Source: Sanyastnella coralliicola (GTDB taxonomy: Bacteria; Bacteroidota; Bacteroidia; Flavobacteriales_D; Sanyastnellaceae). Taken from it: DNA of 64,000 nt. The position numbers and the translations under genes are program-made. A model generated the notes under the pieces. It made no database searches. It was not told the DNA's origin and saw only the letters and a list, made by a program, of their open reading frames with translations. Location: positions 248,001 to 312,000 of the forward strand of contig NZ_CP132543.1 of NCBI RefSeq assembly GCF_030845195.1. Direction: 5' to 3'. Of this stretch, positions 1-64,000 are shown piece after piece; positions within the stretch are counted from its first letter, which is position 1; each line of letters opens with the position of its first letter.

Positions 1-451
1 GATTTCCATTTTCTGCTACGTCTTTGCGGAAGTAACGAACCGCTGCTTTGCCATCGTGGAAACCACGAACTACAGCACTCGTTGCACTGATTTCAATATC
101 TTGAAGCAAGCTGATTCCCAAACGGTAGTTGATCGAAGCAACTACGTAGCCCATTTTTGTGAGGTCTTCACTAATTGGAACGACATCCACTTCGTCTTTG
201 CTACCAGCAATGAAAGACCCACCGTGCACCACGATAACGAGGGGGCGAAGCGCTTCTGTATCACCGTTTGGAGTGTAGACATCCAATAGGAGTTCTTGGC
301 TAACGCCGGTACTATTGATGTTTTCACCGTAAACAATGTCTTCTACTTCTGTAAATTCTTCAAATACAAAGTTGAAGTAACGATCGCCGTCACATTGTCC
401 GTAAGTCAAGGCTGGCGCAAGGAATAGCGCAAAGAGGAATAGTTTTCTCAT
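1..451 (-). CDS. Secreted alpha/beta-hydrolase, carboxylesterase-like (C-terminus cut by window edge)
   Basis: Translating the minus strand from the ATG at 451 gives a signal peptide (MRKLFLFALFLAPALTYGQ) and about 130 further residues before the window ends. An HGGSFIAGSK motif (oxyanion-hole HGG of carboxylesterase and hormone-sensitive-lipase hydrolases) is followed by a SINYRLG segment and DGKAAVRYFRKD, which is typical of the strand and helix before the nucleophile elbow. The catalytic Ser, Asp and His lie outside the window. It is likely a periplasmic or secreted ester hydrolase; the substrate cannot be told. It is divergent from the reductase at 574. Confidence 0.75.
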   Translation of the reverse strand, partial: MRKLFLFALFLAPALTYGQCDGDRYFNFVFEEFTEVEDIVYGENINSTGVSQELLLDVYTPNGDTEALRPLVIVVHGGSFIAGSKDEVDVVPISEDLTKMGYVVASINYRLGISLLQDIEISATSAVVRGFHDGKAAVRYFRKDVAENGN

Positions 452-549
452 GGTCGTGTTCTCGTGAGGTGGTAAGATACAACTTCGAACATTAACACGC
501 TCGACTTGTTCCACTGACGCAAGTCAACTCATGGCACGTCCATTTTGAG

Positions 550-557
550 TAAGTTTG
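550..557 (+). promoter_or_regulatory. Candidate Bacteroidota -7 promoter element
   Basis: TAAGTTTG matches the TAnnTTTG consensus of the Bacteroidota primary sigma factor and lies 16 nt upstream of the reductase ATG at 574. No clear TTG -33 element sits at the ideal distance, so support is moderate. Confidence 0.35.
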
Positions 558-573
558 CCCAAATTTTGAGAGA

Positions 574-1578
574 ATGATCGAAACAGATATCCTGATCATT
601 GGTGCAGGTCCAGTAGGACTGTTCACGGTGTTCGAAGCGGGATTGCTGAAATTGCGTTGTCATTTGATTGACGCACTACCACAACCAGGTGGACAATGTG
701 CTGAGATCTATCCGAAGAAACCTATCTACGATATTCCTGCGTTCCCGGAAGTATTGGCCGGCGACCTTGTAGATAACCTCATGAGACAAATTGAACCGTT
801 CAAGCCAGGGTTTACCCTCGGAGAGCGGGCAGATCAAATTGAAGAAACAGAGGATGGCCACTTCATCGTGACAACGAATCGTGGAACAGTTCACAAGGCT
901 CCAGTAATTGCTATTGCAGCAGGACTTGGAAGCTTTGAGCCACGTAAACCACCTGTTCCAAACCTTGCTGATTTCGAGGATAAAGGAGTAGAGTACATCA
1001 TCAAGGATCCTAACTTCTACAAAGGAAAGAAGGTGGTGATCTCTGGAGGTGGAGATTCAGCTCTTGACTGGACGATCTTCTTAGCTGAAGGTGTTGCATC
1101 TGAAGTAACGATGATTCACCGACGCAACTCATTCCGTGGTCACCCTGATAGCGTGCAGAAAGTTCTTGATATGGCTGGTGCTGGCAAGATCAATCTGATG
1201 ACTGAAGCAGAGGTAGTTGGTATCGATGGAGATGCTCACGTGGAAGGTGTTGTTGTGAAGACGAAAGAAGGTGAGAAGAAGATTGGTACTGATCACTGGG
1301 TTCCTTTGTTCGGGCTATCGCCGAAACTAGGTCCGATTGCCGACTGGAAGTTGAACATCTCTAAAAATGCCATCGAGGTGAATACCTTCGATTACAGCAC
1401 GAACGTTCCTGGAATCTACGCGATTGGAGACATCAATACTTACCCAGGTAAGTTGAAGTTGATCCTGTGTGGTTTCCACGAGGCGACGTTGATGGTGCAG
1501 TCTGCATTCAAGCGTATCTACCCAGATAAGAACTACGTACTGAAGTACACTACCGTAAACGGTGTTAACGGATTCTAG
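574..1578 (+). CDS. Ferredoxin--NADP(+) reductase, thioredoxin-reductase-like (YumC type)
   Basis: This 334-residue flavoprotein has an N-terminal FAD-binding GAGPVG motif (about residues 10-15), a PGGQCAEIYPKKPIYD segment, and a second dinucleotide-binding SGGGDSALDW motif near residue 157. The CxxC redox pair of true thioredoxin reductases is missing, which together with the length points to the homodimeric type-2 ferredoxin-NADP reductase family. It would move electrons between NADPH and a ferredoxin in the cytoplasm. The [2Fe-2S] ferredoxin gene starts 2 nt after its stop, so the partner is probably encoded in the same mRNA. Confidence 0.88.
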   Translation: MIETDILIIGAGPVGLFTVFEAGLLKLRCHLIDALPQPGGQCAEIYPKKPIYDIPAFPEVLAGDLVDNLMRQIEPFKPGFTLGERADQIEETEDGHFIVTTNRGTVHKAPVIAIAAGLGSFEPRKPPVPNLADFEDKGVEYIIKDPNFYKGKKVVISGGGDSALDWTIFLAEGVASEVTMIHRRNSFRGHPDSVQKVLDMAGAGKINLMTEAEVVGIDGDAHVEGVVVKTKEGEKKIGTDHWVPLFGLSPKLGPIADWKLNISKNAIEVNTFDYSTNVPGIYAIGDINTYPGKLKLILCGFHEATLMVQSAFKRIYPDKNYVLKYTTVNGVNGF

Positions 1579-1580
1579 AT

Positions 1581-1904
1581 ATGAGTATCATCAAAGTAAC
1601 GGTCGTCGATCGTGACGGCACATCTCATGAGCTAGAAGCCCCAACAGATATGGGAATGAACATGATGGAGTTGTGCAAAAGCTACGAACTCCCGGTAGAA
1701 GGAACATGCGGCGGAATGGCCATGTGTGCTTCTTGCCACATGTACATCCAGTCTGATCACGAACTTCCTGAAATGTCTGAAGATGAAGAAGCCATGCTAG
1801 ATTCAGCATTCTTCGTTGAAGACAATAGCCGCTTAGGATGTCAAATCCATCTTGCAGATGATATGGATGGGTTGACGGTGAAGTTGGCGGAGGTAGGAGA
1901 CTAG
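1581..1904 (+). CDS. [2Fe-2S] ferredoxin, adrenodoxin-like
   Basis: This 107-residue protein has the adrenodoxin-type cluster motif CGGMAMCASC (about residues 43-52) and a fourth Cys in SRLGCQIHL near residue 87, giving a C-x5-C-x2-C-x~36-C ligand set. An acidic stretch (PEMSEDEEAM) resembles the partner-docking surface of this family. It lies 2 nt behind the NADP reductase and is almost certainly its electron acceptor. The downstream target (cluster assembly, a hydroxylase or other) cannot be read from the sequence. Confidence 0.9.
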   Translation: MSIIKVTVVDRDGTSHELEAPTDMGMNMMELCKSYELPVEGTCGGMAMCASCHMYIQSDHELPEMSEDEEAMLDSAFFVEDNSRLGCQIHLADDMDGLTVKLAEVGD

Positions 1905-2035
1905 GAATCTAGGCCTAAGGCATATGGCTTAAGGCTTATGTTTGGTTCTGGTTATTGCTCTTGTGATACGTAATTGACTGTTATGACCGAACGTATTGCA
2001 GAGGCTTCGTTCAACATTCCAGGTTCCACATTCTT
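1905..2035. other. Convergent intergenic region with no gene
   Basis: This gap lies between the ferredoxin and the PHP phosphatase stops. It holds short AGGC/TTAAGGC-type internal repeats near 1912-1940, but I see no convincing terminator hairpin or small gene. Confidence 0.4.
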
Positions 2036-2785
2036 CTAGAGAAGGGTGCTGTTTTTCAGCTTTCCACTTGCCATGACATCATGAATTGATGGTAGACGGC
2101 GTGCTTGGTCTAGAAGGTCTAAGTGCCCGTGATGGTGGCAATCTGTGGAAATGAAGTCAACGAGGTTTTCTTTGACCATCCATTCAGCGGCTTTTTGGAC
2201 TCCTGGGGAGTAAGTGCCTGTGAATGAACCAATGTTCACTTGGAGCAGGATGTCACGGTCTGCGAGGTCTCTGATCTTCTGTGGCTCTTTATGCCAGTAT
2301 GGGTAACGTTCTGGGTGAGCTAAGATTGGTCTGTAGCCTGCCATTTGAAGCTTGAAGAGGGTGCTTTTGAGCATGTCTGGCTCAGCCATGAATGGGAGCT
2401 CGAAAAGGACGTTTTTATTCCCAAAAGTCAATACATCTTCTGCTTCGATGAGTTTGTCGAAATGCTCATCGAGATAGTATTCAGCCGCCGCGTCAAGTTC
2501 AAGGTTGATTTCAGCTTTAGCAGCATGTTCTTTAACACGTTCTAGTCCGCTGCGAATGATGGCGCTGGTGTTGCGATAGTAATCACTCATGATATGCGGA
2601 GTAGTGATCACTTTCTTGTAGCCCGCTTTTTCAAATCGACGAAGTAAGTCGAGCGTAGTGCGCATGTCAGGTGACCCATCATCAATACCAGGGATGAGGT
2701 GTGAGTGCATATCTACCTTGAGCGGGGAAAGATCGATCGGCTCCAGCACTTTGTTCTTCCGGAATAGTTTCGTGAAGATCGACAT
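2036..2785 (-). CDS. PHP-family tyrosine-protein phosphatase, CpsB/YwqE-like
   Basis: The 249-residue product carries the metal-binding signatures of the polymerase-and-histidinol-phosphatase fold: DMHSHLIPGIDDGS (about 25-38), a TPH motif, a conserved acidic ELPF strand, LAHPERYP and STDCHHHGH near the C-terminus. CpsB/YwqE proteins dephosphorylate the bacterial tyrosine kinase that controls polysaccharide chain length. It is the last gene of the minus-strand nucleotide-sugar operon, 19 nt after rmlB, which fits that role. No Wzc-type kinase or Wza exporter is in the window, so its substrate would be encoded elsewhere. Confidence 0.85.
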   Translation of the reverse strand: MSIFTKLFRKNKVLEPIDLSPLKVDMHSHLIPGIDDGSPDMRTTLDLLRRFEKAGYKKVITTPHIMSDYYRNTSAIIRSGLERVKEHAAKAEINLELDAAAEYYLDEHFDKLIEAEDVLTFGNKNVLFELPFMAEPDMLKSTLFKLQMAGYRPILAHPERYPYWHKEPQKIRDLADRDILLQVNIGSFTGTYSPGVQKAAEWMVKENLVDFISTDCHHHGHLDLLDQARRLPSIHDVMASGKLKNSTLL

Positions 2786-2804
2786 GTTGTAAAGATAGCC
2801 TACT

Positions 2805-3866
2805 CTAGCGATTCAAGTAGTGACGCTCGTAGTATTCTTGATAAGATCCTGAAGTAACTTCCTCTAACCAAGCCTGGTTGTTGAGGTACCACTCCGCTGT
2901 TTTTCGCAACCCTTCTTCAAAAGTCAATGAAGGTCTCCAGCCGAGTTCGGTAGCTAGCTTGGTCGCATCAATAGCGTAACGCAAGTCGTGTCCGGCGCGG
3001 TCTTTCACAAAGGTGATCAACTGTTCCGCGCTAGCGTCAGGACGACCTAACAGCGTGTCCATTACCTTGCAAAGAAGCTTCACTAGGTCAATGTTTCGCC
3101 ACTCATTCTCACCGCCGATGCAGTAGGTTTCGCCCTCGATTCCCTTGTGGAAAATAACATCAATGGCGGAAGCGTGATCTTCAACGAAAAGCCAATCGCG
3201 AACATTGATACCCTCACCATAAACAGGAAGCGGTTTTTCTTGAATGATATTGCGAATCATCAATGGAATCAGCTTCTCAGGAAACTGATGGCTTCCGTAG
3301 TTATTCGAGCAATTCGAAATCACCACTGGCAAGCCGTAGGTGTGGTGGTAGGCGCTTACAAGGTGGTCTGAGGAAGCCTTCGAAGCTGAGTAAGGGCTAC
3401 GAGGATCATACGCTGTAGTCTCAGTAAAGAAACCTTCAGCTCCCAATGAACCAAATACTTCATCGGTAGAAACGTGGTGGAATCGCTTGCCCTCGAAGTT
3501 GTCTTTCCAGTGCTGGCGACAAGCATTCATGAGTACTCCTGTTCCGAGTACGTTGGTGCGAATGAAGGCCAAAGGATCTTCAATACTGCGGTCAACGTGG
3601 CTTTCAGCAGCTAAATGGATGATGCCGTCAGGTACATACTTGTCAAAAGCTTCGTTGACATCGGAAGGAGAGGTTATGTCTCCTTTGAAGAAGATGTAAT
3701 TCTCCTTCGATTCAATGTCGTGAAGGTTCGCAAGATTCCCCGCATAGGTAAGCGCGTCAAAATTGACAAAACGCGTTTGCGGGTACTTGTTGACCATCAA
3801 ACGCAGCAGATGGGACCCAATAAACCCGGCACCGCCGGTGATGAGGATCGTGCGTTCAAAAGTCAT
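2805..3866 (-). CDS. rfbB: dTDP-glucose 4,6-dehydratase
   Basis: This 353-residue extended short-chain dehydrogenase has an N-terminal NAD-binding GGAGFIGSH motif (about 11-19), the HLAAESHVDRS segment, a STDEVFGS strand and the catalytic YSASK motif (YxxxK). These are the signatures of RmlB/RfbB, which converts dTDP-glucose to dTDP-4-keto-6-deoxyglucose, the entry to dTDP-rhamnose and other deoxysugars. RmlA, RmlC and RmlD are not in this operon. It begins 12 nt after the upstream UDP-sugar dehydrogenase. A copy of the dispersed 13-mer lies inside at 3024-3036 and reads DASAEQ in frame. Confidence 0.9.
   Translation of the reverse strand: MTFERTILITGGAGFIGSHLLRLMVNKYPQTRFVNFDALTYAGNLANLHDIESKENYIFFKGDITSPSDVNEAFDKYVPDGIIHLAAESHVDRSIEDPLAFIRTNVLGTGVLMNACRQHWKDNFEGKRFHHVSTDEVFGSLGAEGFFTETTAYDPRSPYSASKASSDHLVSAYHHTYGLPVVISNCSNNYGSHQFPEKLIPLMIRNIIQEKPLPVYGEGINVRDWLFVEDHASAIDVIFHKGIEGETYCIGGENEWRNIDLVKLLCKVMDTLLGRPDASAEQLITFVKDRAGHDLRYAIDATKLATELGWRPSLTFEEGLRKTAEWYLNNQAWLEEVTSGSYQEYYERHYLNR
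3024..3036 (-). repeat. Dispersed 13-mer CGCTAGCGCGGAA, exact copy
   Basis: Exact copy on the minus strand inside rfbB, read in frame as A-S-A-E. See the finding on this motif family. Confidence 0.8.
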
Positions 3867-3878
3867 ATGCTGTTCGAA

Positions 3879-5180
3879 TTATAAGCTCCAGTAAACGAGG
3901 TCAGTGATGTCATCACGAAGGATACCCTTCACATCAACCAAGACACCTTTGTCATCGCGCATGAGCGACTTGAAGTAATCTTGATCGAAGCCCATGTACT
4001 CTTTGTGGTTCACGGCAACAATAACCGCATCGTATCCACCTTTTTCCGGCTCCGCTACTAGATCGATATCGTACTCGTGCTTCACTTCTTCAGGATCAGC
4101 ATGAACGTCAACAACGTCTACGTTTACCGAGAATGAATCAAGCTCTTGAATAACATCAATCACCTTCGAGTTACGAATGTCACTCACGTTTTCTTTGAAG
4201 GTCATACCCATTACCAAAACGCGTGCGTCGAGGATGTTCTTTCCTTGATCAAGAATGCGCTTCACTGTTTGCTTACCTACGTAGAAGCCCATGCTATCAT
4301 TCACGTAACGACCACTATTGATCACTCGTGCGTGGTAACCTAGTTTCTTCGCTTTGAAGGTCAGGTAGTAAGGGTCAACACCAATACAGTGTCCGCCCAC
4401 AAGACCAGGAGTGAAGTTCAAGAAGTTCCACTTTGTCTTTGCACATTCCAGTACATCATAGGTGTTGATACCTACGCGGTTTAGGATGATTGAGAGTTCG
4501 TTGATCAAGGCGATGTTCACATCACGCTGCGTGTTCTCAATCACTTTTGATGCTTCAGCTACTTTGATATTCGCCGCACGGTGAACACCGGCGTCGATAA
4601 CGATCTCGTAAGTCTTCGCAATCTCTTCTAGTGCTTCTTCGTCAGAACCAGAAACAACCTTCACAATCGTACGGATTGTGTGTTGCTTGTCACCTGGATT
4701 GATGCGCTCTGGAGAGTAACCTACCTTGAAGTCTTCATGGAACTTTAGTCCAGAAACTTCTTCAAGAACAGGAACACAATCGTCTTCTGTACATCCTGGG
4801 TATACTGTTGATTCGTAGATCACGTAGTCTCCCTTTTTCAAGGCAGAACCTACACTGCGTGAAGCAGCCAAAACAGGACCTAGGTCAGGCTGGTTGCTAG
4901 AGTTGATCGGAGTTGGTACCGCGATCACGAAGAAGTTCGCCTTCTTCAAGTCTTCGATATCAGCCGTGAACTCAATGTCACATCCTTCAAAGGCAGATGA
5001 AGGAAGCTCATTCGACGGGTCAATGTTGTTGCGCATCATGTCAACGCGCTTCTGATTGATGTCGAAACCAATCACTTTGATGTCGCGAGCGAACTCAAGT
5101 GCGATTGGTAGTCCAACGTATCCTAGTCCTACCACGGCCATCGTGGCTTCTTTGTTGCGTAGTTTGTCGTAGATCATCAT
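3879..5180 (-). CDS. UDP-N-acetylhexosamine 6-dehydrogenase (TviB/WbpA-like)
   Basis: The 433-residue protein has the N-terminal NAD-binding VGLGYVGLP motif, the VPTPI segment, an ESTVYPGCTEDDCVP motif and the catalytic GGHCIGVDPYYL (nucleophile Cys near residue 262). It belongs to the UDP-glucose/GDP-mannose dehydrogenase superfamily. The NSSNQPDLGPVLAAS stretch and ESTVYPG are typical of the TviB/WbpA branch, which oxidises UDP-GlcNAc or UDP-GalNAc to the uronic acid, rather than the UDP-glucose enzyme encoded at 6753. It starts directly after the acetyltransferase stop. WbpA-WbpD-WbpE-like genes together suggest acetamido-uronic acid synthesis. Confidence 0.85.
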   Translation of the reverse strand: MMIYDKLRNKEATMAVVGLGYVGLPIALEFARDIKVIGFDINQKRVDMMRNNIDPSNELPSSAFEGCDIEFTADIEDLKKANFFVIAVPTPINSSNQPDLGPVLAASRSVGSALKKGDYVIYESTVYPGCTEDDCVPVLEEVSGLKFHEDFKVGYSPERINPGDKQHTIRTIVKVVSGSDEEALEEIAKTYEIVIDAGVHRAANIKVAEASKVIENTQRDVNIALINELSIILNRVGINTYDVLECAKTKWNFLNFTPGLVGGHCIGVDPYYLTFKAKKLGYHARVINSGRYVNDSMGFYVGKQTVKRILDQGKNILDARVLVMGMTFKENVSDIRNSKVIDVIQELDSFSVNVDVVDVHADPEEVKHEYDIDLVAEPEKGGYDAVIVAVNHKEYMGFDQDYFKSLMRDDKGVLVDVKGILRDDITDLVYWSL

Positions 5181-5762
5181 CTAATTGCTTGGTGCAAGTT
5201 TATGGACTTTTCCGTTTTCCAGCTTGTATTTGTCGTTACTCTCCGGACAAACGGCAATATTGTCATTACTAAAATCAAGTTTGTGCCCGAATTCACTCAT
5301 CCAACCTGACTGTTTACCGGGGTTTCCGATGATGAGTGCGTAGGCTGGGACATGCTTGGTCACTACTGACCCGGCCCCGATGAAGGCGAATTCTCCAATG
5401 TCATTTCCACACACGATGGTCGCGTTGGCTCCAATACTAGCGCCTTTTTTGACTACGGTGGTGGCATATTGACCACGGCGGTTCACAGCTGATCTTGGGT
5501 TGATCACATTGGTAAACACGCAGCTTGGTCCGAGGAATACATCGTCTTCGCATGTTACTCCTGTATAAATCGACACGTTGTTCTGCACCTTCACATTATC
5601 GCCCAGCACAACCTCAGGGGAGATCACGACGTTTTGGCCAATGTTACATCCTTGGCCAATCACCGCATTCGGCATAATGTGTGAGAAGTGCCAGATCTTG
5701 GTTCCATTACCAATTTGGCAGCCCTCGTCAATAACAGCAGTTTCGTGTGCGAAGTAATCCAT
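5181..5762 (-). CDS. Left-handed beta-helix N-acetyltransferase (WbpD/WlbB-like)
   Basis: This 193-residue protein is built from hexapeptide repeats (IGNGTKI, IGQGCNIGQNV, LGDNVKV, IGANATI) of the LbH acyltransferase fold. The opening HETAVIDEGCQIGNGTKIW resembles WbpD/WlbB, which acetylates the 3-amino group of a UDP-GlcNAc3N-uronate made by a WbpE-type aminotransferase. Both a WbpE-like aminotransferase (8084) and a WbpA-like dehydrogenase (3879) sit in this operon. Its start overlaps the preceding stop by one base (TGATG), implying translational coupling. A WbpB-type 3-dehydrogenase is absent from the window. Confidence 0.82.
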   Translation of the reverse strand: MDYFAHETAVIDEGCQIGNGTKIWHFSHIMPNAVIGQGCNIGQNVVISPEVVLGDNVKVQNNVSIYTGVTCEDDVFLGPSCVFTNVINPRSAVNRRGQYATTVVKKGASIGANATIVCGNDIGEFAFIGAGSVVTKHVPAYALIIGNPGKQSGWMSEFGHKLDFSNDNIAVCPESNDKYKLENGKVHKLAPSN

Positions 5763-6748
5763 CAGGAGCGAATGTAAGAGTCGAAGCTCTTATGTTCTTT
5801 TTTGTAGAGTTCTTCTTGAGGAAGCGACTTGAAGTATTCATAAGTAATCTTCAGTCCTTCTGAACGCGATACCTTAGGTTCCCATCCAAGAATCTCACGC
5901 GCCTTGGTGATGTCTGGCTGACGTTGCTTCGGATCATCTGCTGGAAGGTCTTTGTAGATCACTTTCTGATCTGTACCTGTCAACTTGATGATTTCTTCTG
6001 CGAAGTCACCAATAGTGATCTCGTCAGGGTTTCCAACGTTCACAGGCTGCGCGTAGTCAGAAAGAAGTAGGCGATAAATACCTTCTACCAAGTCGTCTAC
6101 GTAACAGAATGAACGTGTTTGAGAACCGTCACCGAATACCGTGAGGTCTTCTCCACGCAAAGCCTGTCCGATGAAGGCAGGAAGTACACGTCCGTCGTTA
6201 AGGCGCATGCGTGGTCCGTACGTATTGAAGATGCGCACGATGCGAGTCTCCAACCCGTGGTATGTATGGTAAGCCATGGTCATGGCTTCTTGGAATCGTT
6301 TTGCTTCGTCGTAAACGCCACGAGGTCCTACCGGGTTTACATTCCCCCAGTAATCTTCTGTTTGTGGGTGTACCAATGGATCACCGTAAACTTCAGAAGT
6401 TGAGGCAATCAACAAGCGAGCGTTCTTCGCTTTCGCCAATCCTAAACAGTTGTGGATCCCTAGGGAGCCTACTTTCAATGTTTGAATAGGAATCTTCAGG
6501 TAGTCGATCGGACTCGCTGGAGAGGCGAAGTGAAGTACGTAATCGAGGTCTCCTGCCACGTGAACGAATTTAGATACATCGTGGTGATGGAACTCGAATC
6601 GTTCGAGAGGCATCAGGTGTTCGATGTTCTTCATGTCGCCGGTAATCAGGTTATCCATACCAATAACATGGCAACCTTCAGCGATAAAGCGGTCACATAA
6701 GTGAGAACCAAGGAAACCGGCAGCTCCGGTAATAAGAACTCGTTTCAT
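5762..6748 (-). CDS. UDP-glucuronate decarboxylase / UDP-xylose synthase-like
   Basis: This 328-residue extended SDR protein has the [12 protein letters not shown]-binding motif at its N-terminus, a [11 protein letters not shown] motif, STSEVYGDP, and YDEAKR with the catalytic Tyr and Lys. PASPIDY with [11 protein letters not shown] and [10 protein letters not shown] is characteristic of UDP-xylose synthases, which oxidise and decarboxylate UDP-glucuronate. The Ugd-type enzyme that makes that substrate is encoded 4 nt upstream, so the two steps are adjacent. Assignment to the UXS group is by motif pattern; other epimerase-type activities are less likely. Confidence 0.85.
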
Positions 6749-6752
6749 TCAA

Positions 6753-8087
6753 TTAGTTTGTAGGAACTTCCGAACGGTTATAGATCGTTTCACGACCAAT
6801 GCTCTTGTAGTGGAAGCCATTGTCGCGCATCTTGTCTAGATCGTAAAGGTTACGACCATCGAAGATGACTTGGTTAGTCAATCGATCAGCAACTGCTTTG
6901 AAATCAGGGTTGCGGAAAATGCTCCATTCAGTGCAGATCAACAATGCGTCTGCACCATTCAATGCGTCGTATTCATTCTCTGCGTAAGTGATGCGATGTC
7001 CGAGCAGTTTCTCAACGTTACCCATAGCTTCAGGGTCGTAGGCTACTACCTGAGCCCCTTCAGATGTGAGTTTCTCAATCATATACAATGACGGTGCCTC
7101 ACGAATGTCATCCGTCTCCGGCTTGAAGGCAAGACCCCACAACGCGATTTTTACACCTTTGAGGTTTCCTCCGAAGTAATCCTTGATCGCAGGGAAGAGA
7201 ATCGTCTTCTGCATATTGTTGATGCCCATCACTGCTTCGAGAATTTCGAATTCGTGACCAGCTTCACGTCCTGATTTCGCTAGTGCTTGAACGTCTTTTG
7301 GGAAACAAGAGCCACCGTATCCAATTCCTGGGAAAAGGAAACGCTTTCCAATTCGTGTATCTGTACCCATTCCAAGACGAACCTTATCTACGTCAGCTCC
7401 AACAAGCTCACAGAAGTTCGCGATCTCATTCATGAAGGTGATCTTCGTCGCCAAGAATGAGTTAGCTGCGTACTTCGTTAGCTCAGCTGATTTTTCATCC
7501 ATAAAGATGAGTGGGTTCCCTTGACGTACGAAAGGTTTGTATAGCTCTTCCATCACCTTGCGTGCGCGTTCAGAGCTCACTCCGACAACCACACGGTCAG
7601 GCTTCAAGAAATCATCCACTGCAAATCCTTCACGAAGGAATTCAGGGTTACTGACTACGTCAAAAGGAACATTCGCGTTAGCTGCTATGGCATCGCGAAC
7701 TTTCTCTGCTGTACCTACAGGAACCGTGCTCTTATCTACAACTACTTTGTAGTCTTTCATGATACGGCCAAGGTGATCAGCTACTCCAAGTACGTATGAT
7801 AAATCAGCAGATCCATCTTCTCCTGGAGGTGTTGGAAGTGCCAAGAAAATGATCTCGGCGTCTTCAATAACTTCTTCAATATCTGTAGTGAAGCGTAGAC
7901 GTCCGGCATTTACGTTGCGTTCAAAAAGAACGTCAAGGTGTGGTTCGTAAATCGGTACTTCACCATTGCGCATGCGATCGACTTTATCTTTATCGATGTC
8001 GACACATACAACGTTATTTCCTGTTTCGGCGAAGCAAGTACCCGTAACGAGTCCTACGTAACCTGTTCCAATAACGGCGATATTCAT
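6753..8087 (-). CDS. ugd: UDP-glucose 6-dehydrogenase
   Basis: The 444-residue protein starts MNIAVIGTGYVGLVTG, the NAD-binding loop of Ugd/TuaD enzymes. It has LPTPPGEDGSADLS, DKSTVPVGT, SNPEFLREG and the catalytic GYGGSCFPKDVQALA (Cys near residue 261), followed by LWGLAFKPETDDIREAPS in the UDP-binding domain. It oxidises UDP-glucose to UDP-glucuronate with two NAD+. Its start overlaps the aminotransferase stop by 4 nt and the UXS gene follows after 4 nt, so the order in the mRNA matches the order of reactions. Confidence 0.92.
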   Translation of the reverse strand: MNIAVIGTGYVGLVTGTCFAETGNNVVCVDIDKDKVDRMRNGEVPIYEPHLDVLFERNVNAGRLRFTTDIEEVIEDAEIIFLALPTPPGEDGSADLSYVLGVADHLGRIMKDYKVVVDKSTVPVGTAEKVRDAIAANANVPFDVVSNPEFLREGFAVDDFLKPDRVVVGVSSERARKVMEELYKPFVRQGNPLIFMDEKSAELTKYAANSFLATKITFMNEIANFCELVGADVDKVRLGMGTDTRIGKRFLFPGIGYGGSCFPKDVQALAKSGREAGHEFEILEAVMGINNMQKTILFPAIKDYFGGNLKGVKIALWGLAFKPETDDIREAPSLYMIEKLTSEGAQVVAYDPEAMGNVEKLLGHRITYAENEYDALNGADALLICTEWSIFRNPDFKAVADRLTNQVIFDGRNLYDLDKMRDNGFHYKSIGRETIYNRSEVPTN

Positions 8088-9226
8088 TGGTTTCGATTTT
8101 TTTCAAGGAAGCTGATTAGTGTAGTGGCAATGCGCTCCAGCTGTTCCTCTGTTAGTTCTGTATGCATTGGCAGGCTAATTACCTGCTCACAAAGCATTTC
8201 CGTTGTAGGAAAGTCTCCCTTTTTTCCATCGAGATGTGCGAACGCCTCTTGTAAGTGCAGTGGCACAGGGTAGTAGATCATCGCTGGGATGCCACTATCC
8301 ATCATGTGTTTTTGCAGAGCGTCACGGTCAGCACCTTTCACCTTAAGGGTGTATTGATGGAAGGTATGCGTTGTTCTTGGGTCGCGGTATGGAGTAGTAA
8401 GCTCCGGTACATTCGCGAAGTAATTGTCATAAGTGTCAGCAGCCTTGCGACGACGATCACAGTAATCGTTGAGTTCGCGCAGCTTGATGCGAAGAATCGC
8501 CGCTTGGATGCTATCAAGACGAGAATTCACCCCTACCATGTTGTGGTAGTAGCGAACCTTCATTCCGTGATTGGCAATCTGACGTGCCTTCGCAGCGAGT
8601 TCGTCATCATTCGTATACAAGGCTCCTCCGTCTCCGTAACAACCGAGGTTTTTAGAAGGGAAGAAGCTCGTACATCCAAAGTCACCCATGGTTCCTGCCA
8701 TGTGCTTCTCTCCATTGCTGAAAGTGAAGTCACTAGAGATAGCCTGCGCTGTATCTTCAATCACAGCGATGCCATGCTCTTTGGCAATGGCTAGAATCTC
8801 CTCCATGTTGGCACATTGACCAAACAAATGAACAGGAATAATAGCCTTGGTCTTTGGAGTAATCTTGCGACGAATGTCTTCAGGGTCGATGACGAATGAA
8901 TCTTCGGTCACATCGACAATCACCGGTTTGAGGTTCAACAAAGCTGAAACCTCAGGTGTAGCAATGAAGGTGAAGTTCGGTGTGAGCACCTCATCTCCAG
9001 GTTCTAATCCAAGAGCCATCAATGCGATTTGAAGCGCATCCGTTCCATTGGCACATGGAATCACGTGTTTCACGCTGAGGAATTCCTCAAGCTCGGCTTG
9101 AAATTTCTTTACTTCTGGTCCGTTGATGTAGGCAGAAGAGGCAACAACATCAAGAATTGCACTGTCAATCTGTGACTTGATGCGGTTGTATTGACCCTTG
9201 AGGTCAACCATTTGGATATCACTCAT
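8084..9226 (-). CDS. DegT/DnrJ/EryC1/StrS sugar aminotransferase (WbpE-like)
   Basis: This 380-residue fold-type I PLP enzyme begins with IQMVDLKGQY as in many WbpE/DegT proteins. It has CANGTDALQIAL (phosphate contact), PVHLFGQCANM, EDTAQAI, and the Schiff-base lysine in TSFFPSKNLGCYGDGGA. Such enzymes transfer an amino group from glutamate to a keto-sugar nucleotide; a UDP-3-keto-GlcNAc-uronate is the likely substrate, judged from the WbpA- and WbpD-like genes in the operon. It is the first gene of the seven-gene minus-strand operon, so the operon promoter should lie in 9227-9343. Confidence 0.87.
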   Translation of the reverse strand: MSDIQMVDLKGQYNRIKSQIDSAILDVVASSAYINGPEVKKFQAELEEFLSVKHVIPCANGTDALQIALMALGLEPGDEVLTPNFTFIATPEVSALLNLKPVIVDVTEDSFVIDPEDIRRKITPKTKAIIPVHLFGQCANMEEILAIAKEHGIAVIEDTAQAISSDFTFSNGEKHMAGTMGDFGCTSFFPSKNLGCYGDGGALYTNDDELAAKARQIANHGMKVRYYHNMVGVNSRLDSIQAAILRIKLRELNDYCDRRRKAADTYDNYFANVPELTTPYRDPRTTHTFHQYTLKVKGADRDALQKHMMDSGIPAMIYYPVPLHLQEAFAHLDGKKGDFPTTEMLCEQVISLPMHTELTEEQLERIATTLISFLEKNRNQ

Positions 9227-9343
9227 ATGATAGGTGGATGAAATCGCGGCGAATATACGTCAATTGTAACAGACCCAAGGGTTCGTTAACAATGATTTAC
9301 CCACTGTCAACGGTTCATGGATACTCACTAACTTCGCAGAAGT
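9227..9343. promoter_or_regulatory. Divergent promoter region between the sugar operon and an OMP gene
   Basis: For the minus strand, TATATTCG lies about 20 nt upstream of the ATG at 9226. For the plus strand, TAACTTCG at 9329-9336 ends 7 nt before the ATG at 9344. Both resemble the Bacteroidota -7 element TAnnTTTG with one change. No operator palindrome is evident. Confidence 0.35.
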
Positions 9344-10114
9344 ATGAAGGTGAAAACGATTCTCTCATTTTTGACATTGACCTTTGGGGTATTATTGCTG
9401 TCCAATTCCGCGCTAGCGCAGCGAAACGTAGCAGACTCATTGGTATTCTCTCCTCAAATTTCATTCAACTACGGATACCAGATTCCGGCAGGTGATATGG
9501 CGCAACGCTTCGGGAATAACTCCAGCATTGGATTGAGCTTTCACATCAAAGACGACAAGAACTGGTTTTACGGCGTAGAGGGTGTTTACATTTTCGGAAC
9601 CGATGTCACCGAACCAGGCCTGTTGCAAAACCTGTTGACCGAGAATGGCGAGATCATTTCTAACCAAGGTGAGATTTCTGAAATTTTGATTCAAGAACGT
9701 GGCTTTATGGTTACAGCGAACGGAGGGAAACTGTTTTCATTGAAGAAAACCAATCCGAACTCGGGAATCTTGATCAAAGGGGGCATTGGTTTCATGCAAC
9801 ACAAGATTCGTATTGAGAATCAGATTCACACGATTACTCAGCTTGAAGACGAATACCTCAAAGGTTATGATCGCTTGACCAATGGTTTGGCGCTATCTGA
9901 GTTCGTGGGTTACTACCATATGAGCGACAATCGTCTGGCTAATTTCTACGTAGGTTTTGAGTCGTATCAAGCCTTTACGCGAGGTCGTCGTGATTTCAAC
10001 TTCGATACTCAAACGGTGGATGACCAAGCACGTTTCGACATGCTGATTGGTGTCCGCGCAGGTTGGGTGATCCATATCTACAAGCGCACCGGCAGAGAAT
10101 ACTACTACGATTGA
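9344..10114 (+). CDS. Outer-membrane beta-barrel-like protein encoded before waaA
   Basis: This 256-residue protein has a clear signal peptide (MKVKTILSFLTLTFGVLLLSN, cleavage after SALA). The rest alternates polar and aromatic residues in beta-strand fashion (SFNYGYQIPAGDMAQRFG, SIGLSFHIKDDKNWFYGVEG) and ends WVIHIYKRTGREYYYD, all consistent with a small outer-membrane barrel. I do not recognise a characterised family. Its TGA overlaps the ATG of waaA (TGATG), so it is translationally coupled to a lipid A-core enzyme and may serve the outer membrane. A 13-mer copy encodes the signal-peptidase site. Confidence 0.7.
   Translation: MKVKTILSFLTLTFGVLLLSNSALAQRNVADSLVFSPQISFNYGYQIPAGDMAQRFGNNSSIGLSFHIKDDKNWFYGVEGVYIFGTDVTEPGLLQNLLTENGEIISNQGEISEILIQERGFMVTANGGKLFSLKKTNPNSGILIKGGIGFMQHKIRIENQIHTITQLEDEYLKGYDRLTNGLALSEFVGYYHMSDNRLANFYVGFESYQAFTRGRRDFNFDTQTVDDQARFDMLIGVRAGWVIHIYKRTGREYYYD
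9406..9418 (-). repeat. Dispersed 13-mer CGCTAGCGCGGAA, exact copy
   Basis: It is on the minus strand relative to a plus-strand gene, and codes for S-A-L-A at the signal-peptide cleavage site. The reading differs from the A-S-A-E seen in copies that lie in the sense direction. Confidence 0.8.
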
Positions 10115-11361
10115 TGCGCCTCATTTATTCTTTAGGTGTTCGGTTGTACGGGGCGGTCATTCGTACCATTTCTCCTTTCAATTCAAAGGCCCACAAATGG
10201 GTGGCCGGACGAAGGAATTGGGAGAAACGTTACCGCGAAATTCTAAGAGATTGTGAGGGCGCAGTATGGATGCACTGTGCGAGTTTAGGCGAGTTTGAGC
10301 AGGGCAGACCTGTACTTGAAGCGGTGAAGGCGCAGTATCCAAATCGCAAGATTGTCTTGAGCTTCTATTCCCCCAGTGGTTATGAGATTCGAAAAGATTG
10401 GAAAGGAGCGGATGCTGTCATTTACCTGCCGCTAGATACCCCGTCAAATGCGCGAAAGTTGGTTTCGATGATGAAGCCTTCGCTGGCAATTTGGGTCAAG
10501 TACGAGTTTTGGTATCATCATTTTCAAGCCCTCCGGGCGGAACGCGTTCCGCTTATTTTGGTGAGCGGAATATTTCGTCCTTCTCAAGTCTTTTTCAAAC
10601 CTTGGGGTGCTTGGTTCAGAAAGCAACTCAAGCAGATGGACGCACTTTTCGTGCAGACCGAGGATAGTCGTGAGTTATTGAAACAGCATGGGATACCATC
10701 CAAAGTAGCTGGCGATACGCGATTTGATCGGGTGATCACTTTGGCAGAGAATGCCCATTCTGTTGATCCGGTCAAAGGCTTTGTCAATGACCAACCTTGC
10801 TTGGTCATGGGAAGTAGCTGGGGACCGGATGAAAAGCTCATGGCCAGTTATCTAGCGAAAGACCCTGAGTTGAAGGTAGTAGTGGTTCCTCATGAAGTAA
10901 ACGAGGGACATATCGAAAGTATCGAGTCACTGTTTGAAGGAAAGTCTATTCGCTATTCTCAATTGACACCTGCTTCCCCAGAATGCCAGGTGTTGATCGT
11001 TGATCAAATAGGTCTGCTCGGTCGTATTTATAAGGAAGCCGATATCACCTACATCGGTGGTGGTTTCGGTGCGGGAATACACAATACCCTCGAGGCAGCA
11101 GCTTATGGTGTACCTGTAGTGTTCGGTCCGAAGTACCAGAAGTTCAACGAAGCGATTGGATTGATTAAAGAAGGTGCGGCCTGGTCTATCAACGACCAAT
11201 CATCGTTTGACAAGGTGATCAACCGTCTACGCACAGATGAGGTTCAGCGACGAGAAGCCGGTGCGAAAGCATCGATGTTTGTGACCACCCATGCAGGCGC
11301 TACGGGTATGGTGATGGACATGATAGGGGCACGCATGCGTGCCCTTGACGGTGCGACGTGA
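10114..11361 (+). CDS. waaA: 3-deoxy-D-manno-octulosonic acid (Kdo) transferase, GT30
   Basis: With the ATG at 10114 (overlapping the previous stop) the product is 415 residues, normal for WaaA. It has an N-terminal membrane anchor (MRLIYSLGVRLYGAVIRTIS), WMHCASLGEFEQGRP with the catalytic Glu of GT30, SFYSPSGYE, and a C-terminal donor-binding IGGGFGAGIHNTLEAAAYG and VPVVFGPKYQKF. It adds Kdo to lipid IVA. The last roughly 12 residues (MDMIGARMRALDGAT) are written by the first unit of the adjacent REP array, so the native C-terminus has been replaced or extended. An upstream in-frame start at 10063 is less likely. Confidence 0.92.
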   Translation: MRLIYSLGVRLYGAVIRTISPFNSKAHKWVAGRRNWEKRYREILRDCEGAVWMHCASLGEFEQGRPVLEAVKAQYPNRKIVLSFYSPSGYEIRKDWKGADAVIYLPLDTPSNARKLVSMMKPSLAIWVKYEFWYHHFQALRAERVPLILVSGIFRPSQVFFKPWGAWFRKQLKQMDALFVQTEDSRELLKQHGIPSKVAGDTRFDRVITLAENAHSVDPVKGFVNDQPCLVMGSSWGPDEKLMASYLAKDPELKVVVVPHEVNEGHIESIESLFEGKSIRYSQLTPASPECQVLIVDQIGLLGRIYKEADITYIGGGFGAGIHNTLEAAAYGVPVVFGPKYQKFNEAIGLIKEGAAWSINDQSSFDKVINRLRTDEVQRREAGAKASMFVTTHAGATGMVMDMIGARMRALDGAT

Positions 11362-11860
11362 AGGACATGATAGGGGCACGCGTGCGTGCCCTTAACGGTG
11401 CGAGGAGAAGGATATGATAGGGGGCACGCATGCGTGCCCTTAACGGCGCGGTGAAGGACATGATAGGGGCACGCATGCGTGCCCTTAAAGGAGCGCGGTG
11501 AAGGACATGATAGGGGGCACGCATGCGTTCCCTTAACGGCGCGGTGAAGGACATGATAGGGGGCACGCATGCGTTCCCTTAACGGCGCGGTGAAGGACAT
11601 GATAGGGGCACGCATGCGTGCCTTTAACGGCGCGGTGAAGGACATGATAGGGGCACGCATGCGTGCCCTTAACGGTACGCGGTGAAGGATATGATAGGGG
11701 CACGCATGCGTGCCCAACGGTGCGCCGTGAAGGACATGATAAGGGCACGCATGCGTGCCCTTACCGGTACGCCGAGAAGGATATGATAGGGGCACGCATG
11801 CGTGCCCTTAACGGTGTGCCGTGAAAGACATGATAGGGGCACGCATGCGTGCCTTTAAAC
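11317..11860. repeat. REP-like array: 12 tandem palindromic units
   Basis: Twelve units of about 45-48 bp each carry ATGATAGGGGCACGCATG followed by CGTGCCCTTAACGG and a linker such as CGCGGTGAAGGAC. The core GGGCACGCATGCGTGCCC is an 18-bp perfect inverted repeat, so each unit can form a strong hairpin. Units differ slightly: the second has ACGCGTGCGT, the fifth and sixth have GCGTTCCC, and the seventh and twelfth have TGCCTTTA. The array starts inside the end of waaA and stops just before a RAYT transposase gene. This layout matches the REP/BIME-RAYT pairs known in other bacteria. It fills the space between waaA and the RAYT, with no protein gene inside. Confidence 0.9.
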
Positions 11861-11914
11861 GTTTATAAACGTTTATTAGACAGTCGTTTACGTTCGAGCC
11901 GTGTAGTTTGCGAT

Positions 11915-12388
11915 ATGCACAACAGACAAACAACGCGTCTCAAATGGTTCGATTATTCTTCATCAGGAACCCATTTCATTACGATCAATTGCAAAGACCG
12001 TCGAAAATATTTCGGCGCTATAGAAAATGGAGAGCTGAGGCCCTCATCCATAGGAAGGCAATTTGAGGAACACCTTCATTCTATACCTGGGAGATTACCG
12101 TATGTGCGGATTGAAGAATATGTAATCATGCCTGATCACATTCACTTTTTGCTTGTGATTGATGGGGAACATCTGGATAAAAACGGCGCTAATCAATTTG
12201 GGCATCTGAAAGAGGGGATGCCTAAAGCTATTTCAGTTCTCAAAGCCACCTTCGTTTCGAAAATGAAAAAGAAGAAAGTTCAATTCGCATGGCAACGAGG
12301 ATTCTATTCAGAGACGATTTTCAGAAAGCAAAGACGAGAGCAAGTTTCGAAGTATATTCGAGACAACCCGAAGAATTGGAGTAAATGA
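11915..12388 (+). CDS. REP-associated tyrosine transposase (RAYT, IS200/IS605-like Y1 HUH)
   Basis: From the ATG at 11915 the protein is 157 residues, a usual RAYT size. It has the N-terminal GTHFITINCKDRRKYFG strand, the metal-binding HUH motif as MPDHIHFLLV near residue 95, and a C-terminal helix with the candidate nucleophile Tyr in RGFYSETIFRK followed by YIRDNPKNW. RAYTs are single-copy HUH nucleases that cut and mobilise REP hairpins without forming a full insertion sequence. The 12-unit palindromic array lies just upstream. The longer reading frame from 11849 would start inside the last palindrome and is less likely. Confidence 0.88.
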   Translation: MHNRQTTRLKWFDYSSSGTHFITINCKDRRKYFGAIENGELRPSSIGRQFEEHLHSIPGRLPYVRIEEYVIMPDHIHFLLVIDGEHLDKNGANQFGHLKEGMPKAISVLKATFVSKMKKKKVQFAWQRGFYSETIFRKQRREQVSKYIRDNPKNWSK

Positions 12389-12450
12389 TGTGAGTATCTT
12401 GGTTATGGAATTTTACACCTGGATGCATCAAAAAGGAAAGAAACCATACC

Positions 12451-13446
12451 ATGAGACTATCGCTTTTCACATTGCTTGTTCTTCTGCTCCTTGGTTGTGC
12501 AGAATCTTCTACGCCGGAAAACCCTGACTCTGTTGATACTACATTGAATCCCATCATCGGGGATTTGTCTTTGGGTCACCTTTCAGATAATGAGCTCGCC
12601 CGGTTGGGGGATATCGAAAAAGTACGAGCTCACTTGAGTTATGTACGCGACTACCTGACCCAATCATCCAATGAGTACCCGGCAGAAATCAAGGAGCGGC
12701 GATTGGCTTTGCTGGCTCTTTTGTCTGAATACATCGATGGTGAGGCCTACCCAATGAACGAAGCTTTCGAGGGGAGAAAACCGTGTTTCATTGATTCGGA
12801 AGGAACCTACTGTGCTGTTGGGTATTTGGTGAAAGAGACAGCGGGAGAAGCTGCCGCTCAAGCCATCAACGATCGTCACCAGTACGACTATATCTACGAC
12901 ATGGATATCTCCATCTTGGAAGACTGGATTGCCTCCAGCGGATTCACAAAGCAAGAGATCGCTATGATCCAACCAACCTATGACTTTTATCGCCAGTTCA
13001 ACTACCACACCGTGGGTCCTTCAACTGAGGTGCGCAATGGCAACTTACCAAGCCTTGGTTTCGGCTACTATTATGTAAGATACTGGCCGGAAGGTTCAAG
13101 ACTAGGCGGACATTTCATGCGCTCATACGGAGCTGTTTTCAATAGCTATGACGGTGGCGATTGGTCTGCATCCTTCGAATCAGACCGCAGCCTCGCCGCA
13201 CTGAAAAGAATTGGCCTTTCTTTAAATACGGGATTAGGAGCAAAGTACCTCAACGCGAGTGGAGAGTCATTTGTACAAGGTGTACCCACCGCGTCATTGA
13301 ATTTGTTAGTGAGGCCAAGACGTAAATACTACATCGATCTAGCAGCCCAATATCAATATGGCATTCCATTGATTAATCAAGATCCTGTTGATTTGAATAG
13401 GCATGCTTTTGTGTTTAGGTGTAGATTTGGATTTACGCGGGGGTGA
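12451..13446 (+). CDS. Predicted outer-surface lipoprotein of unknown function
   Basis: This 331-residue protein begins with a lipoprotein signal (MRLSLFTLLVLLLLGC, lipobox LLGC with Cys16). Residues 40-190 form a helical domain with a CFIDSEGTYCAVGYLV motif whose two cysteines could pair. The rest (SLGFGYYYVRYWPEG to HAFVFRCRFGFTRG) looks beta-rich, as in a barrel or sandwich. I recognise the N-terminal half as a pattern seen in Bacteroidota lipoproteins, but no function is known to me. It stands alone between the RAYT and the hydrolase at 13469. Confidence 0.7.
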   Translation: MRLSLFTLLVLLLLGCAESSTPENPDSVDTTLNPIIGDLSLGHLSDNELARLGDIEKVRAHLSYVRDYLTQSSNEYPAEIKERRLALLALLSEYIDGEAYPMNEAFEGRKPCFIDSEGTYCAVGYLVKETAGEAAAQAINDRHQYDYIYDMDISILEDWIASSGFTKQEIAMIQPTYDFYRQFNYHTVGPSTEVRNGNLPSLGFGYYYVRYWPEGSRLGGHFMRSYGAVFNSYDGGDWSASFESDRSLAALKRIGLSLNTGLGAKYLNASGESFVQGVPTASLNLLVRPRRKYYIDLAAQYQYGIPLINQDPVDLNRHAFVFRCRFGFTRG

Positions 13447-13468
13447 TATCATCCCGTAGATTCCTCCA

Positions 13469-14143
13469 ATGATCCACACCATCAAACTCAGATTCTCCAA
13501 CGCCTTTGTACTCACCTCTCAAGGGAATTCCATTCTCATTGATACCGGGTGCGCAGGGGAGGGGAAGCGACTGCTGAAGGCAATGGAAGAATTAGGTGTT
13601 GATCCCAAAACCTTGCGCCTAATTATTCATACCCATCTTCATGCTGATCATTGCGGGTCTACTGCTGAATTAAGGACTTTGATCGATGTTCCTACCTTGA
13701 TTCATGCCAATGAAAATGATGGTTCGTCAAAGTCGCTACGTCCACACAACCTAATGGGAAGACTTGCTAAACCAGTGGTTAGCCTATTCAGAACTCCCCC
13801 GTTTACTCCCTCAATAATCATGGAGCAGAAAGAGCTCTCCCTCACTGAGTTTGGTGTAAATGCCACGGCGTTATTGACACCCGGACATACCTCAGGTTCG
13901 ATCAGTATCATCGATCATGAAGAGGAGGAAGTAGTGGTTGGCGATGTCATCATGAATACTTCACTTTTGAACCTCATTGGTTCGCCAAAACCCAAGTTTC
14001 ATTTCTTTGTGGAAGACTTTGAGGCCTTGCGGTCAAGCATGAATGTACTGTTAGCGATGGATTTGAAAAGATGGCATGTTGGGCATGGAGAAGCGGTCAA
14101 CGCTGAAGATGTGCGAACGCATTTTAAGTCTTTTCTGACCTAG
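13469..14143 (+). CDS. Metallo-beta-lactamase-fold hydrolase
   Basis: This 224-residue protein has the MBL metal-binding motif HTHLHADHCG (HxHxDH, about residues 51-59), a later LLTPGHTSGSISI motif with the third zinc-site His, VVVGDVIM, and a C-terminal WHVGHGE. The short length and TPGHTSGS resemble glyoxalase II-like and general MBL hydrolases. The substrate cannot be inferred. No signal peptide is seen, so it is probably cytoplasmic. Confidence 0.85.
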   Translation: MIHTIKLRFSNAFVLTSQGNSILIDTGCAGEGKRLLKAMEELGVDPKTLRLIIHTHLHADHCGSTAELRTLIDVPTLIHANENDGSSKSLRPHNLMGRLAKPVVSLFRTPPFTPSIIMEQKELSLTEFGVNATALLTPGHTSGSISIIDHEEEEVVVGDVIMNTSLLNLIGSPKPKFHFFVEDFEALRSSMNVLLAMDLKRWHVGHGEAVNAEDVRTHFKSFLT

Positions 14144-14196
14144 TTCTGAGGAATTCCTGTGACTAGAATGACGAATTAAAATCAACCTATATCCCC

Positions 14197-14658
14197 TCAC
14201 AACTTCTTATAAAAAACCACCTTGTCTTCCCCTGGAGCATAAAACTCACGGATTACGGCTTCTTTGACATACCCACACTTCACATAGAATGCTCTGGTCT
14301 TTTGATACTCGTCCAGACTAGAGGTCTCTACGATTAAGACCCTTCCATTTTTTGATTGAAGAAGCTGCTCGATGTAATCCATCATTTGCTTCCCTCTTCC
14401 TCCGCCTTGCGTTTCTTCAGTGAAAGCGATGGCGTAGAGGTTGTAAGTCCCTTCAGTGAGTTTTTCAGGAGCACAGAAACCAAATCCAATCGGCTGCCCT
14501 TCTTCTTCAAAGCAAAACCAGAATTCCTCGGCATCAGCATACAGATACCCTGAGATCATCTCGTGGAGCATCTCGGAAGGGAAGAGCTGACTCGAGTCTA
14601 GAATGTGTTTAATTGACGGGAGGTCGTTTTCTACAATGGGTCTGATGGTCTGCTGCAT
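14197..14658 (-). CDS. GNAT-family N-acetyltransferase
   Basis: Starting at the ATG at 14658 (MQQTIRPIVENDLPSIKHIL) gives 153 residues. The acetyl-CoA pyrophosphate loop is ETQGGGRGKQMMDY (R/QxxGxG/A motif A), preceded by the beta-4 strand YNLYAIAF and followed by a RAFYVKCGYV motif typical of GNATs. The target amine is unknown. Its promoter region runs into a diverged copy of the terminator and tRNA-end module at 14683-14751. Confidence 0.82.
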   Translation of the reverse strand: MQQTIRPIVENDLPSIKHILDSSQLFPSEMLHEMISGYLYADAEEFWFCFEEEGQPIGFGFCAPEKLTEGTYNLYAIAFTEETQGGGRGKQMMDYIEQLLQSKNGRVLIVETSSLDEYQKTRAFYVKCGYVKEAVIREFYAPGEDKVVFYKKL

Positions 14659-14687
14659 GATCTCTAAAATTAGAGCTAGTAAAAAAA

Positions 14688-14713
14688 AGCCCTGCAATTT
14701 TCATTACAGAGCT
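14688..14713. terminator. Diverged copy of the AGCCCTG hairpin terminator
   Basis: AGCCCTG pairs with CAGAGCT with one mismatch, flanked by a run of eight A (T-rich on the minus strand). It ends the minus-strand CDF transporter transcript. It is related to the perfect hairpins at 15656 and 17511. Confidence 0.6.
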
Positions 14714-14717
14714 TTAG

Positions 14718-14751
14718 TACCCGCAATGATTGCATTGTCGAACCAAATCGA
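14718..14751 (+). repeat. 34-bp direct repeat, copy 1 (tRNA 3'-end-like)
   Basis: Identical for 34 bp to 15688-15721. Both begin TACCCG, the same six bases that form the 3' end of the tRNA-Leu gene on the other strand at 17543-17548, and both follow a terminator hairpin. The remainder (GCAATGATTGCATTGTCGAA) vaguely resembles a reverse-strand T-arm but does not fold into one. Probably a scar of an insertion at a tRNA end. Confidence 0.7.
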
Positions 14752-14758
14752 GCAATAA

Positions 14759-15550
14759 TTATTTTGCCAGCTTAAGTATTCTGAATGCTCCTCTCAGGAC
14801 TATTACGAAGACTACAGAACCAATGATTAGGTCTGGAAGTCTGTCTGTTAAAATACTCACCAGGATACCCGCCAGAATAACTCCTGCATTAATGATAATG
14901 TCGTTGCTGGTGAAAATCATGCTCGCTTTCATGTGAGCTTCTTCTGATTTTGATTTCTGCAACAGAAATAGACACAGCCAGTTCGCAATAAGAGCGAACA
15001 CTGATACGATTATCATGGTGAGGTAATCAGGCATATCATCCTCAAAGAAATATCGTCTAAAGACCTCTGTAATTCCGATTAGAGCCAAGAGAATTTGCAC
15101 ATATCCACTGAACTTAGCTATTCGTTTCTTCTTTGCCACAACTGCTCCAACAGCAAATAGGCTTAGAGCATATACAAAGGAATCGGAGAGCATGTCAAGA
15201 CTATCAGCAACCAACCCCATTGAGTTGGACACCAACCCAAAAGTCATTTCCAGAACGAAGAAGACGAAATTAATGATGAGTACTTGCCAGAGTAACTTAG
15301 ACTGAAGTTTAGCATCACTTTCAACTTTCTCATCTGTCTCTTCGGTTTTCACCAGCTCGGTATCCAGAGCCAATGAGTCAAGAGAACCCAGAATTTCTTG
15401 GTCATTCTCATCATGATAAACAGTCAGTTCCCTGTCTTCTATTTTGAAGTCAAGCTTTACGATTGTCTCATGACCATCCAACTTCATACGAATGAGATTC
15501 TCCTCAGAAGGACAATCCATTTTATTGATATGAAAGAGGCTTTTTTTCAC
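14759..15550 (-). CDS. Cation diffusion facilitator family transporter
   Basis: With the GTG at 15550 as start (VKKSLFHINKMDCPSEENL) the protein has 263 residues. The N-terminus carries an HMA-like metal-binding motif with Cys in MDCPSEEN, followed by six predicted membrane segments. SMGLVADSLDMLSDSFVYALSL contains the CDF motif with paired Asp residues for Zn2+/Cd2+/Co2+/Fe2+, and TSNDIIINAGVILAG is the second site. It exports divalent metal ions from the cytoplasm. A multicopper oxidase gene lies upstream between similar repeats, suggesting a metal-handling insert. The first 34 residues of the longer open frame come from the repeat module and are unlikely to be translated. Confidence 0.82.
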   Translation of the reverse strand: MKKSLFHINKMDCPSEENLIRMKLDGHETIVKLDFKIEDRELTVYHDENDQEILGSLDSLALDTELVKTEETDEKVESDAKLQSKLLWQVLIINFVFFVLEMTFGLVSNSMGLVADSLDMLSDSFVYALSLFAVGAVVAKKKRIAKFSGYVQILLALIGITEVFRRYFFEDDMPDYLTMIIVSVFALIANWLCLFLLQKSKSEEAHMKASMIFTSNDIIINAGVILAGILVSILTDRLPDLIIGSVVFVIVLRGAFRILKLAK

Positions 15551-15581
15551 TGTTGCAAAATTACCGAGAAATGTCGAACCG

Positions 15582-15693
15582 CTAAAACGCAGTTGTGATA
15601 AAGGATAGAGAGAATTTAGTACCGTTGCCCTCATTTGGCCTAAAACCAACAAAAAAGCCCTGCAACTCTACGTTACAGGGCTAAATGTACCCG
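15582..15693. repeat. Repeat module copy 2 (CDF leader, terminator, TACCCG)
   Basis: This stretch aligns with 17428-17548. TGTCGAACCGCT, TTAGT-CCGTT-CCCT, AAAACCAA and then about 40 identical bases (hairpin through TACCCG) are shared in order. It holds the upstream region of the CDF gene and the terminator of the oxidase gene. Confidence 0.7.
15656..15682. terminator. Rho-independent terminator of the multicopper oxidase gene
   Basis: AGCCCTG pairs perfectly with CAGGGCT over 7 bp around a 13-nt loop, preceded on the plus strand by six A (six U at the end of a minus-strand transcript). It lies about 50 nt past the oxidase stop. Confidence 0.8.
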
Positions 15694-15721
15694 CAATGAT
15701 TGCATTGTCGAACCAAATCGA
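15688..15721 (+). repeat. 34-bp direct repeat, copy 2
   Basis: Identical to 14718-14751; the copies are 970 bp apart and bracket the CDF transporter module. Confidence 0.75.
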
Positions 15722-15731
15722 CAACTAAATA

Positions 15732-17324
15732 TTATTCAAATTCGAAGATTTTTTCTGTTGTTCCATCAGAGTATAAATAGATAAGGACCTTGTTCTTTTG
15801 AGGCTTAACTTCTCTACCCATTAGGTCAACCACTTTTATCAATTCTTTATCAGGGGAAGAAAGTTCTTGTATACTTGATGTTGGGTCTGTAACCAGGAAT
15901 TGTCCCATCATTCCCATATCTTCATGTGTCAACATGTGGCAATGGTACATATATGGGATAGAATCATTGGCGTGGTCACTGAATTGTGCAATGAAGCGTA
16001 CATTTCCCATTCCACCAGGTACAAAGACTACGTCATTGTATCCCTGCAATTCAGGAGGTGGAGGGGTCCCATTTATGTCAAGTATAAAGAATTGAACGTC
16101 ATGTATATGAAAGGGGTGTCCAATTGGGGTTTGATTTGTCAATGACCATATTTCAATGTTATCTAATGGTATCGTGTAGTTAATTGTGGACATATCAAAA
16201 CTTGCCCCATTGATAAGGAATGGACCATTCAAATCCCCCATAGGCCCTGCCGATGTAAAGGTCAAATTACGTGTGATATTTTCAGAACCCTCAGTGAGTG
16301 GGGTAAATGTTGCTAAAGAACCAGGGATTGTCAACACTGGTGCCCCAGTTTGAGCAACTACATTTATATCTAAAAGTTGATAATCATTTCCATTTAAAGG
16401 ATTACTTGTATAGTCGGGCAATGAACCTGTTGCTCCTGGCCCCATACCTGGCTGAGAAGCACCGTAGACAGCGTTAGGTAACTCCGATGCAAAACTCATC
16501 AATTGGAAGTTATTACCCATACTCGTGGTCAAATCTAAAAGTATATCTGCTCTTTGACCTGGAGCCATTCTGTATCTCGTCATACTGATAGGAGCAGCTA
16601 AAAGCCCTCCATCAGTACCTATTAAACTAAATGAACGATTATCTGAAAATCCGAATTCCATAACCCTTTGGGATGAGCCATTCAATACACGTAAACGCAC
16701 AACCTGTGAGGGTAAGTCAGTAACAGCATTAACAGTACCATTGACCATCACAGATGTGTCTAAATCTGTATGAACCGTTATTTGTCCCGCACCATCAAAC
16801 CCCTTGGTTTGCATTACTATAGGAAATTCATCAACACCGTAGGTTTGAGGTAACCCAAGTCCTGCCTCCTCTGTGTCACGCACCAAAATCAGACCTGCAA
16901 TACCCTTGGATACATGCTCGTCAGTTCTCATGTGTAAGTGAGGATGATACCAATGTGTTCCTGCTTTATCAAGAACTGTGAATTGTGGGTTCCACTGTTG
17001 CCCTGGTAGAATTATACTGTGAGGTCCACCATCGTTTTCAGGTGCAACATGCATTCCATGCCAGTGAATTGTTGTTGTATCCCCCAGTTGATTATCAACA
17101 GTGATACTGACATTATCACCTTGATTCATTATCAATGTTGGTCCAAGAAGGGCACCATTCGCTCCCATTGTATTTGTGTTCACACCTGAATAAAATTGGG
17201 TAACTCCTGTTTGCAGTGTTAAATTAATATTTGTATTGGTGATGGCAGGAGGAATAGCCATAGGTGTTTGCCCAAAAGATAGACCACTGAGCAATAGAAG
17301 CGGTAGAGTTAGTTTCAAATTCAT
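15732..17324 (-). CDS. Secreted multicopper oxidase with T9SS-type C-terminal tail
   Basis: The 530-residue protein has a signal peptide (MNLKLTLPLLLLSGLSFGQ) and three cupredoxin domains. All four copper motifs are present: TIHWHGMH (near residue 88), THWYHPHLHMRTDEH (near 125), HPFHIHDVQF (near 403) and YHCHMLTHEDMGMMG (near 459), which carries type 1 and type 3 ligands and an axial Met. This is the CueO/bilirubin-oxidase-like arrangement. The last 70 residues, with VVDLMGREVKP and LIYLYSDG, match the type IX secretion sorting domain. Copper detoxification or phenol/metal oxidation at the surface is likely. The gene is AT-richer than its neighbours, supporting acquisition. Confidence 0.9.
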   Translation of the reverse strand: MNLKLTLPLLLLSGLSFGQTPMAIPPAITNTNINLTLQTGVTQFYSGVNTNTMGANGALLGPTLIMNQGDNVSITVDNQLGDTTTIHWHGMHVAPENDGGPHSIILPGQQWNPQFTVLDKAGTHWYHPHLHMRTDEHVSKGIAGLILVRDTEEAGLGLPQTYGVDEFPIVMQTKGFDGAGQITVHTDLDTSVMVNGTVNAVTDLPSQVVRLRVLNGSSQRVMEFGFSDNRSFSLIGTDGGLLAAPISMTRYRMAPGQRADILLDLTTSMGNNFQLMSFASELPNAVYGASQPGMGPGATGSLPDYTSNPLNGNDYQLLDINVVAQTGAPVLTIPGSLATFTPLTEGSENITRNLTFTSAGPMGDLNGPFLINGASFDMSTINYTIPLDNIEIWSLTNQTPIGHPFHIHDVQFFILDINGTPPPPELQGYNDVVFVPGGMGNVRFIAQFSDHANDSIPYMYHCHMLTHEDMGMMGQFLVTDPTSSIQELSSPDKELIKVVDLMGREVKPQKNKVLIYLYSDGTTEKIFEFE

Positions 17325-17352
17325 GATTTTATAGAATGTTATGTTTAACTAA

Positions 17353-17360
17353 CAAATGTA
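17353..17360 (-). promoter_or_regulatory. Candidate -7 element of the multicopper oxidase promoter
   Basis: On the minus strand TACATTTG exactly matches TAnnTTTG and lies 28 nt upstream of the oxidase ATG, a normal leader length. Confidence 0.45.
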
Positions 17361-17381
17361 ATAGACTCTATCATTATTGCG

Positions 17382-17397
17382 TGTAACATATGTCACA
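17382..17397. promoter_or_regulatory. Candidate operator, TGTnACATATGTnACA inverted repeat
   Basis: TGTAACATATGTCACA is a 16-bp near-perfect palindrome, mismatched only at one base pair. It lies 22 nt upstream of the putative -7 element and has the TGT-N10-ACA shape of Crp/Fnr-type sites. The regulator is unknown. Confidence 0.35.
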
Positions 17398-17427
17398 TTG
17401 CTGAAAAGTATTCCTGTTCTACAAAAA

Positions 17428-17548
17428 GTGTCGAACCGCTTTTGTCAGTGCTCATAGGGATTTCAGAAGGATTAGTCCCGTTACCCTGTTTTGACGAAAA
17501 CCAATAAAAAAGCCCTGCAACTCTACGTTACAGGGCTAAATGTACCCG
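17428..17548. repeat. Repeat module copy 3, ending in the tRNA-Leu 3' end
   Basis: Aligns with 15582-15693, diverged over its left 80 bp and identical over about 40 bp on the right, where it includes the terminator and the last six bases of the tRNA-Leu gene. It is probably the original locus from which the other copies arose. Confidence 0.7.
17511..17537. terminator. Terminator of the tRNA-Leu gene
   Basis: A 7-bp perfect AGCCCTG/CAGGGCT hairpin followed, on the minus strand, by a run of U. It lies 6 nt beyond the tRNA 3' end. Confidence 0.8.
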
Positions 17549-17895
17549 GAGTGGGACTTGAACCCACACGGCCATTGCTGGCCAAAGGATTTTACTTACC
17601 ATCTATAGCTTTCGCTACCACCTCAATCTCCCAGGTGTTTGTGGTCTGGACTTTATCTTCACCATACACAATGTGCTTAGGTGTCCGCCGTCAAGTCTCT
17701 ACACCTTTTCCTTTTCAGGAACTTGGCTCGGTATTGGCACCTATGTCACCATAGAAGCGTTCACCGAATTTGACGGATTCTACTCCGACGATTTCTCATC
17801 GGGCAACCCATGGTTTCTAAGAAACCCGCTGCGTTATAAAGGAGCAACCGCAGCAATCTTGAGTCCTTCGTGTCTACCAATTCCACCATCCGGGC
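17543..17895 (-). tRNA. tRNA-Leu(UAA), interrupted by a group I intron
   Basis: The exons are 17862-17895 (34 nt, 5' half) and 17543-17594 (52 nt, 3' half). Joined, they give an 86-nt class II tRNA. The acceptor is GCCCGGA/TCCGGGT (one terminal G.U pair), with discriminator A. The D-stem is GTG/CAC, and the anticodon arm AAGGA-CTTAAAA-TCCTT has anticodon UAA. The long variable arm contains GGCC/GGCC, and the T-arm is GTGGG-TTCAAGT-CCCAC. CCA is not encoded. All stems are complete only after the 267-nt intron is removed. It lies downstream of tRNA-Gly on the same strand. Confidence 0.93.
17595..17861 (-). ncRNA. Group I self-splicing intron in tRNA-Leu(UAA)
   Basis: The 267-nt intron has every core element in order on the minus strand. 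P contains CCGTCAAATTCGGTGAACGC (17776-17757), Q is GCCAATACCGAGCCAAG (17738-17722), R is GTGTAGAGACTTGACGGC (17704-17687) and S is AAGATAAAGTCC (17659-17648). P3 pairs CCGUC with GACGG and P7 pairs GACU with AGUC. P8 is CACC...GGTG with an inner CACA/TGTG. A TAGC-GAAA-GCTA tetraloop hairpin (17617-17606) lies near the 3' end. The 5' exon ends in U and the intron ends in G, as splicing requires. R, S and the GAAA hairpin closely resemble cyanobacterial tRNA-Leu introns (subgroup IC3). No endonuclease gene is inside. Confidence 0.92.
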
Positions 17896-17937
17896 GGATG
17901 ACCTGCGTTCAGGCATTGGTCTTTCCAAAAATAAAAA

Positions 17938-17956
17938 AGCTGCCCTTAAGACAGCT
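17938..17956. terminator. Hairpin terminator after tRNA-Gly
   Basis: AGCTG pairs with CAGCT, with a run of six A on the plus strand (U-run of the minus transcript). It lies between tRNA-Gly and the tRNA-Leu 5' end, so it may separate or attenuate the two. Confidence 0.55.
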
Positions 17957-17960
17957 CTTG

Positions 17961-18033
17961 AGCGAGAAACGAGACTCGAACTCGCGACCCCAACCTTGGC
18001 AAGGTTGTGCTCTACCAACTGAGCTATTCTCGC
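17961..18033 (-). tRNA. tRNA-Gly(GCC)
   Basis: A 73-nt tRNA on the minus strand. Acceptor GCGAGAA pairs with TTCTCGC and the discriminator is T. The D-arm carries AGCTCAGTTGGTAGAGC, the anticodon loop TTGCCAA gives anticodon GCC, and the T-arm reads GCGAG-TTCGAGT-CTCGT. CCA is not encoded. Confidence 0.95.
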
Positions 18034-18125
18034 TTATGCCTTCCGTCGAAGGCGGACGCAAATTTAACAACTAAATCCGTTCTGTCAAGCGTCAAGTTGA
18101 GATAATTCATCACTACCTTCATCCC

Positions 18126-19415
18126 ATGGCGCAACGCATTAGCAAAGAGGTCATTCCTATCCTCTCCGTGAACTTTGTCGGACTCCTTGGCTACAGTATC
18201 GTATTACCACTACTCGTTTTCCTCGTGACGAAGATGGGGGGAGATGCCGTGATCTACGGTTTTATTGGTGCGGTTTATCCCGTTTTTCAATTGATTGGGT
18301 CGCCTATTCTGGGGAAGATGTCTGATAATGTCGGACGAAAACGAGTGCTGCTTTTAAGTCAAGCTGGAACCTTGTTGGCCTGGATTCTCTTCATCGTCGC
18401 CTACTTCCTTCCCGCCGAAGTAAATGTCATGGGGTCAGCTGAATACCTGATTACTCTGCCACTACTCGTACTCATTCTTGCACGAGCAGTTGATGGTTTC
18501 ACCGGAGGGAATATCTCCGTAGCCAACGCCTACCTCTCAGATGTTTCCACGGAAGAGAACCGTACCAGGAACTTCTCCTACATGAGTGCTTCTTCGAGCT
18601 TAGGATTTGTACTCGGACCAGCACTGGCAGGTATTCTTGCTGCCACAGTATTGGAAGAGTTGCTTCCTGTACTCTTAGCCACAGGCATTTCACTGATCAC
18701 GATGATCATGATCATGGTCTGGCTTCCGAACAAGGAGCAAGACGATTGTCAACCTGTGAGGCACAAAAGTGTGGTTGGAAGACTTTTCGGAGGAGCACAC
18801 AAAGAATGCAACGCCCCAGTTGAAGACAAGCCAAACAATCGTTTCAAAGATTTGCTGAAGATCAAAGGCTTGGGCGTCATGCTCATCATGTACTTCCTGA
18901 CTTTCCTGGCCTTCAGTTTGTTTTACTCCGCATTCCCCATTTACTCGACCCAAAACCTGGGCTGGGATCCGTCGCAACTTGGGGGCTTCCTTGCGATTTC
19001 TTCGGTGGTGATTTTTGTCGTCAACATCTTCGGACTGCCACAGTTGAACAAGGTCCTTAAGAACTTCCAAATTGTTTTTCTCGGCGCACTTTGTTTAGGC
19101 GGTGCATTCTTACTCTTGGAGTTAGATAACATCATCATCCTCTATGTCGCAAACATCATTCTCTCGATTGGAAACGGATTGCTTTGGCCAAGCTTTATGG
19201 CGATGCTTTCAGGCAAAGGAGATCACAGCAATCAAGGCAGCATTATGGGATGGGGAAATAGCATGGGTAGCCTTGGCAGTGTACTCGGACTAATCCTTGG
19301 GGGGATATTGTTTAAGACACTTGGGACGAACGTTTTCATGATTGGAGCGGTTATCTTCTTCTTCATGGGCGTGATCACTCTCCTATTTCTTCGAACCAAA
19401 AACCAGACAACATGA
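18126..19415 (+). CDS. Major facilitator superfamily transporter (TetA/MdtG-like drug antiporter group)
   Basis: This 429-residue protein has 12 predicted membrane helices in two halves, with a cytoplasmic loop around residues 200-245 that contains several Cys and His. The motif-A-like segment GKMSDNVGRKRVLL follows helix 2, and GFVLGPALAG resembles the antiporter motif C. It is probably a proton-driven efflux pump; the substrate is unknown. A TACCTTCA element lies 4 nt before the ATG. The UBP zinc-finger gene overlaps its end by 4 nt (ATGA). Confidence 0.85.
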   Translation: MAQRISKEVIPILSVNFVGLLGYSIVLPLLVFLVTKMGGDAVIYGFIGAVYPVFQLIGSPILGKMSDNVGRKRVLLLSQAGTLLAWILFIVAYFLPAEVNVMGSAEYLITLPLLVLILARAVDGFTGGNISVANAYLSDVSTEENRTRNFSYMSASSSLGFVLGPALAGILAATVLEELLPVLLATGISLITMIMIMVWLPNKEQDDCQPVRHKSVVGRLFGGAHKECNAPVEDKPNNRFKDLLKIKGLGVMLIMYFLTFLAFSLFYSAFPIYSTQNLGWDPSQLGGFLAISSVVIFVVNIFGLPQLNKVLKNFQIVFLGALCLGGAFLLLELDNIIILYVANIILSIGNGLLWPSFMAMLSGKGDHSNQGSIMGWGNSMGSLGSVLGLILGGILFKTLGTNVFMIGAVIFFFMGVITLLFLRTKNQTT

Positions 19416-19678
19416 AAGTCAAGACTTGTTCTCATCTAGAAGATGCTAAAGCCAACCGTAAATCGGGGGTCTATGAATGCGAAGAATGTGTGAAAATGGG
19501 CAGCACTTGGGTTCATTTGCGTACCTGTCAGGTTTGCGGTAAAACGCACTGTTGTGATAGCTCTCCAAATAAGCATGCTCGTGCACATTTTCATGAATCG
19601 AATCATGCGGTTATCGCTAGCGCGGAACCGGGCGAGACTTGGTTGTACTGCTACGAAGATGAGCTCTTTACGAAGTAG
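19412..19678 (+). CDS. UBP-type zinc finger domain protein
   Basis: This 88-residue protein consists almost wholly of a UBP-type (ubiquitin-hydrolase) zinc finger: CSHL, CEECVKMGSTWVHLRTCQVCG, THCCDSSPNKHARAHFHESNH and the aromatic WLYCYEDE. In eukaryotes this fold binds the C-terminal Gly-Gly of ubiquitin; in bacteria it occurs as small stand-alone proteins of unclear role. It overlaps the MFS stop by 4 nt, so the two are co-translated. A 13-mer copy lies near its end and codes for I-A-S-A-E. Confidence 0.85.
   Translation: MKVKTCSHLEDAKANRKSGVYECEECVKMGSTWVHLRTCQVCGKTHCCDSSPNKHARAHFHESNHAVIASAEPGETWLYCYEDELFTK
19615..19627 (+). repeat. Dispersed 13-mer CGCTAGCGCGGAA, exact copy
   Basis: Within the UBP zinc-finger gene, sense strand, coding A-S-A-E. 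Confidence 0.8.
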
Positions 19679-21337
19679 TTAGAAGGGCGCTTTCAACTGA
19701 AAAGTCAAGATTTCTCGTGTGGCTGGATGCATAAAGGTCACCTCCTCAGCATGCAGGTGAAGACGGTCTGCTTTCGTTCCGTATAAATCATCTCCCACGA
19801 TCGCGGTGTCCAATCCTTCTTGATGAGCAGCATGCACCCTGAGCTGATGTGTTCTTCCTGTTTTCGGGAAAAAGAGCACCCGAGTTTTACCATCAACTTC
19901 CGTGTCTTTTCTCCAATGAGTCACAGCCACTTTTCCCAACTCATGATCCACCATCTGACGTGGACGATCATTCACGTCTAGTCTTAACGGAAGTTCAATC
20001 ACGCCTTCGTCATCCTTCAGAGTTCCGTCAAGCATAGCAACGTACCGCTTTTGCACTCTTCTTTTGATGAACTGGCGTTGAATGTATTTGTATGACCCTA
20101 AGTCCTTAGCCACGATCATTAGTCCTGACGTATGCATATCCAATCGGTGTGTCACCAATGGATTGTCGGCAGACGGAAACATAGACTTCAACCGTTCAGA
20201 TACTGAGTCTGAAATTGTTCTTCCAGGTACCGAAAGCAGCCCTGAAGGCTTGTTGACGATGGCTATTTGCTCATCTTCATAAATGACTTCAACAGACAGC
20301 GAAGGATCTGGTTCTTGACCAATTGGACTGTCCTCCACTTCAAGTCCTTGGAGCATAAAACCGAGAATTGGTTCACACTTACTCCGACAGGCCGGGTAGA
20401 ACATTTTGTGCTTTCGAACTTCTCCTTTCGGTGAGGCACCCCACCAGAACTCTGCCATGCAGATAGGTTTCAAGCCGTGTGCATAGGCGTAGTGAAGCAA
20501 CTTCGGAGCGGCACAATCTCCCGAACCTGCAGGAGGTTGAAGGTCACCGAATGCCTTGAAAATGCTCAGAAGATCAGAACGTTCGTTCTCCCCATTCAAA
20601 ATTTCAAAATTCCCAAAGAGGCGTTCTTGAAGGGAGTTAGAAAGTTGAGCTCGCTGCTCACGAAGGGCATTGACCGATGACTCTAAATCGTGAAGCATGC
20701 CCTCCAAACGCGCTTGCTTGGCAGCCTCTTCTTCTTGAATCTTTCGGAGTTGGGTTTTGAGCCCAACGCTCTCTTTAATGAGGTTTTGCTCTAAAGCAGA
20801 CCGTTCGGGTGCAGGAAAACCTTGCGCTTCCTTTCGTAGGGCATCGCGCTCTTTCTTCGCGAACTTCATTTTGGCCTTTTGCTGATGGATGCGCTCTTCT
20901 GACTGGATACGCAACCCTTCCAATTCAGCCCTCCATTGCTCAAGACGAGGATCCGATTCCGCGCTAGCGAGATCAGTAGTCAACGCCGTAACGCGCTTCA
21001 CACCTTCATCAAAAAAAGCGTCTTCTTCAAAAGCGTTATAAATATTTGGCACAAAAACAGGCCGTTGCAATTCCATGTCTAGACTACCCGAATAGGCCGC
21101 GAGATAAGAACGGTTTTGGAGCTCATCTTCAACAATCAACACACCAAACATCTTCCCTCGATCGCCCTCTGCGAAATACTCAACCCATTGTTGGTCAGCA
21201 AGAAGCGTGGCTTGAAGCTGTTCTGCTGCTAAGAGGCACAAGGGATGTGTCTCGTAGTAAAATGGGAAAGTGAAGCGGGTAGGAGATGGGATCTCTTTCG
21301 CTTTCTCGGGTAAATGATGTTGCAAAGGGTGCTGCAT
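19679..21337 (-). CDS. RluA-family RNA pseudouridine synthase with long N-terminal extension
   Basis: This 552-residue protein ends in an RluA catalytic domain (about residues 345-550). The motif is LVTHRLDMHTSGLMIVAKD (catalytic Asp in HRLD), preceded by PSGLLSVPG and followed by RTHQLRVHA. The N-terminal 340 residues comprise a globular part (about 1-120), a charged coiled-coil (about 130-235) and a segment with several Cys and Trp (SGDCAAPKLLHYAY, MAEFWWGASPKGEVRKHKMF, YPACRSKC), presumably for RNA selection. A similarly extended RluA group occurs in marine bacteria. The modified uridine cannot be assigned. Confidence 0.85.
   Translation of the reverse strand: MQHPLQHHLPEKAKEIPSPTRFTFPFYYETHPLCLLAAEQLQATLLADQQWVEYFAEGDRGKMFGVLIVEDELQNRSYLAAYSGSLDMELQRPVFVPNIYNAFEEDAFFDEGVKRVTALTTDLASAESDPRLEQWRAELEGLRIQSEERIHQQKAKMKFAKKERDALRKEAQGFPAPERSALEQNLIKESVGLKTQLRKIQEEEAAKQARLEGMLHDLESSVNALREQRAQLSNSLQERLFGNFEILNGENERSDLLSIFKAFGDLQPPAGSGDCAAPKLLHYAYAHGLKPICMAEFWWGASPKGEVRKHKMFYPACRSKCEPILGFMLQGLEVEDSPIGQEPDPSLSVEVIYEDEQIAIVNKPSGLLSVPGRTISDSVSERLKSMFPSADNPLVTHRLDMHTSGLMIVAKDLGSYKYIQRQFIKRRVQKRYVAMLDGTLKDDEGVIELPLRLDVNDRPRQMVDHELGKVAVTHWRKDTEVDGKTRVLFFPKTGRTHQLRVHAAHQEGLDTAIVGDDLYGTKADRLHLHAEEVTFMHPATREILTFQLKAPF
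20957..20969 (-). repeat. Dispersed 13-mer CGCTAGCGCGGAA, exact copy
   Basis: Within the RluA-like gene, sense direction, coding L-A-S-A-E-S. The flanks (ATCT before, TCGG after) match the copy at 37968, extending identity beyond the core. Confidence 0.8.
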
Positions 21338-21399
21338 TGACGCAAAATTAGGAAAGCATTTGTGGTCTGAACCCCTTATCTTCAGCCGAAATTAGAGCT

Positions 21400-21996
21400 A
21401 TGTCGAAATCTACAGCGCAAGTCATCATCTTCGTGTTGATCTTGGTGACCTTGCCCATCTTTTTCATCACCATTCCTGTAATCATTAGTTACTATAACCG
21501 TATCAAGCGGGCCAACAACAGTGTTGACTTCAGCTACAGCGGCATGGATGTTCAGTTGAAGAAGCGCGCAGATTTGATCCCCAATTTGGTTTCGTCTGTG
21601 AAGACGATCATGAAGCATGAGACGGAGTTGTTCGAACGCATTACCAGTCTTCGTTCTGGTATCGCTAGCGCGGAAGAGCGCAGTGCTGAACGCTTTCAAT
21701 TGGAAGGTGAATTGAGTTCAGCCATGGGAGCGCTCAATGTTAGCATGGAGAATTACCCTGAAATCAAGTCAAACACCAATATGCTTCAACTGCAACGCAA
21801 CTTGACTGAAACAGAAGAGCAGATCAGTGCAGCTCGCCGAGCATACAACAATGCTGTCTTGAACATTAACAACATGATCACCACTTTCCCAGGGAACATC
21901 TTTGGAGCAGCCTTTGATGCGAAGGAAGGAACTTACTTCCAAGCAGCTGAAGGTGATACGAAGAACCCGAATGTTGGGAATCTATTTGGAGTTTGA
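21400..21996 (+). CDS. lemA: LemA family protein
   Basis: This 198-residue protein has one N-terminal membrane helix (about 8-28) and the family signature YNRIKRANNSVDFSYSGMDV followed by QLKKRADLIPNLV. The rest is helical. LemA proteins are membrane-anchored with an extracytoplasmic helical bundle and unknown biochemical role. The TGA overlaps the ATG of the next gene (TGATG), so they form a coupled pair. A 13-mer copy encodes I-A-S-A-E in the first half. Confidence 0.88.
   Translation: MSKSTAQVIIFVLILVTLPIFFITIPVIISYYNRIKRANNSVDFSYSGMDVQLKKRADLIPNLVSSVKTIMKHETELFERITSLRSGIASAEERSAERFQLEGELSSAMGALNVSMENYPEIKSNTNMLQLQRNLTETEEQISAARRAYNNAVLNINNMITTFPGNIFGAAFDAKEGTYFQAAEGDTKNPNVGNLFGV
21663..21675 (+). 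repeat. Dispersed 13-mer CGCTAGCGCGGAA, exact copy
   Basis: Within lemA, sense strand, A-S-A-E frame; only about 700 bp from the copy at 20957, which is in the opposite orientation. Confidence 0.8.
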
Positions 21997-23075
21997 TGGA
22001 AGAATCACACGCTGGCTTTCTCCAAGAAGAGGCTGACAAATTAGAGAAGAGACGTGCTCGGGCGAGAACACTTCAGTTCTTGTACCGATTCACCGTTGGA
22101 CTACTTTTCAAACTATTGGTGGCGGGTATCTACGTAGGTATCGTCATCGCTATCATTTTCCCTCCAGTAGGTTTGTATGTTCTTGGAGCGGCCTTAGCGG
22201 CCTTCCTATTAAGCTTGGTGCCGGTTCCAATTGAGCGGTATGAAGAGTATCTCAAGACGAACCTCCTGCCTGAAATTTTCAAACGTCTATATCCTGAGTA
22301 TACCTACGACCCAGAAGGGTTGAACATGGAGTCGATCAAGGCCAGCGGTATCTTCAATAGCGCCCTATTCAAAAAGGCTGAGCGTATTGAAGGGGAAGAT
22401 CGCGTGTCAGGAGAAATCAAAGGCGTGAAGGTTGATTTCAATGAAGTAGAATTCTACAGTTACCCGATTAACTGGGGCAAAACCATCGGTTTTATCTTCC
22501 TGTTAATCTTGTTGCTTCCTTTCATTATCTGGCGATTGCTGACTTCGGATGGAGACATGTCTAGCGACCACGGTGGAGGCAGTAACAGCAGTAGTGGAGG
22601 TTTATTGATTCGTGATGAGGTAAAGTTCTATCGAGGGCTCTTTCTGCATGCGGATTTCCACAAGAAGTTCCACGGTAGTGTTTATATGATGCCGAAGAAA
22701 CTGGTGAAATACAGCGATCGTTTTTCAGGTGAATTTAGCACTTCGGGGAGGCCAATTAATCTTGAAAACGCGCAGCTTAACGAGTTGTATCAAGTGACTT
22801 CCCCAGATCCCCAACTGGCCTATTACCTCCTTTCTCCGAAAGTGCTTGAGAGCATCTTCGAAATCTATCAACGAGAAAAGGCACTACCTATCGTGATTCT
22901 CCGCGATGGTCAGATGTACATGACCATTCCATGGCAGCGCGATTACTTCGCGGTTGACCTTCGCACGAAGATTCAAGGACCAGAATACTTCGGGAAATAC
23001 CTCAGTGAAATTGAGTCGTTCCAGAAGATTGTCGAACACATGACGCTCGACACGCGCATCTGGACGAAGAACTAA
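21996..23075 (+). CDS. DUF3137 domain membrane protein
   Basis: This 359-residue protein has two adjacent N-terminal membrane helices (about 30-75), a third near 165-185 and a soluble C-terminal domain with KFYRGLFLHADFHKKFHG, IVILRDGQMYMTIPW and FAVDL. It is recognised as the DUF3137 family, commonly encoded next to lemA in Bacteroidota and other phyla. Function is unknown; coupling by TGATG suggests a complex with LemA. I use the ATG at 21996 rather than the TTG one codon upstream. Confidence 0.8.
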   Translation: MEESHAGFLQEEADKLEKRRARARTLQFLYRFTVGLLFKLLVAGIYVGIVIAIIFPPVGLYVLGAALAAFLLSLVPVPIERYEEYLKTNLLPEIFKRLYPEYTYDPEGLNMESIKASGIFNSALFKKAERIEGEDRVSGEIKGVKVDFNEVEFYSYPINWGKTIGFIFLLILLLPFIIWRLLTSDGDMSSDHGGGSNSSSGGLLIRDEVKFYRGLFLHADFHKKFHGSVYMMPKKLVKYSDRFSGEFSTSGRPINLENAQLNELYQVTSPDPQLAYYLLSPKVLESIFEIYQREKALPIVILRDGQMYMTIPWQRDYFAVDLRTKIQGPEYFGKYLSEIESFQKIVEHMTLDTRIWTKN

Positions 23076-23951
23076 CTACGCGCCAGGAAGAGGAACGTAG
23101 CTATCATCTCCAGGTACTTTCGGGAATTCCTTGTTAATCCAAGCTTGCTTGGCTTGTTCTAAGGTCTCTTTTGAAGAAGCGACAAAATTCCAATGAATGA
23201 ATCGTTCCTCTGGAAAAGGTGTCCCGCCGAAGAGGAAGACATGCGTGCCCGCGGCCAACGTGACATCACAGATGTTCTCCGCCTTCGAGACCATCATGTT
23301 TCCTTTTTCTACTGTTTCTCCGCAGGCCTCTACGCTACCATGAACGACACAGACGCCAATTTCACCTTGCAGTTCACCATTGATTTCAAGACGGTGTTCG
23401 TCTTCAGCGATGACTTCAACCATGAAAAGGTCAGAATAAACCGGCACCGGAGATTCTTTACCAAACCCTTTGCCTGCTACCAACTTGTACGTAGCGCCAT
23501 CGGCCTGCCACATTGGAAGTTCATCCGCAGGGATGTGGTGGAAGGATGGTTCAATAAACTCATGCTCTCGAGGTAGGGCTACCCAGATTTGATAGCCATG
23601 TACTTGAAAAGTTCTGCCGTCTCGCCAGTCTTGAGGGGTGCGCTCGGTATGAGAGATTCCCTTTCCAGCTGTCATCCAATTCACCGATCCTGGGGAGATG
23701 CGCTGCTTGGTTCCAATACTGTCTTCGTGCATGATCTCACCTTCCAGCATGTAAGTAAGCGTACTCAAACCGATATGAGGGTGTTGATCTACGTCCATAT
23801 AGCGCTTACCTCCAATGAGGGAAGGACCCATATGGTCGATAAAAATAAAAGGACCCACCATTCGCTTTTTACGAAAAGGTAAGATCCTTCCAACAAGAAA
23901 GTCGCCGATATCTCGGCTGCGTTCTTCAATGATGAGATCGATGTTTGACAT
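23076..23951 (-). CDS. Pirin family protein
   Basis: From the ATG at 23951 (MSNIDLIIEERSRDIG) it has 291 residues. It is a bicupin with the pirin metal-binding set DQHPHIGLSTLTYMLEGE and IMHEDSIG, then SPGSVNWMTAGKGISHTE. Pirins bind a single metal; some have quercetinase activity and others act as regulators. The C-terminal cupin has CVVHGSVE and HVFLFGGTPFPEERFIHWN. TACCTTTT lies 4 nt before this ATG, which supports the chosen start. The longer frame to 23969 would add six residues. Confidence 0.88.
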   Translation of the reverse strand: MSNIDLIIEERSRDIGDFLVGRILPFRKKRMVGPFIFIDHMGPSLIGGKRYMDVDQHPHIGLSTLTYMLEGEIMHEDSIGTKQRISPGSVNWMTAGKGISHTERTPQDWRDGRTFQVHGYQIWVALPREHEFIEPSFHHIPADELPMWQADGATYKLVAGKGFGKESPVPVYSDLFMVEVIAEDEHRLEINGELQGEIGVCVVHGSVEACGETVEKGNMMVSKAENICDVTLAAGTHVFLFGGTPFPEERFIHWNFVASSKETLEQAKQAWINKEFPKVPGDDSYVPLPGA

Positions 23952-23992
23952 AGCCAAAAGGTAAGTCAAACATCGATCGTTTTGTTCAATAA

Positions 23993-26900
23993 TTATGGTC
24001 CTTCACAAGGAATCGCGAAGGTCGGTAGAATCACGTTGATGAGGTCAGACGTTGTTACTTGTCCGTCGCCATCTACATCAGCTACACAGCCTGAAGTACA
24101 GCCGTAATCTCCGAGGTAAACAAGAAGGTCAGCAACATCGCGGAAACCGTCGTTGTTGAAGTCTCCTAGACATGGGAAATCATGCGCGTCACACAGACCA
24201 TCGTAGTCTGAATCACCGAAGTAGCTGATCGCAGCATTGAAGGCATCAATACCTACTTCAATTCCAATCTTACGGCCAGGGATATCATCCGCAGGAGGGT
24301 GGATTCCACCCCAGATACGTGATAGTCCTGATTCATCCGCCGCATCACGGTAGGTTGCCCACTGGAGTTGAATGTCTACACTTGGTCCGTCTTCGAAAAC
24401 AAGGAATTCATCTTGTGGTGCATCAAAGACTCCCATTCCACCTGGGAAGTACTCGTCTCCTGTTAGAAGCGTCAAGACTTCCGCGGCAGCGCGTGAATAA
24501 GTTGAGTGTCCTGAAACGTACCCTGCGAATGGAGGGGTCACGAAAGAAGGACGCTGGTAAGGCTCCCATTCTTCAGCTAGGATCCAACCAACACCGGCTT
24601 CGTCAATGTCAACGTTATTGATGGCTTTGTGCCCACGCCAAGCCCATAGCTTGATCTTTCCAACGTTTTCGTCTCCAGCGCCGGCAAGTGCGTCTCCTGA
24701 TTGAATTACTTCAATGTATCCAGGAACCAACGGTAATCCGGCTGGGTGGTACGAAGCGCCTAGCGGATCTGAGCTTTGACCGAGTTCTGCCATTGCTCGA
24801 ATCGCAGAGATCGGACGCAAGTAGTCGTACCATCCTTTGATACCCCATGCTGAAATAGCACAATCATGCATCGCACCACCCATCATGAAGTAAGATTTAA
24901 CATCCCATTCCAATTCATCCAATTCAGGACCAGCGCCCATGAATTGCTTTTGAAGGTCTGGGTGATCACTTACGTAGTTCAAGATAGAGAACCAGTGTCC
25001 TGGAGGTGTTTCGGAATCTGGACCATCTGCCCAGAACTCAGCGAGTACACGAGCGTAATCAGCACGTGGAACCATGTTCGGAACGTAAGGCGCCCCTGTT
25101 GCAGGGTTCACTGCGTGACCGTTGCTTGACGTACCTCCAGCTGTTTGGTTGTAGAAGGTTCCAAAGTCAGCGAATGTCTCTGGTAGCATATCGCGATCTC
25201 CAATCGAGGCTGGAGAGATATCCCACATTACCCCGTCAGTGGCATCCAAGTGCCCTGACCAAATAGAAACCATGGCGAAGCCCCATTGGTAGAGATCTGA
25301 AGCTCCTGAGCCATCCATTTGAAGGTATGGCGGTGCACCTGGATCATGGTAGATTTCGTAGTCGAAACCATCACGGTTGAGGGTGATCTTATCGTCTTCG
25401 CTCAACGCGAATGCATGTACTCCTCCCCATTCTGGTGAAAGGAAGTCAGGTGTTTCACCTGGAATCTCATTACCACTCTGATCGATAAACAGATCAAGCG
25501 TTAGCGGCTGCCAGCGGTTGCGATCAACAATCGTAGGGTTACCAGGATTATCAACGATCAACGGAGGGTTAACCGGTGAATAAGCCGTGTTTCCGTAGTC
25601 GTTAGCCTCATTCGATCCATCTTGAAGACCGTAATCGATCACACACTGTGCGATGTAGTTTCCAAGGGCGCGCGCGTCTCCACCTCCGTAGTTCGTGTCA
25701 GTGAAGTTCATGTCGTAACCCAGCGTCATCATGTGGTTGTCATACCCTTGTTGAAGAAGTGATGCGTCAGGTGAGTTTTGGAATCGATGCTGAAGAATTC
25801 GATAAGCAGCGTAAGTAATGGCTGCATGACGCGCCGCATCTACATCCGCTGGCGCTGGGAATCCGATGAATTCGCAGTCAAATCCATTCAATGTCTGGCC
25901 GAGTAAGTAGGTGCATGCTTCGTCGTCAAATACAGCCCATGCATCCCACATAGCAAGTGAGGTGTGGAAGAGGTTACGCGCGTGAACCGTCGGACGAGCA
26001 AAGTCACCGCGAATACTAGCAAGTGTGAGTTCATTCCATTGACGAGCAATCGAATGATCAGTACTTACAATCGGGAATTCTATCGCTGGAGTACAGTTTG
26101 GATCTGGGTTGGTCGGACATTCGTCGCAAGCGTCTGGAATTCCATCCAAATCGTAATCCGCTGAGCTTTGAATCAAGTCACAGTTGTCAGACATGTGCAC
26201 TCCATAACCTGCACAACCACCAGAAATGAAATCAAGAAGACCATCATTGTTAATGTCGAGCCAAGCCATATCGTAGCTATTCTCAACCCAAGGGAAAGCG
26301 TCTGTTCCATATGGGTCTTGGAATACTCCGTTCACGTTTTCATAGATTGCCATGCGACGTCCGCTGTTACATGGCGGGATGTCAACGTCAACATCATTCA
26401 CGGCGATATCCAAGTCACCGTCATTGTCGATGTCGGCCGCGTGAACGTTTCCACCGAAACCGTTCGAACTGCTGAACCCGAGGTTGGTTTGCGTGAACGT
26501 CACACTAACATCAGGGGTTACGCCGGTAATTTCGAATAGACGATCTGATCCGTCGTCTACAACGAAAATGTCAAGCTGTCCATCACCAGTGAAGTCACGA
26601 ATCTCAATCATGTAAGGAGATTGACCAGCTGCTATATTTTGCCAGTTTGTGAAGTTTCCTGTTCCATCGTTATACATGATGATACAGCCACGTGAGTTCC
26701 AAGGAGAAACATTGAAGAGGGTACTCACTTTCACAATATCATTATCTCCATCACCATCGATGTCGACAATCTGACATGCTGTTCCGAATGCAGAGTTTCG
26801 AAGGTCTCCCATACGCACTTCCGCTTCTTCTGTGAACACACCCGTTCCGTCATTGATATAGAGGAAGTCTTTAGCCGTTCCCCCTGATCCGTTGACACGG

Positions 26901-27490
26901 TAGTTGGTGAAGTAAATGTCTTCGAATCCGTCTCCGTTCACATCTCCACCCCATACCGCACAGATAAGTGGGGTATCATCGAGGGTAGCAGGGAAACGAG
27001 ATGCTGATTCATCCACAAGACCAAGCCAATTTCCACCGCCATCTTCTCCCATGTTACGGTAGTATTGTGGGCCTTGATCGAAGGTGTTGGCAATGATCAC
27101 ATCTTGCCATCCATCGCCATCAAAGTCTCCAATGTAGACGTCACGGGCGAAACTCACATTTGAGATAAACTCAGGAGCGTAAGTCGCGGTCATGTCTTCA
27201 AGAACACCACCGGTATTGATGAGAAGAAGGTCTGATTTTGCTGGTTCCGAAGGATTCGAGAATGGTTCCTTTCGAACTACAACTACATCCGTTAATCCGT
27301 CATTGTTAAGATCGGCTGCGGAGATATCTTTTTCCTCGTCGTCGCTATTGGCAACAGAGGTAAGAATGAGTCGAGTATCTGTTTCGTCTGACCAGTCCAG
27401 CCACTGCGCCGAGGACGAAAAACTAAAGAGAACAAGTGCTGGCAAAAAGATCGCTATGACCTTCTTGCGGAGGGTATACTCACGTAGCAT
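23993..27490 (-). CDS. Giant secreted FG-GAP / vanadium haloperoxidase-like protein
   Basis: This 1165-residue secreted protein begins with a signal peptide (MLREYTLRKKVIAIFLPALV..SSAQ). Residues about 40-440 hold FG-GAP/VCBS-type repeats (DLNNDGLTDVVVV, DFDGDGWQDVIIAN, DIDGDGDNDIVKV), which bind Ca2+ in a beta-propeller. DYDLDGIPDACDECP is a thrombospondin-type linker. Residues about 470-1090 are a vanadium-dependent haloperoxidase/PAP2-like domain with the vanadate pocket KGWYDYLRP (near 884), YVSGHSTYSRA (near 989) and RIWGGIHPPADD (near 1057). The C-terminus has dockerin-like Ca-binding repeats (DFNNDGFRDVADLL, DVDGDGQVTTSDLI). Halide oxidation or phosphatase-type activity is possible. 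Confidence 0.87.
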   Translation of the reverse strand: MLREYTLRKKVIAIFLPALVLFSFSSSAQWLDWSDETDTRLILTSVANSDDEEKDISAADLNNDGLTDVVVVRKEPFSNPSEPAKSDLLLINTGGVLEDMTATYAPEFISNVSFARDVYIGDFDGDGWQDVIIANTFDQGPQYYRNMGEDGGGNWLGLVDESASRFPATLDDTPLICAVWGGDVNGDGFEDIYFTNYRVNGSGGTAKDFLYINDGTGVFTEEAEVRMGDLRNSAFGTACQIVDIDGDGDNDIVKVSTLFNVSPWNSRGCIIMYNDGTGNFTNWQNIAAGQSPYMIEIRDFTGDGQLDIFVVDDGSDRLFEITGVTPDVSVTFTQTNLGFSSSNGFGGNVHAADIDNDGDLDIAVNDVDVDIPPCNSGRRMAIYENVNGVFQDPYGTDAFPWVENSYDMAWLDINNDGLLDFISGGCAGYGVHMSDNCDLIQSSADYDLDGIPDACDECPTNPDPNCTPAIEFPIVSTDHSIARQWNELTLASIRGDFARPTVHARNLFHTSLAMWDAWAVFDDEACTYLLGQTLNGFDCEFIGFPAPADVDAARHAAITYAAYRILQHRFQNSPDASLLQQGYDNHMMTLGYDMNFTDTNYGGGDARALGNYIAQCVIDYGLQDGSNEANDYGNTAYSPVNPPLIVDNPGNPTIVDRNRWQPLTLDLFIDQSGNEIPGETPDFLSPEWGGVHAFALSEDDKITLNRDGFDYEIYHDPGAPPYLQMDGSGASDLYQWGFAMVSIWSGHLDATDGVMWDISPASIGDRDMLPETFADFGTFYNQTAGGTSSNGHAVNPATGAPYVPNMVPRADYARVLAEFWADGPDSETPPGHWFSILNYVSDHPDLQKQFMGAGPELDELEWDVKSYFMMGGAMHDCAISAWGIKGWYDYLRPISAIRAMAELGQSSDPLGASYHPAGLPLVPGYIEVIQSGDALAGAGDENVGKIKLWAWRGHKAINNVDIDEAGVGWILAEEWEPYQRPSFVTPPFAGYVSGHSTYSRAAAEVLTLLTGDEYFPGGMGVFDAPQDEFLVFEDGPSVDIQLQWATYRDAADESGLSRIWGGIHPPADDIPGRKIGIEVGIDAFNAAISYFGDSDYDGLCDAHDFPCLGDFNNDGFRDVADLLVYLGDYGCTSGCVADVDGDGQVTTSDLINVILPTFAIPCEGP

Positions 27491-27537
27491 GTTTTGTAAA
27501 GGTTAAGGTATAACAGACTGGAAGATAGCGAATTTTA

Positions 27538-27550
27538 CGCTAACGCGGAA
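27538..27550 (+). repeat. Dispersed 13-mer variant CGCTAACGCGGAA
   Basis: A single change (G to A at position 6). This is the only intergenic copy, 2 nt past the MFS stop at 27553. Its being outside a gene shows that coding needs do not explain the motif. Confidence 0.75.
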
Positions 27551-27552
27551 GC

Positions 27553-28791
27553 TTATTCACCCTCCACGAGGCGGTAAGCCAAGTACATCGCAAGTAGTGT
27601 AAAGCCGCAGGCCATCACCCCTACGATTCCAAAATGCTCTAGCGGGGCACCTTCGAACTCTTGTGTGACGATGGCTCCGGTGATCAAAGAGGCCACACCA
27701 CCTGCTAGGGAACGTCCGCTTGAGTTAAGGCTCATGAACCCGCCTCTGTTTTCAGGTTTCACCACCGAAGTAAGCATCGTATTCGCTGGAATCATTCGTC
27801 CGGAAATGAAGATGAAAAATGAACCAGAAATGGTCAAGACGATATACAGTGAAATAGGCCAAAGATGGGTGACCAATAGCAAGGGAGCCATTGAAAGAGT
27901 GGCCATTCCATAGAACACTTTCTTTCTTCCAAAACGGTCAACGAGCTTTCCTACGAGGGGCGAAGAAATCACCGTACACGCTCCTCCAACGAGATAGATC
28001 AACGGGATCTCGTCTTGAGTCAATCCAACATTGTTAATCATGTATGGAGTGATGAATGGGATGACTGTAAATTGACCAAGAATCAACAGGATCATGAGCA
28101 ACAAAGCCTGCTGTTGGTTTCTACTTTTTGCGGCGACCCGAATGGTCTCAAACGGATGCGGACGTTGCTGTTGGTTGGTCAAATGACCGCGCATAGAAGG
28201 CACGCCAAATAACGAAAGTAGAATGATGAAGAACCCAAGTCCTGATACAAAGTAGAAGGGGAGGTGCCAGTTTCCATCAAATTGATTGACTAAGTAAAGA
28301 CTTAGTGGTACTCCCATGACGGCCGCCAGCGAGAAGGCCATAGTCACAATCCCCATGGCAGAACCTCGTCGAGCGAGTGGAAAAACATCTCCCACAATTG
28401 AGAGTACTAAAGCACCTAGGATCCCTCCAAACAGTCCCGTGACGACACGTGTTCCAATGAACAAGTAGTAATTCAAATCAGGGGCAGCCGTTGTTGGCAC
28501 TAGCGCTGAAGAAGCCGTTCCAAGAATAAATCCGGTATAGGCAATAACCAGGGCTTTCTTTCGATCAAATTTGTCCAAGAAGAACACCCCGAAGAGGCTA
28601 CTTAAAAAGGCCGCTAAGGGATATGCAGAAACGAGCACCGAAAATTCTGATGGGTTGATATTCAATTCCCGCTGAAGGATGTCTCCCAGCGGCATGATGA
28701 TCATGAAGTCTACGATGTGTGTGAACTGGATTGCCCCTAAAATGAACAGGAGAAATTTTTCGTTGATCTGTGGGGTTGAGTTATCTGTCAA
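27553..28791 (-). CDS. Major facilitator superfamily transporter (AraJ/arabinose-efflux group)
   Basis: The 412-residue protein has 12 predicted membrane helices. The start MTDNSTPQINEKFLLFILGAIQ is followed by HIVDFMIIMPLG, typical of the sugar-efflux/multidrug (DHA1) group. FLDKFDRKKAL and VGKLVDRFGRKKVF are the paired motif A sequences in each half. The frame opens with a TTG at 28791, 17 nt after the FemAB-like gene, and no better ATG is nearby. Probably an efflux permease; the substrate is unknown. Confidence 0.83.
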   Translation of the reverse strand: MTDNSTPQINEKFLLFILGAIQFTHIVDFMIIMPLGDILQRELNINPSEFSVLVSAYPLAAFLSSLFGVFFLDKFDRKKALVIAYTGFILGTASSALVPTTAAPDLNYYLFIGTRVVTGLFGGILGALVLSIVGDVFPLARRGSAMGIVTMAFSLAAVMGVPLSLYLVNQFDGNWHLPFYFVSGLGFFIILLSLFGVPSMRGHLTNQQQRPHPFETIRVAAKSRNQQQALLLMILLILGQFTVIPFITPYMINNVGLTQDEIPLIYLVGGACTVISSPLVGKLVDRFGRKKVFYGMATLSMAPLLLVTHLWPISLYIVLTISGSFFIFISGRMIPANTMLTSVVKPENRGGFMSLNSSGRSLAGGVASLITGAIVTQEFEGAPLEHFGIVGVMACGFTLLAMYLAYRLVEGE

Positions 28792-28808
28792 TGTCCTGTC
28801 CTCTGGTC

Positions 28809-30098
28809 CTAACTGGCCTTGGTGGCCGATTCTTCTTTTTGGGGTATGGGGAGCTCCCTTAACTCTGTTTCTTTGAACGCAACGCGTTGATTGAATTCAC
28901 TTGGTTTGACGTAGCCAAAGATCAATTTGAGTAATTGATTCGAAGCCTTCGCACGGTGTCGAATGTAGATTTTCATGTCTACCGGAAAAGCGCCTACCGT
29001 ACTCTTGATTTCCATAGCTGTTCGGCCAAATGAAATCCGAGACACTTTGCGTTGAATGGCCATGTCGATGTACTCGTAGAGCATGCGCGAGTAGATGGCG
29101 TACTCGTGGTTCAATTTGTAGTCGATCCCAACGAAATGACAATCGAGACAATCGTCGTAAACGAAACTACTCTGGAAGCCAACCAGCTTCCCTTCCAGGA
29201 AAAAACCTTTCAAAGAAAAACACTCTTCTAGGTGTTGCTTCAAGTTGAAGAAGCACTTCGCGTCGAGCTTACCTAGCTTGAAATCGGCACGATCATAAAC
29301 TTGTTCGTAGAGTCGGAGTAGATCCGATTCTAAGGTGGTCATGTCTTCAGGAGAAAGCTCTCTGATTTCGATGTCTTTTGACCTACGAATAGCAGCTTTT
29401 GCCTTTGTGCGGTACTTTGAAGTCAGAGCACTCAAGTAATCGTCGAAGCTGTTCCAAGAAGCTTTGATCGGCATGATCATGTTCGGGTCAACAAAGAACT
29501 CCGAGAAACCATTGCCAGAAAAACGATCCGCCCATTGGAACGACTCAGGATAGAAGTCTTTGATCAATGTGGCTGAAATACGTTTCCCGTTTTTCTTTTC
29601 TTCCGCTTTGATGATTTCCGTGGTCTCCACTAAAACCTGAACCTGCGTATCTCGAGGAATCTCCTTCTTGAAACGGAAACCATGTTCACCGCTAGCAAAG
29701 CTGTTCCCAAGCACCAGTACATTGAACTCGATCTTGCGGTTGCGCAAGAGCTTATTAGTCAAACGACTTAGTGTGCCGTTGTTCTCAATGTTCGATCCGA
29801 GATCGGAACCAATGGCTTTGGTGATTTGGAAAGCCGCGACACCTACGATGTCATTGCCTGAAGTGTAACAGGCAAAACGGTATTCGAGTGATTCGCCCAA
29901 AGGACCCAAGGCATCAAAGTAGCGTGAGTGTAAAAAGATGGTGTCATCACCAACCAGCTTGTCCCAACAGTCTCGAATGTCTTCGGTTAATGCCGAGTGC
30001 AAAGAAATACCAATGCCGTTTGTATCCGCTACAAACGCACTCGTTGGGCTCTTGCGAGCTGCCCCTTCCTTGAATTCCTTGAAATTTCGGCAGTACAT
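28809..30098 (-). CDS. GNAT/FemAB-like acyltransferase
   Basis: This 429-residue protein has two GNAT-like halves as in FemAB/BioF2-type proteins. KYRTKAKAAIRRSKDIEIREL and GFFLEGKLVGFQSSFVYDD, then YSRMLYEYIDMAIQRKVSRISFGRTA, mark the second domain. Such proteins transfer amino-acyl or acyl groups to cell-wall or envelope substrates. TATCTTTG on the minus strand lies 5 nt before the ATG at 30098, favouring this start. It precedes the MFS gene by 17 nt. Confidence 0.75.
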   Translation of the reverse strand: MYCRNFKEFKEGAARKSPTSAFVADTNGIGISLHSALTEDIRDCWDKLVGDDTIFLHSRYFDALGPLGESLEYRFACYTSGNDIVGVAAFQITKAIGSDLGSNIENNGTLSRLTNKLLRNRKIEFNVLVLGNSFASGEHGFRFKKEIPRDTQVQVLVETTEIIKAEEKKNGKRISATLIKDFYPESFQWADRFSGNGFSEFFVDPNMIMPIKASWNSFDDYLSALTSKYRTKAKAAIRRSKDIEIRELSPEDMTTLESDLLRLYEQVYDRADFKLGKLDAKCFFNLKQHLEECFSLKGFFLEGKLVGFQSSFVYDDCLDCHFVGIDYKLNHEYAIYSRMLYEYIDMAIQRKVSRISFGRTAMEIKSTVGAFPVDMKIYIRHRAKASNQLLKLIFGYVKPSEFNQRVAFKETELRELPIPQKEESATKAS

Positions 30099-30103
30099 CA
30101 CGG

Positions 30104-30111
30104 CAAAGATA
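30104..30111 (-). promoter_or_regulatory. -7 element 5 nt from the FemAB-like start codon
   Basis: Exact TAnnTTTG (TATCTTTG) on the minus strand, spaced so that transcription would begin at or next to the ATG at 30098, i.e. a possibly leaderless mRNA. Confidence 0.45.
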
Positions 30112-30132
30112 ACACCCTCGTATACCTAGGGT

Positions 30133-30792
30133 TCACGATTCTATAAATTTAACAGCGCTAGCTTTCCCAGTGTCTTGAGCCTCAGGCCGCTTCTTTACAA
30201 GCCACCAAGCAAAGATGAGGTTCGGTACCCAACATAACCATGATACGACTTGATAGGCCGGTATGAAGTCGCCATACACGGGAACCAAAATAGGCAACCA
30301 AAGTCTCAAGGTTACGGCGGCAAAAGTAGCTGCGTAACTGAATATCATGGCTTTGCGATGCAGTTCAAATTGTCTTTTAATAGCAAGCCACAATGCGAGC
30401 GATGTGAACAGCAGCCATAGAATGGATAGACTCCCAAATCCAAAAGATGCAATCAATCCGCCTGTCGCATTCCATGAAACGAAGAAGCCTGAGATTCCAC
30501 TAATGATTACCGAACTGACATAAAGATAGCCCAGCCTTCGATGAAGCTTGGGCCATTGATTTCTCCATTTCGAAACGAACTGAAACCACCCCGTCAGCAA
30601 TGAGATTCCGCCAAAGGCGATATGAAGATAGAATGCCCGTTGCCAAGCATGATTTTCGAGCAAATCCACAGACTTGGTACTCAATAACCCAAAGTCTACA
30701 TCAATGATAAAATACATGAGAGGATACAACCCAATGAGCACGGCAAATGCGGCCATTAGGTGAAACTTCCACGAAATTCGCGCTTGATCCAT
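30133..30792 (-). CDS. DUF2306-like multi-spanning membrane protein
   Basis: From the ATG at 30792 it has 219 residues with about seven hydrophobic helices. The pattern HLMAAFAVLIGLYPLMYFI, LHIAFGGISLLTGWFQF and HRRLGYLYV, then FELHRKAMIFSYAATFAAVTLRLWLP, with conserved His residues between helices, matches the DUF2306 family (possible heme or quinone-site His, unproven). Function unknown. Confidence 0.72.
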   Translation of the reverse strand: MDQARISWKFHLMAAFAVLIGLYPLMYFIIDVDFGLLSTKSVDLLENHAWQRAFYLHIAFGGISLLTGWFQFVSKWRNQWPKLHRRLGYLYVSSVIISGISGFFVSWNATGGLIASFGFGSLSILWLLFTSLALWLAIKRQFELHRKAMIFSYAATFAAVTLRLWLPILVPVYGDFIPAYQVVSWLCWVPNLIFAWWLVKKRPEAQDTGKASAVKFIES

Positions 30793-30844
30793 GATGCAAA
30801 CTACTTGGTTTTCAGGCGCAGTGAAAGTCAAACAAGTTGAATGG

Positions 30845-32185
30845 TCATTTTCCAGACTTGAATTGTTCTTTTCTCGCTAGCGCGGAAATGGAACCCCCTA
30901 TCCAGCCGCCTAACAGCAATAAGAATGGAATCTTGTAACGAACAATTGCTCCCAATACCGGCACACAACTTCCTATGATTACCGCCAATGTCAATACGAA
31001 AGAAACTACCAACCAGGTGAATGAGGATTCAGGCGTCCTCAGTTCATAGCTACCAATGGAAAGACGACCTTTAACGAGAACGATGAGCATCAATAAACTC
31101 AACCCCAAGGCAAGCAAGCTTTCACCAACTGGGACCAGGTAGAAAAGCCCTTCGTAATCTGGAGGTAACGGACGGAAACAAGCCAGCCAGATTCGTTCAG
31201 GAGCGTCGAGCAGAAAGCCTAAGGATGATTCTTGCACGGGAGATATATCCACAACGCTCCCGGCATCGTTCATGGCAGCGACATTGTAGAAATCAGTCTG
31301 CTTTTTCGAAAGAATGTATTGCAGGTTTCCAGCAGGAAAGAAGAGATGGGCGCTAGAAGCCAATACATAGGAAGCCAGTAAGACTGCCGGAAACACAATC
31401 AAAGGTTTCCAGTTCGATTGCTTGACAATCATATATGCCAATAGTGCAGGCAACAGACTAATCACCACATAAGGTTTGATGTAGAATCCAAGAAGAGTGA
31501 AAAGGATAAGCCAAAGCTTATTTCGATATCCAGGATAAAACCACGCCTTCGTTCCGTAAAAGATGCCACCGAATACGAAAAGCAACACTGCTTCTTTCAG
31601 CACTCCACTCGACCAGAAAAGGACCGAGGGGAAGAGTGAAAGCGACAGAAATATGATGGTGCTCGAACTACCCTTCCGAACATCTTTGAGCATGCGCGTG
31701 AGCCATGTAAGTCCCATCAAGCTGAGAAATGCATGCGCCACAGTGTGTACATGGTATGCACCAAAAGAGAAGAGTCCGATGATCATGTTCAATCGAATGA
31801 CGGTTGGGTTGTCATTGGCGATACCGTAGGTGTAGGAGCTAGTCCAACGAACCATGCGCTCGAACACCGGCTTGAGATCTTCAGCATGGAGGTTGATTCC
31901 GAACATAAACCGAAACCAAATGGAAGGCTGTTCAAGCAAGTAGCTATTCAAGATCATGGCATCATCGAAGTAGCCATAGGCATCGCTTGCTGCGCGGTAT
32001 TCGTAGTGCCAAGTGTAGATCGCCCAAACAGCAATTCCAGCTAGGATTTTCAGTAGGAAAATTCCAGAAATAGTGCGTGTAGACAAGCCTTCTACACGGA
32101 AGAAGCGCCATTTTCGGATGAGAAGTAATGCGCCGGCAAGAAATACCAACGACCATACAATCTCAATCAAACCAGCGCCGGTCAT
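30845..32185 (-). CDS. Polytopic membrane protein of unknown function
   Basis: This 446-residue protein has about 11 hydrophobic helices. A large loop (about 270-330) and the short LFWSSGVLKEAVLLFVFGG motif between helices suggest a polysaccharide- or glycosyltransferase-related integral protein, but I cannot place it in a family. It starts 3 nt after the YfhO gene's stop and is probably co-transcribed with it. The 13-mer copy near its C-terminus encodes S-A-L-A-R in the antisense direction. Confidence 0.6.
   Translation of the reverse strand: MTGAGLIEIVWSLVFLAGALLLIRKWRFFRVEGLSTRTISGIFLLKILAGIAVWAIYTWHYEYRAASDAYGYFDDAMILNSYLLEQPSIWFRFMFGINLHAEDLKPVFERMVRWTSSYTYGIANDNPTVIRLNMIIGLFSFGAYHVHTVAHAFLSLMGLTWLTRMLKDVRKGSSSTIIFLSLSLFPSVLFWSSGVLKEAVLLFVFGGIFYGTKAWFYPGYRNKLWLILFTLLGFYIKPYVVISLLPALLAYMIVKQSNWKPLIVFPAVLLASYVLASSAHLFFPAGNLQYILSKKQTDFYNVAAMNDAGSVVDISPVQESSLGFLLDAPERIWLACFRPLPPDYEGLFYLVPVGESLLALGLSLLMLIVLVKGRLSIGSYELRTPESSFTWLVVSFVLTLAVIIGSCVPVLGAIVRYKIPFLLLLGGWIGGSISALARKEQFKSGK
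30875..30887 (+). repeat. Dispersed 13-mer CGCTAGCGCGGAA, exact copy
   Basis: Antisense to the host gene; reads S-A-L-A there, a different frame from the A-S-A-E copies. Confidence 0.8.
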
Positions 32186-32188
32186 TCA

Positions 32189-34876
32189 CTAAGCCGCTTC
32201 GGGAGTCTCTTCGCGACGGTAAGCCAGGAATCCAGTTCCGCCAACGAACAGCAATAACAGGATTGATCCAATCAACGAGTACGTTTGTCCGCTGTGGTAA
32301 ACGGCTGGGTCAAACACGAATTCGATCTCGTGCTCACCTGGTTCCAAAGCAAGACCACGTAGTACATAGTTCGCGCGTACAATCGGCTGTTCAACTCCGT
32401 CTACGTATGCGAGCCATCCCTTCGGGTACCAGATTTCAGAGAACACTGCGAGCTGCTTTGTGGAAGCGTTCGAGCGGTAAGAAATCATATTCGGCTTGTA
32501 TTCCGTCATCTCAATCACAGCTGTTGAATCAGGTGTGATCGCTACAGGTACCTTGTCTTTGAATTCGTTGTGTACAATGGCCGTCACCTTCGAATCAAAG
32601 ATTTCCATTGACTCCATCTCTTCATTGGCTGAATCAACAAACTCTACGTCCTCAACAAACCACACATTTCCATTCGCATTCGGGTTTGGAAGCGGTTGCC
32701 CGTTCGGATCCAAGATGAGGTATTGGGCATTCAACATGTTAGCGATCTCCATATTCTGAAGTGCTGCCGCACCAATGGTATTTGCTGACTCAAGGAAACG
32801 CTGAAGTTCCGTACGCATGTAGAACTCTACCAATTCATTGTATCGACCAAGCTTCGCTCCGTGATACCCACCTAGAGATTTGTGGAAGTAACTCGTACGT
32901 GCGTCACTGAATGGGTTTCTGATATTCAATACACGGAAGTTTGTGTTCAAATTGAACATCCCGAACTGAGCAGATTGCTGCACTTTGACGGTAGCCATCT
33001 CCTTTTCGTTCGAACGAAGATCATCGAAGTATTTGTCCTTGGCAGTTTTCTGGAAATCTTCTACCGCATCCCTCACAATCGACGCGAGTTCAGGATTCTT
33101 TTGAATCTCTAGGTCGAAAATCATCTGATCTGCCTGACCAGCCATGTAAGGGAATTGCTTATCGATGGTCTTTTGCCAACTGAGGTACTGTCCGCCCTTC
33201 TTATCATTATTCAAATAGCGACGGTCAACGTTGTAGATGTCTCCGATAATGACCACACCAAGCACGGCGAGAGCAATGCGGTAATCAAGTTTCTTCAATG
33301 CTAGCACTACTAGAATCGCAAAGCCAAGCAAGATAATCAAGAGGCTACGCTGGATGTCTTTCAACATGATCTTCTGGCGCACTTTAACCAATGACTCTTT
33401 CAAACCATCAATGAAATCCACCATCTGGAAGTCATTGTTTGACTGAATGATAGCCTCCTGGAACTGTGCCGTTTCCATTGGTGAAATGAAGTCCATGACG
33501 TTCGGCGCAGCCATGAAAAGGATCAACGGAAGCACCGCAGCTCCCATACCTATGAAGAGCCATTTCTTACGTTTGTCTTCAAGACCTTTAATTAGCTGAT
33601 CAATCAACAAAATGCTCATGGTTGGTGCCATGATGGAAATCACCACCAACATCATTTTCGTATCGCGGAACTTACCGAACAACGGTACATTATCGATGAA
33701 GAAATCCGTCAAGCCACTCGCGGTTCTCCATGAAAGAATGATGGCCAACATCGAAAGCAGTAGGAAGGCCCATTTCAACGGGTCTTTCAAAACAAATAGC
33801 GAAGCAATGAACAAGGCCATGATCAGTGCTCCAAAGTAGAAGGCACCTCCAGTGTAGTTCTGTTCTCCCCAATAGCGGTTACTCTGTGCTACGTTTTCAC
33901 GATACTGTGAATCCACCGCCTTCAAGAGGTCGCGGTCATTCCCAATAGCACCAGCAGCTCCTCCTTTAATGTTTGGAACCATCATCGACCAGAATTCTCC
34001 ACGAGCCATACTGTATTCGAGGATGTAGTCTTTTTCAAGTCCATCATCATTGATCTCTTTATTTGGATCGATTTCCGCGATAGCGGGAGGAAGAATAGTC
34101 AACTCAGAATCACCACGTGTAGAGTACTTGCTGTACTCGTAAGTCGTGAGTATGTTGGTCAAGTTGGGTAACACCGCCAAGATGGCCCCGACCACTAGCA
34201 ATCCAGAAGCCTTGATAGCCGTTCCCAGATCACCTTTCATGGCCAAACGAATGATCTCAGCGATGCCGGCAAAGGCGATCAAATAGATCAAGTAATAGGT
34301 CATCTGAAGGTGGTTCGCTGAAAGATGCATGGCCAAGAACAAGGCCGCAACACCGGCACCGAGGAACATTTTTCCTCGATAGGCGAGCAAGACACCTCCT
34401 AGAACTCCCGGCATCAAAGCAATCGCATTGATCTTCGAGGCGTGCCCGGCGGCGAGGTAAAGTATGTGCACGCTGGAGAAGCCAAAGGCCACCCCGCCTA
34501 TCATCGCCAGCCATGGGTTGACCCTCAAACAGAGTCCGAGGATGTAAAAGCTGAGCATGGCAAGAAATACCGTTCCCACCGGACCAGGAAAGGCGGTTCG
34601 GATGGCGGTGAAAATCATCTTCGGAACATTCCGCGTCTGTAGTAATGAGATTTGGTAACTCGGCATTCCACCGAACATGCTGTTGGTCCAAAGCGTCTCT
34701 TCTTCATAGAATTCGCGGTAGTCGCGAATCTCCTTTGACATTCCGAGGAACTGCGCGATATCACCTTGTCGAAGGTCATGTCCGTCATATGCCGGACTAA
34801 AGAAAACACTCGAAAGGATGACGAATACCAAGACCGCAACGGTGTGAGGAATGGCTTTGAATAGCATGTCTTTCAT
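32189..34876 (-). CDS. YfhO family membrane protein
   Basis: This 895-residue protein has about 13 membrane helices, a large extracytoplasmic segment (about 480-800) and a C-terminal helix. LWTNSMFGGMPSYQIS and HLSANHLQMTYYLIYLI, with the final YPKGWLAYVDGVEQPIVRANY/LRGLALEPGEHEIEF, are the YfhO (bacterial membrane protein, GT-C-like) signatures. In Bacillus the family is linked to glycosylation of lipoteichoic acid; here a role in envelope glycoconjugates is inferred. A 13-mer variant (TTCCGCGATAGCG, plus strand) lies at 34073-34085. Confidence 0.83.
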   Translation of the reverse strand: MKDMLFKAIPHTVAVLVFVILSSVFFSPAYDGHDLRQGDIAQFLGMSKEIRDYREFYEEETLWTNSMFGGMPSYQISLLQTRNVPKMIFTAIRTAFPGPVGTVFLAMLSFYILGLCLRVNPWLAMIGGVAFGFSSVHILYLAAGHASKINAIALMPGVLGGVLLAYRGKMFLGAGVAALFLAMHLSANHLQMTYYLIYLIAFAGIAEIIRLAMKGDLGTAIKASGLLVVGAILAVLPNLTNILTTYEYSKYSTRGDSELTILPPAIAEIDPNKEINDDGLEKDYILEYSMARGEFWSMMVPNIKGGAAGAIGNDRDLLKAVDSQYRENVAQSNRYWGEQNYTGGAFYFGALIMALFIASLFVLKDPLKWAFLLLSMLAIILSWRTASGLTDFFIDNVPLFGKFRDTKMMLVVISIMAPTMSILLIDQLIKGLEDKRKKWLFIGMGAAVLPLILFMAAPNVMDFISPMETAQFQEAIIQSNNDFQMVDFIDGLKESLVKVRQKIMLKDIQRSLLIILLGFAILVVLALKKLDYRIALAVLGVVIIGDIYNVDRRYLNNDKKGGQYLSWQKTIDKQFPYMAGQADQMIFDLEIQKNPELASIVRDAVEDFQKTAKDKYFDDLRSNEKEMATVKVQQSAQFGMFNLNTNFRVLNIRNPFSDARTSYFHKSLGGYHGAKLGRYNELVEFYMRTELQRFLESANTIGAAALQNMEIANMLNAQYLILDPNGQPLPNPNANGNVWFVEDVEFVDSANEEMESMEIFDSKVTAIVHNEFKDKVPVAITPDSTAVIEMTEYKPNMISYRSNASTKQLAVFSEIWYPKGWLAYVDGVEQPIVRANYVLRGLALEPGEHEIEFVFDPAVYHSGQTYSLIGSILLLLFVGGTGFLAYRREETPEAA
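34073..34085 (-). repeat. Dispersed 13-mer variant CGCTATCGCGGAA
   Basis: One change at position 6 (G to T); within the YfhO gene in the sense direction, coding A-I-A-E. Confidence 0.75.
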
Positions 34877-34977
34877 TACTACGTATTGTTTGGAGCTGCC
34901 AAGATAAGTGTTCTCTTCGGTAGCACCAGTTCAAGATAGCTTTAGCTTCCTTAACATGGATTTCTCTTGGCCTTGCT

Positions 34978-34985
34978 TAACTTTG
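34978..34985 (+). promoter_or_regulatory. -7 element 4 nt from the start of the DUF4834-like gene
   Basis: TAACTTTG exactly fits TAnnTTTG and ends 4 nt before the ATG at 34990, so transcription should begin at or close to the start codon. Confidence 0.45.
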
Positions 34986-34989
34986 TCGC

Positions 34990-35196
34990 ATGCTAGTAAA
35001 TGTCTTACGTTTCTTGATGATCATCTGGATCGTTTCCATCTTGGTAAGATGGTTCAATCGTTGGCGAGCTGCAGATAAGCGCAAAGCTTATGAGGCAGGC
35101 AAGCGTGAAGCGAAGATCCAACGACCTAATCGCGGTAAGAAAGACATGAACACAGATTCGATCGGCGATTACGTCGATTACGAAGAGGTGAAATGA
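34990..35196 (+). CDS. Small single-span membrane protein (DUF4834-like)
   Basis: The 68-residue product has an N-terminal hydrophobic helix (LVNVLRFLMIIWIVSILVRWF) followed by a basic cytoplasmic tail and a final acidic DYVDYEEVK. It resembles the DUF4834 family of Bacteroidota. It is convergent with the TonB receptor; the stop codons abut at 35196/35197. Confidence 0.65.
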   Translation: MLVNVLRFLMIIWIVSILVRWFNRWRAADKRKAYEAGKREAKIQRPNRGKKDMNTDSIGDYVDYEEVK

Positions 35197-37695
35197 TTAA
35201 TCCATCATATCATCCACACCGCCTTCGCGCTCTCCTTCAAATCCTCCACCACCTCGACGACGGTCACGACCAGCTTCCAGCTTGCCAAATCGGTAGCTGA
35301 ATGTGAAGGTTAAGAATCGCGATTGACGCTTACGGTAGACTTCTTGGGTAAAGCCTGTTCCGAATGAGCTGAATTGGAATTCACGTGTGTCAAAAGCATC
35401 TCGGAGGTTAAGTGAAATACTTCCTCGGTTATCGAGAATGCTCTTTTTCACCGAAGCGTTCAAAAAGCTGAAACCACTGAAATCACCTTGCGGGAATATC
35501 TCCGGAGCTCGGTAGAAGCCCATCAACTGTACTTGCCATCCCTTGTCGAAACGGAATGTGCTCGTAGCGCGTGCTGACCAACTGTAAGCTTCTGTAGCGA
35601 GATCACTTTCTACATTCGTACCGTCGTTTTCGATGCGATAACCATTTCCGCTGACGCTGAGGTTCCACCACTTCGCGATCTTCGTGTTGATGATCAACTC
35701 CAAGCCGTAATTGCGCATTCCAGCGAAGTTGGTGTAAGTTGTGGTATTCACACCTAGGCTGTCTGTAGAAGTAAATCGTCTGATTACGTCATTCACATCT
35801 TGCATGTATGCGCTGACTACGTACTGCGATTTTTTTGTGCGATACGAGTAAGTGAGCTCCAATGAATTCGTGTACTCTGGCAATAGGAAGGGATTACCAC
35901 GACGTAAATTCAAGTTGTCGCTGTAATTCGGGAACGGGTTCAACTGACGTGTTCGTGGTCGGTTGATGCGACGACTGTAGCTTAGTTGAATTTCATCATT
36001 TTGACTCAGTTCGTAGGTGAAGTAACCACTTGGGAATAACGAGAAGTAGTCGTTCTCAAACATCTCATCCGTGTCAACTAGAATTGAAGTGGTGAAGACT
36101 TGTTCTGCACGTAAGCCTCCTTGGAAGCTCACTTTGCCAATCTTTCTTCCATACTGTGCATACAGCGCATGAATGCCCTCATTGTAGTCGAAGGTGTTAT
36201 TGCGGTCTAGTTGTGGCAACACTTCCATGCTTGTTGAGTCGAGCGCCTCTCCATAGAACGAATTGAGCAGGTCGCGAACGATGGATTTGTACCCTACTTC
36301 TAGTTTGCCAGTCTCTCCGTGCAGAGGTCTGGTATAGTCAACTTGAGCAACGAGTACCTGACTTTCATCGGTGTTTTCGTTAAACTCTGATTCGATGAAG
36401 GTGTCAAACAAATCTTGGTCAGTGAACAGGTCAGTTTGTGAAATGTCGTTCGTTGAACCTCCTTCAAAAGAAGACCAACGGAAGTCGGCTACCAACTGAT
36501 GGTCTTGACCTGCCATGTCGCGCGTGAAGCTGGCATTCAGGTCGTATCCTTCACGGTCGTTATTTGAATCAGTATCTCGTCTGAAGTTTGAATACGGATC
36601 TCCAGAAATGTAGACTTGATCGTTGAATACCGAGTCACGATCTGAGCCCATTCCAATGTTGTAATTCCCGCTGAACGAGAGGGTAGAAGAAGGCGATAGG
36701 TAGATATCCGTACCTGCCTTGATCGTGTGGTTTTGACGCGTGCGTTCGCCTTCACCGGCTTGGTCAAGCATGATTTCCGTGTCTTCAAAGGCAGATATCC
36801 GGTCTGTATTTCGAATGCTGAATCGATCTGAACTACGATAGCTGTAGTTCGTGAAGACATTCACTTTCTTGTTACGGTAATTCAATCCAAAAGAACCGTT
36901 GTATTGATTACCGGTTCCCACAGCTACCGATACATTCCCATGGAATCCTTGAAGCTTGTTTTTCTTTAATACGATATTGATGATACCAGTCATTCCATCG
37001 GGGTCGTATTTCGCTGAGGGGTTCGTAATGACTTCAATACGCTCAATACTACTGGCTGGGATTTGCTCTAACAAGGCCTGTCTGGAAGCTCCAGTAAGTG
37101 CCGAAGGTTTTCCGTCAATCAAGACCGTCACATTCTGCGAACCTCGGAGGCTGATGTTTCCATCAACATCTACTTCCACTGAAGGGAGCGTTTCCATCAC
37201 TTCAGTTGCGGAAGCTCCTTGGGTACCCATGATTTCATCGACGTTGAAGACGCGTTTGTCCATGAGCAACTCCATCATCGGTTTTTCCTCTACGATTTCT
37301 GCTTCACCCAACGCAGCGATGGAAGGGTTCAGTTTGATTGTTCCGAATTCATGGGTAGTGCTGCCTCGCGGAGAGAGACGAATCGCACGTTGTTCAAAGA
37401 CATCGTACCCAATGAAAGTGATTTGAACGACGTAAACGCCAACAGGGATTTCTTCAATCAGGAAGTTTCCTTTCTTATCGGTTACACCTCCAGTTACCAC
37501 GGTACTGTCACGCTGGGAAAGCATGGTGATGGTAGCGAATTCCACAGGCTTGTCTGAGATCGCATCGACTACTTTTCCATTGACAACGCCAATTTTCGGA
37601 CGTTCGCGTGGGCCTTCACCACGAGGGCCTTTTCCCGGTTGGGCGAGGAGTGTGATTCCTGCGAAAAGCAGGAGAAAGGTCAAAAGCGTTTTCAT
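35197..37695 (-). CDS. TonB-dependent receptor-like outer-membrane beta-barrel protein
   Basis: This 832-residue protein starts at the ATG at 37695 with a signal peptide (MKTLLTFLLLFAGITLLAQ). A carboxypeptidase-regulatory-like domain follows (about 35-115; VNGKVVDAISDKPVEFATI), then a plug (about 140-260; ITLRGSQNVTVLIDGKPSA-like) and a large beta-barrel of the OMP_b-brl_3 type. The end is RFGKLEAGRDRRRGGGGFEG then EREGGVDDMMD, a Gly/Arg/acid tail after the last strand. Ligand unknown; it may import or sense a peptide or siderophore. Confidence 0.82.
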   Translation of the reverse strand: MKTLLTFLLLFAGITLLAQPGKGPRGEGPRERPKIGVVNGKVVDAISDKPVEFATITMLSQRDSTVVTGGVTDKKGNFLIEEIPVGVYVVQITFIGYDVFEQRAIRLSPRGSTTHEFGTIKLNPSIAALGEAEIVEEKPMMELLMDKRVFNVDEIMGTQGASATEVMETLPSVEVDVDGNISLRGSQNVTVLIDGKPSALTGASRQALLEQIPASSIERIEVITNPSAKYDPDGMTGIINIVLKKNKLQGFHGNVSVAVGTGNQYNGSFGLNYRNKKVNVFTNYSYRSSDRFSIRNTDRISAFEDTEIMLDQAGEGERTRQNHTIKAGTDIYLSPSSTLSFSGNYNIGMGSDRDSVFNDQVYISGDPYSNFRRDTDSNNDREGYDLNASFTRDMAGQDHQLVADFRWSSFEGGSTNDISQTDLFTDQDLFDTFIESEFNENTDESQVLVAQVDYTRPLHGETGKLEVGYKSIVRDLLNSFYGEALDSTSMEVLPQLDRNNTFDYNEGIHALYAQYGRKIGKVSFQGGLRAEQVFTTSILVDTDEMFENDYFSLFPSGYFTYELSQNDEIQLSYSRRINRPRTRQLNPFPNYSDNLNLRRGNPFLLPEYTNSLELTYSYRTKKSQYVVSAYMQDVNDVIRRFTSTDSLGVNTTTYTNFAGMRNYGLELIINTKIAKWWNLSVSGNGYRIENDGTNVESDLATEAYSWSARATSTFRFDKGWQVQLMGFYRAPEIFPQGDFSGFSFLNASVKKSILDNRGSISLNLRDAFDTREFQFSSFGTGFTQEVYRKRQSRFLTFTFSYRFGKLEAGRDRRRGGGGFEGEREGGVDDMMD

Positions 37696-37872
37696 CAACT
37701 AACAGGTTCAGCTTCCTTAGACAAGGCTACGAAGAAAAGGTTTAATCCAGGGGTGAATACAGTTCATCCATCAAATTCGACAGTTCGGTAAAGTCCATCA
37801 TTAGGTTGGCCTATCCTCTTTCCACTTTTGTGGTGTAATCAATCACCAGCCACCCGGCATAAAACGAAACTT

Positions 37873-38499
37873 ATGAAACTGTTTATCACCATGTTGATCC
37901 TCGCTTTTCCAATCATAGAAGGAAGCGGGTCTTTTGAAAAGGCAATGCAAAAAGGTATCCGTGATCTCGCTAGCGCGGAATCGGTACAAGAACTAACAGA
38001 CCTCGCTGCAGATTTCGGGAAAATCGCTGATGCGAATCCAGAACAATGGCAGCCGGGATACTACCAGGCACTTTGCCTAGTTAGCGCCTCTTTTGATGCC
38101 ACAACAACTGAAAAACTGACGCTTTTGGAGAAAGCCAATCCGATTGTAAATCAGCTTGTCAATGACCAAGTAGACAATAGCGAAGTGTGGGCCTTGAAAG
38201 GACTTTATCACAGCGCTCAATTGATGGCTGAAATGAATAAGGCTCCTCAAATCTCACCAATGATTCAAGCCGCTGCTGGAAGATCCATTGAAATCGATGC
38301 AGCCAATCCACGAGCACAATTCCTTCTGATCAGTAACAAGATGGGTAAAGCGGCTTACTTCGGACAAGACGTAACTCCTTACTGTGCAGAAGCACAAGAA
38401 GCACTCAAGAATTTCGATGCCTACGACTCAGGTTTAGAATTCGGTCCTACTTGGGGCAAAGAACAATTGAAAGGTCTAACTAAATCATGTGAACGATGA
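37873..38499 (+). CDS. Exported helical protein of unknown function
   Basis: From the ATG at 37873 it has 208 residues with a short signal-like N-terminus (MKLFITMLILAFPII). The rest looks helical and tetratricopeptide-like (WALKGLYHSAQLMAEMNKAP, AQFLLISNKMGKAAYFG), as in Bacteroidota proteins with TPR-like folds. It overlaps the 2TM gene by 4 nt (ATGA) and so belongs to the LytS/LytTR operon; it may supply the signal that the kinase senses, but this is only inference. A 13-mer copy near the start codes L-A-S-A-E. Confidence 0.6.
   Translation: MKLFITMLILAFPIIEGSGSFEKAMQKGIRDLASAESVQELTDLAADFGKIADANPEQWQPGYYQALCLVSASFDATTTEKLTLLEKANPIVNQLVNDQVDNSEVWALKGLYHSAQLMAEMNKAPQISPMIQAAAGRSIEIDAANPRAQFLLISNKMGKAAYFGQDVTPYCAEAQEALKNFDAYDSGLEFGPTWGKEQLKGLTKSCER
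37968..37980 (+). repeat. Dispersed 13-mer CGCTAGCGCGGAA, exact copy
   Basis: Sense strand of the exported helical protein gene; the ATCT and TCGG flanks match the copy at 20957. Confidence 0.8.
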
Positions 38500-38807
38500 A
38501 CGAACTAACTTACACCAGTAATTCTGCCGATATGAACGATCAAGAGAAATACGAACGCGCCCGCAAACAAGTAGAAGAGGAGAAAGGGTTTTACTCACAC
38601 CTCATCACTTACGTCATTGTTATCACTGGATTGATCATTTTGAATCAATTGACAAGTAATCACCAATGGTGGTACTGGCCAGCCCTCGGTTGGGGAATTG
38701 GACTCACGATTCACGGATTGGGAGTGTTCGGTTCGAACTTCTTCTTCGGACGGAAATGGGAAGAACGCAGAATGCGCCAATTGATGGAAGATGACCAAGA
38801 AAGGTAA
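38496..38807 (+). CDS. 2TM domain protein
   Basis: This 103-residue protein has a charged N-terminus (YERARKQVEEEKGFYSHLI), two membrane helices (about 41-58 and 64-84) and a basic tail WEERRMRQLMEDD, the 2TM domain pattern commonly linked to LytS kinases in Bacteroidota. It overlaps the kinase start by 17 nt. It probably assists or anchors the kinase. Confidence 0.8.
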   Translation: MNELTYTSNSADMNDQEKYERARKQVEEEKGFYSHLITYVIVITGLIILNQLTSNHQWWYWPALGWGIGLTIHGLGVFGSNFFFGRKWEERRMRQLMEDDQER

Positions 38808-39873
38808 AAACTGGATCAAATCGATCATGGGTACCGGCGGGATCTATTTCCTGGTGGTACTTGTGGTTTCTATTGGAGCAGCCTACTTCTTTACCGGAGG
38901 AAAGCTTTTCACTTCTTGGAGGTACTTTGGGATTGGAACCACTTGGTCAATGGCGATTTGGTACTCACAATCCCTTGGAAACGGGTACATCATTGACCGT
39001 TTAGATGAGCGAATCTCATGGCTCACCCACCCATGGAAGCGAGTGACGATTGGCTTTCTCTCTTTGGTGGTTTATTCCTTCGTTGCCTTTCAAATCATCC
39101 AGTTAACCTTCGGATACTTCTTTTTCGGATGGGAACAAGGTGAGTTCTTCCAAAGCGAAAACTTCTGGAAACTCTTTTGGTTCAACGGACGAATCGCAGT
39201 CATCATCAGCCTTTCGATCAGTACCGTGCTCACTGCAGTAGGTTTCTTCAGAGGATGGAGAGAGCAAGCAGTGAAGGCAGAAAGGCTCGAGAAAGAAGTC
39301 TACGTTCAACGTTATGAGGCACTGAGGAATCAACTGAATCCGCATTTCCTCTTCAACAGTTTGAATGTCCTGACGGAACTCGTTTATGACGACCAAGAGC
39401 TAGCGGTTCGCTTCATTCGAAAGATGAGTGATGTATACCGTTACGTGCTTGACAGTCGAGATCACGAGCTAGTGTCTCTTGAAGAGGAACTTCGATTTAT
39501 CGAAGATTACGTTGGTCTGCTGAAGGAACGATTTGCGGAGAACTTACAAGTAGAGTTTGACGATTCCCTGCGTGAGCAGAAAGCAAAATACATCGTACCC
39601 ATGTCATTGCAGTTATTGATGGAGAACGCGGTCAAACACAATGTAGTGTCAACTGCAGATCCATTGAACGTGCGCTTTGCAATGAACGGTAATCGCATTG
39701 AGGTAGTCAACGGTTTGCAATTGAAAAAGGGCGAAATCCCGTCAGGTCAATTGGGCTTGAGCTATTTGCAAAAACGATACGACTCATACGCTCAGGGCGA
39801 GATCGAAATCACCCAAACAGAAACTCACTTCTCGGTGAGCATTCCTCTGCTTGAATTAGAGAATGAAGCATGA
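38791..39873 (+). CDS. LytS-like sensor histidine kinase
   Basis: This 360-residue protein has four predicted membrane helices (about residues 15-160), a coiled-coil linker and the HisKA_3/LytS-type phosphoacceptor region NQLNPHFLFNSLNVLTEL. A histidine-kinase ATPase domain follows with SLQLLMENAVKHN (N box) and a short G-region. The kinase sits in an operon with a 2TM protein upstream and a LytTR regulator overlapping by 4 nt, so it phosphorylates that regulator. Confidence 0.88.
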   Translation: MTKKGKNWIKSIMGTGGIYFLVVLVVSIGAAYFFTGGKLFTSWRYFGIGTTWSMAIWYSQSLGNGYIIDRLDERISWLTHPWKRVTIGFLSLVVYSFVAFQIIQLTFGYFFFGWEQGEFFQSENFWKLFWFNGRIAVIISLSISTVLTAVGFFRGWREQAVKAERLEKEVYVQRYEALRNQLNPHFLFNSLNVLTELVYDDQELAVRFIRKMSDVYRYVLDSRDHELVSLEEELRFIEDYVGLLKERFAENLQVEFDDSLREQKAKYIVPMSLQLLMENAVKHNVVSTADPLNVRFAMNGNRIEVVNGLQLKKGEIPSGQLGLSYLQKRYDSYAQGEIEITQTETHFSVSIPLLELENEA

Positions 39874-40637
39874 AAAGAGTTCTAATTATAGAAGACGAGC
39901 CGCGAGCGGTGCAGCGATTGAAGCGCTTATTGGGCTCCTTGCGTCCAGAGTGGGAAGTTATTGCCACTGCTGACACCGTAGTTGGAGCAATTGAGATTAT
40001 GCAGACTCATTCGGATGCAGATCTCATCTTCAGTGATATTCAATTAGCGGATGGTTTGAGCTTTGAAGCGCTTGAGCAAGTACAACCGAAGACCCCGATC
40101 ATTTTCGTGACGGCATATGATCAATATGCGATCAAAGCTTTTGACCATTGGAGTGTAGATTATCTCTTAAAACCTTCTTCTGAGGAAGACTTAGCGAAGG
40201 CGCTTGAAAAATGGGAGCGCGTATCAGCACCAAGTTCGCCAACTCAATCGCTAGACTTGAAGGCGTTAATGCAGGAAATTGCCGGACAGAAAACTTCATA
40301 CAAGCAACGTTATGTGGTGAAGGTAGGAGACAAGCTTCGCTTTTTTGACATCAGCGAGATTTTGGCTTTCTACAGCGAAGACCGTGTGAGTTATCTGCTC
40401 ACCAAGGAGGGAAGAAGTTACCCTCTTGATACTTCGTTGGATGAGATTGCGAAGTCTGTGGATCCTTCTCTTTACTTCCGGATCAATCGAAAATTCGTCG
40501 TTTCAGCGAAATCATTGCTCGAGATCACTTCGTGGAGTAACAGTCGTTTGCGATTGGTGATCAAAGGCATGGAATCTGAAATGGTTGTGGTAGCGCGCGA
40601 ACGCACCACAGAATTCAAGCAATGGCTTGATCAGTGA
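39870..40637 (+). CDS. LytTR-family response regulator
   Basis: This 255-residue protein has an N-terminal receiver (about 1-115; IEDEPRAVQRL and the phosphoacceptor Asp in LIFSDIQLADG, Lys in LLKPSS). A C-terminal LytTR DNA-binding domain (about 140-255) contains RYVVKVGDKLRFFDISEILAF, FRINRKFVVS and SNSRLRLVIKG. It is the output of the LytS kinase at 38791 and would bind direct repeats upstream of target promoters, which I cannot identify here. Confidence 0.9.
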   Translation: MKRVLIIEDEPRAVQRLKRLLGSLRPEWEVIATADTVVGAIEIMQTHSDADLIFSDIQLADGLSFEALEQVQPKTPIIFVTAYDQYAIKAFDHWSVDYLLKPSSEEDLAKALEKWERVSAPSSPTQSLDLKALMQEIAGQKTSYKQRYVVKVGDKLRFFDISEILAFYSEDRVSYLLTKEGRSYPLDTSLDEIAKSVDPSLYFRINRKFVVSAKSLLEITSWSNSRLRLVIKGMESEMVVVARERTTEFKQWLDQ

Positions 40638-41548
40638 TTCGGCCAGTGATTCGGAACAACGAAGCCTCTGGAGCCTTCTTCCCACCCCATACCACCAGGG
40701 AATAGGCGCACGACCATCACGGAACGACGATACGTTTCAAGAAGCGCTTTGATCTTCTGCTGCACTTCAAATCCATCGAGGATTTCATCTTCCCCTAAGT
40801 TGATGTGGTAATTGCTCAACCAATCTGATTTGGGAAGCACGGCCCAGCTGCCCTCTCCGCCAAAGAATCGAGCCATTTCTTCTTCACGAAGCCACCATCC
40901 AGTGTGGTGATTTTTCGCGGCGTAGTGTGGAGCTTTGGCTTTTCGAATCGATTGAAAATGGTGGAAGAACATTCCTTTCATTAATAGGGCCTTCTCTGGT
41001 TTCGGAATGCGTTGCTCATCTAGCCATGCCTTAGCTTCAGGAAGCTCCGTGACATTAAGCTGTTTGTCAAGTTTGTCCATTTTGAGGCGCAGCGTATCAT
41101 TCCCGTTCGGTCCAATCCACTGCTCCCAATTGCCATTGTTTGAAGCAGATAGGTAGAACTTACAGGCAACTTCCAGATGATAGGTTCTTTCAGTTTCGCT
41201 TTCGCGGAATACGAAATCAATCTCGCCAATGGTGTTCTTTTGTCCAATGAGTTGCACGTTTTCGGCGAGCGGTATGAAGTATGGACTTTCCTTCAACCAA
41301 AACGAAATGTAACGTTCGAATTTCTTTCCGAGGGGAATGCGTTTTTCGGATGTGAGATATGCTTCAAGTCGCTCTGGGTCAGCATCTAGCGCGTATAACC
41401 AGTCTAGATGACGATCGAATTCAAGTTTGAACCAAGCTTCATCAAGGGTCTTGTAAACCGAGTTGGGATGACTCAACATCAAGGGCTGGCTACCGAGACA
41501 CCAAGCCAGGTTTGCCACCGACTGATGAAGGAATGCGTTGGCTTTCAT
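40631..41548 (-). CDS. DUF1853 family protein
   Basis: From the ATG at 41548 (MKANAFLHQSVANLAWCLG) it has 305 residues. EIDFVFRESETERTYHLEVACKFYLS fits a PD-(D/E)XK-like (D..ExA/K) fold, and NHHTGWWLREEEMARFF is conserved. DUF1853 proteins are mostly uncharacterised; nuclease activity is possible. The open frame extends upstream to 41710, but that would overlap the divergent gene at 41591, so I use the internal start. It overlaps the LytTR gene end by 7 nt (convergent). Confidence 0.68.
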   Translation of the reverse strand: MKANAFLHQSVANLAWCLGSQPLMLSHPNSVYKTLDEAWFKLEFDRHLDWLYALDADPERLEAYLTSEKRIPLGKKFERYISFWLKESPYFIPLAENVQLIGQKNTIGEIDFVFRESETERTYHLEVACKFYLSASNNGNWEQWIGPNGNDTLRLKMDKLDKQLNVTELPEAKAWLDEQRIPKPEKALLMKGMFFHHFQSIRKAKAPHYAAKNHHTGWWLREEEMARFFGGEGSWAVLPKSDWLSNYHINLGEDEILDGFEVQQKIKALLETYRRSVMVVRLFPGGMGWEEGSRGFVVPNHWPNH

Positions 41549-41590
41549 GGTGTACAGGTGTGAGTTGCTATCTTTGCCGAAATTTTCAAT

Positions 41591-41839
41591 ATGCGCGTCG
41601 TTGCCGAAATACCTCACCAGGTGATGAAGATCACGGTGTTTAGCTGGAACGAAAAGTACCACATCAAATTTGAAGTTGGCACTTATGAGCAGACTTATAA
41701 GATTGCTCAACTTGATGTTAACGGACTAGATGAGGTCAAAGCAATGGTTGATGACGCCTTTTGTACGAAAGTCTTAGAACGATTCGTTGAGATGAGGAGC
41801 GATTTCTCGGAGACGTGGAAGCGTTCACAAAACAGTTAG
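41591..41839 (+). CDS. Small conserved protein of unknown function
   Basis: The 82-residue product (MRVVAEIPHQVMKITVFSWN... KIAQLDVNGLDEVKAMVDD) has a beta-hairpin-then-helix pattern and matches a small cytoplasmic family that I recall from Bacteroidota. TATCTTTG (exact TAnnTTTG) is at 41571-41578. The OmpH-like gene starts 1 nt after its stop, so it belongs to that operon. Confidence 0.65.
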   Translation: MRVVAEIPHQVMKITVFSWNEKYHIKFEVGTYEQTYKIAQLDVNGLDEVKAMVDDAFCTKVLERFVEMRSDFSETWKRSQNS

Positions 41840-41840
41840 T

Positions 41841-42485
41841 ATGCAAAAAGTAGCCCTAGGAATTAGCATCGTAGCCCTTGCATTGGGAATCTACGCGGTA
41901 GTATCATCATCATCAGCTCCAGAACAAGAGTCAATGATGGATGAATCGCCGGTTTCACAGACAACCAATCAGTCAATGACATCTGGTGATGCTGGTGATC
42001 AACCTCGCATTGCCTTTATTCGCACTGACTCCATTTATGCAAAGTGTCAGTTCATTATCGATGCAGAAGCTCAACTGGAAAGAGCTACCGTTGCGAGTGA
42101 GAATAAATTTCAGCGTAAGGCGAAAGCTGCTGAACAGGAATACCAAGAGCTAGTGGCTTATGCTCAGGGTCCAGGTGTCACTGAAGAAGAGCTTCAAATA
42201 GCGCAGAACCGTTTGATGGAGTTAGAGTATGAACTTCAGCAGCTTCAACAAAGCGAAAGCCAGCGTGTATTGCGCAAAGAGCAAGAGTTGAATACTGAAG
42301 TGATTGAGCGTCTCACGAGTTTTATCGAGCGCTACGCCGAAGAAAATGGAATCGACTTGATTATCAATAAGGGAATGTCTGGTGAAGGTGTGCTTTATGG
42401 CTCAACTCCGTTTGATGTTACTCCTGAGATCGTTCGTGGTCTCAATGAAGAATATGCCCTTGAACAACAGGTGATCGAAGAATGA
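41841..42485 (+). CDS. OmpH/Skp family periplasmic chaperone-like protein
   Basis: This 214-residue protein has an N-terminal membrane or signal segment (MQKVALGISIVALALGIYAVV), an acidic linker and a RIAFIRTDSIYAKCQFI strand typical of OmpH/Skp. A long coiled-coil tentacle follows (about 75-150; KAKAAEQEYQELVAYAQG, LQQLQQSESQRVLRKEQEL), then INKGMSGEGVLYG and VRGLNEEYA. Skp proteins hold outer-membrane barrels in the periplasm. It overlaps the DUF4924 start by 4 nt. Confidence 0.85.
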   Translation: MQKVALGISIVALALGIYAVVSSSSAPEQESMMDESPVSQTTNQSMTSGDAGDQPRIAFIRTDSIYAKCQFIIDAEAQLERATVASENKFQRKAKAAEQEYQELVAYAQGPGVTEEELQIAQNRLMELEYELQQLQQSESQRVLRKEQELNTEVIERLTSFIERYAEENGIDLIINKGMSGEGVLYGSTPFDVTPEIVRGLNEEYALEQQVIEE

Positions 42486-43030
42486 CAATCGCTCAACAGA
42501 AAAAAGAAGAGAATATCATCGAATACGTCTTGTACCTCTGGCAGATGCAAGACCTCGTTCGCGCGGCCAATTTTGACTTGACGGGCATTCGCGCATTCCT
42601 GACTACGGGTGATCATTCTCACATTGATCTTGAAGCAGAGCTGACGTGGTTCGGAGGCTTGATCAAGGCGATGCAGCTCGCAAAAGCGGAGAAGAAAGGA
42701 CATATTCCTGAAACCGACGAGCTTTTGGTTGAGTTGAATTATCTCCATCATACACTCATTGACTTAGTCAAAGACAAAGAGTATACCGAGGCGTTCAATA
42801 GTGCGAAGGAAAGCATCGACGACTTCTTGAAGCGTTCAGGCAATGAACACATGAATCCGATTGAAGCGGCGATGACGGGAATGTACGGTTGGCTTGTACT
42901 TCGTTTGCAGAAGAAAGAGGTGAGCCCAGAAACACTCGGCGCAATGAAGCATTTTCAAGGTTTCTTGGCTTTGCTAGCGGTCAATTACAAGAAAATGCGA
43001 AGCGGGAACCTCAACTATTCGCTTAACTGA
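42482..43030 (+). CDS. DUF4924 family protein
   Basis: The 182-residue protein begins IAQQKKEENIIEYVLYLWQM, the clear start of DUF4924, a Bacteroidota-specific all-helical cytoplasmic family of unknown function. The end is convergent with the pseudo-kinase at 43023. Confidence 0.85.
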   Translation: MTIAQQKKEENIIEYVLYLWQMQDLVRAANFDLTGIRAFLTTGDHSHIDLEAELTWFGGLIKAMQLAKAEKKGHIPETDELLVELNYLHHTLIDLVKDKEYTEAFNSAKESIDDFLKRSGNEHMNPIEAAMTGMYGWLVLRLQKKEVSPETLGAMKHFQGFLALLAVNYKKMRSGNLNYSLN

Positions 43031-43970
43031 TCTTTGGCAGATAGATCTTGTGATCTAAGAACCCTTCGCGAACACAACTAATGACCATCGCTCTGTCTGA
43101 AGAAGACAGGAATTCCAATACACCTGAAGGTGCATTCTGTAGCTGCATGATGGTGCGTTCAGCTAGGTCTTGTTGCTTTGGTTCAATCTTTTGAGAAAGA
43201 GAGATGCAGGCAAGGTTGTCTCCAGCCTTTTCCACTTTGATGTGCTGATCCCCAATACCAGGGAAACTATATGTGAGGAAGTTAATCAGTAGTCGATCTA
43301 ATGAAGAAGCGACTTCACGCTCCACAAAGAAATCTGAATCTAATTCCACTGATGGCGTCTGCGCGGATACCAGTCCAAACCCATCAAGTGTCAAATTCAA
43401 CGTTGAGGAAATACTTACTGCGGGTTGATCCCCGCCTGGTTGAAGGCTTATTAAGTGATCGGCTAGCTTTGAAAGTCTCTCAGTCGATGCAGACAAATAA
43501 TCGAGTAGCTGTTCATGCTCTTGATCATGGCTCAACTCGCTTCGTAAAATCTCTTCTATCCCTTTGATGCGACTGATTGGAGCTCGCAAGGCATGAACGA
43601 TATTTCGAGGTGTACCGACCGTCCAGTTGGTAAGCAAATCAATCAGCTCTTCACGACTTGGTCCTGAAGTGTGTTCAAGTTCCTTTTTCGAAATGCGATG
43701 ACAAGTGCCGCTGATCACTCCAGGGTTTTCTTGAAGAACAATTCCTCTGGTCGAAATCAATTGATCAGGAAACTCAGCGGGGTCGGGAGAAGAAATAACA
43801 GAAAAAGGCTTGCCAGCATGGAGCGAAAGTCGAGTCAAGCCACATTGCTCGATCAAACTTTCTGCCGATAGGCTTGAACAACCTTGGCCATTCGTAAATA
43901 AAAACGCTCGCTTAGAAAGATCAATCGTCCATGAGCCGATTAAATCTTGCCTCGATTCTTCCTGTTTCAT
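43023..43970 (-). CDS. Degenerate histidine-kinase-like protein
   Basis: This 315-residue protein has a variable N-terminal half (about 1-110) with no clear family. An H-box-like NIVHALRAPISRIKGIEEIL (His near 124) and a two-helix dimerisation region follow, then a C-terminal region resembling the ATPase fold but with no visible N, G1 or G2 boxes. The kinase activity is therefore probably lost, leaving a dimeric or phosphotransfer scaffold. TATTTTTG (TAnnTTTG) lies about 16 nt upstream on the minus strand. A degenerate receiver is encoded next to it at 44057. Confidence 0.7.
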   Translation of the reverse strand: MKQEESRQDLIGSWTIDLSKRAFLFTNGQGCSSLSAESLIEQCGLTRLSLHAGKPFSVISSPDPAEFPDQLISTRGIVLQENPGVISGTCHRISKKELEHTSGPSREELIDLLTNWTVGTPRNIVHALRAPISRIKGIEEILRSELSHDQEHEQLLDYLSASTERLSKLADHLISLQPGGDQPAVSISSTLNLTLDGFGLVSAQTPSVELDSDFFVEREVASSLDRLLINFLTYSFPGIGDQHIKVEKAGDNLACISLSQKIEPKQQDLAERTIMQLQNAPSGVLEFLSSSDRAMVISCVREGFLDHKIYLPKIS

Positions 43971-44056
43971 TGCGTCAAGACTGACTCAAAAATACGGCGT
44001 AAAACGCCATTCGAGGAAGCCTATGAAAGAAAGTGAATAACTGTGGTCGTGAATAA

Positions 44057-44542
44057 CTACGACAAGTAATGTTCACGAAGGAGTGATTCGTAGTTCTGGT
44101 TTTCTTCCGTCAAAGCCAGTATGTGTCGGTCTTTCCGGCTGCCAGATAGATACAGAGAGTAGCAGTCTGCACCAGCCTTGCTGAGCTCTCGCTCAAGGTC
44201 TTGACTGTTGATAACACGTATTCTTGCCGAAACATTTACCACTGCAATCAACTCTTCAGCGGTAATGTCATCTGCTACCAAAAGATGGATGAGGTCAGGG
44301 TGCATGACTTTCATGCCATTGAGCAATGCCTTGAATCCAGTTTGAGTGCGATCAAAGAGGGTGATCAACAAACCGATTTCGTTGTTCTCTGCGAAGTTCC
44401 ACGCTTCTTCGAAGTTCGAATAGAACGATACATCAAAGAGCTCGCACATGGTGCTTGGTACAGATTCTTCTACTGATCTAGGGTAAAGACAGTGTGGCTT
44501 AATCATAGTAACATACTTGGTATCCTCCATTACGAGCGCCAT
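44057..44542 (-). CDS. Degenerate receiver-like protein
   Basis: This 161-residue protein follows the beta-alpha order of a response-regulator receiver (CELFDVSFYSNFEEAWNFAE, NEIGLLITLFDRTQTGF, HPDLIHLLVADDITAEELIAV, then RIRVINSQDLEREL). LITLFDR occupies the site of the usual D-x-x-[ML]-P acceptor, so phosphorylation is doubtful. Together with the kinase-like protein at 43023 it may form a phospho-independent pair. It is divergent from the E1-like operon, with an inverted repeat at 44556 between them. Confidence 0.6.
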   Translation of the reverse strand: MALVMEDTKYVTMIKPHCLYPRSVEESVPSTMCELFDVSFYSNFEEAWNFAENNEIGLLITLFDRTQTGFKALLNGMKVMHPDLIHLLVADDITAEELIAVVNVSARIRVINSQDLERELSKAGADCYSLYLSGSRKDRHILALTEENQNYESLLREHYLS

Positions 44543-44555
44543 GCAGGAAAGTTTC

Positions 44556-44570
44556 GTATGCTAAGCATAC
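44556..44570. promoter_or_regulatory. Perfect inverted repeat in the divergent promoter region
   Basis: GTATGCTAAGCATAC is a 7-1-7 perfect palindrome, 13 nt upstream of the ATG at 44542 and 75 nt upstream of that at 44646. Such a site fits a dimeric repressor or activator controlling both directions. Confidence 0.45.
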
Positions 44571-44645
44571 TATGTTAAGAACTTCAACAAGGTGTGAATC
44601 ATACACGCTTGGATTCTCACCATCTTGCTTTTTAAGCGTCGTATT

Positions 44646-45743
44646 ATGGCCGAAAAGCAACTCATCGTCTCCCCTCAAATACAGGAACTTAAACCATGGT
44701 CTGTCCAGCGGTTCAGTTCAGCCCAAATTGCCGACGGCACTTGGGAAGCCTTTGTAGAGGAAAAAGAAGCAACGATTATCGATACTATCGAAGATCAGGT
44801 AGCTGAGTTGGTCCAAATGCGTCGCCCTTCATACGCTTGGAAAGAAAACGAAGTGACCTTGGCGGTACGCGCTCGTTTGGGTGAGAACCCTGAGCAGTAC
44901 GGAGTCTGGGTGTACTATCCATGGCGCAATGCTATGGTCCACTTGCTTGACGAAGCCGAGTACCGTGAAGTTCGGACCAATCGCAACATGCACAAAGTGT
45001 CTGCGACTGAACAAGGGGTGCTGGCTAAGAAGCGTATCGCTATCGCGGGAATGTCGGTAGGTTCTGGAATTGCATTGACCTTGGCACTGGAACGTATCGG
45101 TGGTGAATTGATCATCGCTGATTATGATAACCTAGAGCTGTCAAACATGAATCGTTTGCGCACGAGCGTGGTCAATCTATCGCTTCCGAAAGCTACCATC
45201 GTTGCTCGTGAAATCGCCGAACTTGATCCTTACATCAAGGTGACGGTATTCGAAGAAGGGGTGACCCATGATAATATTGACGAATTCCTCGGTGGTGACA
45301 CACCCATTGACCTACTGCTGGAGGAATGCGATAGCTTCATTATGAAGTTGAAACTTCGTTGGGAAGCTAGAAAAAAAGGAATCCCCGTGGTGATGGATAC
45401 ATCAGACCGCGGCTTGATCGATGTGGAGCGATTCGACTTGGATGACTCAATGGAGTTATTCCATGGAAGATTCAGCGATGAAGAAATCGAACAAGTATTG
45501 GAAACGGAGGAATGGAATCCGGAGTGGTTATTCAGAATGATCACCCAAGATGAATTGAGTGAACGCATGAAATTCTCCATGAGTGAGCTCAATAAAACCA
45601 TTTCACGCTGGCCGCAACTAGGCTCAGAGGTGATCATGGGAGCAGGTGTTGCCGCACAGCTCTCGCGTATGATCCTTCTTGGAGATAATCAGATAACCGG
45701 TAGAAAATTCGTTGACGTAAGTGGGTTCTTCTTGGACAAATAG
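44646..45743 (+). CDS. E1-like ThiF/MoeB/HesA-family adenylyltransferase
   Basis: From the ATG at 44646 the protein has 365 residues. The Rossmann nucleotide site is KRIAIAGMSVGSGIALTLAL followed by LIIADYDNLELSNMNRLRTS, where D..N..R matches the ATP-Mg set of ThiF/E1 enzymes, though the glycine loop is altered (GMSVGS for GxGGxG). DLLLEECDSFIMKLKLRWEA corresponds to the crossover region. It lacks the CxxC zinc sites of ThiF and MoeB. It resembles the N-terminal half of Rv1355c-type fusions but without the nitroreductase. It should activate a carboxylate as an acyl-adenylate; the target is unknown. First gene of the operon to 50078. Confidence 0.8.
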   Translation: MAEKQLIVSPQIQELKPWSVQRFSSAQIADGTWEAFVEEKEATIIDTIEDQVAELVQMRRPSYAWKENEVTLAVRARLGENPEQYGVWVYYPWRNAMVHLLDEAEYREVRTNRNMHKVSATEQGVLAKKRIAIAGMSVGSGIALTLALERIGGELIIADYDNLELSNMNRLRTSVVNLSLPKATIVAREIAELDPYIKVTVFEEGVTHDNIDEFLGGDTPIDLLLEECDSFIMKLKLRWEARKKGIPVVMDTSDRGLIDVERFDLDDSMELFHGRFSDEEIEQVLETEEWNPEWLFRMITQDELSERMKFSMSELNKTISRWPQLGSEVIMGAGVAAQLSRMILLGDNQITGRKFVDVSGFFLDK

Positions 45744-46461
45744 CAAATTACAACGCGCAAGAACGCAGCGAATCCGAACCCTCCGTGTTCGGGCTTTCCG
45801 CGCTGTTGACGATGTAAATATGTCGAAGCGCTTCAGTGAAGCGCATCACGAGATCCTGCAAAATCACGGGATCACCAAATTGTCTTCACTGAGCACGGAC
45901 TGGATGGAAGATCCAGATGTGTATGTGATTGTCATTACTTCTCCTAGCGGACATAAAATCTACGCTGGAGCACGTGTGCACGTTTATCGTGAAGGAAGAC
46001 CACTTCCACTTCAACTGGTCATGCGAGAATTCGATCCGCGCACTGACGAAATCTTTGAGAAATTCGCTGAAGAGGGTGTAGGAGAATTCTGCGCTTTGTG
46101 GAGTTCTGTCGAAATCGCCGGACTTGGAATCAACGGAAAAGACCTCGTGAAATGTGGTTGGAGTATGTGTGATCATCTCGGAATTCGACGCATGGTTGCG
46201 CTCCTTTCTCCTTTGACCAAAAGATGGATGAAAGACCTGGCACTAGTGAAGTGTGAGGCGTTGGGGACTGAGGGAGAAATACCATATCCTGACCATCGAT
46301 TTATTTCCACTGTAACAACTTACAAGCATCCTGAAGGAAGGGAAGAACTGAAAGACGAGTTCTTAGCCGAAGTCATCGACTTGCAGAATAATCCGCAACA
46401 AAAAAAGCAGACTTCCGGTATAAAGGGAACGGTATCAGTTCATTTTGACCTTTTAAAGTGA
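45721..46461 (+). CDS. Acyltransferase-like protein of a GNAT/acyl-synthase type fold
   Basis: This 246-residue product starts at a GTG (45721) that overlaps the E1-like gene by 23 nt. LRVRAFRAVDD and KRFSEAHHEILQNHGI, then YVIVITSPSGHKIYAGARVHVY and GEFCALWSSVEIAGLG, form a beta-rich pattern like GNAT or N-acyl-amino-acid/homoserine-lactone synthase folds. I call it only by shape; no catalytic residues can be named. An ATG start at 45820 would remove the VRAFRA strand. The sensor kinase gene overlaps its end by 4 nt, so synthesis and sensing functions may be co-expressed. Confidence 0.55.
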   Translation: MGSSWTNSKLQRARTQRIRTLRVRAFRAVDDVNMSKRFSEAHHEILQNHGITKLSSLSTDWMEDPDVYVIVITSPSGHKIYAGARVHVYREGRPLPLQLVMREFDPRTDEIFEKFAEEGVGEFCALWSSVEIAGLGINGKDLVKCGWSMCDHLGIRRMVALLSPLTKRWMKDLALVKCEALGTEGEIPYPDHRFISTVTTYKHPEGREELKDEFLAEVIDLQNNPQQKKQTSGIKGTVSVHFDLLK

Positions 46462-48569
46462 TGCACTACACCCTAAAAAAACTAACATCACTATTGATAG
46501 TGATGCTATCTGTGTACGCCGCAACGGCCGCAGGTAACATGCTCTCGTTTACCACTTCCGTGAGTGAAGACACTACGTATGTCCGAACTTGGCAGGAGAT
46601 GATGAACGAAGAATTCGTCATTCAAGAAACCGAGGTGATCAACCTCGATATCAAGGAACACCCTTCATGGCTTAAGATCGATCTTCCTCCATTGGAAGAA
46701 GAACTCTATCTCCACTTCGAATCTCCGATGTTGGATAGTGTGTTCTTCTATCATGCAGATGCCAATGGACTGATCTACGGTGATACCACTGGTGTGGCAT
46801 TTCCGTTCTCTTCGCGCCAAGAAAATTCACCGCACTTCCTCTTTAGAGTCGGACCAACAGAGGCTGCATCTACAGCTATGCTGCGCATTCAAAGTGGTAA
46901 GCAGGTGATCACCGTGGTGACCCTTGATACCAAATACGAACACTCAAGCAAGCAAAGCGGACGAGACATCTTCTTCGGATTCTATTCGGGGTTGATGTTG
47001 GTGATGTTCTTGTACAACCTCTTCGTATACTTCTCTGTGCGTGATAAGAGCTATTTGTACTACGTACTGTACATCCTCTTCGTATGCCTCACTCAGCTCG
47101 TGTTGAACGGATATGGTTCACAGTATGTATGGCAAGACAACACGTGGATTGCGATGCGAGCCACCCACTACAGTGGAGTGCTTTCTGGTACGGCAACTAT
47201 CCTTTTTGCAGCACAGTTCCTACAGGTGAAGATTTATGCAAAGTGGCTCTATAAGCTCTGTATTTTCTTTATCGGAATGGAGATTCTGGCCTTTGTTTTG
47301 GCCACCATAGGTATGTATCAGATCAGTTTCAATTTGATCAATGCCAACGCCCTGTTCAGTTTGATTCTGATTGTGGGAGCCTTCATGGTATGGAGAAAAG
47401 GATACAAACCAGGTCTATATTTCTTAGGTGCTTGGACGGTCTTCCTTCTAGGAGTTACCGTATTTGTACTGAAGGATTTCGGAATCTTCCCGTATAACGA
47501 CATCACACGTTTCGCCCTTCCTGTTGGATCTGCAATCGAGGTAGTTCTTCTGTCCTTGGCACTAGCGGATCGAATCAACGTGCTGAAACGTGAAAAGGAA
47601 GCAGAGCAGGAAAAACGACTCAAGGTTCTCAAGGAGAATGAGCGCATCATCAAACAGCAAAACGTATTGCTTGAGAAGAAAGTTGATGAGCGTACCAAAG
47701 AGCTCGCAGATTCGAACAAGGAGCTCAATCAAACCCTGACAGAACTTCGTTCTACTCAGGCTCAACTGGTTGATGCCGAAAAGATGGCATCGCTCGGTCA
47801 GATGACCGCAGGTATTGCACACGAGTTGAACAACCCGATCAACTTCGTTTCATCGAACATCACTCCACTAAAACGTGACTTGGACGACCTCTTCGAAATC
47901 ATCGATGAGTATGAGGGAGTCGATATCGAAAGTGATGAAGCAAAAGAGAAACTAGAAAAGGCAAAAGCCTTAAGTAAGGAGTTGGAACTGGATTTCTTGA
48001 AAGCTGAGATTAACCAGCTCATGAAAGGAATCAATGACGGTGCCAGCCGAACGGCTGAGATCGTGAAAGGACTCCGAATCTTCTCGCGTCTTGATGAAGA
48101 TGCTTTGAAGAAAGCAGACATCAATGAGTGTATTCGATCGACTGCTGTTATCCTGAAGAGTACCATCAAAAGTGAGGCTCCTCTGATACAGGAATTGGCC
48201 GATGGACTACCTGAGATCAATTGCTATCCTGGTAAATTGAACCAGGTGATCATGAATATCATCGCGAATGCACTTCAAGCAACTGCAGCTTCTGGTAAGC
48301 CGTATGAAGAGCGATTTGTGAAGGTCGTAACCGAAGACGCTGGTGAAAACCTTGTCATTAGAATTATTGACAACGGAACGGGGATGACAGATGAAGTGAA
48401 AGCGAAGATTTTCGATCCCTTCTTTACCACCAAAAAAGTGGGTGAAGGAACCGGTCTCGGATTGTCTATTGTACTGGGAATCATCAACGATCACAAAGGT
48501 ACGATCGACGTGAAGTCTGAGCTCGGAGAAGGAACTGAATTTATTATAACTTTGTCTAAAGGCCTCTAA
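46458..48569 (+). CDS. 7TMR-DISM sensor histidine kinase
   Basis: This 703-residue protein has a signal or anchor, an extracytoplasmic 7TMR-DISMED2-like domain (about 50-170), a seven-helix membrane domain (about 180-375) and a coiled-coil (about 380-445; [20 protein letters not shown]). The HisKA domain (about 455-480; [12 protein letters not shown]) precedes a complete HATPase with [13 protein letters not shown] (N box), IIDNGTGM (G1), DPFFTTK (F) and GTGLGLSI (G2). DISMED2 domains are thought to bind small ligands, often carbohydrates. The receiver-kinase at 48583 starts 13 nt later. Confidence 0.9.
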
Positions 48570-48582
48570 CTGTACCCTCCGG

Positions 48583-49671
48583 ATGTCAGAGAAAAAAATC
48601 AGCATACTGTACCTCGATGATGAGGAGCACAACTTGACTTCATTCAAGGCTGCATTTCGAAGAGATTACAACGTCTTTATCACCACGAACGCCGGTGATG
48701 CGGTACAGATCCTTAGTGAAAATGAGATTCACGTGGTCATTTCTGACCAGAAAATGCCGAACCTCAGCGGGGTTGAATTCTTTGAATTGATCATTCCAGA
48801 TTTCCCTGATCCTGTTCGAATGTTGTTGACAGGTTATGCGGATATCGAAGCGGTGATCGATGCCATCAACAAGGGGCAAGTCTATCGCTACATTCCAAAG
48901 CCTTGGAATGAGCAAGAGCTGAAGATTACCATTGAAAATGCCTACGAGCTTTACGAAAGCAAAATGGCACTTCGTCGTAAGAACGAAGAACTTCAAAAAG
49001 CCTACGCCGAACTCGAGAAGTTCGTGTACAGTGCTTCACATGACCTGCGAGCACCACTGGTGTCTGTAATGGGCGTGTTGAAATTGGCTCGCGCCGAAAG
49101 CATTGACGGCAAGGCAGGTGAATACTTCGGCATGATCGAGCAGACGGTGACGAAGCTCGATGTCTTTGTACAGAACATTATTAATTACTACCAGAACAAT
49201 AAACAAGGTGAACTTTTATCAGAAGTTGATTTTGATATTCTGGTCGACGAAATATTTGAGTACTACAAGTACTTTGATGGAGCTGAAAATGTTGATTTTC
49301 AGAAGACTGTTGAGCAATCAGGTCCGGTACTGCTGGATGAATTGCGCGTGAAGATGATTCTGAATAATCTTGTTTCTAATTCCATTAAGTATCAAGATAG
49401 CTCGAAGGGACAGCCGTACGTGAATGTTAACGTCATAACCGCTGCTGATAAAACTACCATCACAGTAGAAGACAACGGAGTAGGTATCGCTCGTGAAGAT
49501 CAAAAGAAGGTCTTCGAGATGTTCTACCGCTCTGCTGAAAACCAACTGGGGAATGGACTTGGTCTTTACATCGTCAAAGAAGCGGTGGAGAAACTAGGAG
49601 CCGAGCTTCAGGTGGATTCTGAAAAAGGAAATGGATCACGATTCGTAGTCTCTATACCACATAAACTATGA
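48583..49671 (+). CDS. Receiver-histidine kinase hybrid protein
   Basis: This 362-residue protein has a REC domain first (about 1-120; ILYLDDEEHN and the acceptor Asp in HVVISDQKMPNLSG, then YIPKPW). A HisKA domain (SASHDLRAPLVSVMG, about 146) and a HATPase follow, with ILNNLVSNSIKYQ (N box), VEDNGVGI and GNGLGLYIVKEA. It can be phosphorylated by the kinase at 46458 and pass phosphate on. It ends by overlapping the last receiver gene by 4 nt (ATGA). Confidence 0.9.
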   Translation: MSEKKISILYLDDEEHNLTSFKAAFRRDYNVFITTNAGDAVQILSENEIHVVISDQKMPNLSGVEFFELIIPDFPDPVRMLLTGYADIEAVIDAINKGQVYRYIPKPWNEQELKITIENAYELYESKMALRRKNEELQKAYAELEKFVYSASHDLRAPLVSVMGVLKLARAESIDGKAGEYFGMIEQTVTKLDVFVQNIINYYQNNKQGELLSEVDFDILVDEIFEYYKYFDGAENVDFQKTVEQSGPVLLDELRVKMILNNLVSNSIKYQDSSKGQPYVNVNVITAADKTTITVEDNGVGIAREDQKKVFEMFYRSAENQLGNGLGLYIVKEAVEKLGAELQVDSEKGNGSRFVVSIPHKL

Positions 49672-50078
49672 GCGAAGAAAAGCTGAGGATCATATTAGTT
49701 GATGATAACGACATTGACATCGTCGTTAACACGAAACTCTTGCGCCTGGCAAATTTAACTGAGCATATTGAGTCTTATTCTGATGGCCCAGAGGCTGTAG
49801 AAAAGATCAAAAATGATCAGGAGAAATATGTCGGATTCCTCAATGTACTATTGCTAGATATTCAGATGCCTGAAGTCGATGGATTCGAAACCCTCGCCAT
49901 CTTTGAAGAACTTCCTGAAGACTTCAGAAAAGACTTCAAAATTTTCATGCTGTCGTCGTCGATCGATCGAAGCGACATTGAAAAAGCAGAGCAAAACAAG
50001 AACATCATCAAGGTGCTGGAGAAGCCCCTTGATGTGTACCTGTTAAAGCGTTTGGCATTCGCTAACGCAAATACCTGA
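49668..50078 (+). CDS. Single-domain response regulator
   Basis: The 136-residue receiver has the acidic pocket IILVDDNDIDIVV, the phosphoacceptor Asp in LLLDIQMPEVDG, SS in FMLSSSIDRS and the Lys in VLEKPLD, but no output domain. It probably ends the phosphorelay started by the 46458 and 48583 kinases. Target unknown. It is convergent with the M42 peptidase (17 nt overlap). Confidence 0.9.
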   Translation: MSEEKLRIILVDDNDIDIVVNTKLLRLANLTEHIESYSDGPEAVEKIKNDQEKYVGFLNVLLLDIQMPEVDGFETLAIFEELPEDFRKDFKIFMLSSSIDRSDIEKAEQNKNIIKVLEKPLDVYLLKRLAFANANT

Positions 50079-51153
50079 AATCCTGTCCGTCTTCAATCGC
50101 CTTGATTGAGGCTAAAATCATTCGAATGACATTTTCAACGTCATCGCGATGCACCATTTCCACGGTAGTGTGCATATAGCGAAGAGGTAACGAGATCAAT
50201 GCACTTGCTACACCCATATTGCTGTATGCGAATGCATCTGTATCTGTTCCTGTGCTTCTTGATGCTGCAGCTCGCTGGAAAGGAATCTTCTCTTTCTCAG
50301 CTTCGTTAATGATTAAACGAAGTAGGTTGTTCTGCACCGCAGGACCATAAGTCAATACCGGACCACGTCCACAAGCCGTATCTCCTTGTTTGATCTTGTT
50401 GATCATCGGCGTCTGCGTATCATGTGTAACGTCTGTTACGATAGCTACGTCTGGCTGAATGCGCTCAGCAATCATCTGAGCTCCACGTAAACCAATTTCT
50501 TCTTGAACAGAGTTCGTGATGTACAGACCGAACGGAAGCTTTGTTCCTTCTTCTTTGAGAAGTCTCGCTACTTCAGCAATCATATACCCACCCATGCGGT
50601 TGTCCAAAGCACGTCCAACGAAGAAGTCGTTGTTCAACACCATGAATTCATCTTCAAAGGTTACCACTGAACCTACATGAACTCCCAGCGCTTCTACTTC
50701 GTCTTTTGACTTGCATCCACAATCCAAGAAGATGTTATGTAGACTTGGTGTCTCTTCTTTACCCGCCTGACGCGTATGGATTGCTGGCCAACCGAAGACC
50801 GCCTTCACAATGCCATTGTCTGTGTGAATATTCACACGTTTAGAAGGCGCGATCATATGGTCAGAACCACCGTTTCTACGGAGATAGATGAACCCATCTT
50901 TCGTGATGTAGTGTACGAACCAGGCAATCTCATCAGCATGGGCTTCAATCACTACTTTGTACTTGGCTTCTGGGTTGATGATTCCTACAACACTTCCGTA
51001 AGTGTCTACCCAGTAGTCATCGATGTACGGCTTGATGTAGTCTAGCCAGAGCTCTTGCCCTGCACTTTCAAAACCAGTAGGAGATGCGTTATTCAAGTAG
51101 CGCTCCATGAACGCCATCGACTTCTTATTGACGATCTTTTTCTTTCGTGCCAT
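50062..51153 (-). CDS. M42 family metallo-aminopeptidase
   Basis: From the ATG at 51153 (MARKKKIVNKKSMAF) it has 363 residues. M42 motifs are IEAHADEIAWFVHYI (first His/Asp ligands), GRALDNRMGGYMIAEV (bridging Asp), ITNSVQEEIGLRGAQ (catalytic Glu pair) and TDVTHDTQTP, with a late YMHTTVEMVHRDDV (His ligand). This cytoplasmic dinuclear-metal tetrahedral-type peptidase removes N-terminal residues from peptides. TACATTTG (exact TAnnTTTG) lies 17 nt upstream of the start. Confidence 0.9.
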   Translation of the reverse strand: MARKKKIVNKKSMAFMERYLNNASPTGFESAGQELWLDYIKPYIDDYWVDTYGSVVGIINPEAKYKVVIEAHADEIAWFVHYITKDGFIYLRRNGGSDHMIAPSKRVNIHTDNGIVKAVFGWPAIHTRQAGKEETPSLHNIFLDCGCKSKDEVEALGVHVGSVVTFEDEFMVLNNDFFVGRALDNRMGGYMIAEVARLLKEEGTKLPFGLYITNSVQEEIGLRGAQMIAERIQPDVAIVTDVTHDTQTPMINKIKQGDTACGRGPVLTYGPAVQNNLLRLIINEAEKEKIPFQRAAASRSTGTDTDAFAYSNMGVASALISLPLRYMHTTVEMVHRDDVENVIRMILASIKAIEDGQDFRYLR

Positions 51154-51263
51154 GTGTGATTGTTTCAACTCAAATGTAAGAATGATCGTTTACCGTCTGA
51201 CACCGTTCAACCAAGTGATTCAACCATTGATGTGCTAATTCTGTCAAGACAGCCGAACTGCCA

Positions 51264-51293
51264 TTGAAACATTCAGGGTTATAGATAGTTTCG
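51264..51293 (+). promoter_or_regulatory. Complete TTG-N19-TAnnTTYG promoter
   Basis: TTG at 51264-51266 and TAGTTTCG at 51286-51293 are spaced by 19 nt, the expected Bacteroidota arrangement. The -7 element ends 5 nt before the ATG at 51299, so the mRNA may be leaderless. Confidence 0.55.
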
Positions 51294-51298
51294 TATCC

Positions 51299-52321
51299 AT
51301 GGATTCTTTGTCTCAATTAGTCTTAGGTGCCGCTACCGCGGAAGCGGTGATAGGTAAGAAAGTAGGGAACCGCGCCATCCTTTGGGGTGCCATTGGAGGT
51401 ACTATTCCTGATCTCGATGTGTTATGTCGGCCCTTTGTTGATGTCGTAACAGGCATGGATTGGCACCGTGGCTTTTCGCACAGTTTCCTCTTCTTTATCC
51501 TGTTCGCCCCTGTATTAGGTTGGCTCATCTCAAAGTTCTATCGCGGACGATGGGGCAGCGCACGTGCATGGGCCTGGGCGATGTTCCTAACCTTTGTGAC
51601 GCACGCCTTACTCGATTGTTTTACCACCTGGGGAACGCAGCTGTTCTGGCCAATGGATAAGCGTGTCGCATGGCATACAGTTTTCGTTGCTGATCCGCTC
51701 TATACAGTGCCACTTTTGCTGACGGTGCTTGCAGTCTTGTTCATTCGTCGAACAAAACCAGCCCGTCAAATGATCAACTGGATCGGAATATCCATTTCCA
51801 CGGCATACTTGGCAGTGACGGTGGTCAACAAGAGTATTGCGAATGAAGCTTTTGAAGAAGCCTTCTCTGCGCAAGATGTTCAAGTGGAATACTTCGAAAG
51901 TAGACCCACTCCGCTCAATTCCATTTTATGGCAAGTAACCGCCAAGGTTGAAGGTGGTTATGTTGCCGGCTTCTATTCCTTGTTGGATGAAAAGCCTCCG
52001 TCAGAAATGGAGCTGATCTACATCGAACGCAATGATGAATTGCTCGAACCATTCCGCGATAGCGAGAAAATAGAACGCCTCATCTTCTTAAGTCAAGGAT
52101 ACTACGATGCGCAGATCACCGAGAACGGACTCCAATTTATTGACCTCCGTTTCGGGCAGCCAGATGAACTAGCAACCAACGGTGAAGGCTTCGTCTTTGG
52201 CTTCGATGTGATCGAAGGAGAGGAGGGCCTAGAGGTCACACAAAGCGTAGAATCTGAACCTGATATGGACAAAGCCTCCGAAGGAATCGAAGAACTTTGG
52301 ACACGTTTGAAAGGAATCTAA
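51299..52321 (+). CDS. Metal-dependent hydrolase, YdjM-type inner-membrane protein
   Basis: This 340-residue protein begins DSLSQLVLGAATAEAVIG, followed by GAIGGTIPDLDVL and DWHRGFSHSFLFF, then FVTHALLDCFTTWGT; the conserved His and Asp residues between several membrane helices define the YdjM (LexA-regulated, DUF457-like) family. The C-terminal 140 residues are soluble and beta-rich. Activity is not established. The 13-mer family appears twice, at 51331 and 52052. It is convergent with the large secreted gene at 52318 (4-nt overlap). Confidence 0.82.
   Translation: MDSLSQLVLGAATAEAVIGKKVGNRAILWGAIGGTIPDLDVLCRPFVDVVTGMDWHRGFSHSFLFFILFAPVLGWLISKFYRGRWGSARAWAWAMFLTFVTHALLDCFTTWGTQLFWPMDKRVAWHTVFVADPLYTVPLLLTVLAVLFIRRTKPARQMINWIGISISTAYLAVTVVNKSIANEAFEEAFSAQDVQVEYFESRPTPLNSILWQVTAKVEGGYVAGFYSLLDEKPPSEMELIYIERNDELLEPFRDSEKIERLIFLSQGYYDAQITENGLQFIDLRFGQPDELATNGEGFVFGFDVIEGEEGLEVTQSVESEPDMDKASEGIEELWTRLKGI
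51331..51343 (+). repeat. Dispersed 13-mer variant CGCTACCGCGGAA
   Basis: Differs only at position 6 (C); sense, coding A-T-A-E. Confidence 0.7.
52052..52064 (-). repeat. Dispersed 13-mer variant CGCTATCGCGGAA
   Basis: Differs only at position 6 (T); antisense to its gene, which reads F-R-D-S-E there. Confidence 0.7.
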
Positions 52322-54600
52322 CGTTTCAAGGTTAGTGCTCCTTCGAATTCACGTGTTTGTGTTCGTCCTAAACAGCTTGAGCTGATGTCGATGATGTAGT
52401 AGTAAACGCCTTCAGAAACATCGTCACCACCTTCAGTTCGGCCATCCCAAACACAACCTTCTTCGTGCACCAAGCTACCCCAGCGGTTGTAGATTTTCAT
52501 GTCTACTTCCACCAAATCTGGGAAGTCGCAAGGTTCAATTTCCGTATTGCCCAAGAAGATCGGGTGAAAGTCTTTGTTTTTCTTGTCACCATTTGGAGTG
52601 AAGACATTTGGCATCACCACAAGATCAAGATTGATGGTCTCTTCAAAGTCAACTTCAACAACATCTTCGATGATACAGCCTAGGTAATTGTAAGAGACTT
52701 CGTAGACACCAGAATTGCTAACCACAAGGCTATCACCTTCTTGCTCTCCACCGCCTGTCCATTCAACGTCATCTACGTCAATTCCTGGGTCAAGGATCAC
52801 AACATCACCGAAGCAAGCTCTCGCCAGTTCAGGAAGTTCGTTATCTGGAACCACGATGATGGTAATTTCGACTTCATCTTCTTCGGTGAAGCATTGGTTG
52901 CTAACAGTAGCAGAGTAGGTACCACTCGTTTCAGCGAGGTAAGTCTGTGATTCAGTTCCGTCAAACCATTCTACGACTGTGTTCGCTTCGATCAGCACTG
53001 GCTCACCGTTGCAATCAACTACGTCTGGACCGAGGTCGATTTCCGGAACAGGGATAATGGTCACTTCTATTTCATCTGAAGCAGAACAAGGCCCATTGCT
53101 TGCCACTACTTCATAGGTGCCGGTTTGCAATACGTCAAGCGTTTGATCACCCGCGTTACCATTCCACAAATATTCGAGTGCAGGACCTGCATCTAGGACG
53201 ACTGATTCACCCTCACAAGCCACGATGTCATCACCTAAATCAGGCTCAGGGTAAGTATATACGTTGGCGATAATCGTAGAAGGGTAGTTCACATCGTTCA
53301 ACCAAATGTCAACGTTCACTTCATAGGTTCCCGCGTTAGCGTAGAAATGCTCAGGATTAAGCTCTTCGCTGAAATTCAAATCTCCTGAATCAGGATCTCC
53401 GAAATCCCAGAATACTGAGTCAGGCTCCGAAGTGTAAGAGATGTCGAAGAGGGTTGTTTCACCAAGGCAAACATCTTCCGTTTCCGGAATGAAAACTACA
53501 CTGAATGCTCCACAAATCACGTTTGGAGTGTTCGGTAAATAGGTGGTGAGGAGATTATCATAAGTGATGACACTTGGGGTATATCCACAGTCGGGTGCGG
53601 GGAGGTCAGGATCATCAATTCGATCAAGAGCCTGGGTGTCTTGATTCATGATATAGATTCTACCGTCTATCGCCAATTTCAAATCAGTCCATGGCTGTCC
53701 GTTCGCTAACTGCACGTTCAATTGCGTACTGGAAATCAAGTTGGGATCAAGCACTTCAACATCAAACTGCGAGATATCGCCAAAGTCACCCAGCGAATAG
53801 AGGTACTTACTATTTGGAGAGAATTCCAGTTCAGTCACGTTGACGAAACTGTTGAAGTTATTGATTGATTGGTCTAAGGCACCAATGACCTCGCCTGCGG
53901 CTGAATCATACTCCATTAGACCGATGTAGTGACCTTTAAACGACACGGCAATCTTCGAACAGTCAGGTGAAATCACTGCATCGTCCAGTTCAGGATTCCA
54001 TCCAACCCACAGCCAATAGAAAGAGAACTCACTGTGGAGCACGATACCTTCGCTATTCACATCAAAGGTGCGGATGAAACAATCGCTTGAACCGTTGTTG
54101 TTATCTGCGCTAATGAGCCAGAATCCATCGGCACCGTCTTTAGGAACAACCATCAATTCTCCACCGAGATCAAAGAGCTCAGTCTGTAGCTGTCCTTCGA
54201 TGATGTCTCCAAAGCCATCATTCAAGGTGATATCAATGGTCGAATAGTCTAGCCCACTCGTTCCGTTTGATCGAACGAAGTAGTACTTCTCATCATCACC
54301 AGGAACAGGACAGAGGATGCTCGAAACACAGTTCCCGATGAAATTCGCATTGGGCAACGGGAAGCCGTTGGAGTCATATAAGTTCGTTTCATCTGCGTAA
54401 AGCAGAGGATTTCCAAACTGATCTGAAATACAAGAAGGGGTGCGGTCAAAGCCAACATCGATTCCACTAGGGATCTCTACAGGTTCATCTCCTAAGAAAG
54501 AAGCTGAGTGTGCGGCTCCGAAGAACCAGTTGGCGTTTTGGAGTTGGCTGATACCTTGGAAGGAGAGCAGGCAACAGGTAGCTAGTATTAACAGGCGCAT
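52318..54600 (-). CDS. Large secreted protein with PKD/Ig-like repeats and gliding-motility-type C-terminal domain
   Basis: From the ATG at 54600 it has 760 residues with a signal peptide (MRLLILATCCLLSFQGISQ). The N-terminal half looks like a beta-propeller or surface domain (LQNANWFFGAAHS and ISADNNNGSSDCF). A PKD-like domain (VFWDFGDPDSGDLNFSEE) is followed by three Ig-like repeats of about 80 residues (each with GTYEV/SGTYSA and paired Cys). The end matches the gliding-motility-associated C-terminal domain (type B T9SS signal), with PNVFTPNGDKKNKDFHP and KIYNRWGSLVH. It is likely an adhesin or surface exoprotein. Confidence 0.87.
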   Translation of the reverse strand: MRLLILATCCLLSFQGISQLQNANWFFGAAHSASFLGDEPVEIPSGIDVGFDRTPSCISDQFGNPLLYADETNLYDSNGFPLPNANFIGNCVSSILCPVPGDDEKYYFVRSNGTSGLDYSTIDITLNDGFGDIIEGQLQTELFDLGGELMVVPKDGADGFWLISADNNNGSSDCFIRTFDVNSEGIVLHSEFSFYWLWVGWNPELDDAVISPDCSKIAVSFKGHYIGLMEYDSAAGEVIGALDQSINNFNSFVNVTELEFSPNSKYLYSLGDFGDISQFDVEVLDPNLISSTQLNVQLANGQPWTDLKLAIDGRIYIMNQDTQALDRIDDPDLPAPDCGYTPSVITYDNLLTTYLPNTPNVICGAFSVVFIPETEDVCLGETTLFDISYTSEPDSVFWDFGDPDSGDLNFSEELNPEHFYANAGTYEVNVDIWLNDVNYPSTIIANVYTYPEPDLGDDIVACEGESVVLDAGPALEYLWNGNAGDQTLDVLQTGTYEVVASNGPCSASDEIEVTIIPVPEIDLGPDVVDCNGEPVLIEANTVVEWFDGTESQTYLAETSGTYSATVSNQCFTEEDEVEITIIVVPDNELPELARACFGDVVILDPGIDVDDVEWTGGGEQEGDSLVVSNSGVYEVSYNYLGCIIEDVVEVDFEETINLDLVVMPNVFTPNGDKKNKDFHPIFLGNTEIEPCDFPDLVEVDMKIYNRWGSLVHEEGCVWDGRTEGGDDVSEGVYYYIIDISSSCLGRTQTREFEGALTLKR

Positions 54601-54689
54601 GTATCGGTGGTTTGTATTCAAGTTACTGTCAAAACCGATTCTAACCGCTTCATGTTCAGGTATTCTATCTGCAATTGTTGCAAAGCAAA

Positions 54690-54711
54690 AAAGAGGGCCG
54701 AAGCCCTCTTT
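54690..54711. terminator. Bidirectional-type terminator of the beta-oxidation operon
   Basis: AAAGAGGGC pairs with GCCCTCTTT over 9 bp around a CGAA loop, with A- and T-rich flanks on both sides. It lies just past the stop of the acyl-CoA dehydrogenase at 54734. Confidence 0.85.
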
Positions 54712-54733
54712 CCAAACCAGATACATTGCTGTA

Positions 54734-56524
54734 TCAGTAACAGTACTTATTCTGTTCGATCATCTTCGCTGCTACTTCGCGTCGAATCTCTTTGATATTT
54801 ACAGGTTCAGTCTTGGTGAAACGCTTGATTCCCATCGTCATCATGCGAAGCTCATCGCCTTCCGCAAATGAGTTCAATGCTTCACGTCCGCTTCGACCAA
54901 TTTCTTCGGCTGCGTCGTAAACAAATGCCTTCAGCATGTTGATGTGATCTGAAGCTGCTTCTTCACCATGTTGCTTAGCGTACTTCTCAGCACGAAGCAA
55001 CAATGACTCAGCCGCATACGCTTGAATTGCCATGTCTGCAATATTCATCAAGATCTCTTGCTCTTTGGCCAATTGCATCATCAACTTCTGAGCAGCTGAT
55101 CCAGCCACCATCAAGATCGATTTCTTGAAGTTTTTGATGTACCCGCGGTACTGATCAAATACATTGTCTGGAGCATCTCCGAAGTCTGGAATCGACATCA
55201 ACTCATTCGCTACAGCCATTGCTGGCCCCATCAAATCAAGCTGACCTTTCATTGCTTTCTTCAAGATCATGTCTACAGTCAACATTCGGTTGATTTCGTT
55301 CGTTCCTTCGAAAATTCGGTTGATACGTGCATCGCGGTAAGAACGCTCAATGCGCGTTTCCGCTGAGTAGCCCATACCACCGTGGATTTGTACACCTTCG
55401 TCAACAGTCAAGTCAAGAACTTCTGAACCGAATACTTTCAACATGGCACATTCAGGAGCATAGCTTGCGATCCCTTTCAAGGTCGCTTCTCCTTTGTCCA
55501 TACCTCCATTCACCAAGTGAGTGATCTCGTCTTCGATGTTCTGTGTAGCACGGTAAGTTGCTGACTCCAATGCGAACACTTGGATCGCCATCTTCGCCAA
55601 TTTCTGACGAATCGCTCCGTACTTTGAAATCGGACGACCAAACTGCTCGCGTTCGTTCGAGTAGTTGACCGCGTCTGTGATCACACCTTTTGAACCTCCG
55701 AGTACACCACCAGCCAATTTGATACGACCAATGTTGAGGATATTCACGGCGATCTTAAATCCTTTTCCGCGTTCGTAGAGTTGGTTCTCTACTGGAACCA
55801 TTACGTTATTGAAGAACACCTGACGTGTAGAAGATCCTTTGATACCCATCTTTTTCTCTTCAGGGTTCAATGAAATTCCTTCCATGTCTTTGGTAAGGAT
55901 AAATGCACTTAGGTTCTCATCGTCGTCAATCTTCGCGAATACCGTGAATACATCAGCAAAACCACCATTGGTAATCCACATTTTCTGTCCGTTGATGACA
56001 TAGTGCTTTCCATCCTCTGTCAGTTTCGCTGAGGTCTTTCCGCTATTCGCATCAGAACCCGAGCTAGGCTCAGTTAGACAGTAAGCTGCTTTCCACTCAC
56101 CAGTGGCAAGTTTTGGAACATACTTCTTGCGTTGCTCATCATTACCGTAGTAAAGAATAGGCAAGGTTCCGATTCCAGTGTGCGCACCGTAAGCAACAGA
56201 GAAGCTGTGTGCTTCACCCAGTGCTTCCGTACAAAGCATGCTCGTTTTGAAATCCATACCCATACCCATGAGGTCTTCAGGTACAGAAATTCCAAGCATT
56301 CCGAGCTCACCTGCTTTTTCTAGAAGTGAAGGCATGAGACCTTCTTCCATAGAATCGATGCGGTCGAGGATTGGAACAATCTCTTGATTGACGAAGTCAG
56401 CACATGTCTGCTTCATCATCAATTGTTCCTCAGACCATTCTTCAGGGATGAAGATGTCTTCAGCCGCTACGTCACGAATAAGGAACTCACCTCCCGTAAT
56501 CGCTTTATTCTTAGTTTCTTCCAT
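54734..56524 (-). CDS. Acyl-CoA dehydrogenase, long form
   Basis: From the ATG at 56524 (MEETKNKAITGGEFLIRD) it has 596 residues, longer than the usual 380 because of a C-terminal extension (about 410-596) as in VLCAD-type enzymes. YCLTEPSSGSDANS and the FAD-binding QMWITNGGF match, and the catalytic Glu is in RIFEGTNEINRML. It performs the first step of beta-oxidation, passing electrons to an electron-transfer flavoprotein. The longer open frame begins with a TTG overlapping the thiolase stop. It is last in the operon after thiolase. Confidence 0.9.
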   Translation of the reverse strand: MEETKNKAITGGEFLIRDVAAEDIFIPEEWSEEQLMMKQTCADFVNQEIVPILDRIDSMEEGLMPSLLEKAGELGMLGISVPEDLMGMGMDFKTSMLCTEALGEAHSFSVAYGAHTGIGTLPILYYGNDEQRKKYVPKLATGEWKAAYCLTEPSSGSDANSGKTSAKLTEDGKHYVINGQKMWITNGGFADVFTVFAKIDDDENLSAFILTKDMEGISLNPEEKKMGIKGSSTRQVFFNNVMVPVENQLYERGKGFKIAVNILNIGRIKLAGGVLGGSKGVITDAVNYSNEREQFGRPISKYGAIRQKLAKMAIQVFALESATYRATQNIEDEITHLVNGGMDKGEATLKGIASYAPECAMLKVFGSEVLDLTVDEGVQIHGGMGYSAETRIERSYRDARINRIFEGTNEINRMLTVDMILKKAMKGQLDLMGPAMAVANELMSIPDFGDAPDNVFDQYRGYIKNFKKSILMVAGSAAQKLMMQLAKEQEILMNIADMAIQAYAAESLLLRAEKYAKQHGEEAASDHINMLKAFVYDAAEEIGRSGREALNSFAEGDELRMMTMGIKRFTKTEPVNIKEIRREVAAKMIEQNKYCY

Positions 56525-56544
56525 TATGCTTTGTTTCCCGTTTT

Positions 56545-57723
56545 TCAATTAAAGAATTCAAATACGCCGGCTGCTCCTTGTCCAGTTCCAACACACATGG
56601 TAACCATACCATATTTCCCGTTGCGGCGTTTCATTTCGTTCATCATTTGTACCGTTAGTTTCGTTCCGGTACATCCTAGTGGGTGGCCCAATGCAATGGC
56701 TCCACCATTCACGTTAACCTTCGATGGGTCAAGTCCTAACTCGCGGACAACCGCTACACTTTGAGAGGCGAAGGCTTCGTTTAATTCAAACAAATCAATG
56801 TCGCCTTGTTTCAAACCTGCACGCTCCAAAGCCTTAGGCACAGCGTAGATAGGTCCAACGCCCATAATGCGTGGCTCCAATCCCGAAACATGGAACGACT
56901 TTAGCTGAGCAATCGGCTCAACGCCTAGCTCTTTCAGCATGCGTTCAGAAACTACCATAACGAAAGCTGCTCCATCTGAAGTTTGGCTACTGTTACCAGC
57001 AGTAACACTTCCTTTGGCATCGAATACCGGACGTAAACGTCCCATGGCTTCCATGGTTGATCCACGACGAACACCTTCGTCTGTGTCTACCACGTATTTC
57101 TTTGATTGGCGCTTATTATCGGCACCAACGAATACTTGTTCCACTTCAATCGGTACGATGTCGTCTTTGAATCGTCCGTTATCAATCGCATCAGCAGCAC
57201 GACGATGTGACTCCAAAGCGAAAGCATCTTGCTCTTCGCGAGAGACATTGTATTGAGTAGCCACTGCTTCTGCGGTCAATCCCATTCCCCAGTACCAAGA
57301 CGGATTGTCTTTTGATACACGTGCGTTGGGTACGATGCGCCAGCCCCCGAAAGGAATTGGAGACATTGTTTCAATACCGCCAGCAATGATACAGTCAGCC
57401 ATTCCGGCATGGATCTTCGCGCTCGCAATAGCGATCGTCTCTAAACCAGAGGCACAGTAACGGTTAACCGTCATCCCAGGAACCTTCTCTGTGTCAAGTC
57501 CCATCAATGACACCATGCGACCAATATTCAATCCTTGTTCCGCTTCGGGAGTCGCATTTCCTACGATCACATCGTCGATACGCTCCTTGTCGAAATCAGG
57601 GAAGTCTTGTAATAAGCGGCGAATTACTTTTTCGCCAAGGTCATCCGGACGCATAAAGCGGAAGAGCCCTCGGGGCGCTTTTCCAACTGCTGTACGGTAA
57701 CCTCCTATGATATATGCGTTCAT
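56545..57723 (-). CDS. fadA: Acetyl-CoA acyltransferase (3-ketoacyl-CoA thiolase)
   Basis: The 392-residue enzyme carries the acylated Cys in VNRYCASGLETIA (about 90), GGIETMS, HPLGCTGTK (His and Cys region near 350) and CVGTGQGAAGVFEF (second Cys). It cleaves 3-ketoacyl-CoA to acetyl-CoA and a shortened acyl-CoA. It lies 14 nt after the fadB-like gene in the operon. Confidence 0.92.
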   Translation of the reverse strand: MNAYIIGGYRTAVGKAPRGLFRFMRPDDLGEKVIRRLLQDFPDFDKERIDDVIVGNATPEAEQGLNIGRMVSLMGLDTEKVPGMTVNRYCASGLETIAIASAKIHAGMADCIIAGGIETMSPIPFGGWRIVPNARVSKDNPSWYWGMGLTAEAVATQYNVSREEQDAFALESHRRAADAIDNGRFKDDIVPIEVEQVFVGADNKRQSKKYVVDTDEGVRRGSTMEAMGRLRPVFDAKGSVTAGNSSQTSDGAAFVMVVSERMLKELGVEPIAQLKSFHVSGLEPRIMGVGPIYAVPKALERAGLKQGDIDLFELNEAFASQSVAVVRELGLDPSKVNVNGGAIALGHPLGCTGTKLTVQMMNEMKRRNGKYGMVTMCVGTGQGAAGVFEFFN

Positions 57724-57737
57724 GTTTTTCAGTTTTA

Positions 57738-60140
57738 TTAGTTGCGAAGGATCTTACCCGTTTGAAGAAGGCTTTGCATGCGCTCAAGCGTCTTCTTCTG
57801 AGTACATAGTTCAAGGAATGCCTTGCGCTCTAGATCAAGCAGGTATTGCTCGCTTACTTCGCTCGGTTCTGAAAGATCTCCTCCACATAACACGGCTCCT
57901 AGTTTTTGGCTAATGAGCTCGTCATGTTCAGAAATGTAGTTTCCGCTCAACATTGAATTTGCTCCAACGTACACGATACCCATTCCTTCATTTCCTAAGA
58001 CTTTCACGTCTTTGCGCGGAACTGGCTTCGAGTATCCTTTGTTGGCCATCATTAAACAAGCTTCCTTCGCATAAGCGATCTGAAGGTCTCTACTCACAAT
58101 AACCTCGTCGGTACCATTTCGCAAGTAGCCTAAATCAAATGCTTCGTGAGCTGATGTTGATACTTTTGCTTGTCCAACGGTGAGGAAGCGGTTTCGAAGC
58201 GTGTTGATACGCATGTCACCTTCTCCAAATTCGTCGCTTGTTCGAACGGCAAACTCTTTGGTTCCACCACCACCAGGGATGAGTCCAACACCGAATTCTA
58301 CCAGTCCCATGTAGGTTTCCGCGTTAGCGATCACCTTATCAGCATGCAGACACATCTCACATGCACCACCAAGGGTCAACCCATGCGGCGCCACAACAAC
58401 AGGAATCGATGAATAACGAACACGCATCATGGTGTTCTGGAAGGCGCGAATCGCGAAATCAAGTTCCTCGTATTCCTGCTCAACTGCCATCATGAAGATC
58501 ATTCCCACATTGGCTCCAGCAGAGAAGTTTTGACCTTCATTCGCGATAACCAAACCGCGGTAGTCTTTCTCGGCAAGATCGAGGGCCTTATTCAGTCCGC
58601 TGATTACTTCACCACCAATCGTATTCATCTTCGTGTGGAAGGCGATATTCAAGATGCCGTCACCTAGGTCATAGATCGTGGTTCCTGAATTCTTCCAAAC
58701 CACTGCTGATTCTGGAAGGTTAGCGAGACTAATCTTTTCTTCTTGGCCAGGAATGACTTCGTACGCACCAGAATTCTGGTTGTAGAATAGACGCTTCCCA
58801 TCTTCCGTTTTATAGAATGAAGTATGGCCTTTTGCTACCATGTCTTTCACCCAGTCAGAAATGGCAACGCCACGAGCGTCCATTTCCTTCACTACGGCTT
58901 CAACACCAATGGCATCCCATGCTTCAAATGGTCCCATTTCGTAGCCGAATCCAGCACGCATGGCGTCATCCACTTTGTACAATTCGTCTGCAATTTCTGG
59001 AACGCGATTCGATACATACGCGAAGAGTCCGTTAAACGAACGCTTGTAGAATTCGCCGGCTTCATCTTTTCCGTTGTATAGAATCTTCGTGCGTTGGGCG
59101 AGGTCATCCACGGGCTTTGCCGCGTCAAGGGTAGGATATTTCACTTTCGCCTTTGCGCGGTATTCCATGGTGTTCAGGTCAAGGACGAGAATTTCGCTCT
59201 TGCCTTTTTCGTTCTTCACTTTCTTGTAGAAACCTTGCTTCGTCTTAGAACCAAGCCAGTTGTTTTCTACCATTTTCGTGACGTATGCCGGAATATTGAA
59301 GAGATCACGTTGCTCGTCATTCGGACAGTTTTCGCGAACTCCATTGGCAACGTGCACCAGCGTATCAAGACCCACAACATCACATGTGCGGAATGTTGCT
59401 GACTTCGGTCGTCCCATGACAGGTCCCGTGAGTTTGTCAACCGCTTCTACTGAAAGCCCCATGTCGTTCACGGTGTGGAACAACGCCTGAATCGAATACA
59501 CCCCAACACGGTTCGCGATGAACGCTGGTGTGTCTTTGCAGTATACGGTTGTCTTACCTAGGAACTTCTCTCCATAATTCATCAAGAAGTCGATCACTGC
59601 AGGATCAGTTGATGGAGACGGAATAATCTCCAACAGCTTGAGGTAGCGTGGAGGGTTAAAGAAGTGCGTTCCGCAGAAGTGCTTTTTGAAGTCATCGCTA
59701 CGACCTTCCGCGAGCATTCCAATCGGAATACCGGAAGTGTTCGAAGTAATGAGTGTGCCTGGAGTACGGTATTTCTCCACACGCTCAAACATCATTTGTT
59801 TGATGTCTAAGCGTTCTACGATAACCTCAATAATCCAATCGCAATCAGCGATCTTCGCTAGGTCATCGTCAAAATTTCCTGTGGTAATTCTACTCGCAAA
59901 GGACTTACGGTAGATAGGAGAGGGGTTCGATTTCAAGGCAAACTTCAGACTGTCATCAACAATCCGATTACGTACTTGTGGAGACTCAAGGGTTAAGCCT
60001 TTGGCAGCTTCTTTGTCATTGAGTTCTTTGGGTGGAATATCAAGAAGCAAAACTTCCAGACCGATATTCGCAAAGTGGCAAGCAATTCTGGAGCCCATTA
60101 CTCCTGAACCGAGAACGGCCACCTTTGATATATGTCTCAT
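57738..60140 (-). CDS. 3-hydroxyacyl-CoA dehydrogenase / enoyl-CoA hydratase fusion
   Basis: The 800-residue bifunctional protein has the dehydrogenase first: AVLGSGVMGSRIACHFAN NAD site (about 8-25), FFNPPRYLKLLEII and the catalytic His in TFRTCDVVGLDT region. The enoyl-CoA hydratase/crotonase domain (about 500-690; FSAGANVGMIF, GLTLGGACEMCLHADKV and GLIPGGGGTKE) comes last. This order is the reverse of E. coli FadB and is usual for the FadN-like group. It carries out hydration and NAD-dependent oxidation. The 13-mer variant at 58317 codes I-A-N-A-E. Confidence 0.9.
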   Translation of the reverse strand: MRHISKVAVLGSGVMGSRIACHFANIGLEVLLLDIPPKELNDKEAAKGLTLESPQVRNRIVDDSLKFALKSNPSPIYRKSFASRITTGNFDDDLAKIADCDWIIEVIVERLDIKQMMFERVEKYRTPGTLITSNTSGIPIGMLAEGRSDDFKKHFCGTHFFNPPRYLKLLEIIPSPSTDPAVIDFLMNYGEKFLGKTTVYCKDTPAFIANRVGVYSIQALFHTVNDMGLSVEAVDKLTGPVMGRPKSATFRTCDVVGLDTLVHVANGVRENCPNDEQRDLFNIPAYVTKMVENNWLGSKTKQGFYKKVKNEKGKSEILVLDLNTMEYRAKAKVKYPTLDAAKPVDDLAQRTKILYNGKDEAGEFYKRSFNGLFAYVSNRVPEIADELYKVDDAMRAGFGYEMGPFEAWDAIGVEAVVKEMDARGVAISDWVKDMVAKGHTSFYKTEDGKRLFYNQNSGAYEVIPGQEEKISLANLPESAVVWKNSGTTIYDLGDGILNIAFHTKMNTIGGEVISGLNKALDLAEKDYRGLVIANEGQNFSAGANVGMIFMMAVEQEYEELDFAIRAFQNTMMRVRYSSIPVVVAPHGLTLGGACEMCLHADKVIANAETYMGLVEFGVGLIPGGGGTKEFAVRTSDEFGEGDMRINTLRNRFLTVGQAKVSTSAHEAFDLGYLRNGTDEVIVSRDLQIAYAKEACLMMANKGYSKPVPRKDVKVLGNEGMGIVYVGANSMLSGNYISEHDELISQKLGAVLCGGDLSEPSEVSEQYLLDLERKAFLELCTQKKTLERMQSLLQTGKILRN
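58317..58329 (-). repeat. Dispersed 13-mer variant CGCTAACGCGGAA
   Basis: Same variant as at 27538 (A at position 6), here coding in the sense direction. Confidence 0.75.
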
Positions 60141-60142
60141 GT

Positions 60143-60598
60143 TTAAGTTGGGGTATTTGCGGGTTCGTTGAAGAGATTCGGGTGATCACAGAGCTCATTG
60201 ATCTCAGCAATCACTTCCAGGAAGACCTCGAATTTTTCGGTGTCGACGCGTTTACGCACGAATTCGTTGAAGGCAACAACAACATTCTTGGATTCTTCGC
60301 GCATGGCTTGCCCTTTCTCTGTGAGGAAAACCTTCACCTTGCGCTTATCAATTTTATCTTGAACTCGGTAGATCAATCCGCTCTCTTCCATCGTTTTCAA
60401 TGTGCGAGTCAGACTGCGGGGCTCCATCCCCATTTTTGGTCCGAGTTTCGTAGAATTTGTACCTTCTTTATCTATGTTCAACAGGATGTAGCCTATAGAC
60501 ATGGTGCCACCGTGCTTTGCCGCTTCCTGATTGTAGAGTCGGGCTACTTTAGCCCACACCCACCTGAGGTGAAAATCAACTGTTTCTTCTGGCTTCAT
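60143..60598 (-). CDS. MarR-family transcriptional regulator
   Basis: The 151-residue protein has the winged-helix pattern of MarR: KMGMEPRSLTRTLKTMEESGLIYR (recognition helix about 55-78) and DKIDKRKVKVFLTEKG (wing). It is the first gene of the beta-oxidation operon (2 nt before the fadB-like gene), with a 19-bp palindrome 31 nt upstream, so it likely represses this operon and itself, released by an acyl-CoA or fatty acid (inference). Confidence 0.9.
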   Translation of the reverse strand: MKPEETVDFHLRWVWAKVARLYNQEAAKHGGTMSIGYILLNIDKEGTNSTKLGPKMGMEPRSLTRTLKTMEESGLIYRVQDKIDKRKVKVFLTEKGQAMREESKNVVVAFNEFVRKRVDTEKFEVFLEVIAEINELCDHPNLFNEPANTPT

Positions 60599-60628
60599 AA
60601 CAGCTAATCTACGAAAAATCAGTTATGC

Positions 60629-60647
60629 TTGCATAATAATTATGCAA
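60629..60647. promoter_or_regulatory. MarR-type operator: 19-bp perfect palindrome
   Basis: TTGCATAATAATTATGCAA is a 9-1-9 perfect inverted repeat 30 nt upstream of the MarR start at 60598, followed by the half-site-like AAATTTTGCA. Size, symmetry and place fit a MarR dimer site controlling the downstream operon. Confidence 0.65.
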
Positions 60648-60686
60648 ATTTTGCACTTTCGGAATATTCCTACAAAGCGTGCTGAT

Positions 60687-61358
60687 TTACAGGTATTTGG
60701 AGCCTTCTCTGACGCTGAGCGGACTCAACGGGATTTCTGAAATAATTCGATTTACGCTCTCTGGATCGAACTTCGAGAGCTGTCTCAAAGACCATCCAAT
60801 GGCCTTTCGAATGAAGAAGTCAGGATGATCATTTAGTCTGAGAATAAAGCTCTCAAGGAGCGCTACATCACAGTCGTTTTTGTACTTCAATTGAAACAAC
60901 AAACAGCAGCGCTGCAGCCACATATCTCCAGAATTCATCCATTGCTGAGTTACCGATTGAATGATCTCTGGATGGCGTTGAAAGAGCGTGCCAATAATAT
61001 TTGAAGCAATGAAGTCAATGGTGTCCCACCACGGCTTTAAAAGCACGATGTCTTCGATCAGTTCTATGTGCGAAGGGTTAAGCTGTTTGCTGTATTTATG
61101 AAAGAGCTCTTGGGCGCAATATTGAAACTCACGTTCATCCAGTTCCCACAAGTACATTATAACCTGACTCAGGTCTAGAATCTGGGGTCTTTCGCTAGCG
61201 CGGAAATAGTCTTGTTGTATGGCTTTGCGTTCAGGGCTTTTAATTCCAAGAAAGGGGAATTGACCTTTCATATACGCTTCCATTCCCGCAGCATTTTCTT
61301 CGTTCGCTGCGCTCCGGAACGCTGATTCCAGCTTCTTTAAATAATCTTGACTTTCCAC
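60687..61358 (-). CDS. DNA alkylation repair protein, AlkD-like
   Basis: This 223-residue all-helical HEAT-like protein begins with GTG 61358 (MESQDYLKKLESAF), 2 nt after the TonB receptor stop. AAGMEAYMKGQFPFLGIKSPERKAI and PWWDTIDFIASNIIGTL, then WMNSGDMWLQRCCLLFQLKY, are family signatures of AlkD glycosylases, which remove alkylated purines. The 13-mer copy at 61193 codes F-R-A-S-E on this strand. Confidence 0.87.
   Translation of the reverse strand: MESQDYLKKLESAFRSAANEENAAGMEAYMKGQFPFLGIKSPERKAIQQDYFRASERPQILDLSQVIMYLWELDEREFQYCAQELFHKYSKQLNPSHIELIEDIVLLKPWWDTIDFIASNIIGTLFQRHPEIIQSVTQQWMNSGDMWLQRCCLLFQLKYKNDCDVALLESFILRLNDHPDFFIRKAIGWSLRQLSKFDPESVNRIISEIPLSPLSVREGSKYL
61193..61205 (+). 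repeat. Dispersed 13-mer CGCTAGCGCGGAA, exact copy
   Basis: Antisense to the AlkD-like gene, read there as F-R-A-S-E; a third distinct coding context for the motif. Confidence 0.8.
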
Positions 61359-61360
61359 GC

Positions 61361-63772
61361 CTAGAAGTTAAGGCTTGTCGAGATAATGAAGTTACGTCCA
61401 GCTCCGGCAATTCCTGAGCTGTATGCTCGGTAGCGCTGGTCAGTTAGATTCTCAATACCCGCACTTACGTTGATCAAGTTGTTCGCGCGATAAAGCGCCT
61501 TGAAATTCAGCGTGTACCAAGCGGGAGCGTATGGGTTTCCATTGGCGTCACTCGCGTACAGGTGTGGTTTTGCTTGCTCATTGATTGGAAGATCTTCGAA
61601 ACGACGTTCGCTCACATACTGCGCGTAGCATTGCATGGTGATCTTTCCAGTCTTGTAGTTCAATCGAAGCACACCGAAGGCTGGTGCTGCGTGACGTGAT
61701 GGATTCAATGTTCCATCATCCAATTCTTCTTCTCCAATTTGGTAGTTGTATCGCGCTGAAACGCCGAATCCCCAAGGAAGGCGCAACTCAACTCCGATGT
61801 TCGCGCCATAAACCGTGGCTTGAGCGGCATTCTGAATAGACTGTACTTGACTCAATTCACCGTCGTAGAAAATGGAGTCTAGTCCGTTGAAGGTAGAGGG
61901 ACGACGAACCATCGCATCTTCGAGTACCGTGTAGAATCCGCTGAGGTCTACCTTGAAGGCATTTCCAATAATTTGTGAGTAGTTGATTTCGGCATTGTAT
62001 GCCACTTCTGCGCGCAGGTCATCATTCGGGAGAACAACAGCTCCCGGCTCAGAGTCAAATACCTTTCCGATGTCGTCTACATTCGGGCTTCTAAACGCCG
62101 TCGCAGCGCTAATGCTTACAGATGATTTTTCACTCGGATTGACAACAGCTCCCAGGCTTCCAGTCAATGAGGCATTGCTCAATTGGCTTTCTGTACGAAG
62201 CAATGGTATGAAGTCACTGTTGTTGCTGAAGTCTGCATCGATCGCGTAGTAGTTGTAACGCAATCCGCCTTCGATGATGAACTTCTTTGTTACGTTACAC
62301 TGTCCGGTCAAATATGCCCCTGCCGATTGCCATTCAGCATTCGGGTAACGGGACGCCGAGGTGAAGGTAGAATCAGTATTGATATTCAACGCAGACCCTC
62401 GTGACGTCACATCGTTGTAGATCACTTCTGCTCCGTAGAATACCACGAACTCAGGGAGGGCTTCAATCTGAAGGTCAATGTTAGCTGAGTAGGCATCTAC
62501 CGCTTCAACGCGAGTGTAGCGAATAGGATCATTGAAATCACGGTCAATACGACTCTCTTCAAACGATTGATAGGCCAAACGGATGTTCATGTTATCGTAG
62601 AGCCAAGTGTATTTACGGTGCTTGATCTCTACCATATTCATAGACCACTTCTGCGGTCCGTAATTCCATTCGGCGCTTCGAGGATTTCCGTTGCGCGTTT
62701 GAATCAAACGATCATACCTCGGTAGATCTGATGTCGTGCTGTAGTGGAATCCATATTCGAAGTCCCATTCTTTCGTTGGAGCGAATCGGACTTTCTGCAT
62801 GAAATTCTGTTGCTGATAACCGGTAGGTCGTTGAACCAAAGGGTCAGGATTGGCAATGACAACGTCGTTGGTGTCTTGTCGTTGCACGTAGAAATGATTC
62901 AGGTAATCATCCGGTCCATTCTTGCCCATACGCAAATCGCCAAAATCACTGCTGGTGAAACTGGTGAGCATAGCCCACTTTTTCCAACCGACATTCACAT
63001 CGAAGTGCCCGGTGCGTTCATTCGAAGCGCTTGAATACCTGAAGGCAGCCTTCCCAGAGACATCAGTGTTTTCTGTGAGCGTGAAGTGCGGAGAGAGTGT
63101 CTGAAAACTCATCACCGCTCCAATAGCGTCACTTCCATAGATGATAGATCCAGGTCCGAAAAGCACCTCAGTTCCTTCAATAGCAAAGGCATCCAGATTG
63201 ATCACGTTTTGAAGGTTTCCGCTGCGGAAGATGGCAGTGTTCATGCGCACTCCGTCGACTGAGTACAGCAGGCGATTCGTAGAGAATCCTCGAATCATTG
63301 GGCTACCTCCACCAAGCTGGCTTTTTTGAATAAACACTTCTCCAGTAGAACCCAGGAGGTCTGCGGCAGTCTGTGGATTTTGAAGCGCCACATCACGCGG
63401 GCTAATCGCCACGACGCGCTCTGCAATATCTTTGTTGTTTTGTCCCCAGCGAGAAGCAGAGACGATGGCTTTGTCAAGTGTAATTTCGTTACGCTGCATG
63501 CGAATCACATATTCGCTTCGCTTCAAGACTGAATACCCCGTGGCTAGCCATTCATAGTTTAGGCTTCGGAAGTAAATCTCATCAGCGCCCTTGAAATCTG
63601 AAATGTCGGCTTGACCGTCCTTATTGGTCACGGCAAACGCTTCCGGATTTTCACTGGTAATCGTCACTAGCTCCAGTGGTTCTTCCGTCTCATCGTCAAT
63701 CACCGTGACGATCTGAGAATAGGAGATTCCGGGGAGTAATAACATCAATACAACGACTACTTGTCTCAACAT
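61361..63772 (-). CDS. TonB-dependent receptor, heme/metal-receptor-like
   Basis: From the ATG at 63772 (MLRQVVVVLMLLLPGISYSQ) the protein has 803 residues. A short carboxypeptidase-regulatory-like domain (about 20-95) is followed by a plug with SRWGQNNKDIAERVVAIS and AADLLGSTGEVFIQKSQLGG, then SPMIRGFSTNRLLYSVDGVR, and a 22-strand barrel ending GIAGAGRNFIISTSLNF. The plug pattern fits TonB receptors of the heme/siderophore/lactoferrin group. The ligand is not evident. An upstream ATG at 63784 is possible. The AlkD-like gene follows after 2 nt. Confidence 0.87.
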   Translation of the reverse strand: MLRQVVVVLMLLLPGISYSQIVTVIDDETEEPLELVTITSENPEAFAVTNKDGQADISDFKGADEIYFRSLNYEWLATGYSVLKRSEYVIRMQRNEITLDKAIVSASRWGQNNKDIAERVVAISPRDVALQNPQTAADLLGSTGEVFIQKSQLGGGSPMIRGFSTNRLLYSVDGVRMNTAIFRSGNLQNVINLDAFAIEGTEVLFGPGSIIYGSDAIGAVMSFQTLSPHFTLTENTDVSGKAAFRYSSASNERTGHFDVNVGWKKWAMLTSFTSSDFGDLRMGKNGPDDYLNHFYVQRQDTNDVVIANPDPLVQRPTGYQQQNFMQKVRFAPTKEWDFEYGFHYSTTSDLPRYDRLIQTRNGNPRSAEWNYGPQKWSMNMVEIKHRKYTWLYDNMNIRLAYQSFEESRIDRDFNDPIRYTRVEAVDAYSANIDLQIEALPEFVVFYGAEVIYNDVTSRGSALNINTDSTFTSASRYPNAEWQSAGAYLTGQCNVTKKFIIEGGLRYNYYAIDADFSNNSDFIPLLRTESQLSNASLTGSLGAVVNPSEKSSVSISAATAFRSPNVDDIGKVFDSEPGAVVLPNDDLRAEVAYNAEINYSQIIGNAFKVDLSGFYTVLEDAMVRRPSTFNGLDSIFYDGELSQVQSIQNAAQATVYGANIGVELRLPWGFGVSARYNYQIGEEELDDGTLNPSRHAAPAFGVLRLNYKTGKITMQCYAQYVSERRFEDLPINEQAKPHLYASDANGNPYAPAWYTLNFKALYRANNLINVSAGIENLTDQRYRAYSSGIAGAGRNFIISTSLNF

Positions 63773-63834
63773 ACACTCTGTCATTTCGAACAGCTTCTTC
63801 AGGATGGAGAATGCAACAAAAATCACGCCGTAAA

Positions 63835-64000
63835 TTACTCTTCTACTCTACCGTCAACGATGCGAATCTTGCGATCGGCCATGTCAGCGAGTTGTTCGTT
63901 GTGGGTGACGATGACAAAGGTTTGCCCGAGCTCTTCACGAAGTGTGAAGAACAACCGGTGCAATTCGTCGGCATTTTTGGAATCGAGATTCCCAGAAGGT
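63835..64000 (-). CDS. ABC transporter ATPase, LolD-like (C-terminal end only)
   Basis: Only the last 54 residues are in the window. They read [15 protein letters not shown] (end of Walker B with D-loop) and [15 protein letters not shown] (the switch His), then RIVDGRVEE and a TAA at 63835. This is the classic C-terminus of the LolD/MacB-type ATPase group. The N-terminal Walker A lies beyond 64000. It is upstream of the TonB receptor on the same strand, 62 nt away. Confidence 0.85.

Follow-up and report, generated by a model that had tools for sequence, protein, structure and literature searches.

A group I intron between U33 and U34 of tRNA-Leu(UAA) in Sanyastnella coralliicola and its probable lateral gain

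The tRNA-Leu(UAA) gene of Sanyastnella coralliicola is interrupted by an insert that sequence comparison confirms to be a true group I intron of a type already known, as an earlier note on this DNA had proposed. By comparison with related genomes, the intron is placed between U33 and U34, one base upstream of the position where introns in this tRNA usually lie. It lies in a 64,000-nt stretch of contig NZ_CP132543.1 (positions 248,001 to 312,000), which is referred to as the window throughout and to which all coordinates are relative. Taking the evidence as a whole, we consider it very probable that the insert is a compact ribozyme that resides after U33, splices itself, was acquired laterally, and no longer carries a homing gene.

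Results

An interrupted tRNA-Leu(UAA) gene with an empty site in congeners

The split gene occupies 17543-17895 of the window on the minus strand and consists of two exons separated by a 267-nt insert (Table 1). Joining the exons as proposed in the earlier note yields ...GGACU-UAAAAUCC..., an 86-nt tRNA-Leu(UAA) with the 7-nt anticodon loop CUUAAAA, and this product was found to be the same, with no differences, as the uninterrupted tRNA of two congeners, G001 and G002. In both congeners the intronless gene lies downstream of the same tRNA-Gly(GCC) as in the window, so that the comparison of relatives suggested by the note returned an empty site twice. The G001 locus (L033) matches the window at 91.8% identity over 645 nt, running through the 5' exon and resuming at the 3' exon; the G002 locus (L032) matches at 75% over 208 nt. 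The empty site of the congener reads GGACTTAAAATCC, and the window at this point reads GGACT-[CAAG...GTAAG]-TAAAATCC. Because of this empty site, and because group I introns follow an exon ending in U and themselves end in G, the boundary was set between U33 and U34; both of these bases are present in the window sequence, and the identical exons of the congeners support the same position. Standard tRNA prediction handled the locus poorly. With introns switched off, ARAGORN did not find the split gene and reported just the neighboring tRNA-Gly(GCC), and with introns switched on it found the gene with the splice site misplaced.

Table 1. Features of the interrupted tRNA-Leu(UAA) locus. Percentages of paired cells and changes on both sides of a pair refer to the alignment of 25 introns described in the text.
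Feature	Position in window	Strand	Remarks
tRNA-Gly(GCC), upstream neighbor	17960..18033	(-)	ARAGORN; upstream of tRNA-Leu(UAA) also in both congeners and at four g9 loci
5' exon of tRNA-Leu(UAA)	17862..17895	(-)	34 nt, ends ...GGACU (C32, U33); 34/34 identical to the intronless tRNA of the congeners
Group I intron	17595..17861	(-)	267 nt, last base G (17595); RF00028 54.5 bits; empty site in L033; fold z -3.69
Long P1 loop	17811..17859	(-)	HNH gene at the same place in L171, L307 and L348; no remnant detected in the window
Internal guide sequence UGGGUU (putative)	17805..17810	(-)	Intron 52-57; pairs with exon GACU (17865-17862) and intron CA (17861-17860)
P2 hairpin CCGAUGA-GAAA-UCGUCGG	17785..17802	(-)	GAAA tetraloop 17795-17792; 7/7 pairs with both-side changes, 81% of cells paired
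P3 UCCGUC/GGCGGA (17777-17772 with 17689-17684)	17684..17777	(-)	100% of cells paired, 5/6 pairs with both-side changes
P4, P5, P6 and 5' strand of P7	inside 17684..17777	(-)	Enclosed by P3
P7 GACUU/AAGUC (17697-17693 with 17653-17649), R and S elements	17649..17697	(-)	P7 invariant in 25/25
P8, between the P7 strands	CCUAAG 17681-17676, UAUGG 17666-17662	(-)	Motif read in the sequence
P9.0 (17645-17642 with 17601-17598)	within 17598..17645	(-)	69% paired
P9 hairpin GUAGC-GAAA-GCUAU	17618-17605	(-)	100% paired, 5/5 pairs with both-side changes
3' exon of tRNA-Leu(UAA)	17543..17594	(-)	Starts U34-A-A; 52/52 identical to the congeners

Group I structure and guide sequence

An Rfam search identified one group I intron (RF00028) at 17628-17848, scoring above the gathering threshold of 50 bits with an E-value of 4.6e-11; RF00028 matched nowhere else in the genome, a single contig of 4.1 Mb. 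The lowest free energy of the intron is below that of all 200 shuffled sequences. For structural comparison, introns from three host genes, tRNA-Leu(UAA), tRNA-Leu(CAA), and CAU tRNAs interrupted after position 33, were aligned. The alignment took 25 of 34 reference introns, omitting L125 and L146 for a mis-cut guide, L098 for its length, and L064, L075, L095, L101, L104, and L163 for thinning. The resulting 60-pair structure is paired in 89.8% of cells and shows both-side changes at 44 pairs. No shuffle out of 500 did as well, and slid versions reached at most 46% paired cells and 26 both-side changes, a comparison biased in favor of the structure in that it was drawn on the window row, itself part of the alignment. 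Helices P3, P4, P6, and P7 are paired in 99-100% of cells and the outer P8 in 97%, giving the pseudoknotted P3/P7 core of a group I intron, while P5 (73%) and P9.0 (69%) are weakly supported. The P7 pairing GACU/AGUC of the earlier note was right. Its P3, given as CCGUC/GACGG, was out of register by three columns, with 84.8% of cells paired and a covariation of 0.22, against 100% and 0.78 for the pairing in Table 1. Both P2 and P9 of the window intron are capped by GAAA loops. The CCUAAG/UAUGG motif in P8 was found in one of the eight introns known after U33 of tRNA-Leu(UAA), namely that of the window, and no tertiary contact is therefore claimed for it. By resemblance, the intron may belong to subgroup IC3; the model used here is the general RF00028.

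P1 of the window intron would contain a U33.G pair at the splice site, with the putative guide UGGGUU pairing across the end of the exon and the first bases of the intron. The motif GGGUUGC stands directly 5' of P2 in all six Bacteroidota introns located after U33 of tRNA-Leu(UAA), at 17809-17803 in the window, where it is preceded by U17810. The assignment of the guide thus follows the alignment with relatives and not the automatic guide search, which maximized pairing alone and picked another site for the window (GGTTTC), for L125, and for several CAU introns at position 33. The GGUU at intron positions 13-16 that the note had put forward as guide was rejected: it is missing at that place in L108 and L127 and does not occupy the conserved location before P2. 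P10 is weak, with two pairs at most as read by eye. Across host genes, the guide tracks the exon in the placed introns among the matches listed. In tRNA-Leu(UAA) interrupted after position 34, exon ACUU is accompanied by guide GAGU in 61 of 76 cases, and in tRNA-Leu(CAA) interrupted after position 33, exon GACU is accompanied by GGUC in six of six. For CAU tRNAs interrupted after position 33, 30 of 39 have exon GGCU with guide GGCU; three have exon GACU, and two of these (L146 and L163) have GGUU.

A single copy whose splicing is presumably essential

The whole genome (one contig, completeness 99.87) was searched with the intact tRNA-Leu(UAA) of the congener at E <= 0.01. Matches were limited to the two exons described here, tRNA-Leu(CAA) at 76%, and tRNA-Leu(UAG) at 74%; no further tRNA-Leu(UAA) was found in this search, and the other intact gene that the note had named as grounds for abandoning the idea did not appear. 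The single-copy claim rests on this search, the tRNA list of the genome itself being incomplete (150 of 222 candidates scored, tRNA-Ala absent). Among the 437 leucine codons of ten ORFs in the window, 51 are UUA. Since no second tRNA-Leu(UAA) was found, the predicted splicing is presumably essential to the host.

Two other readings of the locus were weighed at this point. The note had held that the U33/U34 boundary is the only one to give a 7-nt loop, which is so under group I rules; on loop length alone, a cut after position 34 does equally well. Such a cut would place the intron at the usual site, with an exon ...GACUC and an intron AAGAUU...GUAAGU, and position 34 is the commonest site for introns in tRNA-Leu(UAA) (40, against 5 at position 33, in the 111 clean genome placements among the matches listed). 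However, the exon would then end in C and the intron in U, contrary to group I rules, and the product would be a tRNA-Leu(CAA), which the genome already has, with no tRNA-Leu(UAA) remaining. The congeners moreover show UAA at the same locus, and the guide of the Bacteroidota relatives pairs in the U33 register, so a cut after position 34 is extremely improbable. Equally improbable is a decayed insertion that is no longer spliced while tRNA-Leu(UAA) is supplied from elsewhere: nothing was found in its favor, the core helices of the intron are intact, and the search of the single contig turned up no other gene for this tRNA.

What can be read directly for this intron is its sequence, its structure, its empty site, its single copy, and its nearest relatives. 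Splicing is most likely, judging from the anatomy together with what is known of group I introns in general, and its steps can be outlined on the same basis. After transcription the RNA would fold, and the guide UGGGUU would pair with the end of the 5' exon. Guanosine would then attack and cut after U33, at the U.G pair. The freed U33 would in turn attack after the terminal G, joining U33 to U34 and restoring the anticodon loop CUUAAAA. Standard tRNA maturation would follow exon ligation, and a host protein may help.

Related introns in genomes and viruses

Scanning with a pattern for the R element returned at least 119 genome stretches and at least 120 viral stretches, which are counts and not frequencies. 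Among the matches listed, 246 oriented copies were collected, 126 from genomes and 120 from viruses, with the window and six g9/f9 loci added to the genome set. Three loci are present twice among the genome copies (L063=L137, L064=L134, and L065=L116): L063 and L064, from genus g9 of the window's own family, share 400 identical bases with L137 and L134 from MAGs named Flavobacteriales, and L065, from the same taxonomic order, does so with L116 from a Lishizhenia MAG. Clean placement in a tRNA was possible for 160 of the 246 (111 genome, 49 viral); 54 had no ARAGORN tRNA, and the rest were ties, had low scores, or lacked a candidate. Among the matches listed, the clean genome placements comprise tRNA-Leu(UAA) after position 34 (40), CAU after 33 (26; initiator identity inferred from the stem), CAU after 36 (15), CCU after 36 (15), tRNA-Leu(CAA) after 33 (6), tRNA-Leu(UAA) after 33 (5), GUA after 35 (3), and one other, with none of the 111 at position 37/38. 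Of the 49 viral placements in the same matches, 33 are in tRNA-Leu(UAA) after position 34, two in tRNA-Leu(UAA) after 33, and 14 elsewhere.

At least eight introns besides that of the window were found between U33 and U34 of tRNA-Leu(UAA), and the notion of a one-off insertion was dropped given this recurrence of the site in other genomes. The genome copies among the matches listed are those of the window, Lewinella sp. IMCC34191 (L108), a Saprospiraceae MAG (L127), Lewinellaceae SD302 (L171), and the gammaproteobacterium AqS3 (L125). Two later copies, L307 and L348, both come from one genus of the family of genome G574; in placing L307 to L340, L310 remained unplaced and L308 and L309 were tied. 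The remark in the note that few tRNA group I introns occur in Bacteroidota did not survive the survey. The R-element pattern, with at most one mismatch, is present in 20 of 395 genomes of the phylum, a count that takes in S. coralliicola itself and one match for which no tRNA could be placed, and in 10 of 395 genomes of the class, the own genome again included, while the reversed pattern gave no matches in either set of 395. In the family of G574, matches to the intron core were found in 41 of 248 genomes, counting short ones, some below 40 nt. Of 30 loci from that family, 24 were placed plausibly (11 CAU after 33, 11 tRNA-Leu(UAA) after 34, two tRNA-Leu(UAA) after 33); five were unplaced, the loop obtained for L368 is implausible, and L349 coincides with L307. 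In the window's own family, on the other hand, RF00028 was detected under stricter filters in just five of 114 genomes: that of S. coralliicola and four of genus g9, whose intron (L061-L064) is a different one, located after U34 and containing an HNH gene.

Several loci were of interest in their own right. Genome G574 has both an intron with an HNH gene after U33 of tRNA-Leu(UAA) (L307) and an intron in an initiator-type CAU tRNA at the same position (L327). Introns of 622-635 nt at L073, L149, and L170 follow position 35 of tRNA-Tyr(GUA), and the protein of the L170 intron matches PD-(D/E)XK_5, as does that of the L312 intron after position 33 of a CAU tRNA. The L065/L116 contig is AT-rich by eye, has seven ARAGORN tRNAs in 3.2 kb, and includes a tRNA-Leu(UAA) whose U34 intron holds a C-terminal HNH gene remnant; it looks like phage DNA binned with Lishizhenia. 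At L066 (900-1700, from G245), the gene with the intron is preceded, some 106 nt upstream as counted by eye, by a partial second copy of the tRNA-Leu 5' half. Within the window itself, a 47-bp unit is repeated in tandem about 12 times at positions 11310-12388. The unit contains a palindrome (GGGGCACGCATGCGTGCCCT), and the array lies immediately upstream of an ORF that matches Pfam Y1_Tnp (IS200-like). This ORF and the repeats are possibly a RAYT with its repeats.

Homing endonuclease genes

A frame of more than 110 amino acids with an HNH-type CPNCH motif was found in 14 introns (12 distinct loci), all in tRNA-Leu(UAA), and additionally in L348, which was found later. Of three proteins scanned, two scored above cut-off with Pfam HNH or HNH_3 and that of L307 fell just below it (23.8 against 24.8 bits), and PHROG 10822 matched both HNH proteins scanned with it. 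Three relatives of the window intron (L171, L307, and L348) have the full frame inside the P1 loop, and L108 has an N-terminal remnant. As read by eye, the three full frames run across the guide into P2, such that the same bases serve protein and ribozyme. Alignment with the HNH protein of L307 detected no remnant in the P1 loop of the window or in L127. The start of the window intron alone resembles L348 (11 of 2000 shuffles scored as high; the other four comparisons gave 110, 153, 721, and 1801). The HNH proteins of the g9 introns share 31-36% identity with those of the U33 introns, which are nearer (39-45%) to the proteins of L076, L089, L174, and L182, which are introns after U34 of tRNA-Leu. 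A homing endonuclease is thus encoded in relatives of the window intron and not in the window copy itself. Lacking an HNH gene, the window copy should therefore not home by itself, although it is predicted to splice. From these sequences we infer that it may have carried an endonuclease in the past.

Kinship and probable lateral gain

In BLAST comparisons, the nearest introns to that of the window are L171 (80.5% over 221 nt), L108, L307, and L127, all after U33 of tRNA-Leu(UAA), and the next match after introns of this type is L218, a viral U34 intron. Identity of the window intron to L171, L307, L108, and L127 is 73-81% over 192-236 nt, and to L348 it is 79%. Three trees were built. The largest has 183 cores and 169 columns, from 190 placements of which 185 had the core anchor and two more rows were dropped. 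A tree of 60 rows and 206 columns skipped 13 introns, had L064, L116, L134, L137, and L340 removed by hand (leaving g9 with three rows), and used hand-picked viral and CAU position-33 rows (6 and 12); the 86-row tree was sub-sampled likewise. The five Bacteroidota U33 introns then known are joined at 94/99 in the 183-core tree, at 100/99 in the 60-row tree, and at 97/92 in the latter without guide columns, with the window and L171 together at 99/95 and 97/96 in the two full trees. In the 86-row tree, the U33 set is joined together with two viral U34 introns at 95/93; its inner order is unsettled, and forcing the six U33 introns into one group costs almost nothing (p 0.506). The window intron is nearest to Lewinellaceae introns in all three trees, on a long terminal branch of 0.26-0.28. 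Its exons, which match the congeners' base for base, show many differences from Lewinellaceae tRNAs. Intron and exons therefore appear to differ in their history, which is what lateral transfer of the intron would predict.

Of the two histories that the note had offered, lateral transfer came out as the likelier: the nearest introns are the Lewinellaceae U33 ones, the congeners are empty, and a grouping with the g9 introns failed two of the four AU tests. The lineage of the window would have gained a U33/U34 intron of the kind found in Lewinellaceae and Saprospiraceae, some of which have an HNH gene in the P1 loop, and the HNH homing gene would then have been lost from the window copy. We consider this gain probable and infer its direction from the sequences. 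The evidence for lateral gain is good but not uniform. The main competing history holds that the intron was already present in the ancestor of the family, that most members lost it, and that a one-base slip moved it from the U34 site seen in g9. It is favored by the fact that g9 has the same tRNA interrupted, next to the same tRNA-Gly, and by the membership of both introns in one broad family, and holding the window intron with the g9 U34 introns was not rejected by the AU test in the 183-core and 86-row trees (p 0.264 and p 0.11, respectively). The same constraint was rejected in the 60-row tree (p 0.0006), also without guide columns (p 0.002); both congeners are empty, RF00028 was detected in just the five family genomes noted above, and the endonucleases of the g9 and U33 introns are as dissimilar as described. 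Ancestral presence is accordingly unlikely, and lateral gain from an intron of the Lewinellaceae type is preferred. A separate question is how the U33 site of tRNA-Leu arose in the first place. An initiator tRNA-fMet intron, which occupies the same position, could have founded it by a one-base change of the guide from GGGCUGC to GGGUUGC. Both sets have the guide motif GGGYUGC, the agreement of exon and guide seen in CAU introns extends to the two with exon GACU and guide GGUU, and a single clade of fMet and U33-Leu introns was not rejected (p 0.386 in the 183-core tree, p 0.054 in the 60-row tree without guide columns). Yet this clade was recovered in no tree, and alternatives stand as well, with tRNA-Leu(CAA) after position 33 (p 0.355 and 0.149) or tRNA-Leu(UAA) after position 34 (p 0.087); the only protein scanned from an fMet intron matches PD-(D/E)XK_5, whereas U33-Leu introns carry HNH, like those at U34. 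Holding all eight U33-Leu(UAA) introns as one group gave p 0.249, and none of the origin tests was rejected at 0.05. We regard an fMet origin as possible but doubtful.

Discussion

The closest known counterparts of the window intron are the Lewinellaceae and Saprospiraceae introns (L171, L307, L348, L108, and L127), which have the same host gene, site, and guide GGGUUGC and differ in the HNH frame or remnant carried by all but L127. The g9 introns of the same family interrupt the same gene downstream of tRNA-Gly(GCC), but after U34 and with guide GAGU. The Azoarcus tRNA-Ile intron has a comparable compact core, with GAAA loops on P2 and P9 and CCUAAG/UAUGG as in the window, in another tRNA and inserted after position 36. 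Cyanobacterial and plastid tRNA-Leu(UAA) introns likewise resemble the window intron in host gene, group I core, and small size, but are inserted between U34 and A35; the trees here were built without a standard cyanobacterial one. These introns were reportedly described by Xu 1990, Kuhsel 1990, and Paquin 1997, and a tRNA-Leu(UAA) intron outside cyanobacteria, in Pseudomonas D0715, is said to have been described by Vepritskiy 2002; it interrupts the same gene as in the window, in another phylum. An interrupted tRNA-Leu(UAA) with a putative group I intron is also noted in accessible text on Beggiatoaceae (PMC4853749), again outside cyanobacteria as in the window and in a different phylum. Introns of tRNA-fMet share the U33/34 position and, as CAU after 33, make up 26 of the 111 clean genome placements among the matches listed; they differ in the tRNA, in a guide that is mostly GGGCUGC, and in the PD-(D/E)XK_5 match of one protein scanned, and the available part of one paper describes a tRNA-fMet intron with the PD-(D/E)XK endonuclease I-Ssp6803I (PMC1995217).

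The survey differs in several respects from published summaries. The table in the available portion of a 2014 review has bacterial group I tRNA introns solely in cyanobacteria, alphaproteobacteria, and betaproteobacteria, and position 37/38 is named in the text as the site of most of them (PMC4033280). According to the accessible text of another 2014 review, all phage introns known by then were in protein genes (PMC3984707); here, tRNA-Leu(UAA) genes with group I introns inside were found in the phage isolate Atu_ph07 (L343) and in two uncultured phage records (L345 and L346). The Atu_ph07 stretch has 11 annotated features, not one of them a tRNA, and the interrupted gene overlaps with a hypothetical protein. 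Our literature search, with many subscription papers outside its reach, found no paper on a group I intron in tRNA-Leu of Bacteroidetes or Bacteroidota, and the U33 site is unmentioned in the titles and abstract beginnings of the literature searched. The intron is thus of a known kind at a site shifted by one base, a variant that this search did not find in print.

A broader and more speculative proposal is that U33/34 in the anticodon loop serves mobile introns of different tRNAs as a common docking site, between whose fMet and Leu versions introns would move by changing one guide base to match nucleotide 31. Phage tRNAs would aid the spread, and the window copy would represent such a move combined with transfer between orders and loss of the endonuclease. 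We put this forward tentatively and think it rather unlikely as a whole.

In any case, the findings suggest that the tRNA-Leu(UAA) gene of one family was apparently invaded twice, at sites one base apart and by introns whose guides match the two registers. A congener with an empty site offers a direct before-and-after pair for intron gain, and the relatives span a full HNH frame, a remnant, and none detectable, which makes gain, guide adaptation, and endonuclease loss testable in one system. Intron-free tRNA finding misses a presumably essential tRNA-Leu(UAA) here, and by the statement of its own authors, in the accessible text, tRNAscan-SE 2.0 is not designed for group I tRNA introns, of which it names the fMet and Ile2 cases (PMC8450103). 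Group I introns in tRNA genes are found in an appreciable fraction of Bacteroidota, and phage tRNA genes have them too.
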